From assembly GCF_025153455.1 (NCBI RefSeq), contig NZ_JANZNT010000001.1, positions 1,426,001-1,490,000 on the forward strand: a DNA stretch of 64,000 nucleotides, in the 5' to 3' direction. Of this stretch, positions 1 through 64,000 are shown one piece after another (within the stretch, counting starts at the first letter, position 1; every line of letters begins with the position of its first letter). The notes below the pieces were generated by a model, which ran no database searches, was not told the origin of the DNA, and saw nothing but the letters and a program-made list of their open reading frames with translations. The position numbers were made by a program, and so were the translations under genes. The stretch is from Sphingomonas sp. BGYR3. Lineage in GTDB: Bacteria; Pseudomonadota; Alphaproteobacteria; Sphingomonadales; Sphingomonadaceae.

Positions 1-10
1 TCTGGCAAAT

Positions 11-27
11 GGGGCGACTTGCGCCCC
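11..27. terminator. Short GC-rich hairpin upstream of the pirin gene
   Basis: Bases 11-16 (GGGGCG) and 22-27 (CGCCCC) form a 6-bp stem with a 5-base loop. It lies before the first gene and may end transcription of a gene to the left of the window. There is no T-run after it, so the terminator call is weak. The rest of 1-83 shows only a purine-rich ribosome site (AGAGAG) before the pirin start. Confidence 0.3.
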
Positions 28-83
28 GCCTCGCGCTATTCTGATCCCCGACCCGCGATTCCGCGCCAGAAGAGAGATATCCG

Positions 84-1016
84 ATGAGCGACTGGACCGA
101 TTTCGGAGCCGATTCGGCTGCCGACAGCCTGATTCATCAGGTCATCCGCCCGACCAGCCATGACCTTGGCGGGTTCAAGGTGCATCGCACCCTGCCCTCC
201 CGTCCGCGGACGATGGTCGGCCCGTTCATCTTTTTCGACCAGATGGGCCCCGCCCGCCTGCCCAAGGGCGAGGGGATCGACGTGCGGCCGCATCCGCATA
301 TCAACCTGTCGACCGTCACCTATCTGTTCGGCGGGGCGATCGACCATCGCGATTCGCTCGGCACCTTTGCCACGATCGAGCCGGGTGCGGTCAACCTGAT
401 GACGGCGGGGCGCGGCATCGTCCATTCCGAACGCTCGCCCGGCGCGGAACGCGCGCATGGACCGGAGCTGTCCGGCATCCAGACCTGGCTCGCCCTGCCC
501 GATCATCTGGAGGAGACGGATCCCGCGTTCCAGCATGTGCCGCGGGCCGAATTGCCGGTGCTGGAGGATTCGGGCGTGCGGGCGCGCATCATCATGGGCA
601 CGCTGTGGGGCCGGACCGCGCCGACCACGACCCATGCCGGCACCATCTATGCCGACATCCTGCTGGGCGCGGGGGCGAGCGTGCCGATCGATGCCGATGC
701 GGACGAACGCTGCATCTATGTGGCGATGGGCGATGCGACGCTGGACGGCATGACGCTGGAGCCGCAACTGCTGTACGTGCTGCGCCCCGGCATCGCCGCC
801 ACGCTGACCAGCAGCCGCGGCGGCCGCGTGATGCTGGCGGGCGGCGAGGCCTTTCGCACCGAACGCCATGTCTGGTGGAACTTCGTCTCATCGAGCCGCG
901 ACCGGATCAACGAGGCCAAGCGCGCGTGGAAGGCCGGCGAGTTTCCGACCGTACCCGGCGATGACAAGGAATATATCCCCATCCCCGAAGTGCCCAAGAC
1001 GGTCAGCTATCCGTGA
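84..1016 (+). CDS. Pirin family protein
   Basis: A 310-residue bicupin of the pirin family. The four metal ligands of pirins are visible in the N-terminal cupin: His70 and His72 in a HPHINLSTVTY segment, then His114 and Glu116 in GIVHSE. Spacing matches that known for pirins. Family members are iron-binding nuclear or cytosolic regulators, or quercetin 2,3-dioxygenases; substrate specificity cannot be told from sequence. The start has an AGAGAG ribosome site about 7 bases upstream. Its stop overlaps the GTG start of the following hydrolase, so the two are probably co-transcribed and translationally coupled. Confidence 0.88.
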   Translation: MSDWTDFGADSAADSLIHQVIRPTSHDLGGFKVHRTLPSRPRTMVGPFIFFDQMGPARLPKGEGIDVRPHPHINLSTVTYLFGGAIDHRDSLGTFATIEPGAVNLMTAGRGIVHSERSPGAERAHGPELSGIQTWLALPDHLEETDPAFQHVPRAELPVLEDSGVRARIIMGTLWGRTAPTTTHAGTIYADILLGAGASVPIDADADERCIYVAMGDATLDGMTLEPQLLYVLRPGIAATLTSSRGGRVMLAGGEAFRTERHVWWNFVSSSRDRINEAKRAWKAGEFPTVPGDDKEYIPIPEVPKTVSYP

Positions 1017-1903
1017 GCACGGGGCAGCACCGGATCGCGCTTGCCACCGGCGTTGCACTGGATGTGTGGACGGCGGGCGATCCTGCCGCCCCCGCCATGA
1101 TCTTTCTGCACGGCTTTCCCGAATCGCACCGCACCTGGCGGCATCAGATGGCCGAGTTTGCCCGCGACCATTTCGTCGTCGCGCCCGATCAGCGCGGCTA
1201 TGCCCGATCGGACAAGCCGGCGGACGTCGCGGCCTATGCGCCGGAACATCCCGTTGCCGACCTGATCGCGCTGGCCGATCATCTGGGCATCGGCCGGTTC
1301 ACCCTGGTGGGGCATGACTGGGGCGGCGCCATCGCCTGGATGGCCGCGCTGCGCCATGCCGACCGGATCGAACGGCTGATCATCGCCAACGCGCCGCACC
1401 CGCTGATCTTTCAGCGGACATTGTTCGACGATGCGGACCAGCGCGCCGCCAGCCAGTACATCACTGCGTTCCGCAATCCGGGGATCGAGGCGCATTTGGA
1501 CGCGATTGGCCTGTCCGCCTTTTTCGACACCAGCTTTGCCCGGCACGCCGACCCCGCGCTGCTGGTCGGGGAAAAGCCGGCCTATCTCGACGAATGGTCG
1601 CAACCGGGCGCGATCACCGCCATGCTGAACTGGTATCGGGCCAGCGCGATCCAGGTGCCGGCAATCGGCGAGGCGCCCACGCGCCCCGCCTGGCTGGACG
1701 GCCCGTTCCCCCCGATCGCCATGCCGACCCTGGTCATCTGGGGCATGAAGGACAGCGCGCTGCTGCCCTGTCAGCTGGACGGTCTGGACGCACTGGTTCC
1801 GCAGCTCAGCATCGCGCGGATCGAACAGGCGGGCCATTTCGTGCCGTGGGAGGCGCCTGCCGCCGTCAACACCGCCATCCGGGGCTGGCTGGCCAGCGCC
1901 TGA
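1013..1903 (+). CDS. Alpha/beta hydrolase, epoxide hydrolase / haloalkane dehalogenase-like
   Basis: A 296-residue alpha/beta-hydrolase starting at GTG that overlaps the pirin stop (GTGA). It shows the oxyanion-hole motif HGFPE at residues 33-37 and the nucleophile elbow GHDWGG with Asp102 as nucleophile. Asp, rather than Ser, is typical of epoxide hydrolases and haloalkane or fluoroacetate dehalogenases. The acid lies in a WGMKD segment and the catalytic His in QAGHFVPWE near residue 275. The halide-binding pattern is not certain, so epoxide hydrolase is favoured but the substrate is unknown. It converges on the DUF2332 gene with 7 bases between. Confidence 0.85.
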   Translation: MSTGQHRIALATGVALDVWTAGDPAAPAMIFLHGFPESHRTWRHQMAEFARDHFVVAPDQRGYARSDKPADVAAYAPEHPVADLIALADHLGIGRFTLVGHDWGGAIAWMAALRHADRIERLIIANAPHPLIFQRTLFDDADQRAASQYITAFRNPGIEAHLDAIGLSAFFDTSFARHADPALLVGEKPAYLDEWSQPGAITAMLNWYRASAIQVPAIGEAPTRPAWLDGPFPPIAMPTLVIWGMKDSALLPCQLDGLDALVPQLSIARIEQAGHFVPWEAPAAVNTAIRGWLASA

Positions 1904-1910
1904 GCAGCGT

Positions 1911-2939
1911 TCAGCCGGTCCAGTCGACCCACGCGCCATGGGCATGGCTGGTCCCCAGCACCCGCCGCGTTCCATCCGGCCACAATGTCAGGGCGATTTC
2001 CACACAGGATCGCCCCTCGTCCCATTCGAAACTGATCCAGGCCAGCGGGCGCGCAGCCGTTGCCGCCCGCCCGGCCGCGGCCATTGCCCGCGCCACCCGA
2101 TCCCGGCCCGCCGCGTCCAGATATTGCAGGACGATGGAATGAAACACCGCCCGGCCGGTCCCTTCGGCCTGCGGCAGGGCAAGCTGCGCCTCAAGCCAGT
2201 CGGCGGCATCGCCCCGGTCGATGCGCGGCGGATGCACGGCAGCCATCGCCAGCGCCGCCTCCAGCCGGGCCATCCGTTCCGTCTGATCGGGCCAGCAATA
2301 GGCGCGCAGCCGCTCCTTGGTCCCCTCGTTCAGCGGATCGAGCGGGTCGCGATCCACCCCGCGCGTCTGTGTCACCTGCACTGGGGCGGCCGGTGGCGGC
2401 GGCCCGCGCCATGACGGCGCAATGCGAAGCAGGCTGAGCGCATTGCCGGCGCGAACGCCGCCCAGATCATAGGCAAAGCGGTGCAGATTGAGGTTGAGGC
2501 CAGCGCTCGATCCCAGTTCCAGCAGCTCGAACGGCACCGAAAACCGCGCTACTGCACACAACAGCGCGGCCATGATCGGCCCTGCGCGATACACTTCGTT
2601 CGTCTGGGGCGGGGATTGCATCCATTGTGCCACCCAATCGTCATGCGCCGCCAGCGTCGCCCCGATCACGGCATCGAAATCGCCGTCCAGTGCGTGATAG
2701 AGCGCAACCAGCGCCGGATTGGCCCGCCTGCGGGCAAGCGCGTGCATGGCCGCTGAAAAGCGCAGCGCAACCGCCGCCTCGCTTCGGCTGCCCGGCCAAT
2801 CGGCGATCATCTGTGCCGTTCGCGGCCCCCGGGACAGCATCCGCGCGCCCGCCTCCAGCACCGATGCGGTAAAGGGCGATTGCATCGTGCGGCAGATCGC
2901 GGCCTGCCGCTGGAATTCGCCACCATCGCCGCTTGTCAT
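1911..2939 (-). CDS. DUF2332 family protein
   Basis: A 342-residue protein matching the DUF2332 family, recognised from the segment [19 protein letters not shown] and the C-terminal ISFEWDEGR... segment. The [11 protein letters not shown] stretch looks like a nucleotide- or SAM-binding loop, but no reaction is established for the family. An open frame continues upstream to 3218, but that part lies antisense to hisG; the ATG at 2939 ([13 protein letters not shown]) leaves a 61-base divergent gap before hisG and is chosen. The hisG promoter must lie in that gap or within this gene. Confidence 0.8.
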
Positions 2940-3000
2940 CCCAGCGTTTCCAAGCCCCTTGTTGCGCGCCAGCCATACCCCAGATAAAGCGCCGCAGCCA

Positions 3001-3663
3001 ATGACCCAGCCATTGATCATCGCCGTGCCCAAGGGGCGCATTCTGGACGAGGCCCTGCCCGTGCTGCGCGCGGTCGGCATCGAACCGGAAGCTGCGTTCA
3101 GCGACGATGGCAGCCGGGCATTGCGCTTTGCCACCAGCGATCCTGCCATCGACCTGATCCGGGTGCGGGCGTTCGACGTCGCCACCTTTGTCGCGCATGG
3201 GGCCGCGCAACTGGGCATCGTCGGTTCGGACGTGCTGATGGAATTCGATTATTCGGAACTGTACGCGCCCGTCGACCTTGGCATCGGCCATTGCCGCCTG
3301 TCGATCGCAGAGCCAGCCGATCTGGCCGCGACCGATGATCCGCGCGGGTGGAGCCATGTGCGCGTGGCGACCAAATATCCCGGTGCGACCCGCCGGCATT
3401 TCGAGGCGCGCGGCGTTCAGGCCGAATGTGTGAAGCTGAATGGCGCGATGGAGCTGGCACCCAAGCTGGGTCTGGCACCGCGCATCGTCGACCTGGTGTC
3501 ATCGGGCCGCACCTTGCGCGAGAACGGACTGGTCGAGGTTGAAGTGATTGCCGAAGTGTCGAGCCGCCTGATCGTCAATCGCGCCGCGTTCAAGACGAAC
3601 CCGCGCGTCGTTCCCCTGATCGATGCGTTCCGCCGGGTGGTCAGCGAAAGCCGCGCGGCATGA
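3001..3663 (+). CDS. hisG: ATP phosphoribosyltransferase, short form
   Basis: HisG catalyses the first step of histidine synthesis, joining ATP and PRPP. The protein is 220 residues and begins [32 protein letters not shown] and the PRPP-binding segment [16 protein letters not shown] are clear. It lacks the C-terminal regulatory ACT-like domain of the roughly 300-residue long form. It is therefore the short type that works as a complex with the regulatory subunit HisZ, which is not in this window. An open frame extends upstream, but the ATG at 3001 matches the family start. Its stop overlaps hisD by ATGA. Confidence 0.93.
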
Positions 3664-4949
3664 TCCGGCTGGATACCAGCGATGCCGGCTTTGCCGATGC
3701 GTTCGATGCCCTGGTCAATGCCCGGCGCGAAGCGGATAGCGACGTGTCGCGCGATGTCGCTGCGATTATCGCCCGCGTTCGTGCGCAGGGGGACGATGCG
3801 GTCCGCACACTGACCGTCGATTTCGACCGGCACGACCTGGATCGCACCGGCTGGCGCATCCCGCGCGAGGCGTGTGTCGAGGCGCTGAACGGACTGGAAC
3901 CGGGCCTTCGGCAGGCGCTGGAACTCGCCCGCGATCGCATCGCCGCCTATCATGAAAAGCAGCGGCCGCAGGACAGCGTAACGGAAGAGCCGAACGGCAT
4001 CCGCACCGGTGCGCGATGGAGCGCGGTTTCGGCGGCTGGCGTGTATGTACCGGGCGGCCGGGCGGCCTATCCGTCCTCCGTCCTGATGAACACCGTCCCG
4101 GCCAAGGTCGCGGGCGTCGACCGGCTGGTCATGGTGACGCCGACGCCCGGCGGCGAAGCGAACCCGCTGGTGCTGGCCGCGGCTGCGCTGGGCGGCGTGG
4201 ACGAGGTCTGGCGGATCGGCGGGGCACAGGCGGTCGCCGCCCTTGCCTATGGCACGGATCGCATCCGGCCGGTCGATGTCATCACCGGCCCGGGCAATGC
4301 CTGGGTCGCAGAGGCAAAGCGCCAGGTATACGGCGTAGTCGGCATCGACATGGTGGCCGGGCCCAGCGAGATCGTCGTCGTTGCCGATGGCCGGAACGAC
4401 CCCGAATGGACCGCCGCCGATCTGCTCAGCCAGTCGGAACATGATCCGACCAGCCAGTCGATCCTGTTCACCGATGACGCCGGCTTTGCCGATAAGGTCG
4501 CCGCCGCTGTGGATCGTCAGATCGACACGCTGTCGACCGCCCGCGTGGCGCGCGCCGCATGGGACGCCAACGGGGCGATCATCCTGGTCCCGTCGCTGGC
4601 CGATGCGATCCCGCTGGTCGACCGGCTGGCCCCGGAACATCTGGAGCTGGCTTGTGACGATGCGGACGCCCTGTTTGCGCAGGTCCGCCATGCCGGTTCC
4701 GTGTTCCTTGGCCGCCATACGCCAGAGGCGGTGGGCGATTATGTCGCCGGGCCGAATCACGTGCTGCCAACCGGCCGGCGCGCGCGGTTTTCCAGCGGCC
4801 TTTCCGTGCTGGATTTCATGAAGCGGACCAGTTTCCTCTCGCTCGGCCCGGCCGGCCTTGCGGCGATCGGCCCGGCCGCCGTCGCGCTGGCCGAGGCGGA
4901 GGGCCTGCCCGCCCATGCCCGATCGGTTGCGCTGCGCCTGTCGAGCTGA
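3660..4949 (+). CDS. hisD: Histidinol dehydrogenase
   Basis: HisD performs the last two oxidations of histidine synthesis (L-histidinol to L-histidine) with NAD and zinc. The 429-residue length is normal. Visible family segments are [19 protein letters not shown], the zinc-region [12 protein letters not shown], the catalytic-region APEHLEL, and the C-terminal [37 protein letters not shown]. It starts inside the hisG stop, so hisG and hisD are coupled. A gap of about 100 bases to nusB contains an inverted repeat TCGCGA/TCGCGA (near 4967-4982) but no gene. Confidence 0.97.
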
Positions 4950-5049
4950 CCACTATTCGTTGGTGTCGCGACCCGTCGCGATGCCTTGATCCATCCCCCC
5001 GTTTCTCGGCTTCGCCCGAACCGAACGGGTTGCTATGCAAGTGATATCC

Positions 5050-5511
5050 ATGCCCAGTCCAACGTCGAAATCCCGAACCCAGGCCCGCGCCGCCGCCCGT
5101 CTTGGTGCCGTCCAGGCCCTGTATCAGCAGGAGATGGAGCGCACGCCGCTGGTCCAGCTGTTGTCGGAATTTCATCAGCACCGATTGGGTGCCAGCATCG
5201 AAGGCGTGGATTATGCCGATGCCGATGTGCATTTCTTTGATGATGTGGTGAAGGGCGTGGATGCCCGGCGGGAAGAGATCGACACGCTGGTTGCGTCCAA
5301 ACTCTCGTCCGGCTGGTCGCTCGACCGGCTGGACAAGCCGATGCGGCAGATCCTGCGGTGCGGCACCTATGAGCTGCTGGCCCGGCCCGATGTGCCGACC
5401 GGCGCGGTCATCAGCGAATATCTGGATGTCGCCGACGCCTTTTACGACAAGCGCGAAAAGAATTTCGTCAACGGCCTGCTCGATGCCGTGGCCAGGCAGG
5501 TCCGCGGCTGA
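5050..5511 (+). CDS. nusB: Transcription antitermination factor NusB
   Basis: NusB binds boxA RNA with NusE (S10) and takes part in rRNA antitermination. The 153-residue protein is all-helical in pattern: N-terminal ARAAARLGAVQALYQQEM, and the C-terminal ILRCGTYELLARPDVPTGAVISEYLDVADAFYDKREKNFVNGLLDAVAR is the family signature. An upstream in-frame ATG at 5035 would add five residues (MQVIS); the ATG at 5050 is preferred because it gives the usual short Ser/Arg-rich lead-in. It lies 100 bases after hisD and 5 bases before the DUF4169 gene. Confidence 0.93.
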   Translation: MPSPTSKSRTQARAAARLGAVQALYQQEMERTPLVQLLSEFHQHRLGASIEGVDYADADVHFFDDVVKGVDARREEIDTLVASKLSSGWSLDRLDKPMRQILRCGTYELLARPDVPTGAVISEYLDVADAFYDKREKNFVNGLLDAVARQVRG

Positions 5512-5516
5512 TCCCC

Positions 5517-5693
5517 ATGGGCGATGTCGTCAACCTTCGGGCGGCACGCAAGGCAAGGGCGCGGGCCACCGCCGAAGCGACAGCAGCGGCCAATCGCGCG
5601 CTGCACGGGCGGACCCGGGCGGAGCGGGAGCGCGATGCGGCGGAAGCTGCGCGGCGCGAGCGGCTGCTGGACGAGGCGCGGCGCGACCCTTGA
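5517..5693 (+). CDS. DUF4169 family small protein
   Basis: A 58-residue protein beginning MGDVVNLRAARKARARA and ending in a run of Arg/Glu/Ala helix (RAERERDAAEAARRERLLDEARRDP). This matches the DUF4169 family, small proteins common in alphaproteobacteria whose function is not known. It is predicted to be one long charged helix. It starts 5 bases after the nusB stop with no clear ribosome site of its own, so it is probably translated by coupling. A bidirectional terminator follows 23 bases downstream. Confidence 0.75.
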   Translation: MGDVVNLRAARKARARATAEATAAANRALHGRTRAERERDAAEAARRERLLDEARRDP

Positions 5694-5715
5694 TGTACCG
5701 ACAGGCCTGAAAGGC

Positions 5716-5750
5716 AAAAACCCCGGCGGCGTTGCGGCCACCGGGGTTTT
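5716..5750. terminator. Bidirectional intrinsic terminator between nusB/DUF4169 and fliC
   Basis: Arms AAAACCCCGG (5717-5726) and CCGGGGTTTT (5741-5750) are perfect inverted repeats with a 14-base loop. The A-run on the left and the T-run on the right make it work in both directions. It closes the his/nusB unit on the plus strand and flagellin on the minus strand. A second, imperfect G/C-rich inverted repeat lies at about 5777-5818. Confidence 0.85.
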
Positions 5751-5829
5751 CCTGCCCTCCGCTAGGGAAGGCGACTGCGGTCCGGCCCCACCCGCTATTG
5801 GGGGGGCGGGGGGACCGGTACGCGTCAGC

Positions 5830-6648
5830 TTAACGCAGCAGCGACAGCACGCCCTGCTGGCTCTGGTTCGCCTGGGCCAGCATCGCGGTCGACGCCTGGC
5901 TCAGGATCTGCGCCTTGGCGAGCGCCGTCGTTTCGGCGGCGAAGTCCGCGTCCTCGATCCGGCTGCGCGCGTCGGTCAGGTTGGTCATGTTCTGCGTCAG
6001 GTTGTTGACGACCGACTGCAGGCGGCTCTGGCTGGCACCCAGCGTGGCGCGGCTGGTCGAGATCGACTCAATCGCGGTGTCCAGGGTGTCGAGCGCGTCC
6101 GAAGCGTCCGTCGCGTCCGAAATGTCGACGGCGATCGCGTCGGTCAGATCGATTTCCGACAGGTCGAGCGCAACGGTCTCACCGGCGTTCGCGCCGACCT
6201 GGATCGAAACGCTGCCGCCCGAACCGGCGGTGCCGTCGAACAGCTTCACGCCGTTGAACTCGGTGTTCGCCAGGATGTCCGTCAGCTGACCCTGCAGTTC
6301 GGTGACTTCGGCCTGCAGGTTGGTGCGGTCTTCGTCCGAATAGGTGCCCGAAGAGGACTGCACGGCCAGTTCACGGACGCGCTGCAGGATGTTGGTCACT
6401 TCGTTCAGGCCACCTTCGGCGGTCTGAGCCATCGAGATGCCGTCATTGGCGTTGCGGACCGCCTGGTTCATGCCGCGGATCTGCGAGGTCATGGACGTGG
6501 CGATGGCGAGGCCGGCGGCGTCGTCCTTCGACGAGTTGATGCGCTTGCCGGTCGACAGGCGCTCCATCGACGCCGACAGGGCGCTGTTGGCCGACGACGA
6601 CGCGTTGCTGGCGCGCAGGGCGCTGATGTTGGTTCCGATTACAGTCAT
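5830..6648 (-). CDS. fliC: Flagellin
   Basis: The filament subunit, secreted through the flagellar export apparatus. It has 272 residues. The N-terminal D0/D1 helices ([12 protein letters not shown]..., then [22 protein letters not shown]) and the C-terminal helices ([43 protein letters not shown]) are canonical. The middle is short, from roughly residue 145 to 185, and Asp/Ala-rich, so the variable D2/D3 domains are essentially absent. A ribosome site GGAGAT precedes the ATG. It is transcribed away from flbD, with a 283-base shared upstream region. Confidence 0.97.
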
Positions 6649-6931
6649 GGTCCGATCTCCATCTACTTCCGGCTGGTCTGTCCCCCCAAACAGTGGGAGC
6701 GGTGAGTAGCCGTCAGGGTGAACGACAGGCTGTCCCCGACATTAAGCATTTTTTTCGGCAGCCCCACCGACAGCGTCCCGAACCGCGGAAATCCGCGGGG
6801 AATACCGGCACGTGCGCGCCCCGCCCGGCCGTGCCCACGCGGGCGCGGGGATCAGGGCGGTCGATTTTCCGCATGGTTTACGCTTCGTTTACCACATTGG
6901 CGGCATCACCCTGCTGAACAGGGGGTTTCCA
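6649..6931. promoter_or_regulatory. Divergent fliC / flbD upstream region
   Basis: This 283-base stretch has no gene and must hold the promoters of flagellin (minus) and of the flbD-fliE... operon (plus). It includes an unusual A/T patch (a run of seven T at about 6749-6755) near the fliC side, a GGAAATCC-centred inverted repeat within CCGCGGAAATCCGCGG (6783-6798), and a TTTA-N7-TTTA motif near flbD. I found no sigma-54 -24/-12 element of good quality on either strand. Confidence 0.6.
6877..6891 (+). promoter_or_regulatory. Possible CtrA-like site upstream of flbD
   Basis: TTTA (6877-6880), seven bases, then TTTA (6888-6891) gives the half-site spacing of the alphaproteobacterial CtrA box (TTAA-N7-TTAA), with one base changed in each half. 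It lies about 40 bases before the flbD start. CtrA control of early flagellar genes is established in other alphaproteobacteria; use of this degenerate site is inference. Confidence 0.25.
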
Positions 6932-8230
6932 ATGACCGTGATCCACGCCACGCCAGCCGTTCTCCAGTCGAAATTCACGCTGGTTTCGCAGTTGCGCGCC
7001 CAGGGCTTTGTCCTGGCCAAGGCCGGGGACCGGAACAGTGCAGGGGCGATGCACCTGGTGCTGGAGGGCGAGACCCCGGCGGTTCCCGCACGCACGCTGA
7101 TCCTGGGCGATGGCCCGCTGGAGGCCCGCCCCTTTCATGACGGGCAAAGCGCGCTGCTACGCTTTACCGCAGAGGATGGCGCGCTGGCGCAGGGTTATGC
7201 CGCGGCGCTGCTGAAGGGCGGAATGGCCCCGGTTGCCGCCGATCCGGAAAGCCTGGCGCTGTTCGCGCTGGCCGAACGTGTCGCCGGCGCCGATATCACC
7301 GTCCTGATCAACGGGCCGACCGGCACGGGCAAGGAAGTGATGGCCCGCACCATCCACAACCGCTCGGCCCGCCGCGATGGCCCGTTCATCGCGATCAACT
7401 GCGCCGCGTTGCCCGAAACCATGCTGGAAGCGATGCTGTTCGGCCATGTGAAGGGCAGCTTCACCGGCGCATCGTCGGGCGGCGAAGGCTTTTTCCGCGC
7501 TGCCAATGGCGGCACGCTGCTGCTCGACGAAATCGCCGAGATGCCGATCGGGCTTCAGGCAAAGCTGCTGCGCGCGCTTCAGGAACGCGAAGTCGTGCCG
7601 ATCGGCGCGACTGCGGCCGAACCCATCGACGTGCGCGTCATCGCCTGCGCCAACCGCGACCTTCAGGCCGAAGTGGCCGAGGGCCGGTTCCGCGCCGACC
7701 TTTATTACCGCCTGAGCGTCTTTCCGCTGTCGACCCGCGCACTGGCCGACCGGCCGGGCGACATTGCCGCGCTGGCCGCCGCAATGGTCGTCCGCCATGC
7801 CAGCACGCGCCAGATGCTGCCCGCGATCAGCGCGGACGCACTCGACCTGCTCGTCCGCCACGACTGGCCCGGCAATGCCCGCGAACTGGAAAATGTCATC
7901 CAGCGCGCCCTGTTGCTGGCGACGCTCGACCGGATCGAGGCTGGCGACATCATTTTCGACCGCCCGATGGTTCAGCAGTCTGCGCGCGTCGCCGCGCCTG
8001 CCCCGGTCGCGGCCCCAGTGCCCGCGGCCATCCCCACGGACGGTGCGGTGCCGCTGAGCAACATCGTCCAGATGAGCGAGTTTCAGGCGATCCGCGAAAC
8101 GCTGAAGGCGTGCGGCGGCAGCCGGATCGAAACCGCCCGCCGTCTTGGCATTTCCGAACGGACGCTGCGCTACCGGCTGGCCCGGCTGCGCGAACAGGGT
8201 GACGACAGCGCCCAGGCGGTGTCGGCATGA
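6932..8230 (+). CDS. flbD: Sigma-54-dependent flagellar transcription activator, FlbD type
   Basis: A 432-residue enhancer-binding protein. Residues 1-100 show no canonical receiver (no clear DD...D...K set). The AAA+ domain follows, with Walker A GPTGTGKE at 128-135, the sigma-54 loop GSFTGA at 175-180, Walker B GGTLLLDE at 193-200, and arginine-finger segment FRADLYYRL. An Ala/Pro linker leads to a Fis-type helix-turn-helix (ETARRLGISERTLRYRLARLRE). By position and type this is the FlbD-like activator of middle/late flagellar genes. An open frame runs upstream to 6812; the ATG at 6932 follows a GGGGG ribosome site. It overlaps fliE by ATGA. Confidence 0.88.
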   Translation: MTVIHATPAVLQSKFTLVSQLRAQGFVLAKAGDRNSAGAMHLVLEGETPAVPARTLILGDGPLEARPFHDGQSALLRFTAEDGALAQGYAAALLKGGMAPVAADPESLALFALAERVAGADITVLINGPTGTGKEVMARTIHNRSARRDGPFIAINCAALPETMLEAMLFGHVKGSFTGASSGGEGFFRAANGGTLLLDEIAEMPIGLQAKLLRALQEREVVPIGATAAEPIDVRVIACANRDLQAEVAEGRFRADLYYRLSVFPLSTRALADRPGDIAALAAAMVVRHASTRQMLPAISADALDLLVRHDWPGNARELENVIQRALLLATLDRIEAGDIIFDRPMVQQSARVAAPAPVAAPVPAAIPTDGAVPLSNIVQMSEFQAIRETLKACGGSRIETARRLGISERTLRYRLARLREQGDDSAQAVSA

Positions 8231-8589
8231 GCGCGATCCGCGGTGCCGGGGATGCCATGGGCATCGACCGGGTGATGCAGCTGCGCGCCCAGATCCTTGA
8301 GCGCAACCAGGCGCTGGCCAGGGCCAATCAACAGGCGGCAGCAACGCCGGTGGATCAGGCGCCGCGCCCCGCCAGCTTTGCCGATTCGATGCAGACCGCG
8401 CTGGCGCAGGTCAACGCGACCCAGACCCAGGCATCGGAACTGTCCGCCCAGTATGAGCGCGGCGAAACCATCGACATCGCCAAGGTGATGATGGCCCGCC
8501 AGCAGGCATCCGTCGCGTTCGAGGCGACGATGCAGGTCCGCAACAAACTCCTGTCCGCCTACAAGGACATCATGAGTATGCCGGTGTAA
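8227..8589 (+). CDS. fliE: Flagellar hook-basal body complex protein FliE
   Basis: FliE joins the MS-ring to the proximal rod and is an export substrate. This 120-residue protein has the family C-terminal half: FADSMQTALAQVNATQTQASELSAQYERGETIDIAKVMMARQQASVAFEATMQVRNKLLSAYKDIMSMPV. The N-terminal part is variable. The start overlaps the flbD stop (ATGA) and fliF follows after 3 bases. Confidence 0.95.
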   Translation: MSAIRGAGDAMGIDRVMQLRAQILERNQALARANQQAAATPVDQAPRPASFADSMQTALAQVNATQTQASELSAQYERGETIDIAKVMMARQQASVAFEATMQVRNKLLSAYKDIMSMPV

Positions 8590-8592
8590 TCC

Positions 8593-10323
8593 ATGGAAAA
8601 CGCGATCACTCCCGCCACCATCGATACCGCGCCCGTCCCGGCCGGCAATCGCCTTGCGGACCCGTTCCGGCAGATTTCCGGCTTGATGGATCAGCCCGCG
8701 GTCAAACGCGCGCTGCCGTTTCTGTTTCTGCTCGGCCTGATCGGCGCTGCCGCGCTGGCCTGGGCCGTGCTGGCCAGCCCGCCGCAGCGCGTGCTGTTCC
8801 AGAACCTGCCCGACAGCGACAAGGGTCAGGTGGTCGAGGCGCTGACCGCTGCGGGGATCGAAAGCCAGCTTGACGGAACCGGATCGGTGACCGTTGGCGA
8901 GGACGACTATCACCGCGCCCGGATGCTGCTGGCCGCTCAGGACCTGCCAAAGGCAGCGCCGGGCGGCTATGCCCTGCTGGACCAGCTGCCCATGGGCGTC
9001 AGCCGCGCGGTCGAGGGCGAGCGGCTTCGCCAGGCGCGCGAGACGGAACTGGCCCGTTCTATCGCCACCATCGACACCGTTGCCGAGGCGCGCGTGCATC
9101 TGGCCATGCCGGAGGCAAGCGTGTTCGTGCGCGACAAGGCGGCGCCCTCCGCCTCTGTCATCGTGAAACTTCAGCCTGGCCGCACGATGAGCGATGCGCA
9201 GGTCAAATCCGTCATCAACCTGGTCGCATCGTCCGTGCCGGGCATGAAGCCGGAATCGGTGACCATCGTCGATCAGATGGGTGCCCTGCTCAACCAGCCG
9301 GGCGGCAAGGACCCGACGGGTTCGGGCGGCGATGCCCGCATCGAATTTCAGGGCCGGGTCGAGGAAAAGTACCGCGAACAGCTGGCCAAGCTGCTGACGC
9401 CGCTGCTGGGTGCCGGCAATTTCTCGGCCGAAATCCAGGCCGATGTGAACCTGGATGAAAATCAGGCGACCCGCGAAACCTATGACAAGGAAAATGCGGT
9501 CGTCCGTGCCGAACAGGGCAATTACACCACGCCGCAGGGCGAAGGTGCGACGCCCGGCGGCATCCCCGGCGCGCTGTCCAACACCGTGCCCGCCCCGGCC
9601 GCGGTCGAGCGGCCCAATCAGCAGCCCCAGCCCGCAACGCCGCCGCCCGGCCAGACGGCCGAGGCCGGTGCAGCCACGACGACGGCGGCTACCCCGCTGG
9701 TCAAGGCAAGCGAGAATTTCGCCCGCAGCTATGACGTGAACCGCGAAGTGTCGGTGACCCGCCAGATGCCGGGCCAGATCCGCCGCCTGTCCGTTGCCGT
9801 CCTGCTGCGCGAACCCGATGGCGGCAAGCCGCGCAGCCCGGTGGAAATCCAGCAGATCACCCAGCTCGTCCGTGCGGCCGTCGGCTATAATCAGGAACGC
9901 GGCGACCAGGTGACCGTGATCAGCCGCAAGTTTTCCAGCGAGGTGACGGCCAAGGTCGAGCCGAAATGGTATGAGGCCGAATGGGTGCCGATGGCGATGC
10001 GCCACGGCACCGCCCTGATCATTGCCCTGCTGGTCCTGTTCGTCGGCATCCGCCCGATGGTCCGCGCCATGACCCGCAAGCGGGACGCGGTCGCCAGCAC
10101 GGCTGCGCCGCGTCCGGCGGGTACCGGCAACGCGCTGGGCGACCCCGACAGCCCGGTCGGCGCAGGCGATGCTCCGCAACGTCCACCAGTCAGCGTTGAG
10201 ATGTTGGAAACCGCGCACAGCTATGAAGAGCGCGTCGGACTCGTGCGGGGCTTTACCCGTGACAACCCGGCCCGCGCCGCGCTTGCGGTGCGCGACATGA
10301 TCCAGGCGGACGCCAAGCAATGA
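8593..10323 (+). CDS. fliF: Flagellar MS-ring protein FliF
   Basis: FliF forms the inner-membrane MS-ring on which rotor and export gate assemble. The 576-residue length is normal. Two membrane helices flank a large periplasmic part: about residues 37-56 (FLFLLGLIGAAALAWAVLA) and about 475-490 (ALIIALLVLFVGIRPMV). Ring-building segments include GYALLDQLPMGVSRAVEGERLRQARETELARSI and IVDQMGALLN. Around residues 315-360 there is a Pro/Gly/Gln-rich disordered linker, as in many FliF. The C-terminal tail after residue 545 is the FliG-binding region. It overlaps fliG by ATGA. Confidence 0.96.
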   Translation: MENAITPATIDTAPVPAGNRLADPFRQISGLMDQPAVKRALPFLFLLGLIGAAALAWAVLASPPQRVLFQNLPDSDKGQVVEALTAAGIESQLDGTGSVTVGEDDYHRARMLLAAQDLPKAAPGGYALLDQLPMGVSRAVEGERLRQARETELARSIATIDTVAEARVHLAMPEASVFVRDKAAPSASVIVKLQPGRTMSDAQVKSVINLVASSVPGMKPESVTIVDQMGALLNQPGGKDPTGSGGDARIEFQGRVEEKYREQLAKLLTPLLGAGNFSAEIQADVNLDENQATRETYDKENAVVRAEQGNYTTPQGEGATPGGIPGALSNTVPAPAAVERPNQQPQPATPPPGQTAEAGAATTTAATPLVKASENFARSYDVNREVSVTRQMPGQIRRLSVAVLLREPDGGKPRSPVEIQQITQLVRAAVGYNQERGDQVTVISRKFSSEVTAKVEPKWYEAEWVPMAMRHGTALIIALLVLFVGIRPMVRAMTRKRDAVASTAAPRPAGTGNALGDPDSPVGAGDAPQRPPVSVEMLETAHSYEERVGLVRGFTRDNPARAALAVRDMIQADAKQ

Positions 10324-11327
10324 CGGAAGAACCGCGCAGCTATTCGGGCGTAGAACGGGCCGCCGTACTGATGATGCTGGTCGGCGAGGCAGAGGCCGCC
10401 GCCATCCTGCAGAAACTGGAACCCGAAGAGGTCCGTCAGCTTGGCAAGGCGATGTTCTCCGTCGCCGACGTCAGCGAGATCGAGGTCGAGGCGGTGCTGG
10501 ACGATTTTGTCGACCGCGCCCGCGAACGCACCTCGGTCAGCTTTGACCCGCGCCCCCGGATCGAGGGGATGATGAACCGCGCGCTCGGCCCGGAAAAGGC
10601 CGAGAGCGTGCTGGCCCGCATCACGCCGCCTGCCGCCGCCTGTGCCATCGACCTGCTCGACTGGCTGGACCCCGGCGAGATCGCCGCGCTGATCGAGGAT
10701 GAACATCCCCAGATTGCGGCGGTGCTGATCGCCAACCTAGACCCCGCCGTAGCGGCCAAGGTGCTGGAAATGCTGCCCGAGGCGATCCAGCCCCAGGTGC
10801 TGCACCGCATCGCCAAGCTCGGCCCGATCACGCCGGAGGCGATCGAAACGCTGAAGCAGATGCTGGCCAAGCGCGCCGGTCAGGCGAGCGGCGGGTCGGG
10901 CCTGCAGATCGGCGGCACGCGCGATGCGGCAAAGATCCTGTCCTCCGGCCGCAAGGCGACGGAAACCCGGGTCATGCCGAAACTGGCCAAGATCGACCGC
11001 GATGTCGCGCGCGCGATCGAGGAGGCGATGTTCGTCTTCGACAATCTGCTCGACCTGGACGACAAGAATCTGGGCACGCTCATCCGCAATGTCGACAGCG
11101 ACACGCTGGTCCGCGCGCTCAAGGGCGTGGACGAGGCGGCCCGCAAGCGGTTCCTGGGCTGTATGTCCAGCCGCGCCGCCGACCAGATCCGCGACGAAAT
11201 GGAATCGCGCGGGCCAATGCGCCTGTCCGAGGTGCTGGAGGCGCAGAAGGCAGTCATCACGCTTGCCCGCCAGCTGGCCAAGGACGGCACGATCATGATG
11301 GGCGCCGGCGAGGACGACTATGTTTGA
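10320..11327 (+). CDS. fliG: Flagellar motor switch protein FliG
   Basis: FliG links FliF to the C-ring and carries the torque-generating face. The 335-residue protein has N, M and C domains. The EHPQIAAVLIANLDPAVAAKVL segment contains the conserved EHPQ motif, and the C-terminal part (IEEAMFVFDNLLDLDDKNLGTLIRNVDSDTLVRALKG...NMSxRAA-like CMSSRAADQIRDEMESRGPMRLSEVLEAQ) holds the charged torque helix. Unlike its neighbours it does not overlap the next gene: a 113-base gap with a large palindrome separates it from fliH. Confidence 0.96.
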   Translation: MTEEPRSYSGVERAAVLMMLVGEAEAAAILQKLEPEEVRQLGKAMFSVADVSEIEVEAVLDDFVDRARERTSVSFDPRPRIEGMMNRALGPEKAESVLARITPPAAACAIDLLDWLDPGEIAALIEDEHPQIAAVLIANLDPAVAAKVLEMLPEAIQPQVLHRIAKLGPITPEAIETLKQMLAKRAGQASGGSGLQIGGTRDAAKILSSGRKATETRVMPKLAKIDRDVARAIEEAMFVFDNLLDLDDKNLGTLIRNVDSDTLVRALKGVDEAARKRFLGCMSSRAADQIRDEMESRGPMRLSEVLEAQKAVITLARQLAKDGTIMMGAGEDDYV

Positions 11328-11344
11328 GGCTTATTTTGGCGGCA

Positions 11345-11414
11345 CCGGCCCGCTCCCCCGCCCGGCCACCCAGCGTCAGAATTCTGTGGGTGGCCGGGCG
11401 GGGGAGCGGGCTGG
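11345..11414. repeat. Long near-perfect palindrome between fliG and fliH
   Basis: Bases 11348-11372 and 11387-11411 are exact reverse complements over 25 bp. With one G-T pair the stem grows to 28 bp (11345-11414). The 14-base loop ends with a second perfect palindrome, CAGAATTCTG (11377-11386). The arms are almost pure G/C, with the core CCGCCCGGCCACCCA on the left. There is no T-run after it. It sits in the only large gap of the fliE-to-fliJ run. It may be a mobile palindromic repeat, an RNA processing or stability element, or an attenuator; the sequence alone does not decide. Confidence 0.9.
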
Positions 11415-11440
11415 CACCGCAACCGCGCGGAGCGTCAAGA

Positions 11441-12178
11441 ATGTCTGATTTCGCGCCCGGCTTTGTCAGTCGGCATCAGATGGCGGCGGACGCACTCGCC
11501 CGTGCCTTTGCGCCGCCCGCCGGATTTGCCGAGCGGCCGATCGCGCCGACGACGGCAGCGGCGGCCCAACCGCGCAGCTTCAGCCCGGAAACGCCCGGCC
11601 CGCGGCATTTCCGCCCGGCCGACCCGGATCGCAACCCGACCGAGGGCTGGGATCCCCTGTCCCCCAGTGTCGAGCCCTATCCGGCCGAATCCGCACTGGA
11701 CGCAATCGATGCTGCGCGCGCCGCCGGCTATGCCGAGGGGATGGCTGCTGCGCTGAGCGAAATCGGCCAGGCAAGGGAACGCGGCGATTCGCTGGGCGAC
11801 CGGATCGCGGCCGCGCTTGCCAGCGGCGCACAGATCGACCGCGACCGCATGGCTGCACGGCTGCGCGCGACCGTGCAGAAACTGGTCCACCGGATCGTGG
11901 GCGATACCGGCATCGATGCCGATCGGATGAATGCACGCATTGCCGCCGCGGTCGAACTGCTTGCCGATGGCAGCGAATCGGCGCTGCTTCGACTGCACCC
12001 CGACGATATGCCGCTGATCGAGGGGCAGTTGCCGAAATCCGTCTTTGCCGTAGGCGATTCGGCCGTGGATCGGGGCGGCTTCGTCCTTGAATCGGCATCC
12101 ACCCTGATCGAGGACGGCCCGGCGCTCTGGCTGGAACAGCTGGATGCCGCGATCAACCGTGCGGCGGTGCCGAACTGA
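11441..12178 (+). CDS. fliH: Flagellar assembly protein FliH
   Basis: FliH binds the export ATPase FliI and holds it at the C-ring. The 245-residue protein has a Pro/Ala-rich N-terminus (residues 1-85), then a helical part beginning ALDAIDAARAAGYAEGMAAALSEIGQARERGDSLGDRIAAAL and a C-terminal domain like the peripheral-stalk subunits of ATP synthase. The ATG at 11441 has GGAG 9 bases upstream. The same frame is open back to a TTG at 11324 that overlaps the fliG stop and would read through the palindrome; that longer form is less likely. It overlaps fliI by one base. Confidence 0.85.
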   Translation: MSDFAPGFVSRHQMAADALARAFAPPAGFAERPIAPTTAAAAQPRSFSPETPGPRHFRPADPDRNPTEGWDPLSPSVEPYPAESALDAIDAARAAGYAEGMAAALSEIGQARERGDSLGDRIAAALASGAQIDRDRMAARLRATVQKLVHRIVGDTGIDADRMNARIAAAVELLADGSESALLRLHPDDMPLIEGQLPKSVFAVGDSAVDRGGFVLESASTLIEDGPALWLEQLDAAINRAAVPN

Positions 12179-13506
12179 TGCTCGGCCGCTTTACCGACCA
12201 GTATCTGGACGCCATCGATCAGGTGGATTTCACCCCGCAACCGCGCGTCGCGGGACGGCTGGCCAGCTATGACGGCCTGTTGATGGAGGCGGTGGGCCTG
12301 TCCCTGCCCGTCGGCACGGTCTGTGCCATCGGCGAGGGTGCCGGGCTGGTGCAGGCCGAAGTCATCGGTTTTCGCGGCGGTCGCACCTTGATGATGAACC
12401 TGGGTGGTCCCGCCCCCCTGCTTCCCAATGCGCCGGTTCGGCCGATCGGTGCACCGGGTGAGGCGGAGGTGGGCGCTGCCCTGCTTGGCCGCGTCGTCGA
12501 CGGCGCGGGCAATCCGATCGACGGCCAGGGCCCGATCCGCGGCGCCGGCCGCTGGCCACTGGCCGGTAGGCTGCAGAACCCGCTGGACCGGGGCCGTGTG
12601 CTGAAGCCGCTGGACGTCGGCGTCCGGGCGATCAACGGCCTGTTGACCATTGGTCAGGGCCAGCGCGTGGGCATCATGGCCGGATCGGGTGTCGGCAAAT
12701 CGGTGCTGCTCGGCATGATGGTCCGCGCGGCAAAAGCCGATGTGATCGTCGTCGGCCTGATCGGCGAGCGCAGCCGCGAGGTTGCCGATTTCCTGGAAAC
12801 CAAGGTGTCGGGCGATGCCCGCGCCCGGTCGGTCGTCGTTGCGGTACCGGCCAACCACTCACCCGTCCTGCGCATCCGGGGTGCGCTGCGCGCCACGGCC
12901 ATTGCCGAGGCATTCCGGGCAGAGGGCAAGCAGGTGCTGCTCATCATGGATTCGCTGACCCGCGTCGCCCATGCCGGGCGAGAGATCGGGCTGGCGCTGG
13001 GCGAACCGGCCAGCGCGCGCGGCTATCCGCCCTCGGCAATCGCCATGCTGCCCGGCCTGATCGAACGGGCGGGCACGGATGTGGTCAGCGGCGGATCGAT
13101 CACCGCCATTTATACCGTGCTGGCGGATGGCGATGACGGGAATGATCCCGTGGTCGACTCGGCCCGATCGATCCTTGACGGCCATATCGTGTTGTCGCGT
13201 CAGCTCGCCGAACGCGGCGTCTATCCCGCCATCGACCTTGGCCCCTCGGTCAGCCGCGTGATGACCGACATCACGCCGACCCAGCATCAACAGGCCGCCC
13301 GCATCCTGCGCCGTCACCTCGCCACCTATGAGGAAAACCGCGATCTCGTGCTGATGGGTGCCTATCGGACGGGGACGGATGCGGCGCTGGATCTTGCCAT
13401 CGCCTGCCACCCGGCGATCATGGATTATATCCGCCAGGATTCCCACGCGGTGATCCCGCTGGAGGAAGCCGCCGCCGAATTGATCGGCGTGTTCGGCGAT
13501 GGATAG
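12178..13506 (+). CDS. fliI: Flagellum-specific ATPase FliI
   Basis: The export ATPase related to F1-beta. It has 442 residues with Walker A GSGVGKS at about 169-175, Walker B in QVLLIMDSLTRVAHAGREIGLALGEP, and the family signature GYPPSAIAMLPGLIERAG. The C-terminal segment DSARSILDGHIVLSRQLAERGVYPAIDLGPSVSRVM is conserved in type III export ATPases. The gene is translationally coupled to fliH (TGATG) and overlaps fliJ by 8 bases. Confidence 0.97.
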   Translation: MLGRFTDQYLDAIDQVDFTPQPRVAGRLASYDGLLMEAVGLSLPVGTVCAIGEGAGLVQAEVIGFRGGRTLMMNLGGPAPLLPNAPVRPIGAPGEAEVGAALLGRVVDGAGNPIDGQGPIRGAGRWPLAGRLQNPLDRGRVLKPLDVGVRAINGLLTIGQGQRVGIMAGSGVGKSVLLGMMVRAAKADVIVVGLIGERSREVADFLETKVSGDARARSVVVAVPANHSPVLRIRGALRATAIAEAFRAEGKQVLLIMDSLTRVAHAGREIGLALGEPASARGYPPSAIAMLPGLIERAGTDVVSGGSITAIYTVLADGDDGNDPVVDSARSILDGHIVLSRQLAERGVYPAIDLGPSVSRVMTDITPTQHQQAARILRRHLATYEENRDLVLMGAYRTGTDAALDLAIACHPAIMDYIRQDSHAVIPLEEAAAELIGVFGDG

Positions 13507-13930
13507 CAAAAGCGCGCGGCTTGCCCGGCTGCACCGCGTTCGCGGCCTGCAGCTCAGCCTGGTTCAGGCAGAGGAGGCGCAGGCGCAGCGCCGGTTGAAC
13601 GAGGAACAGGCGCTGCGCACCCGCATCGCCCAGCTTGCCGCCGAAGTCGCGCCCGTACCGACCCCTGCGCCCGATGCCGCGCTGACCATGATCGCGTCGG
13701 CCCATTATCGCGACCGGCTGAACCAGACGGCGATGGCCGCCGAACAGCGCGTGGCCGGTGCCACCCGCCAGCTGGATCAGGCCCGCGCCCGCACGGTCGA
13801 GGCGCGGCGCGATGAAACCGCGATGGAAAAGCTGATGCAGCGGGCAGCGGGGGAAGCCGCCGCCCGCGCCCGGCGCGCCATGGAATCCCTGCCACCGGGC
13901 AAGCCGCCAAAACGGCACGATCCTTGCTAA
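13499..13930 (+). CDS. fliJ: Flagellar export protein FliJ
   Basis: A 143-residue coiled-coil protein with heptad-rich Leu/Ala/Gln/Arg pattern (LARLHRVRGLQLSLVQAEEAQAQRRLNEEQALRTRIAQLAAE... and RQLDQARARTVEARRDETAMEKLMQRAAGEAAARARR). Sequence identity in the FliJ family is low; the call rests on size, coiled coil and position directly after fliI. FliJ resembles the gamma stalk of ATP synthase and connects FliI to the FlhA gate. It begins 8 bases before the fliI stop. Confidence 0.8.
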   Translation: MDSKSARLARLHRVRGLQLSLVQAEEAQAQRRLNEEQALRTRIAQLAAEVAPVPTPAPDAALTMIASAHYRDRLNQTAMAAEQRVAGATRQLDQARARTVEARRDETAMEKLMQRAAGEAAARARRAMESLPPGKPPKRHDPC

Positions 13931-13940
13931 ATGGATCGGC

Positions 13941-15296
13941 ATGGGAATTGAACCGATGCCGACCATGCTGCCTTCCTTCGCTGCCCTGCCGGGCAGCCCA
14001 GCGCCCGGAAGCGTCTCCGCCCCCGGACCGCTGGCCGTTTCCGCCGGTTTCGGCGCGATGCTGGCCGGGCTTGCCCCTGCGCCGGTCAAACCCGTCATCG
14101 CAGCCCTGCCCGAAACGCTGGCGATCGCTGACCGGCAAAACGGTGCCGCCATCGGCAAAACCCTGCCGGTCGAGCCGCTGCTCACCGCCCCGTCCGATTC
14201 GATCGAAATGGATACGGCAGAGCCCAAAACGTCGCCCGACTCCGATGCCGCCCAGCCTGCATCGGTTGCCGAAATACCATTCTGGCCGATGCCGTCCCCC
14301 GTTGTTCAGCCATTGCCCACACCCGCACCGGCGCCCCTGCCCGACCAGGGACAGGCAACGCAGACCATCGCATCACCCGTGCAGCCGGCACAGACCGCGG
14401 CCCTGCCGGTGGCCACCGATGGCGCGCCCGCAACCCCGGCGGCCATGTCGGTCCCGCCCGCCCTTCAGCCCGCCGAGTCCCCGACCGGCCCGGCCCCGGT
14501 GCTGGTCGCTGCGCCAGCTGCACCCGCGGTTGCAGCGCCGATGTCCTCGATCGCCTTTCCGCCCCCTGGACTGGGTGCGATGTCCGACGGCAAGCCTTTG
14601 GCGGCCGCGCAGCCCTCGCCGATCGGCATGGGTCAGGCCGCACCGCGCGTCTCCGCCGACACCGATCCCGCGCCGCAGCCGTTGCCCGCCGCCGCCCCGC
14701 CCGTCCGCGCCGAACCGGTGCCGGCGGCACAATTGTTCATTGGTCAGATCGCGACCGCGCTGGATGACCGTGCCCAGCGCAGCGGCGCGCGCCTGATCGA
14801 CCTGGCCGTCGATCTTGCCGCGACCGGCCCATCTGGCGGCCAGCGCGCCGAACTGCCCGGCATCGCCGTCGCTGCGCCTGCCGCGGCGGATCAGGGCCGG
14901 CTCGACATGGAGCGGCGCGAATGGATGGCGACGATGATCGACCGGATCGAAACGATCCGCGCCGATGGGCGTCAGGATGTTCGCATCCGCCTGTCCCCCG
15001 ATGCGCTGGGCAGCATCGACATCCGCATCACTGAACGCAGCGGCGTCGCCGATGTCCAGGTAACCGCCGAACAGGCCGGCGCCCGCGCGATGCTGGCCGA
15101 GGCGGCACCCCGCCTGAGCGAGCTCGCTGAAAGCCGGGGGCTGCGCCTCACCGCACAGTTCGATGGCAGCGACCGGCAGTCGCCGGGCCGATCCCCTTAC
15201 CATCCGGAACAGGACGCGCCGTCGCGGCCGCGCCCTGCCTCCTCCGTTTCAACCACCGCCGAGCCCAAGGCGCGGCCCGATGACCGCATCGCGTGA
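13941..15296 (+). CDS. fliK: Flagellar hook-length control protein FliK
   Basis: FliK is the secreted ruler that sets hook length and switches export specificity through FlhB. The 451-residue protein has a long Pro/Ala-rich, low-complexity N-terminal part (residues 1-310) and the conserved C-terminal switch domain at roughly 325-410: EWMATMIDRIETIRADGRQDVRIRLSPDALGSIDIRITERSGVADVQVTAEQAGARAMLAEAAPRLSELAESRGLRL. The tail is Ser/Pro/Arg-rich. Start choice among ATG 13941, 13956 and 13965 is uncertain. Confidence 0.88.
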   Translation: MGIEPMPTMLPSFAALPGSPAPGSVSAPGPLAVSAGFGAMLAGLAPAPVKPVIAALPETLAIADRQNGAAIGKTLPVEPLLTAPSDSIEMDTAEPKTSPDSDAAQPASVAEIPFWPMPSPVVQPLPTPAPAPLPDQGQATQTIASPVQPAQTAALPVATDGAPATPAAMSVPPALQPAESPTGPAPVLVAAPAAPAVAAPMSSIAFPPPGLGAMSDGKPLAAAQPSPIGMGQAAPRVSADTDPAPQPLPAAAPPVRAEPVPAAQLFIGQIATALDDRAQRSGARLIDLAVDLAATGPSGGQRAELPGIAVAAPAAADQGRLDMERREWMATMIDRIETIRADGRQDVRIRLSPDALGSIDIRITERSGVADVQVTAEQAGARAMLAEAAPRLSELAESRGLRLTAQFDGSDRQSPGRSPYHPEQDAPSRPRPASSVSTTAEPKARPDDRIA

Positions 15297-15315
15297 CTTG
15301 CAAGGAACCTGACCA

Positions 15316-15936
15316 ATGAGCGACGCAAAACCCGACGAAGCAGCGCCCAAGAAAAAGGGCGGCAAGATGAAATGGATCCTGATCGGCCTGGGCGTCCTCG
15401 TCCTGGGCGGTGGGGGCGCGGGCGCCGGCCTGTATTTCGGCGGCGTGATCGGCGGCAAGGCTGATGGCCATGCCGAAGCATCCGGCCCCAAGTTGGTCCC
15501 TCATTCCGAACAGAAGCGGGCCGAGGCCGGCAAGGAAGGCGGCGGCGAAGGCGAGGGCAGCGAAGGCGGCTCCGAATCGGCCGGCAAGCCGACGCCAAAG
15601 GGCGAAGGCGGCGATGAATATGCCAGCAACTATTATGCACTGGAAAAAGAGTTCACGTCGAACCTGCGCGAAAGCGTCCACTTCATCCAGGTCGGCGTCG
15701 CCGTTTCCACGCCCTATGACGACACGGTCATCAACAATCTGAAAACGCACGAGATTGCGGTGCGTTCGGCCATCCTGCTCGCGCTGAGCGAGACCGAGGA
15801 GGAAGAGGTGTTCACCGCCGACGGCAAAGCGAAACTGCAGCGCCGGCTGACCAAGGCGGTGAACGACACGCTGAAGCAAAAAGAGGGCTTTGGCGGAATT
15901 AGTAACGTCTATTTTACCAATTTTATCGTTCAGTGA
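15316..15936 (+). CDS. fliL: Flagellar basal body-associated protein FliL
   Basis: FliL is a single-pass membrane protein near the stator. The 206-residue protein has a Lys-rich N-tail (PKKKGGKMK), a membrane helix at about residues 20-43 (WILIGLGVLVLGGGGAGAGLYF), and a Gly/Glu-rich linker to about residue 100. The stomatin-like periplasmic domain follows (YYALEKEFTSNLRESVHFIQVGVAVSTPYDDTVINNLKTHEIAVRSAILLALSE). The C-terminal ISNVYFTNFIVQ is the family ending. Confidence 0.94.
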   Translation: MSDAKPDEAAPKKKGGKMKWILIGLGVLVLGGGGAGAGLYFGGVIGGKADGHAEASGPKLVPHSEQKRAEAGKEGGGEGEGSEGGSESAGKPTPKGEGGDEYASNYYALEKEFTSNLRESVHFIQVGVAVSTPYDDTVINNLKTHEIAVRSAILLALSETEEEEVFTADGKAKLQRRLTKAVNDTLKQKEGFGGISNVYFTNFIVQ

Positions 15937-15942
15937 ACGCCG

Positions 15943-16893
15943 ATGGTTAACACGGCTTCAAACACTCCGGACACGGAACGGCGCGCGCAGCCCCGCGGCA
16001 AGGCGGAACATGCGCTTGCGATCGGCGTGTCCAACGTCAATCCGTTCGGCGATCTGCATACGCTGCAGCATCTGTCGGCGCGGTTTGCGCGTTCGCTGCG
16101 CGGGGTGTTTGAACCGATGCTGCGGCGCGCGGTGCGCAGCTGGGCCGAACCGGTCGAGGTCGAACGGTTTGCCCAGTATCGCGCGCAGCGCGAACCGGGG
16201 CTGACTGCATGGCTGCCCGTGGCGATGAGCCCGGACGGCGGCCAGGCAATCATGGTCGTCCCCGGCCGCTTCGCGCTCGAACTGCTCGATCTGTTCTTTG
16301 GCGGCTTCGGCGAAGCGCCGCACAGTCTGCCCACGGAGTTTTCCCCGGCGGCCGAAGCCGTGATCCGCCGCATGGCCCAGTCGATGAGCGGCCCGCTTGC
16401 CAATGCCTGGGAACCGGTCGCCCGTATCGGCTTTGCGCCCGGCAACATCGAAACCAACGCCGCGATGCTTTCCGTCATCGACGGCGATGATCCCGTGATC
16501 GTCACCCGGTTCGGCATTGCCGCCGATGGCAGCCATCCGGCGATGATCGACATTCTGTATCCGGTCGCCGCGCTGAAGCCGCACGGCCCGTCGCTGACGG
16601 CCAAGGTGCACGGCAAGTCGTCGGAACCGGATCCCCGCTGGCTGGCCGGGCTGACCCGCGCCGCGATGAGCGTGCATTTCCCGGTCCGCTCCGTGCTGGC
16701 CGAACCCACCCTGTCGCTGGGCAAGCTGCTGGAGCTGAAGGAAGGGGACATCATCCCGATCAGCTTCGGCCCCAACGTACCCGTCATGGTCGGCAATCGC
16801 CGCCTGGGCACCGGCACGGTCGGCACGGCCAACGGCCATGCCGCCATCCGCCTCACCTCAATCGAACCTTTGCCTGAAGAGGATTTCCAATGA
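15943..16893 (+). CDS. fliM: Flagellar motor switch protein FliM
   Basis: FliM is the C-ring middle subunit between FliG and FliN. It has 316 residues. The central CheC-like domain includes VPVAMSPDGGQAIMVVPGRFALELLDLFFGG, and the C-terminal SpoA (FliN-like) domain is LAEPTLSLGKLLELKEGDIIPISFGPNVPVMVGNRRLGTGTVGTANGHAAIRL. The usual N-terminal CheY-binding LSQDEID motif is not recognisable near residues 1-20, which are Arg/Thr-rich here. It overlaps fliN by ATGA. Confidence 0.92.
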   Translation: MVNTASNTPDTERRAQPRGKAEHALAIGVSNVNPFGDLHTLQHLSARFARSLRGVFEPMLRRAVRSWAEPVEVERFAQYRAQREPGLTAWLPVAMSPDGGQAIMVVPGRFALELLDLFFGGFGEAPHSLPTEFSPAAEAVIRRMAQSMSGPLANAWEPVARIGFAPGNIETNAAMLSVIDGDDPVIVTRFGIAADGSHPAMIDILYPVAALKPHGPSLTAKVHGKSSEPDPRWLAGLTRAAMSVHFPVRSVLAEPTLSLGKLLELKEGDIIPISFGPNVPVMVGNRRLGTGTVGTANGHAAIRLTSIEPLPEEDFQ

Positions 16894-17186
16894 ACGCGAT
16901 CACCGGGGATATGCCCGTGGACGGCGCCGTCGCAGCCAATTTCCGGCTGTTGCAGGACGTCGACGTCCGGCTGACGGTGGAGATCGGATCGACGCATCTG
17001 ACGCTGCGCGAACTGCTTGCGCTCGGCGAATCGAGCGTCATCGAACTGGATCGTCAGGCCAATGAGCTGCTCGACGTGTTCGTCAACGGCACGCTGATCG
17101 GCCGGGGCGAGGTGGTGACGGTCGGCGACCGGTTCGGCGTGCGCATGACCGAACTGGTGTCGCCTGAAAAGCGGGCTGCCCGCTGA
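16890..17186 (+). CDS. fliN: Flagellar motor switch protein FliN
   Basis: FliN forms the base of the C-ring and docks FliH-FliI. The 98-residue protein is essentially one SpoA domain: FRLLQDVDVRLTVEIGSTHLTLRELLALGESSVIELDRQANELLDVFVNGTLIGRGEVVTVGDRFGVRMTELVSPEKR. Length and motifs are typical. It overlaps fliM at its start and fliO by one base at its end. Confidence 0.96.
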   Translation: MNAITGDMPVDGAVAANFRLLQDVDVRLTVEIGSTHLTLRELLALGESSVIELDRQANELLDVFVNGTLIGRGEVVTVGDRFGVRMTELVSPEKRAAR

Positions 17187-17440
17187 TGATGTGGGAATAT
17201 ATCCTGAAGCTGGTGGTGCTGCTGCCGCTGGTCTGCGGCCTGCTGGTCGGCAGCCTGTGGCTGTGGCGCAAGCTGGAGGCGCGGCTGCCCGGCCAGCAGG
17301 CGGACCGCCGTATCCAGGTCAAGGAAACCATGATGGTCTCGCCCGGCACCCGCCTTGCGGTGGTCGAGTTTGAAGGCCGCACCCTGCTTCTGTCCGTCGC
17401 ACGCAGCGGCGTGACCCTGATCGATCGGATCGAGCGGTGA
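17186..17440 (+). CDS. fliO: Flagellar biosynthetic protein FliO
   Basis: A small 84-residue membrane protein with one hydrophobic helix at about residues 5-27 (YILKLVVLLPLVCGLLVGSLWLWRKL) and a short cytoplasmic beta-rich domain (IQVKETMMVSPGTRLAVVEFEGRTLLLSVARSGVTLIDRIE). FliO assists assembly of the FliP ring. The family is poorly conserved; the call is supported by the fliN-fliO-fliP position. It overlaps both neighbours (TGATG; GTGA). Confidence 0.88.
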   Translation: MMWEYILKLVVLLPLVCGLLVGSLWLWRKLEARLPGQQADRRIQVKETMMVSPGTRLAVVEFEGRTLLLSVARSGVTLIDRIER

Positions 17441-18282
17441 TTGCGGCCGCGCTGCACCGGTTCCGCGAAACGCCTGCCTGGGTTGTGACCCTGGCGACGT
17501 TCCTGCTGACGGCATCGCTGCTGCTGATCGCCGATCCGTCGCACGCGGCCGGCATCACCGTTCCCGCCCCTGTCCCGCCAGCGGCTCCCGCAGCGCCGGG
17601 TGCAGGCGATGCGATTGACCGGGCACTGGGCGACCTTGGCGGCGGCGATGCGCCGCTGAGCCTGTCGCTGCAGGTCCTCATCATCATGGGCCTGCTGACG
17701 ATCCTGCCCAGCATCCTATTGATGATGACCAGCTTCACCCGCATCCTGATCGTGCTGTCGATCCTGCGCCAGGCGCTCGGCCTGCAGCAGACGCCGCCCA
17801 ATCAGGTGCTGATCGGCCTGTCGCTGTTCCTGTCCTTTTTCGTGATGGCGCCCACCATCGAACGGATGAACACCACCGCGATCCAGCCCTATGCCGCGGG
17901 ACAGATCGGCGCGACCCAGATGATCGAGCTGGCGGGCAAGCCGCTGCACGGGTTCATGATGGCGCAAACGCGTCAGAAGGATATCAAGCTGTTCGCCGAC
18001 ATGGCCAAGACGGGGCCGTTCCAGAACGCGGCCGACGTGCCCTTTTCGGTCCTGCTGCCCGCCTTCATCACCAGCGAGCTGAAAACCGCGTTCCAGATCG
18101 GTTTCCTGATCTTTCTGCCCTTCATCATCATCGACCTTGTCGTGGCGACGGTGCTGATGAGCCTGGGCATGATGATGCTGTCGCCCACCATCATTTCCCT
18201 GCCGTTCAAGCTGCTGCTGTTCGTGCTGGTCGATGGCTGGATGCTGACGATGGGCAGCCTGGCCAACAGTTTCGTCACATGA
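17437..18282 (+). CDS. fliP: Flagellar biosynthetic protein FliP
   Basis: FliP is the main ring subunit of the export gate. The 281-residue protein starts at GTG overlapping the fliO stop. A cleavable signal sequence (WVVTLATFLLTASLLLIADPSHAA) is followed by a Pro/Ala linker. The core helices are typical: LQVLIIMGLLTILPSILLMMTSFTRILIVLSILRQALGLQQTPPNQVLIGLSLFLSFFVMAPT and LLPAFITSELKTAFQIGFLIFLPFIIIDLVVATVLMSLGMMMLSP. It is longer than the roughly 245-residue enteric form because of the N-terminal extension. Confidence 0.97.
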   Translation: MIAAALHRFRETPAWVVTLATFLLTASLLLIADPSHAAGITVPAPVPPAAPAAPGAGDAIDRALGDLGGGDAPLSLSLQVLIIMGLLTILPSILLMMTSFTRILIVLSILRQALGLQQTPPNQVLIGLSLFLSFFVMAPTIERMNTTAIQPYAAGQIGATQMIELAGKPLHGFMMAQTRQKDIKLFADMAKTGPFQNAADVPFSVLLPAFITSELKTAFQIGFLIFLPFIIIDLVVATVLMSLGMMMLSPTIISLPFKLLLFVLVDGWMLTMGSLANSFVT

Positions 18283-18330
18283 GCGCGCTCGATCGACACG
18301 ACCTATCACCCCTTTGCCGGATGACCTGAC

Positions 18331-18600
18331 ATGGACGCCGATTACTTCCTTTCTGTCGCGCGCGAGGCGCTGTGGGTGCTGGCGCTGGCCGCCACGCCCA
18401 TCCTGATCCCGGCGCTGTTGTCGGGCCTGATCCTCGGCATGATCCAGGCGGCAACGTCGATTAACGAACAGACGCTCAGCTTCGTGCCGAAACTGGCGAT
18501 CGTCGGTGTCTCACTGGTCGTGTTCGGCAGCATGATCCTGTCGCTGCTCGGCGATTTCACCATCAGCATCTTCGAACGCATTCCGGAGCTGGTTCGATGA
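18331..18600 (+). CDS. fliQ: Flagellar biosynthetic protein FliQ
   Basis: An 89-residue export-gate subunit with two membrane helices (ALWVLALAATPILIPALLSGLILGMIQAATSINEQTLSFVPKLAIVGVSLVVFGSMILSLL). ATSINEQTLSFVPK is the family signature. There is a 48-base gap from fliP. Its stop overlaps, by ATGA, a 42-codon open frame that fills the fliQ-fliR gap. Confidence 0.97.
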   Translation: MDADYFLSVAREALWVLALAATPILIPALLSGLILGMIQAATSINEQTLSFVPKLAIVGVSLVVFGSMILSLLGDFTISIFERIPELVR

Positions 18601-18725
18601 CACCCTGTCCCGCCGTCGCGCCCGCGCCGACTGGCGCGCTGCGCTGGCCGTCCCGGCCGCGCGCGATCACCCTGCCACCGCTGACGGCGCCGTCCGGCGC
18701 CGGGGATCGCCGGACGCTGCACTGA
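18597..18725 (+). CDS. Possible 42-residue protein in the fliQ-fliR gap
   Basis: An ATG inside the fliQ stop (ATGA) opens a 42-codon frame ending 1 base before the fliR start. The product would be Pro/Ala/Arg-rich (MTPCPAVAPAPTGALRWPSR...), without any recognised domain. The composition is that of non-coding GC-rich sequence, and no homologue is known to me. What favours it is the exact fit between two coupled genes, which would keep ribosomes moving from fliQ into fliR. Confidence 0.3.
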   Translation: MTPCPAVAPAPTGALRWPSRPRAITLPPLTAPSGAGDRRTLH

Positions 18726-18726
18726 C

Positions 18727-19500
18727 ATGCTCGGCTTCGGCCTCTCGATCGAACCTCAGCTCTGGGCGCTGGTCTTCACCATGGTGCGGATCGGCGCGGC
18801 GTTTCTGGCCGCCCCGGTATTCGGTGCGGTCGCCGTCCCGGTACAGGTGCGGGTCATCCTGTCGGCCGCCATCGGCATCCTGACGCTCAACGTCACGACG
18901 GTTCAGGCCCCGGCAGAGATTTTCTCGTTGACCACCTTTCTGGCGATCGGTGCAGAGGCGCTGATCGGCCTGGCACTCGGCTTTGTCCTGCAGATCGCAT
19001 TTGCCGCCCCGCTGGTCGCAGCTGAAACCATCGGCATGTCGATGGGCATCGGCTTTGCAGCCGCGGTCGATCCGCAGAACGGCCAGCAAAGCCCCGCGCT
19101 CGGCAATTTCCTGTCGGTCCTGCTGACCCTGTTGTTCCTGTCGGTCGACGGGCACCTGATCCTCGTCGACCTGATCGTGCGCAGTTATCAGGTGATGCCG
19201 CCCGGTGCCTCATGGCTGGCGGCTGAGCGTCTGCGAGACATTGCTATGTTCGGCGGCTATGCCTTTGCCGCTGGGCTGCTGCTCGCCCTGCCGGTCGGGT
19301 TCCTGTTGCTGTGCATGAACGTGGTTGTCGGGATGCTGTCCCGCTCGGCCCCGTCGCTCAATCTGTTCGCCGTCGGCCTGCCGGCCAGCCTGCTGGTCGG
19401 CGTCGTCGCGCTGTTCGTCGCGCTGCCCGCCATGGGCGATTACATGCAGGTCATCGTCCGCGAAGGGCTTGATGCCACGCAGAACCTGGTGTTCGGCTGA
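18727..19500 (+). CDS. fliR: Flagellar biosynthetic protein FliR
   Basis: FliR is the single-copy export-gate subunit. The 257-residue protein has about six hydrophobic segments. Family segments are WALVFTMVRIGAAFLAAPVFGAVAVPVQVRVILSAAIGIL, GFVLQIAFAAPLVAAETIGMSMGIGFAAAVDPQNGQQSPALGNFLSVLLTLLFLSVDGHL and the C-terminal NLFAVGLPASLLVGVVALFVALPAMGDYMQ. It overlaps flhB by one base. Confidence 0.96.
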   Translation: MLGFGLSIEPQLWALVFTMVRIGAAFLAAPVFGAVAVPVQVRVILSAAIGILTLNVTTVQAPAEIFSLTTFLAIGAEALIGLALGFVLQIAFAAPLVAAETIGMSMGIGFAAAVDPQNGQQSPALGNFLSVLLTLLFLSVDGHLILVDLIVRSYQVMPPGASWLAAERLRDIAMFGGYAFAAGLLLALPVGFLLLCMNVVVGMLSRSAPSLNLFAVGLPASLLVGVVALFVALPAMGDYMQVIVREGLDATQNLVFG

Positions 19501-20636
19501 TGGCAGAGACCGCCGGCGAACGGACAGAAGCACCAACCCAGAAACGCCGCCAAAAGGCGCTGGATGACGGCGATGTCCTTAAATCCCAGGATTTCAGCGC
19601 CGCCATCGTCATTCTGGCCGGCTGTCTGTGGATGGCGACGCTGGGACCGTCGCTGCTGGGCGCGTGCAAGGAACTGATGCGCGCCAGCTTTGCCTTTGGG
19701 CGCGGCGAGATCGAGGATTTTCAGCCCTGGCAGCCGATTCTGGAGGCCGGGTGGAAAATCGCCCCGTCGCTGGGCGGCCTGCTGGCGATGACCGCAGCGG
19801 CGGCGCTGTTCGCCCAGGCGGGGATCGGTGGCCTGCGCTTCAATGGCAAGCTGTGGGCGCCCAAGGCCAGCCGGATCAATCCCGGCGCGGGCCTCAAACG
19901 GATTTTCGGACCGCAGGGCTGGATCGAACTTGGCAAGGCCATCCTGAAGGCGATTCTTCTCGGCGCCATCGGCGGGTCGATCCTGTGGTCTGCGGCGCAC
20001 GACATGACGGGGTTGATGGCGTCCGACGTGCCCGGAGCGATGGGCGCGCTTGGCGACACCTTCATCTATCTCGTCTTTGCCATGGCAGCGGGCCTTGCCG
20101 CCATCGCCGCCATCGACCTCCCCATCGCGATCATCCGCCGCATGAACCGGCTGAAAATGTCGAAGCAGGAAATCAAGGACGAGCACAAGGAAGCCGAAGG
20201 CAACCCGGAGAACAAGGCCGCCCAGCGCCAGCGTCAGCGCCAGATCCTGAAGGGCGGGTTCCGCAAGGCAGTGGCAGAGGCGCACGTCGTGCTGACCAAC
20301 CCGACGCACTTCGCCGTCGCGCTTCGCTATGTGCAGGGTCAGGACATGGTGCCGGTCGTGGTGGCAAAGGGGCGCGGCGACACCGCTCTGGCCATCCGCG
20401 AACTGGCCGCCGAAATGGGCAAGCCCGTGCTGGAATATCCGACGCTCGCCCGCGCGGTCTATTACACCAGCCGCGAGGGGCAGGAGGTGCGCGACGACCT
20501 GTACATGGCGATCGCCACCGTTCTTGCCTTTATCTTCAACATCAACGCCGCCGCGCGCCCGGCACTGCCCGACATCGATGTGCCGAGCACCGCCTGGTTC
20601 GACGAAAATGGCAATCAACTCAGCCGAAAACCCTAA
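19500..20636 (+). CDS. flhB: Flagellar biosynthetic protein FlhB
   Basis: FlhB controls the switch of export specificity. The 378-residue protein begins with the family MAETAGERTEAPTQKRRQKALDDGDVLKSQDF. It has four membrane segments up to about residue 212 and a cytoplasmic domain with the self-cleavage motif NPTH at residues 267-270, followed by FAVALRYVQGQDMVPVVVAKGRGDTALAIRELA. The gene is coupled to fliR. flhA, its usual partner, is not in this window. Confidence 0.97.
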   Translation: MAETAGERTEAPTQKRRQKALDDGDVLKSQDFSAAIVILAGCLWMATLGPSLLGACKELMRASFAFGRGEIEDFQPWQPILEAGWKIAPSLGGLLAMTAAAALFAQAGIGGLRFNGKLWAPKASRINPGAGLKRIFGPQGWIELGKAILKAILLGAIGGSILWSAAHDMTGLMASDVPGAMGALGDTFIYLVFAMAAGLAAIAAIDLPIAIIRRMNRLKMSKQEIKDEHKEAEGNPENKAAQRQRQRQILKGGFRKAVAEAHVVLTNPTHFAVALRYVQGQDMVPVVVAKGRGDTALAIRELAAEMGKPVLEYPTLARAVYYTSREGQEVRDDLYMAIATVLAFIFNINAAARPALPDIDVPSTAWFDENGNQLSRKP

Positions 20637-20692
20637 AGCCGGGCGGACGTTCGGTCGTTTCTGGTTGGGAATAGCGCAAGGCGGTACGGACC

Positions 20693-22108
20693 ATGGTTGA
20701 ATCGATCACCAAGACGCTGGGCACCGGCTCCGGGATTGACACGACCGCGCTGGTCAACAGCCTGGTCGAGGCGCAGTTCGCGGCCAAGAACGCCCAGCTT
20801 GAACAGCGCCAGGAAACGCTGACGACGCAGCTGTCGACTGTCTCGCAGTTGAAAAGCGGCATCAGCGGCTTTTCAACTGCCCTGTCCCAGCTGGTTAGTG
20901 GCGGCACGCTGACCACCCAGGCGACCAGCAGCAACACCAGCATCGTCCGCGCCACCAGCCTGAACGGCGCGCAGATCACGTCGTTGAACGCGGATGTGGA
21001 GGTGCGCCAGCTTGCCGCCGCACAGGTTGCCTATGCCAATCCGGTAACGGATCCCGCCGCCGCGATCGGCACGGGCGTGCTGTCCCTTCAATTCGGCACG
21101 GCGACCGTGTCTGGCACGACGATGACCGGCTTTACCGCCGGCGCTTCGGCCGCAATCGACATTACGATCGACGAAACCAACAACAGCCTGACCGGGATCC
21201 GCGACGCGATCAATGCGGCAAAAGCGGGGGTCACCGCCTCCATCGTGTCCGACAGCGACGGCGCGCGGCTGGTGCTCAAGGGGACGAGCGGTGCGGCACA
21301 GGCGTTCCGGCTTACCGCGACGGAGGATGAGGCTGCCCCCGGCCTGTCGGCGCTTGCCATCGGCGTGGGATCGACAGGCACAAAGATCGGCACCGCCGCT
21401 GCCGATGCGATTGTGGCAGTCGATGGCGTTGCCGTTCGCCGAACGACGAACAGCATCTCCGATCTGATCCCCGGCGTGCGCCTTGATCTGGTGGCGGCCA
21501 GCACGGGCACGACGATCAAGATCGGCGCGTCGCAGCCGACCGACAATCTGCGCCAGGCAGTGAACGATGTCGTCACCACCTATAACGAGCTTTACACCGC
21601 CCTGCGGGAGGCGACGGACCCGATTTCCGGTCCGCTGCGCGCCGATCCCGGCGCCCGTTCGATGATGCAGGCGATGCGCGAATTGTCGCTGCGCCAGCTG
21701 ATCCCGGCGGATGGCAATGCGCCGCGCACCCTCGCCGAACTTGGTGTCGCCACGGCCCGCGACGGATCGCTCAGCGTCAACAGCGCCCAGCTGAACCGCG
21801 CGCTGACCAGCTATCCCGAGGCGGTCGGCCGGATGTTCGCCGCCGGAACCGGTGGTTTGTCGGGCGCGCTGTTCGCCATCTCGACCGCCGCGACCAGCCG
21901 GTCCACCGGCCTTGGCGCATCGGAACAGCGATATAATCGCCAGCAAAGCGACCTGACCGATCAGCAGGCAAAGGCGACCGAGCAGGCAGAGGCCGCGCGC
22001 ACCCGGATGACCCGGCAGTTTGCCAGCATGGACGCGCGCGTTGCCGCCTATAAATCGACGCAGAACTTCCTGACCCAGCAGATCGAAGCGTGGAACGCCC
22101 AGCGTTGA
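20693..22108 (+). CDS. fliD: Flagellar hook-associated protein 2 (filament cap)
   Basis: FliD caps the filament tip and folds flagellin onto it. The 471-residue protein has the family N-terminus (TLGTGSGIDTTALVNSLVEAQFAAKNAQLEQRQETLTTQLSTVSQLKSGISGF) and a C-terminal coiled part (YNRQQSDLTDQQAKATEQAEAARTRMTRQFASMDARVAAYKSTQNFLTQQIEAWN). The middle carries a flagellin_IN-like repeat (IDITIDETNNSLTGIRDAINAAKAGVTASIVSDSDGARLVLKG). It follows flhB after 56 bases, which hold no other feature. Confidence 0.95.
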   Translation: MVESITKTLGTGSGIDTTALVNSLVEAQFAAKNAQLEQRQETLTTQLSTVSQLKSGISGFSTALSQLVSGGTLTTQATSSNTSIVRATSLNGAQITSLNADVEVRQLAAAQVAYANPVTDPAAAIGTGVLSLQFGTATVSGTTMTGFTAGASAAIDITIDETNNSLTGIRDAINAAKAGVTASIVSDSDGARLVLKGTSGAAQAFRLTATEDEAAPGLSALAIGVGSTGTKIGTAAADAIVAVDGVAVRRTTNSISDLIPGVRLDLVAASTGTTIKIGASQPTDNLRQAVNDVVTTYNELYTALREATDPISGPLRADPGARSMMQAMRELSLRQLIPADGNAPRTLAELGVATARDGSLSVNSAQLNRALTSYPEAVGRMFAAGTGGLSGALFAISTAATSRSTGLGASEQRYNRQQSDLTDQQAKATEQAEAARTRMTRQFASMDARVAAYKSTQNFLTQQIEAWNAQR

Positions 22109-22113
22109 ACGCG

Positions 22114-22506
22114 ATGACCAAGCCATCCCGACTGGCGAACCCTGAACGCGTCTATCGCGCGGTCGATCTGGCCGGGCGCACGGGCGGCGCGGATCCGCAT
22201 GCGCTGGTCACGCTGCTCTATGAAGAGTTGATCCGCGCGCTCGCCACGGCCGCATGGGCGACGGAAAACCGCAATTTCAAGATGAAGAGCGACCGGGTGA
22301 CCCGCGCCATTGCCATCCTGTTCGCGCTGGAGGCGGGGCTGGATTTCGATCGCGGCGGCGATGTGTCCCGCACGCTGGCCACGCTCTATTCCGGCCTTCG
22401 GAAACAGGTGATCGACGCAAGCCTTGGCGGCGATCCCGAACCGTTTCGCCGGGTCGGCGCCGATCTTGCCGAGATTGCAGAGGCGTGGCGCTCCGTCCGC
22501 GTCTGA
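22114..22506 (+). CDS. fliS: Flagellar secretion chaperone FliS
   Basis: FliS is a small helical chaperone that binds the flagellin C-terminus before export. The 130-residue product has the family pattern YRAVDLAGRTGGADPHALVTLLYEELIRALATAAWATENRNFKMKSDRVTRAIAILFALEAGLDFDRGGDVSRTLATLYSGLRKQ. A GTG at 22090 inside fliD is in frame and would add eight residues; the ATG at 22114, five bases after the fliD stop, is preferred. It is the last gene of the flagellar run. Confidence 0.88.
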   Translation: MTKPSRLANPERVYRAVDLAGRTGGADPHALVTLLYEELIRALATAAWATENRNFKMKSDRVTRAIAILFALEAGLDFDRGGDVSRTLATLYSGLRKQVIDASLGGDPEPFRRVGADLAEIAEAWRSVRV

Positions 22507-22565
22507 CGCAGGCGGCCGTAAATCCTGCTAGAAAGCAGTGCAGCCATGGGCTAGCGCTCCACCGC

Positions 22566-23105
22566 ATGACCCAGCCGCATATCGTCGCCATCGGTGGCAC
22601 GCTCCGCCCGTTGTCGGGCACGGCCGCTGCCCTGTCCCGCGCACTGGATGCGGCTCAGGCGGCGGGCGCGCGCACCACCTTGCTGACCGGTCCGGCGATC
22701 GATTTCCCGAATTTCGACCCGGAATCGGCGATGGACAATGATCTGATCCGCGCCTTTATCAACACGGTGCGCTCGGCGGACGGACTGGTCATCGGATCGC
22801 CCGGCTATCACGGCACCTTGTCCGGCCTGGTCAAGAACGCGCTCGATCATATCGAACTGACGCGGGGCGATGCCCGCCCCTATCTGGACGGATTGCCGGT
22901 CGGCGTGATCGCCACAGCGGCTGGTTGGCAGGCGGCGGTATCGACCATGCAGGCGCTGCGGACCGTCGTTCATGCCCTTCGCGGATGGCCGACGCCAATG
23001 GGTGTTGCAATCAACACGGTCGGCAACAGCGACTGGCTGGCCGAGTCGGCGGGCGGGATCGATGTGATGATGCAGCAGGTGATGGCGTTCGCTGCCAGAC
23101 GCTGA
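22566..23105 (+). CDS. NADPH-dependent FMN reductase family protein
   Basis: A 179-residue flavodoxin-fold protein. The FMN-binding segments are seen: GGTLRPLSGTAALSR at about residues 10-25, the phosphate-loop region, and the family signature GSPGYHGTLSGLVKNALDHIE at 77-97. These match SsuE/chromate-reductase-type NAD(P)H:flavin reductases. Substrate is not predictable. The ATG at 22566 matches the usual family start; the open frame upstream overlaps fliS and is not coding. Confidence 0.85.
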   Translation: MTQPHIVAIGGTLRPLSGTAAALSRALDAAQAAGARTTLLTGPAIDFPNFDPESAMDNDLIRAFINTVRSADGLVIGSPGYHGTLSGLVKNALDHIELTRGDARPYLDGLPVGVIATAAGWQAAVSTMQALRTVVHALRGWPTPMGVAINTVGNSDWLAESAGGIDVMMQQVMAFAARR

Positions 23106-23124
23106 TCGTCCGGGTCGCCGCGGG

Positions 23125-23460
23125 TCAGCGACGCGTTGTCGGCTGACAGATATGGTCGACAACCGCCGGATGCAGCGCAACGTCGAACAGGACACCGGCC
23201 TGACCGTTCTCGATCCACACGATTTCGCCGACAAATGCCTGAAATCCCGGCAGCCGCACGAACACGCGCTCGCCGACGTGCATCGGGGTGGATGTGACGA
23301 TCCGGCATCCGGCAACCGACAGGTCCTGAAGCACGGCGCCGAAGCGTCCCTGGCCCGCCGTGCGCATCGCCGCGCCTACCGCAACCTCATGGCGCGGATG
23401 GCGACGGCCATCCACGGCTGGGGGCGGCACGACGCCGATCTGGCATACCATGTTCAGCAT
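23125..23460 (-). CDS. PilZ domain protein
   Basis: A 111-residue single-domain PilZ protein, probably a cyclic di-GMP receptor. The two ligand motifs are present: RRHPR (residues 19-23, the RxxxR element) and DLSVAG (46-51, the D/N-x-S-x-x-G element), followed by beta strands ([41 protein letters not shown]). The ATG at 23460 has an AGGG ribosome site; the frame is open further upstream to 23541. PilZ proteins often act on flagellar motility, and its place just after the flagellar block fits, but no target is shown. Confidence 0.82.
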
Positions 23461-23547
23461 GATGCCCTGTGGGTACCGCACCAGGGCTGAAAATCTGGTT
23501 AATCCCGGTCCGGCAGGCTCGAAGCTGCCGGACCGGGCCATTTTCGC

Positions 23548-24477
23548 TCACAATTTTTCGGTGAGTTCCGGGACGATTTTGAACAGATCGCCGACCAGGC
23601 CGATATCGGCGACCTGGAAGATGGGGGCGTCCTCATCCTTGTTGATGGCGATGATCGTCTTGCTGTCCTTCATGCCCGCCAGGTGCTGGATCGCGCCAGA
23701 GATGCCGATGGCCAGATAGACCTGCGGCGCGACGATCTTGCCCGTCTGGCCGACCTGATAATCGTTGGGGACATAGCCTGCATCCACCGCCGCGCGGCTC
23801 GCGCCGACCGCTGCGCCCAGCTTGTCGGCCAGCGGCTCGATCAGCGCATGGAACTGCTCGCCCGATCCCAGCGCGCGGCCGCCCGACACGATGATCTTCG
23901 CACTGGTCAGCTCGGGCCGCTCGGATTTGGCGATCTCGGCAGAGACAAAGCTGGACAGGCCCGCATCGCCGGTGGCGGCCACCGGTTCGACCGGGGCCGA
24001 TCCGCCGCTCGCCGCCGCCTTGTCGAACGCGGTGCCGCGCACCGTGATCACCTTTTTGGCATCGGCCGACTGCACGGTGGCGATGGCGTTACCGGCATAG
24101 ATGGGCCGGGTGAACGTATCCGCGCTCTCCACCGACAGGATGTCGCTGATCTGCATGACATCGAGCAGCGCGGCAACGCGCGGCGCGATGTTCTTGCCCG
24201 TCGTCGTGGCGGGCGCGACAAAGGCGTCGAACCCGGCCATCAGCCCGGCGACCAGCGGTGCGACATTCTCGGCCAGGCCATGGCCATAGGCGGCATCGTC
24301 GGCGACGTGCACCTTGGCCACGCCGGCGATCTGCGCTGCGGCCTGCGCCACGCCGGTCACGCCAGCGCCGGCAACCAGCAGATGCACCTCGCCCAGTTTG
24401 GCCGCAGCAGTCACCGCGCTCAGCGTCGCGTCCTTGACCGACTGACCGTCATGTTCGACCCAGACCAGAACGCTCAT
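23548..24477 (-). CDS. etfA: Electron transfer flavoprotein subunit alpha
   Basis: EtfA binds FAD and, with EtfB, passes electrons from acyl-CoA dehydrogenases to ETF:ubiquinone oxidoreductase. It has 309 residues. The C-terminal FAD domain is unmistakable: [100 protein letters not shown]. It overlaps etfB by ATGA, giving the usual etfB-etfA order. Confidence 0.97.
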
Positions 24478-25223
24478 GCCGCAACTCCCATCGCCTTCAG
24501 CTTGCCCACCAGTTCATCCACATCGGCAACCTTGATGCCCGCCGTCCGCTTCGGCGGCTCTGTCACCTTCAGCGTGGTCAGGCGCGGCGACACGTCGACG
24601 CCGTAGTCCTCAGGCGTCCTGGCCGCCAGCGGCTTGGACTTGGCCTTCATGATGTTGGGCAGGCTGGCATAGCGCGGCTCGTTCAGGCGCAGGTCCGTGG
24701 TCACGATCGCCGGCAGCGCCAGCCGCACCGTCTCCAGCCCGCCATCGACCTCGCGCGTCACGGCAACAGCGTCGCCGTCCACCTCGACCTTGCTGGCAAA
24801 CGTCCCCTGCCCGCGCCCGGTCAGCGCGGCCAGCATCTGGCCCGTCTGGTTGTTGTCATCGTCGATCGCCTGCTTGCCCAGGATCACCAGGCCCGGCTGC
24901 TCTTCCTCGACGATCTTGGCCAGGATCTTGGCAACGCCCAGCGGCTCGACCCGCACATCCGTCTGCACATGGATCGCCCGGTCCGCGCCCATCGCCAGCG
25001 CGGTGCGCAGCGTCTCGGCGCATTTCGCCTCGCCGATCGACACCACAACCACCTCGGTCGCAGCGCCCTTCTCCTTCAGTCGAACCGCCTCCTCGACCGC
25101 AATCTCGCAGAACGGGTTCATGCTCATCTTGACGTTCGACAGGTCCACGCCAGACCCGTCCGCCTTCACACGAGGCTTCACATTGTAATCAAGCACTCGC
25201 TTGACCGGTACCAGCAACTTCAT
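24474..25223 (-). CDS. etfB: Electron transfer flavoprotein subunit beta
   Basis: The AMP-binding partner of EtfA. It has 249 residues beginning [28 protein letters not shown]. Further family segments are [62 protein letters not shown] and [31 protein letters not shown] small upstream extension in frame is possible, but the ATG at 25223 gives the conserved start. It lies 207 bases downstream of sucC on the same strand. Confidence 0.97.
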
Positions 25224-25378
25224 CCGGCGTCCTTTCCTGCGCACCTGTTTTCATCGGCATTGCCTGCCGGGAAAATGGCGCTTGACCGTGTGTTTCGCAA
25301 GTCCGGTACGGAATCCTTGGCCCTTGCGAACGATTGCGCCGACCATATCCGCGACTCATCCGGCGCACAATGCACGAA

Positions 25379-25406
25379 GGGACCGGGACATCGCTGTCCC
25401 GGCCCC
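25379..25406 (-). terminator. Hairpin downstream of sucC
   Basis: Bases 25379-25390 and 25395-25406 pair over 12 positions with one mismatch, around a TCGC loop (core CCGGGACA / TGTCCCGG). It stands between sucC and etfB. No T-run follows on the minus strand, so it may be a weak terminator or mRNA 3'-end stabiliser. The remainder of 25224-25430 shows nothing recognisable. Confidence 0.5.
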
Positions 25407-25430
25407 ATTAGCCGTTCTGCAATGGCTGGA

Positions 25431-26630
25431 TCAGGCGGCGTTCTTCACCTCTGCCACGATCTTCTTGGCGGCATCGCCCAGATCGTTGGCGGGGACGATC
25501 GCCAGGCCGGAATTGGCCAGGATGTCCTTGCCCTGCTGCACGTTCGTGCCCTCAAGCCGCACGACCAGCGGCACCGAGAGGTTCACTTCCTTGGCGGCGG
25601 CGACAATGCCCTCGGCAATGATGTCGCAGCGCATGATGCCGCCAAAGATGTTGACCAGAATGCCCTTCACCGCCGGATCGGACAGGATGATCTTAAACGC
25701 GGCCGTCACCTTTTCCTTCGATGCGCCGCCGCCGACGTCCAGGAAGTTGGCGGGGAACATGCCGTTCAGCTTGATGATGTCCATCGTCGCCATGGCCAGG
25801 CCAGCGCCGTTGACCATGCAGCCGATATCGCCGTCGAGCTTGATGTAGGCCAGGTCGTACTTCGACGCCTCCAGCTCCATCGGATCTTCTTCGGTTTCGT
25901 CGCGCAGTTCCATCAGGTCCGGGTGGCGGAACATCGCGTTGGAATCGAACCCGACCTTGGCATCCAGCACCAAGAGCTTGTTGTCGTCGGTGACGGCCAG
26001 CGGGTTGATTTCGATCTGGCTGGCATCGGTGCCCAGGAACGCGTCATACACCTTCGACGCGAGGCTCTGCGCCTGCTTGGCCAGGTCGCCCGAAAGGCCC
26101 AGCGCCTTGGCAACGGCGCGGCCATGATGCGGCTGGAACCCGGTCGCCGGATCGACGGCAAAGGTGTGGATTTTTTCCGGCGTATCATGAGCGACGGTTT
26201 CGATGTCCATGCCGCCTTCGGTCGACACGACGAACGCCACCCGGCCGGTCGCGCGATCGACCAGCAGCGCAAGGTAGAATTCCTTGGCAATGTCGACGCC
26301 GTCGGTCACATACAGGCGGTTGACCTGCTTGCCGGCATCGCCGGTCTGGATCGTCACCAGCGTGTTGCCCAGCATTTCGGTGGCGGCGTGGCGCACCTCG
26401 TCCTCGGTCTTGGCCAGGCGGACACCGCCCTTCGCCTCGGCCGGCAGTTCCTTGAATTTGCCCTTGCCGCGGCCACCGGCATGGATCTGGGCCTTCACCA
26501 CATAGAGCGGCCCGGGCAGCTTCTTGGACGCCGCGACGGCTTCTTCGACGGTCAGTGCGGCAAAGCCGGCGGGGACGGGCACGCCGAACTTGGCGAGCAG
26601 TTCCTTGGCCTGATATTCGTGAATGTTCAT
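25431..26630 (-). CDS. sucC: Succinate-CoA ligase (ADP-forming) subunit beta
   Basis: The beta subunit of the TCA-cycle succinyl-CoA synthetase. It has 399 residues. The ATP-grasp N-terminus [23 protein letters not shown] and [18 protein letters not shown] are canonical. The C-terminal CoA-ligase domain includes [38 protein letters not shown] and [21 protein letters not shown]. The frame is open far upstream, but the ATG at 26630 is the conserved start. sucD is not adjacent; the downstream neighbours are etfBA. Confidence 0.97.
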
Positions 26631-26740
26631 GCGCTGGCCCTTTCTGCGTTCAAGGGGTCGGATCGGTCGGCGCTCGCTAAAGCACAGGCGTGGCCGCGAA
26701 TCCACCCCCGGCGTTTGCAGTTGCGATGCAGTTGCAAAGA

Positions 26741-27046
26741 TTATCCCGAAACGGCGCAAATGGCGGCCGACGTGCTGGTCACCGTCCAGATTTCCGGATC
26801 GCCCAGCGCCCGCACGCGGCGCAGAAAGCGGTCCATCGTCACCGCATCGCGCGCCCGGGGCAGGTCGCCCATGCGGCGCAGCTGCGCCAGGTTCAGCCGG
26901 TCCACCATCCGCTCCGCCATGCACGCCGACAGCGGCCGGGACAGGCCGGCATCGATCAATCCGGCCCGCAACCGCGCCTCCGGCACGGCGCAACCAGTCA
27001 GCAGCATGGCCCAAAGACCTAGTGCGGCAAGGCTCGCAAAACGCAT
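26741..27046 (-). CDS. Small putative lipoprotein, unknown function
   Basis: A 101-residue protein with a signal peptide and lipobox (LLTGC, Cys19), so it is probably anchored in a membrane after lipidation. The mature part has a Cys in [22 protein letters not shown] and another near the C-terminus (AICAVSG), plus a basic middle. I do not recognise a family. It is divergent from crtZ with only 23 bases between the starts. Confidence 0.6.
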
Positions 27047-27069
27047 GGCGTGCGGCTATATCCGGCTGC

Positions 27070-27600
27070 ATGAACGTCGCAATCGGATTTCTCGCCTTTC
27101 TGGCCACGGTCGCCGCGATGGAAGGCTTTGCCTATGTCATGCACCGCTGGGTGATGCATGGGCCGGGCTGGTTCCTGCACAAAAGCCATCACGAACCGCG
27201 TGAAGGCAACTGGGAACTGAACGACCTGTATTTCGTGATCTTTGCAACGCCATCCATCCTGCTGATGGTCGGTGGCCTGTATTGGGGCTGGGACAGCATC
27301 ACGGTATGGATCGGTGCCGGCATCGCTGCCTATGGCATGATCTATCTCGGCTTCCACGACTTCATCGTCCATCGGCGCATTCCGATCCGGTATATTCCCA
27401 AGTCGCGCTACATGAAGAAGATCATCTCTGCCCATCGCCTGCATCATGCGGTGGAAACCAAGCAGGGTACGGTCAGCTTCGGATTTCTGATTGCGCCTGA
27501 GCCAGAGGTGCTGAAGGCGCAGTTGCGCGCGGGCGGCAATGCCGGGGTGCGGCAGGCCACTGCCAAGCGCCGGGCCAAGCTGGACGAAATGAGCGCGTGA
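27070..27600 (+). CDS. crtZ: Beta-carotene hydroxylase CrtZ
   Basis: CrtZ adds 3- and 3'-hydroxyls to beta-ionone rings, leading to zeaxanthin and related xanthophylls. It has 176 residues. All four histidine clusters of the non-haem di-iron hydroxylases are present: [20 protein letters not shown] and HRLHHA, with membrane helices between. No other carotenoid gene is nearby. Its stop overlaps the GTG start of the next gene. Confidence 0.93.
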
Positions 27601-28025
27601 GGGGCGCCGCCGACTGGATCGGCCGGACGCTGTTTCTGATCCTGTCGGGGCTGGCGACCTACTCGATGCTGCTGTCGATCCTGTCGATTAGCGCCGATAT
27701 CCGACAGTCGGCGACACCGGGCGTCCCGGACGGGCCGGTCACCAGCGAACGGCCCCTGCGCCCGGTCACGCCGGAACGGCCGATCGGTCCGACGCGGATC
27801 GCCCCCACCCCCGGCGAGCCGCGCGATGCGAACAATCCCCAACCGACGGGGCAAGCGGTGAGCGATGGCACCGTTTCCGCGATGGCGGATGACGAGATGC
27901 GCCGCTGGGCAGAGGCGCTGACCTGGGCCGTGCTGGCGCTGGCGGGCTTTGCCGCGGCCATCATCGTCGTCCTGCTCAAGATAACGGCACAGCTGGCCCG
28001 GATCGCGAACGGTCGCGGACTTTGA
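27597..28025 (+). CDS. Hypothetical two-helix membrane protein
   Basis: A 142-residue protein starting at GTG in the crtZ stop. It has a membrane helix at about residues 8-33, a Pro/Thr/Arg-rich linker with repeated short units (RPLRPVTPERPIGPTRIAPTPGEP), and a second helix at about 104-128 (EALTWAVLALAGFAAAIIVVLLKITAQL). No family is recognised. It overlaps the next gene by TTGA, so it is probably co-expressed with crtZ and the TauE-like gene. Confidence 0.6.
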   Translation: MRGAADWIGRTLFLILSGLATYSMLLSILSISADIRQSATPGVPDGPVTSERPLRPVTPERPIGPTRIAPTPGEPRDANNPQPTGQAVSDGTVSAMADDEMRRWAEALTWAVLALAGFAAAIIVVLLKITAQLARIANGRGL

Positions 28026-28768
28026 TTCAGGATCCGTGGTTCTGGGCGATCGCCATTCCGGCGGTGGTACTGCTTGGCCTTAGCAAGGGCGGCTTTGCCG
28101 GTGCCGGCTCGCTCAGCCTGCCGATGATGGCAACGGTGATCGACCCGGTGCTGGCCGCCGCGATCCTGCTGCCCATCCTGATCGTTCAGGACGCGGTCGG
28201 CGTCTGGGCCTTTCGCCGCAACGTGGATTGGCGGGTCATCGGCTGGGCGCTGCCCGGCGCGATCATCGGCATCGGCGCGGGCTGGGCGTTTTCGGCCCGC
28301 GTGTCCGCCGACGCCGTGCTGGCGATGGTCGGCGGCATATCGATCCTGTTCGGCGGCTGGCGGCTATGGCTGAATCGGCGCGGCACGGTCCCTGCGCGCC
28401 GAACGCCGGGCTGGGTCGGCACGATGCTGGGCATCGCATCCGGCTTTACCAGCCATGTCGCCCATGCCGGGGCGCCGCCCTTTCAGCTGTGGGTGATGCC
28501 GATGAAGTTGCCGCGCGATATCCTTGTCGGCACGACGGCGATCTTCTTTGCCCTGGTCAATCTGCTGAAACTGCCTGGTTACTGGGCATTGGGGCAGTTT
28601 GACGGGTCGGCGCTGCCTGTCGCCGCAATCCTGATTCCGATCGCGGTCGCATCGACGCTGGCAGGCGTATGGCTCGTGCGACGGGTGCCGCACGAACCAT
28701 TTGAAAAGCTGATCTACGTCCTGATGATCGCGGTCGGCATCAAGCTTGTCTGGGACGGGCTTGGCTGA
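28022..28768 (+). CDS. Sulfite exporter TauE/SafE family (TSUP) membrane protein
   Basis: A 248-residue polytopic protein of the TauE/SafE/YfcA family, with about eight membrane helices. It has the two related halves typical of the family: GLSKGGFAGAGSLSLPMMATVIDPVLAAAILLPILIVQD in the first half and GTMLGIASGFTSHVAHAGAPPFQLWVMPMKLPRDILVGTTAIFF in the second. Members move sulfite, sulfoacetate or other organic anions, and the substrate is not predictable. It starts at TTG overlapping the upstream stop. A small inverted repeat (28764-28781) covers the convergent stop codons. Confidence 0.85.
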   Translation: MIQDPWFWAIAIPAVVLLGLSKGGFAGAGSLSLPMMATVIDPVLAAAILLPILIVQDAVGVWAFRRNVDWRVIGWALPGAIIGIGAGWAFSARVSADAVLAMVGGISILFGGWRLWLNRRGTVPARRTPGWVGTMLGIASGFTSHVAHAGAPPFQLWVMPMKLPRDILVGTTAIFFALVNLLKLPGYWALGQFDGSALPVAAILIPIAVASTLAGVWLVRRVPHEPFEKLIYVLMIAVGIKLVWDGLG

Positions 28769-28777
28769 CCGGACCGG

Positions 28778-29161
28778 TCAGCGACAGCGCACATCGCCCC
28801 GGTCGACCTGCTGGCCCAGCACGGCACCCGCCGCCCCGCCCAGGATCGTGCCGATCGTCTTTGACCCGCCCGGTGCAATGATATTGCCCAGCACACCGCC
28901 GGCCACGCCGCCGATGATCAGGCCGCTGGTGCCATCGTCGCGGCGGCAATAATAGCGCCCGTCGCGCCCGCGATAGATCGCGTCGTTGCGGCCCAGCCGC
29001 CGCTCGGAATAGCGCGGATCGTCGCGATAATAGCGGGCGGCATCCCAGTCGCCCCGGTCACCGGCATATCCGGGACCATAACCATAGCCGTCGCCATATT
29101 GATTGCAGGCGCCAAGCGACGCCGCCGATACCGCGATTGCCGCGGCCAGCACCTTGTTCAT
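28778..29161 (-). CDS. Glycine-zipper lipoprotein
   Basis: A 127-residue protein with a signal peptide ending in a lipobox (ASLGAC), then a Tyr/Asp/Arg-rich stretch. A 17-kDa-antigen/OmpA-like glycine-zipper segment follows (GLIIGGVAGGVLGNIIAPGGSKTIGTILGGAAGAVLGQQVD) and the C-terminus is DVRCR. Two Cys (YYCRR and the C-terminal VRCR) may form a disulfide. The frame is open up to 29206, but the ATG at 29161 gives the proper signal peptide. The next gene upstream is a paralogue. Confidence 0.75.
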   Translation of the reverse strand: MNKVLAAAIAVSAASLGACNQYGDGYGYGPGYAGDRGDWDAARYYRDDPRYSERRLGRNDAIYRGRDGRYYCRRDDGTSGLIIGGVAGGVLGNIIAPGGSKTIGTILGGAAGAVLGQQVDRGDVRCR

Positions 29162-29186
29162 GTCGATGTCTCCTTGGTGATGGATG

Positions 29187-29222
29187 CAAAACGGGCGGGA
29201 AGCCATTTGGCTCCCCGCCCGT
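29187..29222 (-). terminator. Intrinsic terminator of the second glycine-zipper gene
   Basis: On the minus strand, ACGGGCGGGGAGCC pairs with GGCTTCCCGCCCGT (29191-29222, one G-T pair) around AAAT, followed by TTTTGC. It ends transcription from the gene at 29245-29559 and separates it from the paralogue downstream. Confidence 0.8.
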
Positions 29223-29244
29223 GCATCAGGCCGTTATCGGCCCA

Positions 29245-29559
29245 TTAGCGGCAACGCGAACCGGAACGTTCGATCTCGCGGCCGGCGACTGCACCGGCAG
29301 CGGCGCCGAGCAGCGTACCAACCGTACGGTCGCCGCGGGTGTCGATCGTGCGACCGACCAGCGCGCCTGCCACACCACCGACGACCAGACCGGTCGTGCC
29401 ATCGGGCTTGCGGCAATAGCGGCGACCATCACGACCGCGCCATTCGCGATACTTGTAGCGACCGTCGCGTGCCTCGGCATGGGCATCGGGGGTCGGGATC
29501 ACAGCGGCGGTCGGCAGGGCAACGGCGGCGGCGACAGCGGCAAGAATAAGGTTACGCAT
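29245..29559 (-). CDS. Glycine-zipper periplasmic protein
   Basis: A 104-residue protein with a cleavable signal peptide (LILAAVAAAVALPTAAVIPTPDAHA) without a lipobox. Its second half, GRDGRRYCRKPDGTTGLVVGGVAGALVGRTIDTRGDRTVGTLLGAAAGAVAGREIERSGSRCR, aligns closely with the neighbouring lipoprotein, including both Cys and the glycine zipper. The pair looks like a tandem duplication whose copies went to different anchors (soluble versus lipidated). Function is unknown. Confidence 0.75.
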   Translation of the reverse strand: MRNLILAAVAAAVALPTAAVIPTPDAHAEARDGRYKYREWRGRDGRRYCRKPDGTTGLVVGGVAGALVGRTIDTRGDRTVGTLLGAAAGAVAGREIERSGSRCR

Positions 29560-29702
29560 GGGTCTACTCCCTTCTAAATCTCGTTACGGGCAACAAACGC
29601 CCGATCTGGACGAAGGTTGCATGAACGGAATGAAAGAAATGGCGGAATTCAGCCGTTTTTCTTTCCGAACCGTTGAAAGGGACAATGGCGGGGTGCGCTT
29701 TT

Positions 29703-30125
29703 ATGGTCGATGAATGGGTTCGTCAGCATTCGTTACAGCCGCATCCGGAGGGCGGATGGTACCGTGAGACGTGGCGAAAGAGCGGCGAACCGAACGAACG
29801 GGCCGCCGCGACCGCGATTCTCTATGCCCTGGATGGCGGCGGCAAATCGCATTGGCACCGCGTCGACGCCGATGAGCTATGGTTGTGGCACGGCGGATCG
29901 CCGCTGCGGCTGGCCGTCGCGCCCGACGAAAACGGTCCGGTGCAGCGCATCGTCCTTGGCAATGATCCCGCGCATGGCTACCAGCCGCAGCACATCGTGC
30001 CCGCCGGCTGGTGGCAATCGGCAGAGGCCGGGCCGCACGGCGCGCTAGTGAGCTGCATCGTCGTGCCGGGGTTCGATTTTGCCGGTTTCGACCTGGCCCC
30101 GCCCGGATGGCAGCCAGCGGGATAG
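29703..30125 (+). CDS. DUF985 cupin-domain protein
   Basis: A 140-residue cupin of the DUF985 type. The start region LQPHPEGGWYRETWR and the cupin motif SHWHRVDADELWLWHGGSPLRLAV are the family marks; the C-terminal GALVSCIVVPGFDFAGFDLAPPG is also typical. The reaction is unknown. ATG 29685 is an alternative start, but 29703 gives the usual distance to the LQPHPEGG motif. The 143 bases upstream hold a small inverted repeat, CGGGC-N7-GCCCG (29587-29603). Confidence 0.82.
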   Translation: MVDEWVRQHSLQPHPEGGWYRETWRKSGEPNERAAATAILYALDGGGKSHWHRVDADELWLWHGGSPLRLAVAPDENGPVQRIVLGNDPAHGYQPQHIVPAGWWQSAEAGPHGALVSCIVVPGFDFAGFDLAPPGWQPAG

Positions 30126-30170
30126 TTATCCCCGTTATCCACAGGACTCACAGTCACGCGGGCGCGAATC

Positions 30171-30744
30171 ACCCTTGGTGCGACTCGCATCGAGTGAGAC
30201 CATCCAAGGGTCAGAGCGGCGATGGAGCATCGAGAAATCGAAGCGAAATCAACGAGTTGACGGCTTGATATCCAATGCTGGTGGCGCAAGCAAACCGCAT
30301 GATGGTGCCAAGTCGAACCGGACGGACGGTTCCAGACGCGCAATCGCCGGGTGCAAGCCAGGCCGATGCCCAGGGAACGGAAAGAAAGGTTCAGCCACAG
30401 GCAGCCGAAAGGGTGCATGGGGCGGGTTGATGAAGGGCAGGTGGTTCGCTCGGCCGAAGATGCGGCAACGCAAGAGGCGGACGAGGGCACTGGCGGCTCC
30501 ACTCTCAGCCAGAAGCGGACGGAATGGCGAAAGCCGGAAGGTCCGCTGGCCATCGGTAAAACCGACGCGGGCTCGTCCGATCCCGCGCCGGAACAGCGAT
30601 GACCGAAACGCCGGTCCAATGCGGACCCCCCTGGGGGTCAGGCGGGACAGGCGATGCCGCCCGGTATCCGGCAGTTCCGCCCGAAAGGGTGGGACGACAG
30701 GATCAGGCGACATGGGGGGCTGGCAGCGATGCCGGCCCCCTTTT
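30171..30744 (+). ncRNA. Candidate structured RNA with its own terminator
   Basis: The interval 30126-30785 has no recognised gene. Several local helices are visible on the plus strand. ACCCTTGG (30171-30178) pairs with CCAAGGGT (30204-30211) around an inner ACTCG-CAT-CGAGT. GAACCG/CGGTTC pairs at 30315-30332. AGCGGAC (30514-30520) pairs with GTCCGCT (30541-30547) around two purine-rich 5-base strands and an inner GGC-GAAA-GCC with a GNRA tetraloop. The interval ends with a strong intrinsic terminator. A 99-codon open frame (30303-30602) exists, but its third-position GC (about 71 %) is lower than expected here. The 5' end is not defined. It might instead be a long 3' region of the cupin mRNA. 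Confidence 0.35.
30715..30744 (+). terminator. Strong intrinsic terminator with no gene directly upstream
   Basis: GGGGGCTGGCA (30715-30725) pairs with TGCCGGCCCCC (30730-30740) around GCGA, with one G-T pair, followed by TTTT (30741-30744). It points to the plus strand; on the minus strand no T-run follows. The nearest plus-strand gene ends 590 bases upstream, so it marks the end of an otherwise unexplained transcript. Confidence 0.8.
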
Positions 30745-30773
30745 GATCCGGCGGACCCTTTTGATTCGGCCGA
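30738..30773. repeat. Tandem 18-base repeat after the terminator
   Basis: CCCTTTTGATCCGGCGGA (30738-30755) is followed at once by CCCTTTTGATTCGGCCGA (30756-30773), differing at two positions. The first copy supplies the T-run of the terminator. It lies just before the corA-like stop codon. Confidence 0.8.
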
Positions 30774-30785
30774 CCGTTGACCGGA

Positions 30786-31739
30786 TCAGTCGCGCAACCA
30801 GTGCCGCCGCGCGAAATAGGCCGCGATCGCCACCGCAAGGATGACGCAGATGCCGACCACGCCCCAAAATGCCCAGGGTTCGCGGGCATAGGGGATCCCC
30901 TCGACATTCATGCCAAGCAGGCCGGTCAGAAAGGTGAGCGGCAGGAACACCATGGCGACGATGGAAATGATCAGCGCGCGCTGGTCGATCTGTTCGGCGC
31001 GAAGATCGGTCAGCGTTTCATGGAGCAGCGCAGCACGTTCACGGATCGCCTCAAGCTCCTCCGCCATCCGCGCTGCACGGTCGGCCGCCGCCGCCAGATG
31101 CAGCCGGTCATCCTCGGCCAGCCAGTCCGCAGGCAACGCCGCCAGCCGCTCAAGCGCATCGCGCTGCGGCGCCAGGAACCGGCGATAGCCAATGGCACGG
31201 GCGCGCGCCCGGCCCACCGCGCGGCGCAACGCGAACAGCCGGTGCTGGTCGATCCCCTCCTCGCAATCATCCAGCTCGTCGCCCAGATCGACGACCACGG
31301 GATCCAGCTCTGCGGTGATCGCATCGGCAAAGGCCGCAATCAGGTCGCCCGCATCCTTGATCTCGCCCGCCTGAACCTCGGCGCATACGGCGTCGATCGA
31401 GTTCATCGGCAGCCGGGCGACGGAAATCACGCGGCATCCGCGAGCATAGATTCGGACCGAGGCAAAGGGATCTGACATCGATGCCGTATCCGGCGACAGG
31501 CCGCGCAGGTTGACCAGCGCGCCGTCCCCTACGGCCTCGCAGCGCGGTCGGGTTTCGGTCGCGGTCAGGGCATCGATCGCGGCGTCGGGCAGGTGCGCCC
31601 TGCCCTGAAGCCAGGTCAGGGTATCGGCATGATCTCGGTCCAGATGCACCCAGATCAGCGATCCCGTTGCCGCCAGCGCGGCATCGCGGTCCATCGCGTG
31701 AACCGCCCCGCCCGCATCGACGACCAGCGCGTGGGTCAT
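30786..31739 (-). CDS. CorA/ZntB family divalent cation transporter
   Basis: A 317-residue protein with a large cytoplasmic N-terminal domain and two C-terminal membrane helices: ALIISIVAMVFLPLTFLTGLLGMN (about residues 250-273) and AFWGVVGICVILAVAIAAYFARRHWL. The pore-signature GMN is present, followed by VEGIP. That loop is closer to ZntB-type zinc transporters than to Mg2+ CorA (GMNxxxMPE). Transported ion and direction are uncertain. It starts in the stop of the dehydrogenase gene upstream (ATGA) and is the last gene of the argH operon. Confidence 0.85.
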   Translation of the reverse strand: MTHALVVDAGGAVHAMDRDAALAATGSLIWVHLDRDHADTLTWLQGRAHLPDAAIDALTATETRPRCEAVGDGALVNLRGLSPDTASMSDPFASVRIYARGCRVISVARLPMNSIDAVCAEVQAGEIKDAGDLIAAFADAITAELDPVVVDLGDELDDCEEGIDQHRLFALRRAVGRARARAIGYRRFLAPQRDALERLAALPADWLAEDDRLHLAAAADRAARMAEELEAIRERAALLHETLTDLRAEQIDQRALIISIVAMVFLPLTFLTGLLGMNVEGIPYAREPWAFWGVVGICVILAVAIAAYFARRHWLRD

Positions 31740-32515
31740 GCCCGCATCTCCACATCAATCCACAGCCCGTCGGGACGGTCGGCGGGCGGTTCGGCAGTCG
31801 CCACCCGCACGGCATCGGCTCGTGCCCGGTCAAGGATGGCGGCCGGCACGTCCGGGCGATGCGTCACCCGGTCGGCACTGGCCAGCAGCCGTGCCTGGCG
31901 CAGCGTCAGCGCATCGGGATCGGGCGATGCCAGCGACAGCCGCACCAGCTCTGCCGCCGGTCGCGCCGCGCCGCCCGCTGCCCAGTCCGGTGCGCGATCG
32001 GCGCTGCCCGTTGCCAGCGGATCGATCGCCCCGCCCGCCGCCAGCGCCGACGCCAGCGCCCGCCGCCGCTCGCCGCCATCGGGCAGCCGCGATTTGAGCA
32101 CCGCACGCGCGGCATTCAGCGCCTCGGCCAGTCGGCCCAGATCGGCCGGGATCATCGCCTCCAGCCGCTGACGCAGGGCAGCGGCAAGGCCCGCCGATGC
32201 ACCGCCCGTCGAAATCGCGATCAGCACGGGCGAACGGTCGACAATGGCGGGCAGCGTGAAATCGCACTGGTCCGGCCGGTCGACCGCGTTGATCAGCACG
32301 CCGCGCGCCCGCAGCGTGGCAATCGCCGCCATTGCCGCGGCCTCATCCTCCATCGCGACGATGGCCAGCCGCGCACAGGGGTGGTCGATGGGCGCGACAA
32401 TCGCCCCCGCCCGTTCCAGCAGGCGACGCTTGGCGTCCGCCGCCTCGCCATCGCCCGCCAGGATGACCGGGCGACCTGCCAGCTTCATCAGCATGGGCAG
32501 GCCGTTCAGCGTCAT
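31736..32515 (-). CDS. Precorrin-2 dehydrogenase / sirohydrochlorin ferrochelatase-like protein (CysG N-terminal type)
   Basis: A 259-residue protein matching the N-terminal module of siroheme synthase, which oxidises precorrin-2 and inserts iron. Visible segments are LPMLMKLAGRPVILAGDGEAADAKRRLLERAGA (Rossmann loop), NAVDRPDQCDFTLPAIVDRSPVLIAISTGGASAGLAAALRQRLE and an Ala-rich C-terminal extension. The Rossmann loop reads GDGEAADAK rather than the common GGGxVAxRK. No methyltransferase domain is fused. The ATG at 32515 overlaps the lysA stop. Confidence 0.85.
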   Translation of the reverse strand: MTLNGLPMLMKLAGRPVILAGDGEAADAKRRLLERAGAIVAPIDHPCARLAIVAMEDEAAAMAAIATLRARGVLINAVDRPDQCDFTLPAIVDRSPVLIAISTGGASAGLAAALRQRLEAMIPADLGRLAEALNAARAVLKSRLPDGGERRRALASALAAGGAIDPLATGSADRAPDWAAGGAARPAAELVRLSLASPDPDALTLRQARLLASADRVTHRPDVPAAILDRARADAVRVATAEPPADRPDGLWIDVEMRA

Positions 32516-33777
32516 GCCTTCAGCCACTCCGGCACGCGCTCGGCGGCCATCACCGTGCCGGCGGGGATGCGATCGGCAACCACGGCATAGCGGTCGCCAT
32601 TGACCAGCACCTCGGGCACCAGGTCGCGGCTGTTATAGGTGCTGGCCATGGTCGCGCCATAGGCACCGGCGGTACGCAGCACGGCCAGATCGCCGCGCGC
32701 CACCCGGTCGATGTCCCGGCCCATGGCAAAGGTGTCGCCGCTTTCGCAGACCGGCCCGGCGATGTTCGCGGTCATCCGCTCGCCATCCGGCCGCACGGCC
32801 ACGAAATCGTGATAGGCATCGTACAGCGCCGGCCGCATCAGGTCGTTCATCGCCGCATCGACGATGACATAGGGATTGGCGACCCCCGGCTTCACCCACA
32901 GCACTTCGGTCAGCAGCACGCCGGCATTGCCCGCGATCACCCGCCCCGGTTCGAACATCAGCGTGACGTTCCAGCCGCGGGTCACCTCTGCCACCATCGC
33001 GCCATAGTCGGCGGGGCTGGGGAAACTGTCCGCCGGGCGATAGGGCACGCCCAGCCCGCCGCCCAGATCGACATGGGTGACCATGTGCCCTGCGGCGCGC
33101 AGTTCCTGAACCAGCTCGCCGATCTTGATATAGGCGGCGCGCAGCGGCTCCAGCGTGCCCAGCTGGCTGCCGATATGGCACGCCACCCCGCGCAGGGTCA
33201 GGCCGGGCAGCGGGGCCAGCCGGTCGAAAATCGCGCGCGCATCGCTGATCGGCAGGCCGAACTTGTTCTCCGCCTTGCCGGTCGAAATCTTGGCATGGGT
33301 GCGGGCATCGACATCGGGATTGACGCGAATGACACAGGGGGCGCGGATGCCACGCTCTGCGGCCAGGCGCGACAGGACGACGCCCTCTTCCTCCAGCTCC
33401 AGGTTGAACTGGCCGATGCCGGCATCCAGCGCGGCGATCAGCTCACGCTCGGACTTGCCGACGCCGGAAAACACGATTTCCGACGGGGCGATGCCCGCCG
33501 CGATGGCGCGGTGCATTTCGCCCGCCGACACCACGTCAGCGCCGAACCCCTGATTGGCCAGGACGCGCAGCACGCCCAGATTGGGGTTGGACTTGATCGC
33601 AAACGCGATGTGGACCGGCGCTTCCACGGCGTTCAGCCCGTCGCGGAACACCTGTGCATGGCGTTCGAACGTCGCCTGCGAATAGACGTAACAGGGCGTA
33701 CCGACCTCTGCCGCGATGCGGGACAGGGGGATGTCTTCGGCAAACAGCTCGCCGTCGCGATAGGTGAAATGGTCCAT
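32512..33777 (-). CDS. lysA: Diaminopimelate decarboxylase
   Basis: LysA is the PLP enzyme that makes L-lysine from meso-diaminopimelate. It has 421 residues beginning MDHFTYRDGELFAEDIPLSRIAAEVGTPCYVYSQATF. The PLP lysine lies in HIAFAIKSNPNLGVLRVL; GMHRAIAAGIAPSEIVFSGVGKSERELIAAL, HIGSQLGTLEPL, VDLGGGLGVPYR and the C-terminal GPVCESGDTFAMGRDI (catalytic Cys) are all present. It follows the LptM-like gene by 10 bases and overlaps the downstream siroheme-type gene. Confidence 0.97.
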   Translation of the reverse strand: MDHFTYRDGELFAEDIPLSRIAAEVGTPCYVYSQATFERHAQVFRDGLNAVEAPVHIAFAIKSNPNLGVLRVLANQGFGADVVSAGEMHRAIAAGIAPSEIVFSGVGKSERELIAALDAGIGQFNLELEEEGVVLSRLAAERGIRAPCVIRVNPDVDARTHAKISTGKAENKFGLPISDARAIFDRLAPLPGLTLRGVACHIGSQLGTLEPLRAAYIKIGELVQELRAAGHMVTHVDLGGGLGVPYRPADSFPSPADYGAMVAEVTRGWNVTLMFEPGRVIAGNAGVLLTEVLWVKPGVANPYVIVDAAMNDLMRPALYDAYHDFVAVRPDGERMTANIAGPVCESGDTFAMGRDIDRVARGDLAVLRTAGAYGATMASTYNSRDLVPEVLVNGDRYAVVADRIPAGTVMAAERVPEWLKA

Positions 33778-33787
33778 GGTTCTCGGT

Positions 33788-34036
33788 TCAGCGGGTGGGG
33801 GGCAGGTCAAATGGATCGGCGGGGCGATCCTCCGACTGGGTCAGCGTCTGATCCCCGCGTTTTGGCCGGGCATCGATGGGCGGCGTGGTCAAGTCCGTCG
33901 GCCCCGGCGTTTCCACCGCGCCATAGGGCGCGACGGGCAGCGACCGCCCATCGGCGGGGCGCAGGTCCCGCTTGGCACCGCAAGCGGCCAGCGACAGCGC
34001 CAGCGCGCCTGTCAGGATCACGGCAACACGGCGCAT
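33788..34036 (-). CDS. Small LptM-like lipoprotein
   Basis: An 82-residue protein with a signal peptide and lipobox (LSLAACGAK, Cys about 19). The start of the mature part, CGAKRDLRPADG, resembles the CGxKGPL start of LptM (YifL), the small lipoprotein that helps oxidative maturation of the LptD/LptE complex. Position between argH and lysA is also usual for LptM-like genes. The rest is Pro/Asp-rich and disordered. The ATG at 34036 has GGAG eight bases upstream; a GTG at 34042 is less likely. Confidence 0.65.
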   Translation of the reverse strand: MRRVAVILTGALALSLAACGAKRDLRPADGRSLPVAPYGAVETPGPTDLTTPPIDARPKRGDQTLTQSEDRPADPFDLPPTR

Positions 34037-34038
34037 CG

Positions 34039-35454
34039 TCACTTCTCCTCGACCCTTGCCCGCGCAGCCGCGATCGCCTCGCGCACGCGCACCGGGGCGG
34101 TGCCGCCATGGCTGGTCCGGCTGGCCACCGATGCGTCAACGCTCAACACGTCGTAAACGCGCGCGTCAATGCGCGGGTCCACACCGGTCAGCACCTCCAG
34201 CGGCAACTGGTCCAGCCGGCAACCCGCGCCCTCCGCCGCCGCAACGGCGCGGCCGGTGATGTGATGCGCCTCGCGGAACGGCACGCCCGCCTCGCGCACC
34301 AGCCAGTCGGCAAGATCGGTTGCGGTGGCAAAGCCGCTTTCGGCCAGTGCGCGCATCCGGTCGGTGCGGAACGTCGCGCTTTCCACCATGCCGGTCATCG
34401 CCGCGATCGACAGCGCCAAGAGGTCATGCGCCTCGAACACCGGCGGCTTGTCGTCCTGCATGTCCTTTGAATAGGCGAGCGGCAGGCCCTTCATGGTGAT
34501 CATCAGGCTGGTCAGGCACCCGATGATCCGCCCCGAATGACCGCGCACCAGCTCGGCCGCATCGGGATTGCGCTTTTGCGGCATGATCGAGCTGCCGGTC
34601 GACCATTGGTCGGACAGGCGGACAAAGCCGAAGGGCTGGCTGGCCCAGATGATGAACTCTTCCGCCAGCCGCGACAGGTGCAGCGACGCCTGCGCCGCGC
34701 TCATCAGGTAATCCAGCGCAAAGTCGCGGTCGGAAACCGCATCCAGCGAATTGTCGGTCGGCCCGTCAAAGCCAAGCGCGGCGGCAGTGCGGTGGCGATC
34801 GATGGGAAATCCGGTTCCGGCCAGCGCCGCGCTGCCCAGCGGACAGCGGTTCATCCGCATCCGCGCATCGGCAAACCGGCTGCGGTCGCGCGCTACCATC
34901 TCGACATACGCCATCAGGTGATGGCCCAGCGTCACCGGCTGCGCGCTCTGCAGATGGGTAAAGCCGGGCATCACGCTGTCGGCATGGTCCTCTGCCCGCG
35001 CCAGCAGCGCCAGTTGCAGCGCCTTCAGCCCGGCATCCACCGCATCGATGGCATCGCGCACCCACAGGCGGAAATCGGTCGCCACCTGATCATTGCGGCT
35101 GCGCGCGGTGTGCAGGCGGCCAGCGACCGGCCCGATCTTCTCGGCCAGCCGCGCCTCGGTCTGCATATGGATGTCTTCCAGCGCCAGATCCTCTGCCACG
35201 CCATTGGCAGCATAGTCGGCGGCCACGGCATCCAGACCGGCGGCGATCGTCGCGGCATCGTCTGCCGACAGGATGCCCGTCGCGCCCAGCATTTCGACAT
35301 GGGCTTTCGATCCGGCGACATCCTGTTGCCACAGCCGCTTGTCGAACGGGATGGAGGCATTTATCTCCCGCATCACGGCCGACGGTCCCTCGGCAAACCG
35401 CCCGCCCCACATGGTGTTGGCGCCACCGGAAACAGGAGTATGAGCGTTGGTCAT
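34039..35454 (-). CDS. argH: Argininosuccinate lyase
   Basis: ArgH splits argininosuccinate to arginine and fumarate. It has 471 residues. The fumarase/aspartase superfamily signature [16 protein letters not shown] is clear, along with [49 protein letters not shown] and [24 protein letters not shown]. The ATG at 35454 is the conserved start. Its first eight bases overlap the start of the divergent thioredoxin-like gene, so its promoter must lie within that gene. Confidence 0.97.
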
Positions 35455-36022
35455 TCGGTTGGGCGTCCTGCCTGTTCTGTTCGTGGCGGCGGCAATCGGC
35501 GGTTGCGATAGGCAATCCGGCGACGCTGGGCAAGGCGCAGACAACAGCACGCCACCGATCAGCAACGCGGTGGCAGAGACAAAGGGGACGCAGGACCGTA
35601 CCCAGGTGGGCACGCCTGCCCCGGATTATGCCTTTACCGATGCCGATGGCAAATCGCTGACGCTGGCAACGTTCAAGGGCAAGCCGGTGCTGGTCAACCT
35701 GTGGGCCACATGGTGCGCGCCCTGTGTCGCGGAGATGCCGACGCTGGACGCACTGGCCAAGCGGGAGACGGGCAAGCTGGCCGTGCTGGCCATCAGTCAG
35801 GACATGGACGGGGCGAAAAAGGTGCTGCCGTACCTGGAAAAGGCAAAGCTGCTGAACCTGGTTCCCTATCTCGATCCGGACCTGCGCTTTTCCGTCGGCC
35901 TGAACGCCAGCCTGCCGACCACCATCCTGTATGATTCCGAAGGACGCGAAGTCTGGCGCTATGTTGGCCCGATGGACTGGTCGAGCGAGGCCGCGGCCCA
36001 GATGATCAGCGAGGCGAAGTAA
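35447..36022 (+). CDS. TlpA/ResA-like thioredoxin lipoprotein
   Basis: A 191-residue protein starting at TTG with AGGAG eight bases upstream. It has a signal peptide with lipobox (AAIGGC, Cys20), a Ser/Thr-rich spacer, then a thioredoxin fold with the redox motif WCAPC in [27 protein letters not shown]. The insert and the cis-Pro segment [14 protein letters not shown] fit the TlpA/ResA group of periplasmic disulfide reductases used in cytochrome c or oxidase maturation; the partner is unknown. It is head-to-head with argH, sharing eight bases, and ends at a hairpin shared with topA. Confidence 0.85.
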
Positions 36023-36033
36023 CCTGCCCTCCG

Positions 36034-36074
36034 CCCCCTGCCCGTCCCGCATACTGGCGGAGACGGGCAGGGGG
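36034..36074. terminator. Convergent hairpin between tlpA-like gene and topA
   Basis: CCCCCTGCCCGTC (36034-36046) and GACGGGCAGGGGG (36062-36074) are perfect 13-base complements. An inner CCGC/GCGG pair extends the stem after a one-base bulge. It stands between convergent stop codons and probably stops transcripts from both sides, although T-runs are missing. Confidence 0.7.
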
Positions 36075-36078
36075 ATGA

Positions 36079-38631
36079 TCAGGCCGTCGTCTTTTTCGCC
36101 GCCGCTTTCTTGGCCGGGACCTTCTTCGCAGGCGCCTTTTTGGTCGCAGCTTTTTTCGCGGGCTTTTTCTTGACCGGTGCCGCCGCTGCCTTGGCATCGA
36201 TCAGCTGAGCGGCCTCCTCCAGGGTGAGCTGGTCCTTGTCGACCGACTTGGGCAGCGTGGCGTTGGTTTCGCCATCGGTCAGATAGGGGCCATAGCGGCC
36301 CTCCATCAGCTTGATTTCCGCTTCCGTGCGCGGGTGCTTGCCCAGTATCTTCAGCGGCTCACGCGCCGCGCCGCGTGCGGGACGGCCGCCCGCCGCCGCC
36401 TCGGCCAGCTTGACGACGGCCGCGTTCATGCCCGTCTCGAACACCTCTGCCGTATTGGCCAGCCGCGCATATTTGCCGGCGTGCTTCAGATACGGGCCAT
36501 AGCGTCCGATCGCTGCCTCGATCGGCTCGCCCGTTTCGGGGTGATTGCCGATGACGCGCGGCAGGGACAGCAGCTTCAGCGCCCAGTCGAGGTCCAGCTC
36601 GCCCGGCAGATCCTTGGGGATCGACGCGCGCTTGGCATCCGCTCCTTCGCCCAGCTGGATATAAGGGCCGAACCGGCCCGCCTTGCGTTCGATCGCCAAG
36701 CCGGTTTCGGGATCGGTGCCGATCGCCTCCGGCTCGGTATCCGCGCCCGCATCCGCCCCGCCCGGCTGAGCGAAACGGCGGGTATATTTGCAGTCGGGAT
36801 AGTTGGAGCAGGCAACGAACGCCCCGAACCGGCCGCCACGCAGGGCCAGCCGCCCCACCCCGCAATTCGGGCACAGGCGCGGGTCGGTGCCATCGCCCTT
36901 GTCGGGAAACAGATAGGGTTCGAGGAACTGGTCCAGCTCCGCCGTCACCTCGGATGGCTTGAACTCCATGACCTGAGTCGTGCGCGGCTTGAAATCGCGC
37001 CAGAACGCATCCAGCACGGCCTGCCATTCGGCGCGCCCGCCGGACACGTCGTCCAGCTCCTCCTCAAGCCCCGCCGTGAAATCATAGCTGACATATTTTT
37101 CGAAGAACCGTTCGAGGAACGCGGTCAGCAACCGGCCGCTCTCTTCGGCAAAGAACCGGTTCTTTTCGACGCGGACATACGCCCGGTCCTTCAGCACCTG
37201 AATGATCGAGGCATAGGTGGACGGGCGGCCGATCCCCAGTTCCTCCAGCCGCTTGACCAACGATGCTTCGGAAAAGCGCGGCGGCGGCTGGGTGAAATGC
37301 TGTTCGGCATTCACGCCCAGCTTTGCCGGGGTATCGCCCTGGCGCAGCACCGGCAGGCGGCGGGATTCCTCGTCGCCCTCATCGTCCTTGCCCTCTTCGT
37401 ACAGCGCCAGATAGCCGGGAAAGAGCACCACCTGTCCGGTTGCGCGCAGCGCATGGCGGCCGGTGCCTTCCTCCAGCTCGACGGTGGTGCGTTCCATCCG
37501 CGCCGACGCCATCTGGCTGGCCATCGCGCGCTTCCAGATCAGGTCGTACAGGCGGGCATGATCGCCAGCCCCCAGCCGGTCGCGGGCGAAATCGGTGGGG
37601 CGGATCGCCTCATGCGCTTCCTGGGCGTTCTTGGCCTTGGCCTGATACTGGCGCGGCTTGTCGGGGACATAGCCCGCATCGTACCGCTCGACGATCGCCT
37701 TGCGCGCGGCATCGATGGCGCTGCCATCCATCTGGACCCCGTCGGTCCGCATGTAGGTGATCGCGCCGTCTTCATACAGGCCCTGCGCCACGCGCATCGT
37801 ATGGCTGGCCGAAAAGCCGAGCTTGCGCGCCGCTTCCTGTTGCAGGGTCGATGTGGTGAAGGGCGGCGGCGGGTTGCGCGTCGCGGGCTTTGTCTCGACG
37901 CTGGCGACGCTGAACCGGCCTGCCTCCACAGCGGCCCTCGCCCGCTCGGCCGTCGCGCCGTCCCCGATGGTCAGCCGGTCGATCTTCTGCCCGTCGAACC
38001 GCACCAGCCGCGCCTGGAACCGGGTTGCATCCTGTTCCAGATCGGCAATGACCGACCAATATTCCTGGGGCACGAACCCCTCGATCTCCCGCTCCCGCTC
38101 GACGATCAGCCGCAGCGCCACCGACTGGACGCGGCCCGCCGATTTCGCGCCGGGCAGCTTGCGCCACAGCACCGGCGACAGGGTAAAGCCGACCAGGTAA
38201 TCCAGCGCCCGGCGCGCGCGATAGGCATCGATCAGGTCGGTATCCAGCTCGCGCGGATGCGCCATGGCGTGCAGCACGGCGGGTTTGGTGATCGCGTTGA
38301 ACGTCACGCGCTCCACCGCCCTGGGCAGCGCCTTTTTCTTGGCCAGCACCTCCTGCACGTGCCAGCTGATCGCCTCGCCCTCCCGATCCGGGTCGGTCGC
38401 CAGGATCAGCCGGTCGGCCCCCTTTGCGGCGTCGGTAATCGCCTTCAGCTGCTTGGCCTTGTCGCCATAGGCTTCCCATTCCATCGCAAAGCCCTGATCC
38501 GGGTCGACGGAGCCATCGCGGGCGGGAAGATCGCGGACATGGCCGTAACTGGCCAGCACGCGATACTCCTTGCCCAGATATTTCTCGATCGTCTTTGCCT
38601 TTGCGGGCGATTCGACAATGACCAGTTGCAT
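36079..38631 (-). CDS. topA: DNA topoisomerase I
   Basis: Type IA topoisomerase that relaxes negative supercoils. It has 850 residues: N-terminal Toprim (LVIVESPAKAKTIEKYLG, ILATDPDREGEAISWH), and the active-site Tyr in EDGAITYMRTDGVQM at about 320. One zinc-ribbon follows (CPNCGVGRLALRGGRFGAFVACSNYPDCKYTRRF), then three C-terminal repeats with GRFGPYIQ/GRYGPYLK/GRYGPYLT. It ends in a roughly 30-residue Lys/Ala tail (KKPAKKAATKKAPAKK...), a DNA-binding feature seen in many alphaproteobacterial TopA. Confidence 0.97.
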   Translation of the reverse strand: MQLVIVESPAKAKTIEKYLGKEYRVLASYGHVRDLPARDGSVDPDQGFAMEWEAYGDKAKQLKAITDAAKGADRLILATDPDREGEAISWHVQEVLAKKKALPRAVERVTFNAITKPAVLHAMAHPRELDTDLIDAYRARRALDYLVGFTLSPVLWRKLPGAKSAGRVQSVALRLIVEREREIEGFVPQEYWSVIADLEQDATRFQARLVRFDGQKIDRLTIGDGATAERARAAVEAGRFSVASVETKPATRNPPPPFTTSTLQQEAARKLGFSASHTMRVAQGLYEDGAITYMRTDGVQMDGSAIDAARKAIVERYDAGYVPDKPRQYQAKAKNAQEAHEAIRPTDFARDRLGAGDHARLYDLIWKRAMASQMASARMERTTVELEEGTGRHALRATGQVVLFPGYLALYEEGKDDEGDEESRRLPVLRQGDTPAKLGVNAEQHFTQPPPRFSEASLVKRLEELGIGRPSTYASIIQVLKDRAYVRVEKNRFFAEESGRLLTAFLERFFEKYVSYDFTAGLEEELDDVSGGRAEWQAVLDAFWRDFKPRTTQVMEFKPSEVTAELDQFLEPYLFPDKGDGTDPRLCPNCGVGRLALRGGRFGAFVACSNYPDCKYTRRFAQPGGADAGADTEPEAIGTDPETGLAIERKAGRFGPYIQLGEGADAKRASIPKDLPGELDLDWALKLLSLPRVIGNHPETGEPIEAAIGRYGPYLKHAGKYARLANTAEVFETGMNAAVVKLAEAAAGGRPARGAAREPLKILGKHPRTEAEIKLMEGRYGPYLTDGETNATLPKSVDKDQLTLEEAAQLIDAKAAAAPVKKKPAKKAATKKAPAKKVPAKKAAAKKTTA

Positions 38632-38778
38632 GATGGTTTGACGGCCTCTTACGTGTGTACGCGCGAGGGTGGGGATCGCATCCCCGCCCCGTCAAGCGTC
38701 GCCATCGTGATTTCCGCAGGTAATGTCTGGAGCGATGTTAATCCTTGCGGTGCATTTTCCGGAGATTGGAGATCGACG

Positions 38779-39213
38779 ATGCTGTCTTTTGAGCGGCTGA
38801 TTCGCGAACATCGCTTGATTTCGCAGCTTGGCGGACAGCTTCGCCATGCCCTTTCGATCGGCGCGGATACGGCTGCCGCTCATGGCGCGATGACGACCCT
38901 GTCCGATACCCTGATCGCACATCTTCATGCCGAGGATTCGGAAATCTATCCCCAGCTGATGATCAGCCGCGACGCCGGGGCGGCTCATGCCGCAAGGGTG
39001 GCGGTCGAACGGTTCAAGACGCTGGCGTCGGACTGGATCGCCCATGTCGCATTCTGGACGCCATCGGCGATCAGCCAGAACCGGCCCGGGTTCGATGCTG
39101 CGACGCTGGCCATTCTCGCCCGGCTGGATGCCCGCATCGCCCAGGAAAACGAACTGCTCTACCCGATGGCGCTCAGTACCGCGAACCTGCCGCTGCGCGA
39201 CCAGGCGGCCTGA
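38779..39213 (+). CDS. Hemerythrin domain protein
   Basis: A 144-residue four-helix protein of the hemerythrin/HHE family. Likely iron ligands lie in FERLIREHRLISQL, in LIAHLHAEDSEIYPQL (His and Glu) and in IAQENELLYP. Such proteins bind a di-iron centre and sense or handle oxygen, NO or iron; the role here is unknown. The ATG has GGAG/GGAGAT in front. The same frame is open far upstream through the topA antisense, which is not coding. The 147-base gap to topA holds an inverted repeat GGGGAT-CGC-ATCCCC. Confidence 0.8.
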   Translation: MLSFERLIREHRLISQLGGQLRHALSIGADTAAAHGAMTTLSDTLIAHLHAEDSEIYPQLMISRDAGAAHAARVAVERFKTLASDWIAHVAFWTPSAISQNRPGFDAATLAILARLDARIAQENELLYPMALSTANLPLRDQAA

Positions 39214-39225
39214 CGATCCACGGGT

Positions 39226-39675
39226 TCAGCCCGGCTGACCCGCCATCAGCCGGCGCCTGACCGCCAGCAGATCGTCCCGCGACCGAAGCAGCGTGGACAA
39301 GTCCCCGCCGCACGCCGCCAGCATGGCGGACGCGATCCGCTGCGCCTCGGCCAGCAGGGTGCGGCCGGCATCGGTCAGCGTCACGCGCACCACGCGCTCG
39401 TCCCGATCGTCCCGCCGCCGCGCGACCAGACCGCTCGCTTCCATCCTCTTGATCATCGGCGTCAGCGTGTTGGATTCAAGGAACAGCTGATCCCCCAGCT
39501 CTCCCACGCTCTGTCCGTCGCGCGCGCCCAGTAACAGCAGGGCGAGATATTGGGGGTACGTCACCCCCAGCGAGTCGAGCAGCGGCTTGTACGCGCGCGT
39601 CACGGCCATCGCCGTCGAATGGACGGAAAAGCAGAACAGCTGGTCGAGCGGGTTGGCGGGCGGCGTCTCGGTCAT
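39226..39675 (-). CDS. ohrR: MarR-family organic peroxide sensor OhrR
   Basis: A 149-residue MarR-type repressor. The sensing cysteine of OhrR is present as Cys15 in QLFCFSVHSTAMAVTRAYKPLLDSLGVTYPQYLALLLL, and the winged helix is LGDQLFLESNTLTPMIKRMEASGLVARRRDDRDERVVRVTLTDAG. Organic hydroperoxides oxidise this Cys and release DNA. Divergent location from ohr with repeated candidate operators in between supports the call. Confidence 0.93.
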   Translation of the reverse strand: MTETPPANPLDQLFCFSVHSTAMAVTRAYKPLLDSLGVTYPQYLALLLLGARDGQSVGELGDQLFLESNTLTPMIKRMEASGLVARRRDDRDERVVRVTLTDAGRTLLAEAQRIASAMLAACGGDLSTLLRSRDDLLAVRRRLMAGQPG

Positions 39676-39681
39676 GCAACA

Positions 39682-39761
39682 GATTTAATCGCAGGCGATT
39701 TAATCGCAAGCCTTGACGGTCAGAAGCAGGATACACATATATCGTACACGATTTAACCGCA
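39682..39761. promoter_or_regulatory. Three repeated candidate OhrR operator units
   Basis: GATTTAATCGCA occurs at 39682-39693 and again at 39697-39708, and GATTTAACCGCA at 39750-39761. The first two are 15 bases apart and together contain the palindrome TTAATCGC-AGGC-GATTTAA; the third is 53 bases further on, near the likely ohr transcription start. The region is strikingly A/T-rich for this genome. By position these are the best candidates for OhrR binding to repress both genes. Confidence 0.6.
39713..39741 (+). promoter_or_regulatory. Probable ohr promoter
   Basis: TTGACG (39713-39718) stands 17 bases before CATATA (39736-39741), or 18 before ATATAT. This is a reasonable housekeeping -35/-10 pair about 40 bases before the ohr start. 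It lies between the second and third candidate operator units. Confidence 0.55.
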
Positions 39762-39778
39762 AACGATGGAGATTGATG

Positions 39779-40201
39779 ATGGCGACCAAGATTCTGTATC
39801 GCACCACGGCAACCGCAACCGGCGGCCGCGACGGGCGCGCGGCCACCACCGACGGCGCGCTTGATGTCGCGCTGGCCATGCCGGTCGAACTTGGCGGCAA
39901 TGGCAAGGGGAACAATCCGGAACAGCTGTTTGCGGCGGGCTATGCCGCCTGCTTCCTCAGCGCGCTGAAGTTTTCCGCGTCACAGGCCGGCACAAAGCTG
40001 CCTGCCGAAACCAGCATCGCCGCAACCGTCGGCATCGGCCCGCGCGAAGATGTCGGCTTTGGCCTGACCGTCGATCTGGTCGCCACCATCCCCGGCCTGG
40101 ATGCCGCAGAGGCAAAGGCGCTGCTGGATACCGCGCACACGGTCTGCCCCTATTCGCACGCGACGCGGGGCAACATCCCGGTGAACATCACCCTCGCCTG
40201 A
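39779..40201 (+). CDS. ohr: Organic hydroperoxide resistance peroxidase Ohr
   Basis: Ohr reduces organic hydroperoxides by a Cys pair recharged by lipoylated proteins. It has 140 residues. The catalytic Cys58 lies in GYAACFLSALKF and the resolving Cys123 in TVCPYSHATRGNIPV; Arg20 and Glu48 fit the conserved active-site positions. Two ATG codons are adjacent (39776, 39779); the second has the better distance to GGAG. It is divergent from ohrR. Confidence 0.95.
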   Translation: MATKILYRTTATATGGRDGRAATTDGALDVALAMPVELGGNGKGNNPEQLFAAGYAACFLSALKFSASQAGTKLPAETSIAATVGIGPREDVGFGLTVDLVATIPGLDAAEAKALLDTAHTVCPYSHATRGNIPVNITLA

Positions 40202-40219
40202 CCCACGGCCCGGCAACGG

Positions 40220-40900
40220 TCAGGCAAAGATATCCGCCTCCGTTTCCGGGTCTTCCGGTTCCAGCACGCGATAGGCGGCGACCCCCACCTGGGTCGTCGC
40301 CATCATGCTGATGGCCAGCAGTCCGTTGGTCAGGATGGAAAACCAGAGCGGCAGGGCGTCCAGCGCGACGTCCATAACCCATATTTCGGCCGCCAGCGCC
40401 GCGCCCAGCGGCACCACGGCCAGGATGAGCAGCGCCGAAATCGGCGTAACCGACGCCTGCGTCCTGCGCCAGCTTTCGCCCAAAGCATCCCCGATCGTCC
40501 TGCCCTCCGCAATCAGGATCGCGCCCGCAACTGCCCAGCGGCTGGCGACATAGATGCCCGGCAGGACCAGCATCAGCACTCCAAGCGCGATGCCCAGCGT
40601 TGCCACCAGGTTGAGCAGATACAGTGCGACAATCCGGCCATTGCCCGGCGCGATGGACGATCCGGCAGCGGTCAACGCCGCCCGAATCTGCCACTGGACC
40701 AGGGCAATCGTGACGACCGAAACGACCAGATTGATCCCGACGGCCACCGATGGATTGGCGTTCAACATCGCGTCGGCCGCCATCCCGGCCGCCCAGTGCC
40801 CGGCCAGGATCATGGCATAGGTCGGCAGGATCGCGGGCAACGGATCGAGCGCCGCGCTGACCAGCGCGCCGAACCGCACGGTGGTCACCCGATCATCCAT
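40220..40900 (-). CDS. Polytopic membrane protein of unknown function
   Basis: A 226-residue protein with about five or six hydrophobic segments, for example YAMILAGHWAAGMAADAML, VAVGINLVVSVVTIALVQW, LYLLNLVATLGIALGVLMLVLPGIYVASRW and ALLILAVVPLGAALAAEIWV. The segment GIYVASRWAVAGAILIAEGRTIGDALGESWRRT resembles regulators/DUF membrane domains related to glycerophosphodiester phosphodiesterase membrane modules, but I would not assign it. Its start overlaps the dprA stop by 8 bases, so it belongs to the plsY-dprA unit. Confidence 0.7.
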   Translation of the reverse strand: MDDRVTTVRFGALVSAALDPLPAILPTYAMILAGHWAAGMAADAMLNANPSVAVGINLVVSVVTIALVQWQIRAALTAAGSSIAPGNGRIVALYLLNLVATLGIALGVLMLVLPGIYVASRWAVAGAILIAEGRTIGDALGESWRRTQASVTPISALLILAVVPLGAALAAEIWVMDVALDALPLWFSILTNGLLAISMMATTQVGVAAYRVLEPEDPETEADIFA

Positions 40901-41975
40901 TGGCGCTGACCCGTCCGCCGGCATGCCGTTCCAGCCGACCGGCCAGTTCCAGTTCCAGCAGCACCATCGCCACCATGGCCGGGCTGACGCCGGACTGACG
41001 GATCAGTTCGTCCACGGCGACCGGAACCGGGCCCAGCAGGTCAGTGACCGCTCGGCGCTCCGCCTCGCCCGGGTCGGCGTCCGGCCCTGCATCGAACCGG
41101 CTGGCCGGCGCACGGACGCTGCGCGCGTCGATCGGCCGGATCATCTCCAGCACATCGGCGGCATTCTGGACCAGCGTCGCGCCTTCGCGGATCAAGAGGT
41201 TGCAGCCCTGTGCTCGCGGATCGATCGGGCTGCCGGGCACGGCCATCACCTCTCGCCCAGCCTCGCCCGCCAGCCGCGCGGTGATCAGCGATCCCGAACG
41301 CGGCGCGGCCTCCACGACCACGGTGCCAAGCGCCAGCCCGGCGATGATCCGGTTGCGCGCCGGAAAGAACCGGGCCAGCGGCTCCGTGCCCGGCGGCTGT
41401 TCCGCGATCAGCAGCCCCTGGCTCGCCACCTGCTCCTGAAGCTCGCGATTTTCCGGCGGAAAGGCGATGTCGATGCCGCTGGCGATCACACCGATGGTGC
41501 CGGTGCCGATCGATCCGTGATGCGCAGCGGTATCAATGCCCCGCGCCAGGCCCGACACGACCGTCACCCCGGCCTCGCCAAGCCCATGGGCGAGCTGGCG
41601 GGCAAAGCGGCATGCCGCGGCCGAGGCATTGCGCGCGCCCACCATCGCCACCACCGGCCGCGACACCAGCCCCCGGTCCCCGCGCGTCACCATGACCGCA
41701 GGCGCACTATCCAGTTCGGCCAGCAGCGCGGGATAGTCCCCCTCGTCCCGGAACCAGTATTGCCCGCCCAGCCGCTCCACCGCCGCACGCTCGCGCTCGG
41801 CGCTGCGCAGATCGGCGATCACCGGCGGCCGGCCCCCGCCCCGCAGCGCCAGATCGGGCAGCGCGGCCAATGCCGCCGCCGGGGTTCCGAACCGGGCGAT
41901 CAACTGAACATAGGTGACCGGGCCGATGCCCGGCGTGCGGATCAGCCGCAGTCGGTCAAGGACGGGATCGCTCAT
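40893..41975 (-). CDS. dprA: DNA-processing protein DprA
   Basis: DprA loads RecA on incoming single-stranded DNA in natural transformation. The 360-residue protein has an N-terminal helix-hairpin-like part (LRLIRTPGIGPVTYVQLIARFG). The Rossmann-like core carries VVAMVGARNASAAACRFARQLAHGLGEAGVTVVSGLARGIDTAAHHGSI, GVIASGIDIAFPPENREL, and FPARNRIIAGLALGTVVVEAAPRSGSLITARLAGEAGREVMAVPGSPIDPRAQGCNLLIREGA. A C-terminal winged-helix DML1-like part follows. It is coupled to plsY (ATGA). Confidence 0.95.
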   Translation of the reverse strand: MSDPVLDRLRLIRTPGIGPVTYVQLIARFGTPAAALAALPDLALRGGGRPPVIADLRSAERERAAVERLGGQYWFRDEGDYPALLAELDSAPAVMVTRGDRGLVSRPVVAMVGARNASAAACRFARQLAHGLGEAGVTVVSGLARGIDTAAHHGSIGTGTIGVIASGIDIAFPPENRELQEQVASQGLLIAEQPPGTEPLARFFPARNRIIAGLALGTVVVEAAPRSGSLITARLAGEAGREVMAVPGSPIDPRAQGCNLLIREGATLVQNAADVLEMIRPIDARSVRAPASRFDAGPDADPGEAERRAVTDLLGPVPVAVDELIRQSGVSPAMVAMVLLELELAGRLERHAGGRVSANG

Positions 41976-42586
41976 CCGGCGGCGCGCTTCGATCCGCCGA
42001 TGCGCGGTTCCTGCCCCCGCATCAGCCGCGCGATATTCTCCCGATGCTTCCACAGCACGATCAGCGCCAGCGCCAGCAGGACGGGCAACAGATCGGCCCG
42101 GCCCAGCGCAACTGCGGCCACCGGCGCGCTCACCGCCGCGCTCATCCCCGCCACGGACGAGATGCGCAGCACCGCCAGCAGGCCCAGCCAGACCAGCGCA
42201 TAAACCAGCCCGATCGGCCAGTGGAATGCCAGCACCACGCCCATCAGCGTCGCAACCCCCTTGCCCCCGCGAAACCGCAGCCAGACCGGATAGCAATGGC
42301 CGATGAACGCGGCGGCACCGGCAAGGATCTGTTCGCCGGGGAACAGCGCCCCGGCAATCGCCACCGCGACCAGTCCCTTTGCCATGTCCAGCAGCAGCGT
42401 GGCGGCCGCCAGCCCCTTGCGTCCCGTGCGCAGCACATTGGTGGCACCGATATTGCCCGATCCGATGCTGCGCAGATCGCCCGCCCCCGCCGCACGCGTC
42501 AGCAGCACACCGAACGGGATCGACCCCAGCAGATAACCGGTCAGCAGCGCCAGCGCCGGTGCCTGCCACAGGATTTGCGTTTCCAT
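41972..42586 (-). CDS. plsY: Glycerol-3-phosphate acyltransferase PlsY
   Basis: PlsY acylates glycerol-3-phosphate with acyl-phosphate in phospholipid synthesis. It has 204 residues and about five membrane helices. Family motifs are YLLGSIPFGVLLTRAAGAGDLRSIGSGNIGATNVLRTGRKGLAAATLLLDMAKG, GHCYPVWLRFRGGKGVATLMGV and the C-terminal LWKHRENIARLMRGQEPRIG. The ATG at 42586 is the conserved start. It is the first gene of plsY-dprA-membrane protein. Confidence 0.96.
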   Translation of the reverse strand: METQILWQAPALALLTGYLLGSIPFGVLLTRAAGAGDLRSIGSGNIGATNVLRTGRKGLAAATLLLDMAKGLVAVAIAGALFPGEQILAGAAAFIGHCYPVWLRFRGGKGVATLMGVVLAFHWPIGLVYALVWLGLLAVLRISSVAGMSAAVSAPVAAVALGRADLLPVLLALALIVLWKHRENIARLMRGQEPRIGGSKRAAG

Positions 42587-42695
42587 TGCCCTCGTCTCCG
42601 CCGTGGGGACACCGGTGTTCGGGCCATCAGTCGGCTGTCGCCAATCGGTTAGTGGGTTGATTCTTGCCATGCAACCGCCGCACAGGATGGATGCG

Positions 42696-43496
42696 ATGCC
42701 CGCCGACCTGCGCCCCGTCCTGTTCTTTGATTCCGGGATCGGCGGCCTGTCCGTGCTTGGCCCGTCCCGTGCGGTGCTGCCGCAGATGCCGCTGGTCTAT
42801 GTCGCCGATTCGGCGGGCTATCCCTATGGCACTCGAAGCGAGGCGGAAATTGCGGCGCGCGTGCCCGCCCTTTTGGGCAGGCTGGCGGAACGGTTCGATC
42901 CCCGACTGATCGTGATTGCGTGCAACACCGCATCCACCATCGCGCTGTCGGCGGTGCGATCGGCGCTTGATCTGCCGATCGTCGGGACGGTCCCCGCGAT
43001 CAAGCCCGCCGCCGAACTCAGCCGGACACGCGTCATCGGCGTGCTGGGCACAGAGGCAACGGTGCGCCAGCCCTATGTCGACGATCTTGCGGCACGCTTT
43101 GCCCCCGACTGTACCGTCATCCGGCACGGATCGGCGGCGCTGGTCGACCTGGCCGAACGGCACCTGGCGGGCGAACCGACCGAACCGGCGGAATATCGCG
43201 CTGTTCTGGACGGCCTGTTCACACAGCCCGATGGCGACCGCATCGACGTGATCGTCAATGCCTGCACGCATTTCCCGCTGGTCGAGGCGCAGCTGGCCGC
43301 CGCCACGGCGCATCCCGTCCGCTTTGTCGATGGCGGACCCGGGATCGCACGGCGCATCGCCCATCTGACCGATGGTCAGGCATGGCCGGACACCCCGCCG
43401 CCGGGGCAGGCGGTCTTTACCCGCATGGACGATCATTCCCGCCGATTGGCCCCGGCGCTCAACCGGTTCGGCATCACCGAAATCGGGCCGCTCTGA
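42696..43496 (+). CDS. murI: Glutamate racemase
   Basis: MurI makes D-glutamate for peptidoglycan. It has 266 residues with LFFDSGIGGLSVLGP at the N-terminus, the first catalytic Cys at about 76 in VIACNTASTIAL and the second in VNACTHFPLVEAQL. In-frame ATGs at 42669 and 42687 exist; 42696 is chosen because AGGA lies eight bases upstream and the length fits the family. Confidence 0.94.
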   Translation: MPADLRPVLFFDSGIGGLSVLGPSRAVLPQMPLVYVADSAGYPYGTRSEAEIAARVPALLGRLAERFDPRLIVIACNTASTIALSAVRSALDLPIVGTVPAIKPAAELSRTRVIGVLGTEATVRQPYVDDLAARFAPDCTVIRHGSAALVDLAERHLAGEPTEPAEYRAVLDGLFTQPDGDRIDVIVNACTHFPLVEAQLAAATAHPVRFVDGGPGIARRIAHLTDGQAWPDTPPPGQAVFTRMDDHSRRLAPALNRFGITEIGPL

Positions 43497-43522
43497 CGCC
43501 CCGTCCGGCGGATCTGCTCCGG

Positions 43523-43684
43523 TCAGCCGTTCGTCAGTTCAGGGGTCACCCCGCCGATCAGCGATCGATAGCGTCGCTCCATCGCCCGATGCGCCATGCG
43601 GACGGACGTGTCGTTGGACTGTTCGGCAAGCTGGCGGCACTGCGCGGCGCGCCGTTGATAATAGGCCCGATCATCAGCGATCAT
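43523..43684 (-). CDS. Small helical protein, unknown function
   Basis: A 53-residue protein, MIADDRAYYQRRAAQCRQLAEQSND..., predicted to be two charged helices. Short proteins starting with this RAYYxxRAxxE/Q pattern are common in sphingomonads, but I know of no function. AGGG precedes the ATG at 43684 by eight bases. The frame stays open to 43873, but that part is unlike a protein. It converges with murI. Confidence 0.55.
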   Translation of the reverse strand: MIADDRAYYQRRAAQCRQLAEQSNDTSVRMAHRAMERRYRSLIGGVTPELTNG

Positions 43685-43747
43685 CGGATTGCCCTTTCGG
43701 CCCGCAATCAAGGCGTGGCCACAGGAGATACGACTCAGGGGGTCGTA

Positions 43748-43807
43748 ATGAATAAACCCTATCACATTGATCGCCGGACGGGGGCGAATTGCGACAAAGC
43801 GTTGTAA
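43748..43807 (+). CDS. Possible 19-residue upstream ORF before hemA
   Basis: ATG at 43748 follows a strong ribosome site (AGGGGG, six bases before it) and encodes MNKPYHIDRRTGANCDKAL before a TAA. It lies 107 bases before the hemA start on the same strand, in an otherwise non-coding 230-base region. It could be a leader peptide or a chance frame. Confidence 0.3.
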   Translation: MNKPYHIDRRTGANCDKAL

Positions 43808-43914
43808 AAAGCTGAATTGTTTCAGTTTCTTGGTGGACACGGCAGGGTTGATGGCCGCGGATGCCCGCCCCAAGATGCTGGAAATGCTGTTCGATTGCCG
43901 CTAATGGCCCCGTG

Positions 43915-47750
<3,836 letters not shown>

Positions 47751-47770
47751 TCAATTCCGAGTCGCTCCTG

Positions 47771-47807
47771 CCGGTCGCCCGCGCGGCAACCGGCGGCGGG
47801 CGGCCGG
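47771..47807 (+). terminator. Hairpin after gyrB
   Basis: CCGGTCGCCCGC (47771-47782) pairs with GCGGGCGGCCGG (47796-47807), with one G-T pair, around a 13-base loop and followed by TT only. It is 20 bases after the gyrB stop and is probably its terminator. The remaining bases up to 47897 show nothing else. Confidence 0.55.
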
Positions 47808-47897
47808 TTCCATCGAATTGGGGTCATCCGTCGCCGGACTCCCACTGTTCGCCGCAACCTGCTGGTCAGGTGAGCGGAGTCTCCGCATGGCAATCCC

Positions 47898-48314
47898 ATG
47901 CGAAGGGGGCTTCGATATCTTGCGGCATTGCTGGCGGTGGCAGCACCAGCCTGTGCATCCCATGGCGGCGAGGCGGATGTCATCGCCGCTCCGGTGGTGT
48001 TTCAGACCGGCATGGCCAGCTTTTTCGCCGCTGAAATGGCCGGTCGTCGTACCGCCAGCGGCGAACGCTGCGATCCGGGCAGCCTGACCGCGGCGCACCG
48101 CACCCTGCCCTTCGGCACCCGCGTCCGGGTGACCAATCCCGACACCGGCAAATCGGTCATCGTCCGCATCAACGATCGCGGCCCCTTTGCCCGTGGCCGC
48201 GTGATCGACCTGTCCCGCGCCGCCGCCAATGAAATCGGCCTGGTCGCGCGCGGCCATGGCGAGGTGCATCTGGCACTGGCCGATCAGGACCAGGACGCGC
48301 AGCCCGCGGATTGA
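47898..48314 (+). CDS. RlpA-like septal ring lytic transglycosylase domain protein
   Basis: A 138-residue secreted protein with a signal peptide (possible lipobox APAC) and one double-psi beta-barrel domain: ASFFAAEMAGRRTASGERCDPGSLTAAHRTLPFGTRVRVTNPDTGKSVIVRINDRGPFARGRVIDLSRAAANEIGL. This is the RlpA signature, including the catalytic-region Asp in NDRGPF. It lacks the SPOR domain that sends RlpA to division septa, so it is a short form. The peptidoglycan target is inferred from the family. Confidence 0.88.
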   Translation: MRRGLRYLAALLAVAAPACASHGGEADVIAAPVVFQTGMASFFAAEMAGRRTASGERCDPGSLTAAHRTLPFGTRVRVTNPDTGKSVIVRINDRGPFARGRVIDLSRAAANEIGLVARGHGEVHLALADQDQDAQPAD

Positions 48315-48359
48315 TCCGGTGGTTGGCGCATTCCCGCAAACGCGCTAGCGCATGGCGGC

Positions 48360-48773
48360 ATGAGCAGCCGCCATTCCATCTCGATCACCGCCATGCCGGA
48401 CGACATCGACCAGCTGGGTCATGTCAACAATGCCGTCTGGGTGCGCTGGATTCAGGATGTAGCCGCCGCGCACTGGCACGCCGTCGCCCGGCCTGAGCAT
48501 CAGGAAACCTATGTCTGGGTCGTGGTCCGGCACGAAATCGATTATCGCGGCAATGTGACCGTCGGTCAGACGGTGCGCGCCGACACCTGGGTCGGCGATC
48601 ATGGCGGCGCCCGGTTCGACCGCTTCGTCCGCTTCACCGGCCCCGATGGCCGGGTGAAGGTGGAGGCAAAGACCACCTGGGCGCTGGTCGATATCGCCAC
48701 CGGCCGGATCAGCCGCCTGACCCCGGAAATCGCAGCGCCGTTTCTGGTCGACGACGGCACGGGCCAGGACTGA
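48360..48773 (+). CDS. Acyl-CoA thioesterase (YbgC/FadM hot-dog family)
   Basis: A 137-residue hot-dog protein. The 4-hydroxybenzoyl-CoA-thioesterase signature DDIDQLGHVNNAVWVRWIQDVAAAH has the active-site Asp (residue 15 or 17) and HVNN. It is followed by the beta-sheet segment VRHEIDYRGNVTVGQTVRADTWV. Acyl-chain specificity is not predictable. It stands 45 bases after the RlpA gene and converges with ppc. Confidence 0.88.
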   Translation: MSSRHSISITAMPDDIDQLGHVNNAVWVRWIQDVAAAHWHAVARPEHQETYVWVVVRHEIDYRGNVTVGQTVRADTWVGDHGGARFDRFVRFTGPDGRVKVEAKTTWALVDIATGRISRLTPEIAAPFLVDDGTGQD

Positions 48774-48784
48774 CCGGTCCGCCG

Positions 48785-51460
48785 CTAACCGCTGTTGCGC
48801 AGCGCCGTGGCGATGGCGTTGATCGTCAGCAGGATGCCCTCCTCGATCCGCGGATCAGCCTCGCCCGCCCGGTGCCGCTTCAGCAGTTCGACCTGCAACA
48901 GGTTCAGCGGCTCGATATAGGGCAGTCGCAGGCGCACGGACGTTTCGGTCACCGGCTGATGTTCCAGCAGGCGCGACTGACCCGTCACCGTCAGCAGCCC
49001 CTCGCACGTCAGCGACCAGCCATCGCGGATCTGCCCGAAAATCGCATCGGCGGCGTCCCGGTCCTCGACCAGCGCGGCATATCGCGCCGCCAGGCCCATG
49101 TCCGATTTCGCCAGCACCATTTCCATGTTGGACAGGGTGGCGGCGAACAGCGGCCATTGCTGATGCATCGCGCTCAGCAGCCCCTTGTCGGGGAATGCGG
49201 CGATCGCCTGACCCACGCCGAACCATCCGGGCAGCATCACCCGCGCCTGTGCCCAGCTGAACACCCAGGGGATCGCGCGCAGATCCTCGATCGCGTCGGA
49301 TTTCTTGCGGCTGGCCGGGCGCGATCCGATCTTCAGGCCGGCAATCTCGTTGATCGGCGTCATCTGCCGGAAAAACTGCCGGAACCCCGGCGTTTCGTAC
49401 ACCAGCCCGCGATAGGTGGAAAAGGCGGTCGCCGACAGGGCGTCCATCGCCGCCTCGAACCGCGCCTGATCGGCATGGGGCAGCCGCGCCGGCTCCATGC
49501 TGGCCAGCAGGGTGGCGGACACCATGGTTTCCAGATTGGCCGCCGCCTGTTCGACCGAGCCATATTTGGCGGCGATCACCTCGCCCTGTTCGGTAATGCG
49601 GATGCGGCCGCCCACCGTCCCGGCGGGCTGGGCGCGGATCGCGGCAAAGGCGGAACCCCCGCCCCGGCCGACCGCCCCGCCGCGGCCATGGAACAGCTGC
49701 AACCGCACGCCCGCTGCATCGAACACCGGTTTCAGCGCCGTCGATCCCTTGGACAGTTGCCAGGTGGAGGTCAGATAGCCGCCATCCTTGTTGCTGTCCG
49801 AATATCCGATCATCACCTCCTGGTACCCGCGCGCACGGGCGATGCTGGCCACTGCGGGCTGGGCCAGGAACCGCTCCATGATCGCCGCGCCCGCCTCCAG
49901 ATCGGCGACCGTCTCGAACAGCGGCACGGCCATGATCGCTGCCTCGGGCGGCTCGCCGGGGCGATACAGGCCCACCTCGCGCAACAGCAGATTGACCTCC
50001 ATCAGGTCGGAAACCGACTGGGTCATCGACACGATATATTGCCGGATCGCGGCTGCACCGAACCGTTCATGCACGCTGGCTGCGGTTCGCAGGATGGCCA
50101 GCTCGCCCGCCGTTTCCTCGGAATAATCGCCATGCGGCACCGACAGCGGACGCGGGCTGGCCAATTCGCGCGACAGCAGCGCGATCCGCGCCTCCTCATC
50201 CAGCGCGGCATAGTCCGCCTCGACGCCCGCAACCTTGAGCAGTTCGGCCACCACCCGCTCATGCACGGCACTGTTCTGGCGCATGTCGAGCGTGGCCAGG
50301 TGAAATCCGAACACCTCGACTGCCCGGATCAGCCGGCCCAGCGCGCCGCCCGTGGCCAGCGTGCCGCCCCCGCTGGAGGCAAGGCCGTGCGCGATCGCCA
50401 CCAGGTCGCGGCGAAACTCGCCCGGCCCGGCATAGGCATCCCCGCTCAGGAACCCCGGCCGGGGCGGTTCGCTGCCCGCCAGCTGGCGATGGGTTTCGGC
50501 CAGCCGGGCATAAATGCCCGACAGCGCCCGGCGATACGGCTCGTCCGCCCGGCTGGTCGCGCCATCGCCGCTCGCCTCGGCCAGTGCCAGCACGGCATCG
50601 GTCACAGCGACATGGCGGGTGGAAATGGACAGCTCTGCGCCCAGCTTGTGGATCGCATCCAGATAATGGCCGATGACCGCCTCTGCCGCCCGGCGGAACG
50701 CATGGGCCATCGCATCGGCGGTGACGAACGGATTGCCGTCGCGGTCGCCGCCGATCCAGCTGCCCGGCCGCAGAAATGCGGGCACCCGTTCGCCCAGCAG
50801 CCGGTCCCAGCGGGCATAGAGCAGCGGCAGCGCGGGCAGGAACACCTCACGCAGATAGGACAGGGCGGTTTCCACCTCGTCCGCCACCTTCAGCTTGTCG
50901 GGGCGCAGCACCCGCGTCTGCCAAAGGAGCGCGATCTGGCGCAGCAGCGCCTCGTCCACCGCATCGCCATCGGGCGTCGTCCCCTCACCCCGGTCGCGCA
51001 TCGCCATCAATTCGGCGATGCGATTGCGATGGTCGATCAGGCTCTTGCGCCGCACCTCCGTGGGGTGCGCGGTCAGCACCGGCGCGATCAGCCCGTCGGC
51101 CAGCAGGTCGCGGACCGCGGCGGCATCGATGCCATGCTCCTTCAGCTTCGCCAGCGCATCGTCGACGCCGGTGCCGGGATCGACGGAGACGCCCTGCCGG
51201 TCCTCCGCCAGATTGGCCAGCATCGAAAACAGCATGAACCCGCGCGCAAACTCCAGTGCCTCGTCCAGGTCAAGGCCGGACAATTCGGCATCGCTCGCCT
51301 CGCCGCCGGGCGTTTCGATATGGCGCCGCACCGATGCAGAGCGAATCGCCTCGATCCGGTTGAACAGCGCTTCTCCGCCATAGGCGCGGATGACGTCGCC
51401 CAGCATGCCGCCAAGCAGTTTCAGATCGGGGTGATTTGCGATGGTGGGAAGCGTGGCCAT
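48785..51460 (-). CDS. ppc: Phosphoenolpyruvate carboxylase
   Basis: PEPC makes oxaloacetate from PEP and bicarbonate to refill the TCA cycle. It has 891 residues, normal for the family. Both active-site signatures are present: [13 protein letters not shown] (catalytic His) and [20 protein letters not shown], along with [28 protein letters not shown] and the C-terminal [13 protein letters not shown]. An in-frame ATG at 51475 would add five residues. It is divergent from frmA across 118 bases. Confidence 0.97.
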
Positions 51461-51578
51461 GCAATTATGCTGCACCGCAACCGCATTTTGCGCAACGCAT
51501 TGTTATCGGTATCGCCTCTTTGCGCATAGCTATTCGCCCGCTAACCGCTACCGTGAAATACCATCGTGGAGCACCCCA

Positions 51579-52691
51579 ATGAAAACCCGTGCCGCCGTCG
51601 CCTTTGCCGCGAAACAGCCGCTCGAAATCGTCGAGCTTGATCTGGAAGGGCCAAAGGCCGGCGAGGTGCTGGTCGAAATCATGGCGACTGGCATCTGCCA
51701 CACCGATGCCTATACGCTGGACGGGTTCGACAGCGAGGGGATTTTTCCCAGCGTGCTGGGGCATGAAGGCGCGGGCATCGTGCGCGAGGTCGGCCCCGGC
51801 GTCACTTCGGTAAAGCCCGGCGATCACGTCATCCCGCTCTATACCCCCGAATGTCGCCAGTGTAAGTCGTGCCTCAGCGGCAAGACCAACCTGTGCACCG
51901 CGATCCGCGCGACCCAGGGCAAGGGACTGATGCCCGACGGGACGACCCGGTTCAGCTACAAGGGGCAGCCGGTCTTTCATTACATGGGCTGTTCGACCTT
52001 TTCGAACTTCACCGTCCTGCCCGAAATCGCGGTGGCGAAAATCCGCGAGGACGCGCCGTTCCAGTCGAGCTGCTATATCGGTTGCGGCGTGACGACCGGT
52101 GTGGGCGCGGTCATCAACACCGCCAAGGTGCAGGTGGGCGACAATGTCGTCGTCTTCGGTCTGGGCGGCATTGGCCTCAACGTCATTCAGGGCGCCCGGC
52201 TGGCGGGTGCGGACCGGATCATCGGCGTCGACATCAACCCGGAACGCGAGGAATGGGGCCGCCGCTTCGGCATGACCGCGTTCCTGAACAGCAAGGGGAT
52301 GAGCCGCGAGGACGTGGTGGCCCGGATCGTCGAGATGACGGACGGCGGCGCGGACTATACCTTTGACGCCACCGGCAACACCGATGTGATGCGTACCGCG
52401 CTTGAGGCGTGCCATCGCGGCTGGGGTACCAGCATCATCATCGGCGTGGCAGAGGCGGGCAAGGAAATCGCCACCCGCCCGTTCCAGCTGGTGACGGGCC
52501 GCAACTGGCGCGGCACCGCGTTCGGCGGGGCAAAGGGGCGGACCGACGTTCCCAAGATCGTGGACATGTACATGCAGGGCAAGATCGAGATCGATCCGAT
52601 GATCACCCATGTCATGGGGCTTGAGGAGATCAACACCGCGTTCGACCTGATGCACGCGGGCAAGAGCATCCGCAGCGTCGTGGTCTATTAA
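51579..52691 (+). CDS. frmA: S-(hydroxymethyl)glutathione dehydrogenase / class III alcohol dehydrogenase
   Basis: Oxidises the formaldehyde-glutathione adduct with NAD. It has 370 residues beginning [34 protein letters not shown]. Catalytic zinc ligands are Cys40 in GICHTDAY and His62 in LGHEGAGIV; the structural zinc Cys are 92, 95, 98 and 106 in [16 protein letters not shown]. The Rossmann loop [30 protein letters not shown] is class III-like. GTGGAG precedes the ATG at 51579. It leads a unit with a VOC gene and fghA. Confidence 0.96.
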
Positions 52692-52706
52692 GCGAAAGAC
52701 AGCACT

Positions 52707-52725
52707 GGGCGCACAATTCGCGCCC
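52707..52725 (+). terminator. Small hairpin between frmA and the VOC gene
   Basis: GGGCGC (52707-52712) and GCGCCC (52720-52725) pair perfectly around a 7-base loop. A C-run, not T-run, follows. It may lower expression of the two downstream genes rather than stop it. Confidence 0.4.
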
Positions 52726-52751
52726 TCCCCCCGAGTGACGGAGTAACGGCA

Positions 52752-53141
52752 ATGTTGAATCACGTGATGGTCGGATCAAGCGACCTGGACCGGTCAAAGG
52801 CATTTTATGACAAGGTGCTGGCAGTGCTGGGTGCGGGCGAGCCGCTGAGCAATATTGCGCCAAGCGGGCACACCCGCCTCATCTACATGCACGACGGCAC
52901 AATGTTCATCGTGACACAGCCAATCAACAGCGAACCGGCGACGGTCGCCAATGGCGGGACGATCGCGTTCAAGTGCCACTCGGCGGAACAGGTCAAGACG
53001 TTCCACGATGTCGCCGTCGCGGCCGGGGGCACGTCGTGCGAAGATCCGCCGGGCCTGCGTGACGGCAGCCTGGGGCCGATGCACCTGTCCTATGTGCGCG
53101 ATCCCGATGGCCACAAGCTGTGCGCGATCTGGCGGCCCTGA
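52752..53141 (+). CDS. VOC (glyoxalase/bleomycin resistance) family protein
   Basis: A 129-residue vicinal-oxygen-chelate protein: MLNHVMVGSSDLDRSKAFYDKVLAVLG at the start (metal His4) and HLSYVRDPDGHKLCAIWRP at the end. It stands between the two formaldehyde-detoxification genes in the same direction, 60 bases after frmA and 2 bases before fghA. It may handle a glutathione adduct in the same pathway, but this is inference from position; the substrate is unknown. Confidence 0.85.
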   Translation: MLNHVMVGSSDLDRSKAFYDKVLAVLGAGEPLSNIAPSGHTRLIYMHDGTMFIVTQPINSEPATVANGGTIAFKCHSAEQVKTFHDVAVAAGGTSCEDPPGLRDGSLGPMHLSYVRDPDGHKLCAIWRP

Positions 53142-53143
53142 CC

Positions 53144-53989
53144 ATGGAAACGGTTTCGACCGCGCGGGCATTCGGGGGGACGCAGGGTGTGTATCGCCAT
53201 GCGTCCTCGGCGACAGGCACGCCGATGACCTTTTCGGTCTATCTGCCGCCGCACCGGTCCGGCGACCGGATGCCCGTACTGTGGTATCTGTCCGGCCTGA
53301 CCTGCACCCACGCCAATGTCACGGAAAAGGGCGAGTATCGCCGCGCCTGCGCCGATCATGGCGTCATCTTTGTCGCGCCGGATACCAGCCCGCGCGGCGA
53401 CGAAGTGCCCGATGACGATGCCTATGATTTTGGCAAGGGCGCGGGCTTTTACGTCGATGCGACCGAAGCGCCCTGGGCCACGCATTTCCGGATGCGCAGT
53501 TATATCGAGGATGAGTTGCCGGCGCTGATCGCGCGCGAATTTCCGATGGCCGATCTGACGCGGCAGGGCATTACCGGCCATTCGATGGGCGGGCATGGCG
53601 CGCTGACCATCGCGCTGCGCCATGCGGACCGGTTCCGTTCGGTATCCGCCTTTGCCCCGATCAGTTCGCCGCTTGCCTGTCCCTGGGGGGAAAAGGCGCT
53701 GACCGGCTATCTGGGTGCGGATCGCGCCGCCTGGCGGGCCTATGACGCCTGCGCACTGATCGATGACGGCGCGGTTCTGCCCGATCTGCTGGTGGATCAG
53801 GGGGCGGCCGATCCGTTCCTGGCCGAACAGCTGAAACCCGAATTGCTGGAACAGGCCTGTTCACGCGCCGGGATCGATCTGACCCTACGGCTGCAACCGG
53901 GCTATGACCACAGCTACTATTTCATCTCGACCTTCATGGCCGATCATGTGGCGTGGCACGCGGAGCGGCTGACCGCCCCGCGTGACTGA
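53144..53989 (+). CDS. fghA: S-formylglutathione hydrolase
   Basis: Hydrolyses S-formylglutathione to formate and glutathione, the step after FrmA. It has 281 residues. The esterase-D family pattern is complete: LWYLSGLTCTHANVTEKGEYRRACADHGVIFVAPDTSPRGD, the nucleophile Ser147 in GHSMGGHGAL, SAFAPISSPLACPWGEKA, the acid in LVDQGAADPFL and the His in PGYDHSYYFISTF. The ATG at 53144 is two bases after the VOC stop. Confidence 0.96.
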   Translation: METVSTARAFGGTQGVYRHASSATGTPMTFSVYLPPHRSGDRMPVLWYLSGLTCTHANVTEKGEYRRACADHGVIFVAPDTSPRGDEVPDDDAYDFGKGAGFYVDATEAPWATHFRMRSYIEDELPALIAREFPMADLTRQGITGHSMGGHGALTIALRHADRFRSVSAFAPISSPLACPWGEKALTGYLGADRAAWRAYDACALIDDGAVLPDLLVDQGAADPFLAEQLKPELLEQACSRAGIDLTLRLQPGYDHSYYFISTFMADHVAWHAERLTAPRD

Positions 53990-53995
53990 ACACGC

Positions 53996-54304
53996 TTACA
54001 GCTGGTCGTCGTCCTCGTCGTCCAGGTCCAGATCATCGCGCTCGCCATCCAACGGCACGATCCCGTCCAGCTCGTCCTCGTCTTCGTCCTCGTCCTCATC
54101 CTCGTCCTCGCCAAGGATCGTGAGGTCATCCTCCTCCTCGTCCTGAACCGCGTCCGGGTCCTGACCCAGATCGGGATTCATGTCGTTCTGGATCACGCCG
54201 TCGCCGGGGCCGCCGCCTTCCACTTCCAGGATTTCGGCGCGCTGGCTTTCATCATAGCCGTCCTCGTCATAACCGTCGTCATTCGGTCCAAGGTCGAACA
54301 TCAT
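53996..54304 (-). CDS. Hyperacidic small protein, unknown function
   Basis: A 102-residue protein with about 45 % Asp+Glu, only two Arg and no Lys by my count. It includes the run EDEDEDEDEDEDE at about residues 66-78 and an acidic C-terminus. It has no signal peptide and no membrane helix. Asp/Glu codons in the run come from a repeated TCGTCC/TCCTCG unit on the plus strand. Such proteins may act as DNA mimics, Ca2+ or polyamine buffers, or partners of basic proteins; none is shown. It converges with fghA. Confidence 0.6.
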   Translation of the reverse strand: MMFDLGPNDDGYDEDGYDESQRAEILEVEGGGPGDGVIQNDMNPDLGQDPDAVQDEEEDDLTILGEDEDEDEDEDEDELDGIVPLDGERDDLDLDDEDDDQL

Positions 54305-54397
54305 TGCATCACCCTCCGTTTATGCCGACCGTCGGTGTGGCGGTCTTGCATGAACTGCGAACGAAGGCGTGTGTGGCGCGTTCCGGGGCGGTGAAAA

Positions 54398-55630
54398 TTA
54401 AGCCTGTTGGGGACGAAACAATCGTCCGCGCTCGGTCACCAGCACGATGCCCAGGCCAACCCCGCCGCACAGGACAAAGCCCAGCGTCAGCGGCACGGTG
54501 GTGCCGTCGAACGACTGGCCGATCACCGCGCCCAGCACCGCGCCGCCCAGGCTGGACACAAAGCCCTGCATGCTGGACGCCACGCCCGCAACCTGCCCCA
54601 TACGGTCCATCGCCATGGCCGAGAAATTGGTGTTGGCCAGCCCGAAACAGCCCATGGTCAGCGCCTGCATCACGATAAAGCTGCCCAGGGTTTCCCATCC
54701 CATCGCCTCGATGCCCAGATGGATCAGGGCAAAGCCGATCATGGCCAGCAACGCGCCATGGCTGATCACGCGCATTCCGAACCGCATGACGATACGGCTG
54801 TTCAGAAACGATGAAGCCGCCATCAGCCCGGCGACGCTGGCGAACACGATCACCAGCAATTCCGGCCGGCCGAACGTGTCGAACACGATCTGCTGCACCG
54901 ATCCGACAAACCCGAACAGCGCACCCGACACGCACGCCGCGGTCAGCGTGTATCCGACGGAACAGCGATCCGACAGGACGATGCGCGCGCTGCCCGCCAG
55001 CCGGCCGATGGACAGCGGGATCCGGTCGGCCGGTGCCAGCGTCTCCGGCATCCGCACCACGAACCAGGTCAGGACCAGCGATGCGACGATCGCAATGCCG
55101 CCGAAAATCCAGCGCCACGGCGCGAACAGCAGCACGAACTGGCCAAATGCCGGCGCGATGACCGGCGCGGCCATGAACACGATGAACGCCATGCTCATTA
55201 CCCGCGCCATGGCCCGTCCAGAAAAGCAGTCGCGGACCAGCGCGATGGTCACCACCCGCCCCGCCGCCACCGCCATGCCGGACACGAACCGCGCGATCAG
55301 CAACAGCGTGAAACTGGCGGAAAAGGCCGCGACGATGTTGGTCACGACATACAGCGCGATGGCGATGACCAGCACCGGCTTGCGCCCGAACCGGTCGGCC
55401 AGCGGGCCATGGACCAGCTGCGCCAGCGAAAAGCCGAGCAGAAAGGCGGTGATGACGAACTGCCGCCGATTATCCTCCGTCACGCCCAGCGCCTCGCCGA
55501 TGGCAGGCAGTGCGGGCAGCATCGAATCGATGCCCAGCGCCGTCAGCGCCATGATCGCCGCGATCAGCGCGACGAATTCGGCAAAGGGCAAGGGCGACCG
55601 GTCGAGCGATGCTCGCGCTGGGCTGTCCAC
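54398..55630 (-). CDS. Bcr/CflA family multidrug efflux MFS transporter
   Basis: A 12-helix major facilitator, 410 residues from GTG 55630. The Bcr/CflA marks are ALTALGIDSMLPALPAIGEALGV and the motif A-like LVHGPLADRFGRKPVLVIAIALYVV, followed by RFVSGMAVAAGRVVTIALVRDCFSGRAMARVMS. The frame is open to another GTG at 55681, but GGAG lies eight bases before 55630, which is chosen. Bcr/CflA pumps export bicyclomycin, chloramphenicol and sulfonamides in other bacteria; the substrate here is unknown. Confidence 0.88.
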   Translation of the reverse strand: MDSPARASLDRSPLPFAEFVALIAAIMALTALGIDSMLPALPAIGEALGVTEDNRRQFVITAFLLGFSLAQLVHGPLADRFGRKPVLVIAIALYVVTNIVAAFSASFTLLLIARFVSGMAVAAGRVVTIALVRDCFSGRAMARVMSMAFIVFMAAPVIAPAFGQFVLLFAPWRWIFGGIAIVASLVLTWFVVRMPETLAPADRIPLSIGRLAGSARIVLSDRCSVGYTLTAACVSGALFGFVGSVQQIVFDTFGRPELLVIVFASVAGLMAASSFLNSRIVMRFGMRVISHGALLAMIGFALIHLGIEAMGWETLGSFIVMQALTMGCFGLANTNFSAMAMDRMGQVAGVASSMQGFVSSLGGAVLGAVIGQSFDGTTVPLTLGFVLCGGVGLGIVLVTERGRLFRPQQA

Positions 55631-55811
55631 TGTGCTGGCTCCATGACGGGAGACCGCGAACGCGGCCGGATAACTGAACACGGACCGGTCGCATGGTGCA
55701 ACCGCCGGTCGCGATGCCTCTGCACCCGCCGGGCCCGCGTTTCAACCCTGTTCGGGGCGGATGGTTCATCCTATCTTGGCCCCATCAACAGCCATCACCC
55801 GGTCGGAACGA

Positions 55812-56771
55812 ATGACGATGCTCGATACCCCCCTTGCCGAAATCCCCCTGCTGTCGCTGGCCAGCGCCGACGCCGATCCCGACGAATTTGCCGCGGCGCT
55901 TGGCGGATCGTTCGCCCGGTTCGGCTTTGCGATGGTCAGCGATCACGGCGTCGATGCCGCGCTGGTCGCCCGCGCCTGGGCCGCGACGGAGGCGTTCTTT
56001 GCCCTGCCGGAGGATGAAAAGCGGCGCTACCACATCCCCGGCGGCGGCGGCGCGCGCGGCTATACCCCGTTCAAGACGGAGATCGCCAAGGGCGCATCGC
56101 ACGTCGACCTCAAGGAATTCTGGCACATCGGCCGCGAACTGCCCGCCGATCATCCCTATCAGCGGTTCATGTCCCCCAATGTCTGGCCCGATCAGCCGGA
56201 CGGGTTCAAGGACACGTTCCTGACGCTGTTTTCGGCGCTGGACCGGGCGGGCGACCGCCTGCTTTCCGCGATCGCCCGCTATCTGGACCTGGCGCCCGAC
56301 TGGTTCGACCCCGCGGTAAAGGACGGCAATTCGGTGCTGCGCCTGCTCCATTATCCCCCCGTGCCCGCCGATGCCCCCGAAGTGCGGGCCGGCGCGCATG
56401 AGGATATCAACCTGATCACCCTGCTGCTCGGCGCAGAGGAAGCCGGGCTGGAACTGCTCGACCGCGATGGCCGCTGGCTGCCGGTCAAGCCGCCGGAAGG
56501 CGCGATGGTCGTCAATGTCGGCGACATGCTGCAACGGCTGACCAACCATGTCCTGCCGTCGACCACGCACCGCGTCGTCAACCCCGCCCCGGAACGGCGC
56601 GGCTATTCCCGCTATTCCATGCCGTTCTTCCTGCATCCGGCGCCGGATTTCATGATCAGGACGCTGCCCGGCTGCATCAGCGCGGATCGGCCGAACCGCT
56701 ATCCCGAACCGATCACCGCCCATGACTATCTGCTGGAGCGGCTGGTCGAGATCGGGTTGATCAAGAAATAA
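55812..56771 (+). CDS. 2OG-Fe(II) oxygenase, isopenicillin N synthase-like
   Basis: A 319-residue double-stranded beta-helix oxygenase. The N-terminal DIOX_N part is IPLLSLASADADPDEFAAALGGSFARFGFAMVSDHGVD. The iron facial triad is His and Asp in GAHEDINLITLLLG and the distal His in THRVVNPAPERRGYSRYSMPFF, where the RxS for 2-oxoglutarate is RYS. GGGGARGYTPFKTEIAKG is typical of the bacterial IPNS-like group. The substrate is unknown. An alternative ATG is at 55818. It is divergent from the exporter across 181 bases that show no clear motif. Confidence 0.88.
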   Translation: MTMLDTPLAEIPLLSLASADADPDEFAAALGGSFARFGFAMVSDHGVDAALVARAWAATEAFFALPEDEKRRYHIPGGGGARGYTPFKTEIAKGASHVDLKEFWHIGRELPADHPYQRFMSPNVWPDQPDGFKDTFLTLFSALDRAGDRLLSAIARYLDLAPDWFDPAVKDGNSVLRLLHYPPVPADAPEVRAGAHEDINLITLLLGAEEAGLELLDRDGRWLPVKPPEGAMVVNVGDMLQRLTNHVLPSTTHRVVNPAPERRGYSRYSMPFFLHPAPDFMIRTLPGCISADRPNRYPEPITAHDYLLERLVEIGLIKK

Positions 56772-56785
56772 GCTTGCGTGCAGCG

Positions 56786-56821
56786 CCAGCATTCTGTGCA
56801 AAAAATGCGCAACGATGCTGG
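56786..56821 (+). promoter_or_regulatory. Stem-loop upstream of hom
   Basis: CCAGCAT (56786-56792) pairs with ATGCTGG (56815-56821); the loop contains an A-run and a small TGC/GCA pair. It is 53 bases before the homoserine dehydrogenase start. It may be the terminator of the upstream oxygenase or part of a leader; neither is proven. Confidence 0.35.
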
Positions 56822-56874
56822 ACGCCGCCGACAAGCGCGGCTAGTCGCCGGTCGTTCGGGAACAAGAGGGCGAC

Positions 56875-58164
56875 ATGGGCGACAGTTTGCGGGTGGCAAT
56901 TGCGGGACTTGGCACGGTGGGCGCGGGGGTTGTCCGCCTGATCGATACCAATGCCGGCCTGATCGCGCGGCGCGCCGGCCGCCCGATCGAGGTGGTGGCC
57001 GTGTCCGCCCGCGACCGCAGCAAGGATCGCGGCATCGACATGGGCCGGTTCGACTGGGTCGATGATCCCGTCGATCTGGCGCGCCATGGCAATGCAGATG
57101 TAGTGGTCGAACTGGTCGGCGGGTCGGACGGCCCCGCCCTTGCCCTTGCCCGCGCGACGCTGGCCAGCGGCAAGGGGCTGGTCACCGCCAACAAGGCGAT
57201 GATCGCGCATCACGGCCTGGAACTCGCCTCGGCGGCGGAGGCCGCTGCCGTCCCGCTGAAGTTCGAGGCCGCGGTGGCCGGCGGCGTGCCCGTCATCAAG
57301 GGGCTGCGCGAAGGCGCTGCCGCCAACGAACTGACCCGCGTGGCTGGGATCCTCAACGGCACCTGCAACTTCATCCTGTCCAAGATGGAGGCGGAGGGCC
57401 GCGATTTCGCCGATGTGCTGGCCGAAGCGCAGCGGCTGGGCTTTGCAGAGGCGGACCCCAGCTTCGACATTGACGGCGTGGATGCCGCGCACAAGCTGTC
57501 GATCCTGGCCGCGCTGGCATTCGGCACCCGGCCCGCATTCGGCAGCGTCGCGATCAGCGGTATCCGCCACGTCATCGCCGCCGATATCGCAGAGGCGGCG
57601 GCGCTGGGCTATCGCATCCGCCTGGTCGGCATTGCCGAGGCGGGCTCGAACGGGCTGTTTCAGCGGGTGCATCCGCATCTGGTGCCGATGGATCACCCGC
57701 TGGCCCATGTCACCGGATCGCTGAACGCGGTGATGGCAGAGGGCAATTTCGTCGGTCCGCTGCTGTTTCAGGGCCGCGGCGCGGGCGAAGGCCCGACGGC
57801 CAGCGCGGTCGTCGCCGACCTCATCGACATCGCGCGCGGCGAATATGGCCCGCCCTATGCCATGCCCGCCGATGCGCTGGCGGATGCAGAGCCGGAGGCG
57901 GCGGGCGAGCGCCGGGGCCGCGCCTATCTGCGCCTGACCGTGGCGGACAAGGTGGGCGTGCTGGCCGAAATCGCCGCCGCGATGCGCGATGCCGGGGTTT
58001 CCATCGAAAGCCTGATCCAGCGCGGGGCGGCCAGCGACGGCAGCGTTCTGGTCGTCATCGTCACGCATGAGGGGCCGGAACGCGCGGTTGCCCATGCGCT
58101 GGACAAGCTGAGCGGCAGCCCCAGCATCATCGGCCAGCCGATGTGGATGCACATTCTGGGTTAA
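56875..58164 (+). CDS. hom: Homoserine dehydrogenase
   Basis: Reduces aspartate-semialdehyde to homoserine for threonine and methionine. It has 429 residues: Rossmann GLGTVGAGVVRLIDTN, VTANKAMIAHHG, the catalytic core VAGGVPVIKGLREGAAANELTRVAGILNGTCNFILSKME, GFAEADPSFDIDGVDAAHKLSILAALAFG, and a C-terminal ACT domain (YLRLTVADKVGVLAEIAAAMRDAGVSIESLIQRG) for feedback control. A ribosome site AAGAGGG precedes the ATG. It is not fused to aspartokinase. Confidence 0.97.
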   Translation: MGDSLRVAIAGLGTVGAGVVRLIDTNAGLIARRAGRPIEVVAVSARDRSKDRGIDMGRFDWVDDPVDLARHGNADVVVELVGGSDGPALALARATLASGKGLVTANKAMIAHHGLELASAAEAAAVPLKFEAAVAGGVPVIKGLREGAAANELTRVAGILNGTCNFILSKMEAEGRDFADVLAEAQRLGFAEADPSFDIDGVDAAHKLSILAALAFGTRPAFGSVAISGIRHVIAADIAEAAALGYRIRLVGIAEAGSNGLFQRVHPHLVPMDHPLAHVTGSLNAVMAEGNFVGPLLFQGRGAGEGPTASAVVADLIDIARGEYGPPYAMPADALADAEPEAAGERRGRAYLRLTVADKVGVLAEIAAAMRDAGVSIESLIQRGAASDGSVLVVIVTHEGPERAVAHALDKLSGSPSIIGQPMWMHILG

Positions 58165-58187
58165 CGGCGCCCATTTCCGGAACAGCG

Positions 58188-58208
58188 GGCCGGTTTTTTC
58201 GGCCTTTT
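58188..58208 (+). terminator. Intrinsic terminator after hom
   Basis: GGCCG (58188-58192) pairs with CGGCC (58200-58204) around a T-rich loop and is followed by TTTT (58205-58208). An overlapping alternative pairing exists: CGGGCC (58186-58191) with GGCCCG (58209-58214). Confidence 0.6.
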
Positions 58209-58288
58209 GGCCCGGCAACGTGCTCGACAAGTTCAGGCCGCTCGCCTATCGCCCGGCTCGCATAGGTATTCAGGGAGATACGCCGATC

Positions 58289-59257
58289 ATGACAGCCGCC
58301 AGCTCGATCCTTGACCGCGTTCTCGTCCTCGAAATGGTCCGCGTGACGGAGGCCGCCGCCATCTCGTCGGCCAAGCTGATCGGCCGGGGCGATGAAAAGG
58401 CCGCCGACGCCGCTGCGGTAGAGGCGATGCGCGAGGCGCTGAACGAGCTGTACATGGACGGCACCGTCGTGATCGGAGAGGGCGAGCGCGACGAAGCGCC
58501 GATGCTCTATATCGGCGAAAAGGTCGGATCGGCGCCGGGCAAGGGGCCGCGCATCGACATCGCGCTCGACCCGCTGGAAGGAACGACGATCACCGCAAAG
58601 GCGGGGCCGAACGCGCTGGCCGTGCTGGCCATCGCGGAGGAAGGCGGCCTGCTCAACGCGCCCGACGTTTATATGGACAAGCTCGCCTGCGGTCCCGGCC
58701 TGCCGGACGACATCATCGACCTGAGCAAGAGCCCCACCGAAAATGTCAACGCGGTCGCCGCCGCGCGCGGGGTTCAGCCGAGCGATCTCAACATCTGCGT
58801 GCTGGATCGCCCGCGCCACGAAAAGCTGATCGCGGAACTGCGCGCCTGTGGCTGCGGCATCATGCTGATCCCCGATGGCGATGTTGCTGGCGTGATCGCG
58901 GTCGCGGATCCGGAAACCAATATCGACCTGTATATGGGTCAGGGCGGCGCGCCCGAGGGCGTGCTGGCGGCGGCTGCGCTCCGCTGCGTCGGCGGTCAGT
59001 TCAAGGGCCGGCTGGTGTTCCGCAACGACGATGAACGCGCCCGCGCCCGCAAATGGGGGATCGAGGATCTGGACAAGATCTATGACCTCAAGGAACTGGC
59101 CAAGGGCGACTGCATCTTTGCCGCGACCGGCGTCACCGACGGTTCGCTGCTCGACGGGGTCAAGCGCCTCAATGGCAAGCTGGTCACCGAAAGCGTGGTG
59201 ATGCGCGCCAGCAGCGGCACCGTCCGCTGGGTCAAGGGCGAACACCGCATCGCCTGA
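58289..59257 (+). CDS. glpX: Class II fructose-1,6-bisphosphatase
   Basis: GlpX removes the 1-phosphate from fructose-1,6-bisphosphate in gluconeogenesis. It has 322 residues. Family segments are AAISSAKLIGRGDEKAADAAAVEAMR, GTVVIGEGERDEAPMLYIGEKVG and the metal/phosphate motif IALDPLEGTTITAKAGPNALAVLAIAEEGGLL, with YMGQGGAPEGVLAAAALRCVGGQFKGRL and IFAATGVTDGSLL further on. GGGAGAT lies about 10 bases before the ATG at 58289; an upstream GTG frame is not conserved. Confidence 0.96.
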   Translation: MTAASSILDRVLVLEMVRVTEAAAISSAKLIGRGDEKAADAAAVEAMREALNELYMDGTVVIGEGERDEAPMLYIGEKVGSAPGKGPRIDIALDPLEGTTITAKAGPNALAVLAIAEEGGLLNAPDVYMDKLACGPGLPDDIIDLSKSPTENVNAVAAARGVQPSDLNICVLDRPRHEKLIAELRACGCGIMLIPDGDVAGVIAVADPETNIDLYMGQGGAPEGVLAAAALRCVGGQFKGRLVFRNDDERARARKWGIEDLDKIYDLKELAKGDCIFAATGVTDGSLLDGVKRLNGKLVTESVVMRASSGTVRWVKGEHRIA

Positions 59258-59290
59258 CCCGTCCCCCTGCCGTGTACGCGGCGGGGCGGA

Positions 59291-60061
59291 TCAGTTCTTC
59301 AGCCGGTATCCCGTGCGGAACATCCAGGCGATGATGCCCAGGCACAGTGCCAGGAAGGCCGCGGTAAAGCCGAGGCTTGCCGCGATCGGCACATCGCCCT
59401 GCCCGAAAAAGCTCCAGCGAAAACCGCTGACCAGATAGACGACCGGATTGAACAGGCTGACCGTCCGCCAGGGCTGGGGCAGCATGTCGATCGAATAGAA
59501 TGCGCCGCCCAGAAAGGTCAGCGGCGTGACCAGCAGCGCGGGCACGAAGTTCAGCTGTTCGAAGTTTTTGGCCCAGATGCCGATGATGAACCCGAACATC
59601 GAAAAGCTGATGGCGGTCAGCAGCAGGAACGCGATCATCGCCGCCGGATGTTCGATCCGCAGATCGACGAACAGGGTCGAGGTGATCAGGATGATCAGGC
59701 CGATCGCCACTGATTTGGTCGCCGCCGCACCGACATAGCCGATCACCAGTTCCACCGCCGAAACCGGCGCGGACAGCAGTTCATAGATCGTGCCGGTGAA
59801 TTTCGGGAAATAGATGCCGAACGAGGCATTGAGGATGCTCTGCGTCAGCAGGGTCAGCATGATCAGGCCGGGCACGATGAACGCGCCATATTCGACGCCG
59901 CCCACGCCGTTCATCCGGCTGCCGATGGCCCCGCCGAACACGATGAAATAGAGCGATGTGGTCAGCACCGGCGTCACCAGGCTTTGCCACAGGGTGCGCA
60001 GCGCGCGGTTCATCTCGAAGCGGTAAATGGCGAGCACGCCGCGCGGATTGGCGATCGCCAT
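59291..60061 (-). CDS. ABC-2 type transporter permease (YadH-like)
   Basis: A 256-residue membrane protein with six helices of the ABC-2 fold: [80 protein letters not shown], and the C-terminal helices. [19 protein letters not shown] is typical of the family. It starts 1 base after the ATPase stop. YadGH-like exporters are often of unknown substrate. Confidence 0.88.
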
Positions 60062-60062
60062 G

Positions 60063-60992
60063 TCAGTGTTTCCCCTGCTCGACCAGATCGACAAAGATAT
60101 CCTCAAGCGACGATTTGCTGGTTTCCAGATCGGCAAAGCCGATGCCCAGGTCCGCCAGCCGGCGCAGCAGCGACGGCACGCCGGTCCGCTCCGCCTGCCC
60201 GTCGAAACGATAGCGCAGCACGCTGCCCTCCTCGTGCAGCTCCAGCTGCCATTCGGCCAGTTCCGGCGGGATCGCGGCAAGCGGCTCGGCCAGCGTCACC
60301 GTCAGCTCGCGCTTGCCCAGCTTCTGCATCAGCGCGGCCTTGTCCTCGACCAGCAGCAATTCGCCCTTGTTGATGACGCCGACCCGGTCGGCCATCTCCT
60401 CGGCCTCTTCGATGTAATGCGTGGTCAGGATGATCGTCGTGCCGCGTTCGCGCAGCCGCCCGATCAGGCGCCACATATCCTTGCGCAGCGACACGTCGAC
60501 GCCCGCCGTGGGTTCGTCCAGAAACAGGATGTCGGGTTCATGCGCCAGTGCCTTGGCGATCAGCACGCGGCGCTTCATCCCGCCGGACAATTCCATGATC
60601 TTCGACTTGCGCTTGTCCGCCAGCGACAGGTCGGAGAGGATGCCGGCGATATAGGCCTCGTCCGCCGGCTTGCCGAACAGGCCGCGACTGAACCGGACGG
60701 TCGCCTCGACCTTTTCGAACATGTCGACCGACAGTTCCTGCGGCACCAGGCCGATCCGCTCGCGCGCGCCGCGCCAATCGCGCACCGCATCCTTGCCATC
60801 GACCATGATCGTCCCGCTGCTGGGCGTCACGATGCCGCAGATCATCGAAATCAGGGTCGTCTTGCCCGCGCCATTGGGTCCGAGCAGGGCAAAGATTTCC
60901 CCCCGCCGGATATCCAGGTCGACCGATTTCAGCGCGGTAAAGCCGCCGGCATAGGTTTTGCCGACGCCCCGCAATGACAGGATGGAATCCAT
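60063..60992 (-). CDS. ABC transporter ATP-binding protein (YadG-like)
   Basis: A 309-residue ABC ATPase. Walker A is [13 protein letters not shown], signature [20 protein letters not shown], Walker [13 protein letters not shown], and the switch His lies in [19 protein letters not shown] 90-residue C-terminal domain follows, as in the CcmA/YadG group of ABC-2 exporters. The ATG at 60992 ([18 protein letters not shown]) is the family start. It forms an exporter with the permease directly downstream. Confidence 0.92.
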
Positions 60993-61064
60993 TGAACCGA
61001 TGATGCCCCTTGTTCCCTGACCAGCAACATGGGGCACCGTCCGGATGCCCGCAATGGCGATGGG

Positions 61065-61802
61065 TCAGCTTTTCTGACGTGCCTTGTCCACCGCCGCCTT
61101 CATCGCTTCATAGGGGACGGCGCCGTTGATCACCTGATCCCCGATCACCCAGGTCGGCGTTCCGCTGGCGCCCAGGTCCCGCACGATGTTGAGGTTGGCG
61201 GCAATTTCCTGTTCCACGCGCGGCGATGCGATCACCCGTTCGGCCCGCGCCCGGTCCAGCCCGACAGCAGCAACGGTCGCCTGGATCGTCGCCGGGGACA
61301 GCTGGCCTGCGGCATAGAGCCGGTCGTGGAACGGCTTGAACTTGCCCTGCTCCGCCGCCGCCAGCGCCCAGTTGGCGGCATCGCGGCTCGCCTCGGACAG
61401 GATGGGCAGCTCGCGATAGACGATGCGCACGCCCTTGTCCTCGGCCAGCAGCCGCTCGACGGACGGCAGGCTGGCCCGGCAATAGCCGCAGGCATAATCC
61501 ATGAACGCAACCACCGTGACATCGCCGTCCGGATTGCCGGCCCATGCGCTGTCGAAGGGCTTCAGCAGCTTTGCCTCGTTGCTGTCCACGATCTTGGCCG
61601 TTTCGCGGGCGCGCAGCCGGTCCATCGCCTCGGGCAGCACTTCGGGATGTTCGTACAGGTAATCACGAACGGCATCGCCGCCCGCCGCCCCGCCGCCGCG
61701 CAGCCGGTCCGCGCCCGCCACGATACCGCCGCCGATCGCCGCCGAACCCAGTGCGACCAGCGCCACCACCCATAGCGGCGCGCCGCCCCGTTCTCCTGCC
61801 AT
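61065..61802 (-). CDS. DsbA-family thiol-disulfide protein, membrane-anchored
   Basis: A 245-residue protein with an uncleaved-looking N-terminal helix (WVVALVALGSAAIGGGIVAGA), a linker, then a DsbA-type thioredoxin domain with CGYC in VTVVAFMDYACGYCRASLPSVERLL and the cis-Pro segment ASGTPTWVIGDQVINGAVPYEAM. It resembles the BdbD/ScsC-like group (DSBA_2/Thioredoxin_4). It stands 8 bases after the BepA-like protease gene, so the two may act together in envelope protein quality control (inference). Confidence 0.88.
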   Translation of the reverse strand: MAGERGGAPLWVVALVALGSAAIGGGIVAGADRLRGGGAAGGDAVRDYLYEHPEVLPEAMDRLRARETAKIVDSNEAKLLKPFDSAWAGNPDGDVTVVAFMDYACGYCRASLPSVERLLAEDKGVRIVYRELPILSEASRDAANWALAAAEQGKFKPFHDRLYAAGQLSPATIQATVAAVGLDRARAERVIASPRVEQEIAANLNIVRDLGASGTPTWVIGDQVINGAVPYEAMKAAVDKARQKS

Positions 61803-61810
61803 GTCCTGCC

Positions 61811-63169
61811 TCAATTCCGCCTGCGACCGCGCTGTTCCGACAACGCGTTCTGGGCCACCATCACGATATCCTGTGCACGCAGCCATTCGCCCGAACCCTG
61901 CGGCAACAGGCCCAGTGCCGTCTGGCCGCTGGCCATGGCAAGGCCCGGCTCACCCATCATCAACGCGCGCTCGGCAGTGGCCAGCGCGGTGCGCGCCCGG
62001 TCGCCCTTGCGCTCGTAAACGGTGCCAAGCTGAAACCAGGCAAACGGGTTTTCCCGGTCGCGGTTGACGGCGGCGCGCAGCACCCGTTCCGCCTCGTCCA
62101 GTTGTTCCTTGTCCTCGGTCGCGATCAGCGCATGGCCCAGCGTCGTCGCGATCAGCGGCTGGCCGTTGGTCAGCTGGACCGCGCGGCGCAGCGGGGCGAT
62201 CGCATCCCTCGGCTTACCGGATTCCAGCAGGATCTGCCCCTCCAGCTCCAGGAAATAAGGATTGTTCGGCTCCGCCCTGACCAGCGCCATGGTCGCATCG
62301 CGCGCCTGATCGGGATAACCCGATTTGTGCCAGGCATAGGCGCGGGCATAATCCGCGATTTCCGACGTGTTGCTGGTCGGATAAGCGCGCAGCGTGTCCT
62401 GCGGATCGTTCACATATCCGCGCAGCTTGGCCTGAACCAGTTTGAACCGGCGTTCCAGATCAGCGTTCAGCGGCCGGGAAAAGGCGGGCGACGCCTCCAC
62501 ATCCGCGGTCAGGTTGGCAATGCGCTCGCCCGACAGCGGGTGGGTGCGGTTATAGCTGTTTTCCTGCGGGATCGCGAGCCGGTACTCGGTATTCTGCAGC
62601 TTTTTGAAAAAGGATAGAAAGCCCTTTCCGGTGATGTTGGAATCGCGCAGCAGCCGCGCTCCGGCGGCGTCGGCCGAACTTTCCTGCGTGCGGCTGAACG
62701 CCAGATAGCTGCCCATCGCGGCCTGTTGCCCGGCGGCCAGGATACCCGCCCCGGCCTCGCCAGCCCCCGCCGCCATCGCAGCGATGCCCAGTACCAGGCT
62801 CAGGATGGAAATGCCGGTCGCCGGACCGGACCCGCGATCGCGCAACGGCACGTGACCGCCGATGATATGGCCGATTTCGTGGGCGATGACGCCCTGCACC
62901 TCATTGGCGCTCTCTGCCTTGTCCAGCAGGCCGGTGTGGATATAGACCGCCTGACCACCGGCGACAAAGGCGTTGATCGACGGATCGTTAATCAGCACGA
63001 CCTGAAAATTGCGCGGGTCCAGGCCGGCCTTTTCCACCAGCGGGCGCGACATGTCATTGAGCAGCGCCTCGGTTTCCGCATCGCGCAGGATCGACTGCGC
63101 ACGGGCGGGAAGCGCCAGGAACAGACAGGCCATGGCGAACAAGGTGACAAGGCGCTTCATCGCCGTCAT
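61811..63169 (-). CDS. M48 family metalloprotease with TPR repeats (BepA-like)
   Basis: A 452-residue periplasmic protease. A signal peptide (LVTLFAMACLFLALPARAQS) precedes the M48 domain with zinc motif HEIGHIIGGH and the third ligand in QESSADAAGARLL. The C-terminal half is TPR-like helices (ARDATMALVRAEPNNPYFLELEGQILLESGKPRDAIAPLRRAVQ...). BepA in enterics degrades or assists misassembled LptD and BamA. ATGs at 63169 and 63160 are both possible starts. Confidence 0.9.
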   Translation of the reverse strand: MTAMKRLVTLFAMACLFLALPARAQSILRDAETEALLNDMSRPLVEKAGLDPRNFQVVLINDPSINAFVAGGQAVYIHTGLLDKAESANEVQGVIAHEIGHIIGGHVPLRDRGSGPATGISILSLVLGIAAMAAGAGEAGAGILAAGQQAAMGSYLAFSRTQESSADAAGARLLRDSNITGKGFLSFFKKLQNTEYRLAIPQENSYNRTHPLSGERIANLTADVEASPAFSRPLNADLERRFKLVQAKLRGYVNDPQDTLRAYPTSNTSEIADYARAYAWHKSGYPDQARDATMALVRAEPNNPYFLELEGQILLESGKPRDAIAPLRRAVQLTNGQPLIATTLGHALIATEDKEQLDEAERVLRAAVNRDRENPFAWFQLGTVYERKGDRARTALATAERALMMGEPGLAMASGQTALGLLPQGSGEWLRAQDIVMVAQNALSEQRGRRRN

Positions 63170-63238
63170 TGGACCGCTTTCTCTCCCCCGCCGCAAGTCG
63201 GGCGCGGCGGTTTCCTTGTCCTTCCGGGCTGAACCGGC

Positions 63239-63269
63239 GGTGAAGGGCGGCGCGATGCCGCCCCTCACC
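63239..63269 (-). terminator. Hairpin after the RNase E gene
   Basis: Bases 63239-63251 and 63257-63269 pair over 13 positions with one mismatch around a 5-base loop. It lies 12 bases after the rne stop on the minus strand, before the protease gene. No T-run follows. Confidence 0.5.
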
Positions 63270-63280
63270 GGTCCGGGATA

Positions 63281-64000
63281 TCAGGCGCCGAAGGTGCGCT
63301 GCCACCATCCGCGACGCGGCGGCGATGCTTCTGCCGGCTCGTCTGCTTCCGTCGCAGCGACCGGCTCGGCCGGCGCCGCATCGGCAACCGGTTCGGCCGC
63401 GACCGGCGCTTCCAGCACCGCCGCCTCGGCAGGGGCCGCCGCAGCTTCGGCCTTTTTCCGGCGCGTCCGCTTGGGCTTTTCTGGCGCAGCCTCAGCCACC
63501 TCGGCGACCTCGGCCGGTTCGGGCGCTGCCGCTACCGGCTCGGCTTCAGCGGCCGGAACGGCCACCTCTGCCTCGGCGTCGTCGCTCAGCTTGGTCTTGC
63601 GCGACCGGCTGCGCTTCGGCTTGGGCGCAGGCTCTTCCGCGGCAGGTTCGGCTGCAGCTTCGGCAGGTACCGGCTCGGCAACTGCTTCGGCCACCGGTTC
63701 AGCAGCAGCGGCGACGGCAGCCTCCGCCTTCGGCCGGCGACGGGTCCGCTTGGGCTTTTCCGGCTCGGCTTCAGCCACTGTCTCGGTCGCTGCAGGCGCT
63801 TCCGCGGCAACGACAGGCTCGGCCTCGGCCTCAGCGTCGGCTTCATCACCCGTTTCCGGCAGCTGCTCGCCGCCCTCACGGTTGCGGCGACCGCTGCGGC
63901 GACCCCGGCGGCGGCGCTTGCGCGGCGCGCCATCGTCGCCCGTGGCGGCGTCGTTGCCGGCATCGGCTTCGCTGGCCTCGCCTGCCTCGCCCGCTTCGTC
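63281..64000 (-). CDS. rne: Ribonuclease E, C-terminal disordered region (partial)
   Basis: The frame is open from the right edge (64000) to a stop at 63281, giving 239 C-terminal residues; the catalytic domain lies outside. The tail is Ala/Glu/Pro-rich with Arg/Lys patches: PRKRRRRGRRSGRRNRE, EKPKRTRRRPKAEA, KPKRSRSRKTK and EKPKRTRRKKAEA, ending PRRGWWQRTFGA. This low-complexity, Arg-patched scaffold with a Trp-Trp end is typical of alphaproteobacterial RNase E, where it binds RNA and degradosome partners. The call also rests on the BepA-like neighbour. The catalytic domain was not seen. Confidence 0.75.
   Translation of the reverse strand, partial: DEAGEAGEASEADAGNDAATGDDGAPRKRRRRGRRSGRRNREGGEQLPETGDEADAEAEAEPVVAAEAPAATETVAEAEPEKPKRTRRRPKAEAAVAAAAEPVAEAVAEPVPAEAAAEPAAEEPAPKPKRSRSRKTKLSDDAEAEVAVPAAEAEPVAAAPEPAEVAEVAEAAPEKPKRTRRKKAEAAAAPAEAAVLEAPVAAEPVADAAPAEPVAATEADEPAEASPPRRGWWQRTFGA

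Follow-up and report, generated by a model that had tools for sequence, protein, structure and literature searches.

Between a cupin gene (DUF985; 29673-30125, plus strand) and a gene for a CorA-type transporter (30786-31739, minus strand) of Sphingomonas sp. BGYR3 lies an interval, 30126-30785, that raises the question of what, if anything, it encodes (positions refer to the window, that is, the whole 64,000-nucleotide stretch of DNA analysed). A first-pass annotation had found no recognised gene there and had proposed either a stable non-coding RNA unlike any type it recognised or a long structured 3' end to the cupin mRNA. The first proposal is strongly supported by conservation, covariation, a conserved terminator and a lack of both coding signal and Rfam match, whereas the second fails against a conserved promoter of the RNA's own and the retention of the RNA in many lineages that have no adjacent cupin. 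What the interval encodes is a large, folded non-coding RNA, and its transcript is predicted to span 30210-30744 on the plus strand (about 535 nt). Its end is the terminator, and its start is placed at about 30210 by promoter spacing, at the first base of helix P1 and 6-8 nt past a -10-like element. Together with its upstream sites, the self-contained gene would cover 30135-30744 and very probably specifies a large structured RNA particular to the Sphingomonadaceae. Such an RNA is apparently undescribed; no sphingomonad RNA of this kind was found in a literature from which subscription journals were mostly missing. Two adjacent glycine-zipper 2TM genes also occur in the window (28778-29206 and 29245-29559, minus strand), the second of which is often the upstream neighbor of the RNA in relatives, even where the cupin is absent.

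That the interval has no protein gene is borne out by its mode of evolution. Of the indels that separate close relatives, 95% have lengths indivisible by three, and the mismatches are free of codon periodicity. The two open frames tested, covering both strands, had no Pfam match. Known RNA classes fare no better: Rfam 15 gave nothing convincing in the window at gathering or relaxed thresholds, and when 20 homologous loci were searched, no family matched the RNA, the sole match being a neighboring tRNA. RNase P RNA (RF00010) and 6S RNA (RF00013) of the source genome are encoded elsewhere (C1:600641-601035 and C1:592999-593156), and neither tRNA nor tmRNA was found in the window by ARAGORN or Rfam. 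One candidate identity was rejected. The Bradyrhizobium sRNA BjrC68 (RF02353) aligns with the 3' end of one divergent member (L193) at 25.8 bits, but this lies below the gathering score of 39, the likeness resides mainly in a GCAA-looped terminator, and a single tested member matches.

Relatives of the element extend well beyond close strains. In five congeners, a plain DNA search of 60 related genomes returned fragmentary matches to both interval ends, with order and orientation preserved, and in four of the five the same cupin precedes them. Their comparison gave a common anatomy consisting of DnaA boxes, the string CTTxGxGCGACTCG-N7-TGAxAxCAT, a GAAA-tipped rod, a hypervariable middle and a GC-rich terminator. 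Among 295 congeners, 87 contain the pattern CGACTCG-N-TGANANCATC, nearly always singly, and its reversed control matched once. A stricter version run over 84,980 species genomes found 71 stretches, mostly in Sphingomonas, Hephaestia, Sphingobium and Stakelama, with matches scattered in unrelated phyla at about the number expected by chance. Matches outside the sphingomonads (such as in Nocardioides and Halomonas) were taken as chance, judged by their number and not individually; L031, L037 and L047 were likewise set aside as chance matches, and terminator-only or DnaA-box-only matches in five genomes (G008, G017, G029, G032 and G050) as unrelated loci. Covariance models were built from 29 sequences (R1) and, after refinement, from 74 (R2). 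At E <= 0.001, they detected the 5' domain in 27 of the 45 congeners sampled. At least ten genera have it, all in a single family that the named matches (Sphingomonas, Sphingobium, Hephaestia and Stakelama) identify as Sphingomonadaceae, with no match at this threshold in other families of the order. About 60% of the congeners sampled carry the RNA, as a single copy, the remaining 40% or so having either lost it or diverged past the model. In a draw of 289 genomes across the Alphaproteobacteria, the source genome was the sole match, three other members of the family in that draw being matchless as well, and across 399 genomes from the order, the promoter pattern by itself matched in 45, the control in about four. 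When 20 weak-scoring members were inspected by eye, nearly all had upstream DnaA-box-like sites and a similarly built promoter, and most had a strong terminator even where the RNA body could hardly be aligned; in the clearest exception, L186, no DnaA box is obvious and the terminator is missing. In genome G618, two R2 matches lie about 2.6 kb apart on opposite strands (C1:1041887 and C1:1044574), the weak second one being a possible second copy.

The RNA is organised as conserved ends around a free middle, and the compensatory base changes that mark a structured non-coding RNA are found at both ends. The 5' rod (30210-30261) comprises P1 (30210-30214/30257-30261), P2 (30221-30223/30248-30250) and a GAAA-capped tip (30230-30241); it covaries on alignments A1 and A3, and relatives fold alike. 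It is followed by hairpin H2 (30275-30300; ATGC-T-GGT-G-GC-GCAA-GC-AA-ACC-GCAT), with the family consensus GGUGCC-tetraloop-GGAAACC, in which 93% of cells are paired on A3 and CG and GC pairs replace one another. In the 5' alignment of 72 distinct sequences, which was fitted to the structure, both partners have changed in 22 of 23 pairs, 84.7% of cells are paired versus 70.0% after shuffling and 28-40% with slid partners, and the covariation score is 0.402 versus 0.181. The sequence-only alignment A1 agrees, with 82.4% of cells paired versus 71.7% (slid, 26-38%). After a variable middle (30301-30560), hypervariable among relatives in both length and sequence, comes the 3' domain (30561-30713; ACCGACGC ... 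GCCGCC ... GGCGACAT), defined by alignment A2 and covariation, of which the source genome carries one of the more divergent copies. Aligned by sequence only, the 3' domain and terminator have 86.7% of cells paired versus 78.8%, with 19 pairs changed on both sides. The full-length source RNA is more stable than its shuffles (z = -5.0; other members, -1.9 to -6.8). Total length ranges from 270 to 790 nt among relatives, an average of eleven hairpins is predicted per RNA, 325 of 606 loops are GNRA or UNCG, and 43% of unpaired bases are A. A long-range helix between the 5' domain and the 3' end gave a permutation p of about 0.01 uncorrected for relatedness; it is weak and not claimed. In many loci (e.g., L024 and L046), a conserved CCCTTGCCGG loop that is absent from the source genome lies between covarying arms of the 3' domain, and the motif CCGGYGAC occurs there twice.

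The helices cited as evidence in the first-pass annotation are not those that carry this result. The nested 8- plus 5-bp hairpin at 30171-30211 overlaps the promoter, lies mostly upstream of the predicted start and is not conserved, its 8/8 complementarity being unique to the source genome (3-6 of 8 in 28 relatives). The hairpins at 30315-30332 and 30514-30547 do appear in the minimum-energy fold, but they belong to the variable middle and are specific to this genome rather than general to the family. Strong covariation was instead found in the 5' rod, H2, the 3' domain and the terminator, and the first three of these had been overlooked, as had the DnaA boxes (30126-30143) and the GANTC/GcrA-type promoter. 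The terminator it had described at 30715-30744 is real, conserved and covarying. This intrinsic terminator (plus strand; GGGGGCTGGCA-GCGA-TGCCGGCCCCC-TTTT, with a GNRA loop) has 99.7% of stem cells paired in the sequence-only 3' alignment, and a strong terminator is present in 78 of 88 loci versus 31 of 63 control segments; a consensus scan missed it because the run has only four T. Right after the stem, an 18-bp tandem direct repeat (30738-30773; CCCTTTTGATCCGGCGGA / CCCTTTTGATTCGGCCGA, 89% identical) doubles the T-run.

The promoter was the unexpected part of the gene. A putative -35 element TTGGTG (30175-30180), within a CTTTG/CTTGG string conserved in A1, and a putative -10 element GACCAT (30198-30203), conserved as CANCAT/GACCAT, are separated by a 17-nt spacer that opens with CGACTCG (30181-30187), which contains the CcrM site GANTC (30182-30186) within the extended motif of GcrA (as the reverse complement of YGAKTCG). 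A consensus sigma-70 scan of the stretch found no promoter, as the -10 element is not TATAAT-like. In one genome (G511), GANTC has moved by one base with the outer spacing unchanged, which is consistent with genuine -35 and -10 elements. GANTC is present just after the -35-like box in all 92 distinct loci, a total that is partly by construction, because the queries behind most loci contained CGACTC; the weight therefore rests on the variants (three GAATC and one GATTC). With C in 88 of 92, the site could also be an extended core promoter element. CGACTCG is not rare in itself, having five copies in the window, which is below expectation, and the argument for it therefore rests on positional conservation. 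Upstream lie a 9/9 DnaA box, TTATCCACA (30135-30143), which starts 47 nt before the GANTC site and whose exact sequence occurs once in the 64-kb window, and a DnaA-box-like site, TTATCCCCG (7/9; 30126-30134), for which relatives have equivalent boxes in the same register. Among the 92 loci, 88 have DnaA boxes (at least 8/9 to TTATCCACA) in the 100 nt upstream, compared with 0.7% of background blocks; the boxes lie mostly 38 and 47 nt before GANTC and, in another group, 56 and 66 nt before it. The boxes entered the query for the first handful of loci only, and they, the 3' domain and the terminator were absent from the CGACTC queries that found most loci. In four loci of genus g31 (L187, L189, L192 and L195), the box is reversed (CTGTGGATAACT) and preceded by a GTYCTCCATNTTGTCCAC element. 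Genome G367 has the promoter pattern twice on one contig (C2:51968 and 96613) as identical one-mismatch copies, perhaps a mobile or duplicated promoter.

These are features expected of a promoter regulated by DnaA, with boxes at conserved spacing, and of one controlled by GcrA/CcrM. Work in Caulobacter and Brevundimonas has established both the need for GANTC methylation in GcrA binding (PMC3667746) and the extended motif of GcrA (PMC7987155). As in the promoters of that regulon, GANTC lies here within YGAKTCG at the promoter, and the source genome encodes both GcrA (C2:57121-57768) and, from C2:141523 onwards, a RAMA-domain methylase of the CcrM type. The difference is that PMC7987155 compares described targets that are protein genes, whereas in the sphingomonads a predicted GcrA site would serve an RNA gene with phased upstream DnaA boxes. 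We regard control by DnaA and GcrA as probable. DnaA at about -60 to -75 would act on the polymerase from upstream, while GcrA on the CcrM-methylated CGACTCG inside the -35/-10 spacer would license the promoter, so that together they would tie transcription to replication and methylation state and the RNA would be made in a cell-cycle window. Such timing, suggested by a promoter with sites for the replication-timing machinery, is reasonably likely. Beginning at the base of the 5' rod, a transcript of GNRA/UUCG-capped rods and purine-rich linkers that finishes in a GNRA-looped terminator would be a stable RNA, and it may act in trans, most likely with the conserved domains at its two ends binding protein and the middle as a free-running spacer. 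Given hairpins capped by tetraloops, ends that are conserved and a middle that is free to vary, our judgement favors protein binding over mRNA pairing, although at about even odds. On this sequence evidence, a structured RNA timed by replication or the cell cycle and acting in trans is the probable overall reading.

Other explanations have to be weighed against it. The same gene might produce a base-pairing regulatory RNA acting on mRNAs, in the manner of Caulobacter CcnA, which regulates ctrA and gcrA translation (PMC8959179). The conserved, apparently single-stranded CCCTTGCCGG loop of many members would suit such a role, but it is missing from several other lineages in addition to the source genome, most hairpin loops are closed tetraloops ill-suited to pairing, and the body evolves very fast, which makes this a rather unlikely alternative. 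A housekeeping-like, constitutive RNA, for which CGACTCG and the upstream boxes would be merely core promoter letters and no cell-cycle control, accords with the preference for GACTC over any GANTC, and growth-rate-controlled promoters can likewise be rigidly conserved. It is nevertheless improbable, since DnaA boxes are not core promoter elements and yet keep a near-fixed register, single or tandem, and since four lineages retain GANTC despite a changed middle base.

Three further readings were weighed. Conserved DnaA boxes might denote a DNA element first, either a site of DnaA titration or reactivation or an origin-like sequence, with transcription incidental, and other bacteria do have DnaA-binding loci away from oriC. 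However, only one to three boxes are present, in phase with the promoter, and compensatory changes in RNA helices and a conserved terminator also speak against a DNA element, so this reading is quite improbable. Identity with oriC itself is ruled out because parS, beside gidA, gidB and parA, is at C1:1.803 Mb and the element at 1.456 Mb, about 346 kb apart; sampled GC skew was too noisy for placing the origin. The idea that the cupin mRNA has a structured 3' untranslated region here gains some appeal from the cupin lying directly upstream on the same strand in many Sphingomonas lineages and two Sphingobium loci, but the RNA is retained in other lineages where no cupin is adjacent, and with its own conserved promoter the RNA is very unlikely to be such a region. 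A small protein-coding gene on either strand is hardly credible: open frames reach 233 codons, but they arise mechanically, lack Pfam matches and are contradicted by frame-breaking indels, the absence of codon-position bias and the RNA covariation.

For the replication-timed structured RNA that we prefer, the nearest functional parallel is CcnA (CCNA_R0094), a cell-cycle non-coding RNA of Caulobacter crescentus, 182 nt long, located inside oriC and provided with a CtrA box (PMC8959179). Both are alphaproteobacterial non-coding RNAs whose genes bear sites for cell-cycle master regulators, DnaA boxes included. The sphingomonad RNA differs in being longer (270-790 nt), in lying about 346 kb from parS rather than within oriC, and in having sites of the GcrA/CcrM type and for DnaA in place of CtrA control, no CtrA box (TTAA-N7-TTAA) being present in the window; the two are not homologous by any feature tested. 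In architecture it recalls OLE, ROOL and GOLLD, large lineage-specific structured RNAs of hundreds of nucleotides with no assigned role, with which it shares high structure, conserved ends and a variable interior. Unlike them, it lives in other hosts under other promoters, and it has no sequence or Rfam model match to any of them.

The wider proposal, somewhat short of an even chance, is that a novel class of large RNA runs through the whole of the Sphingomonadaceae, transcribed from a promoter answering to DnaA and GcrA/CcrM and reporting or enforcing replication state as a ribonucleoprotein with some partner. If so, a major environmental bacterial family would carry a large and hitherto uncatalogued RNA connected to two regulators linked with replication, an RNA that keeps its promoter, ends and terminator while its body changes almost past recognition. 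Cell-cycle control in the Alphaproteobacteria has so far been worked out largely through Caulobacter proteins, and this gene would offer a concrete, single-copy RNA with defined promoter sites for asking whether an RNA joins the cell-cycle circuit of sphingomonads.
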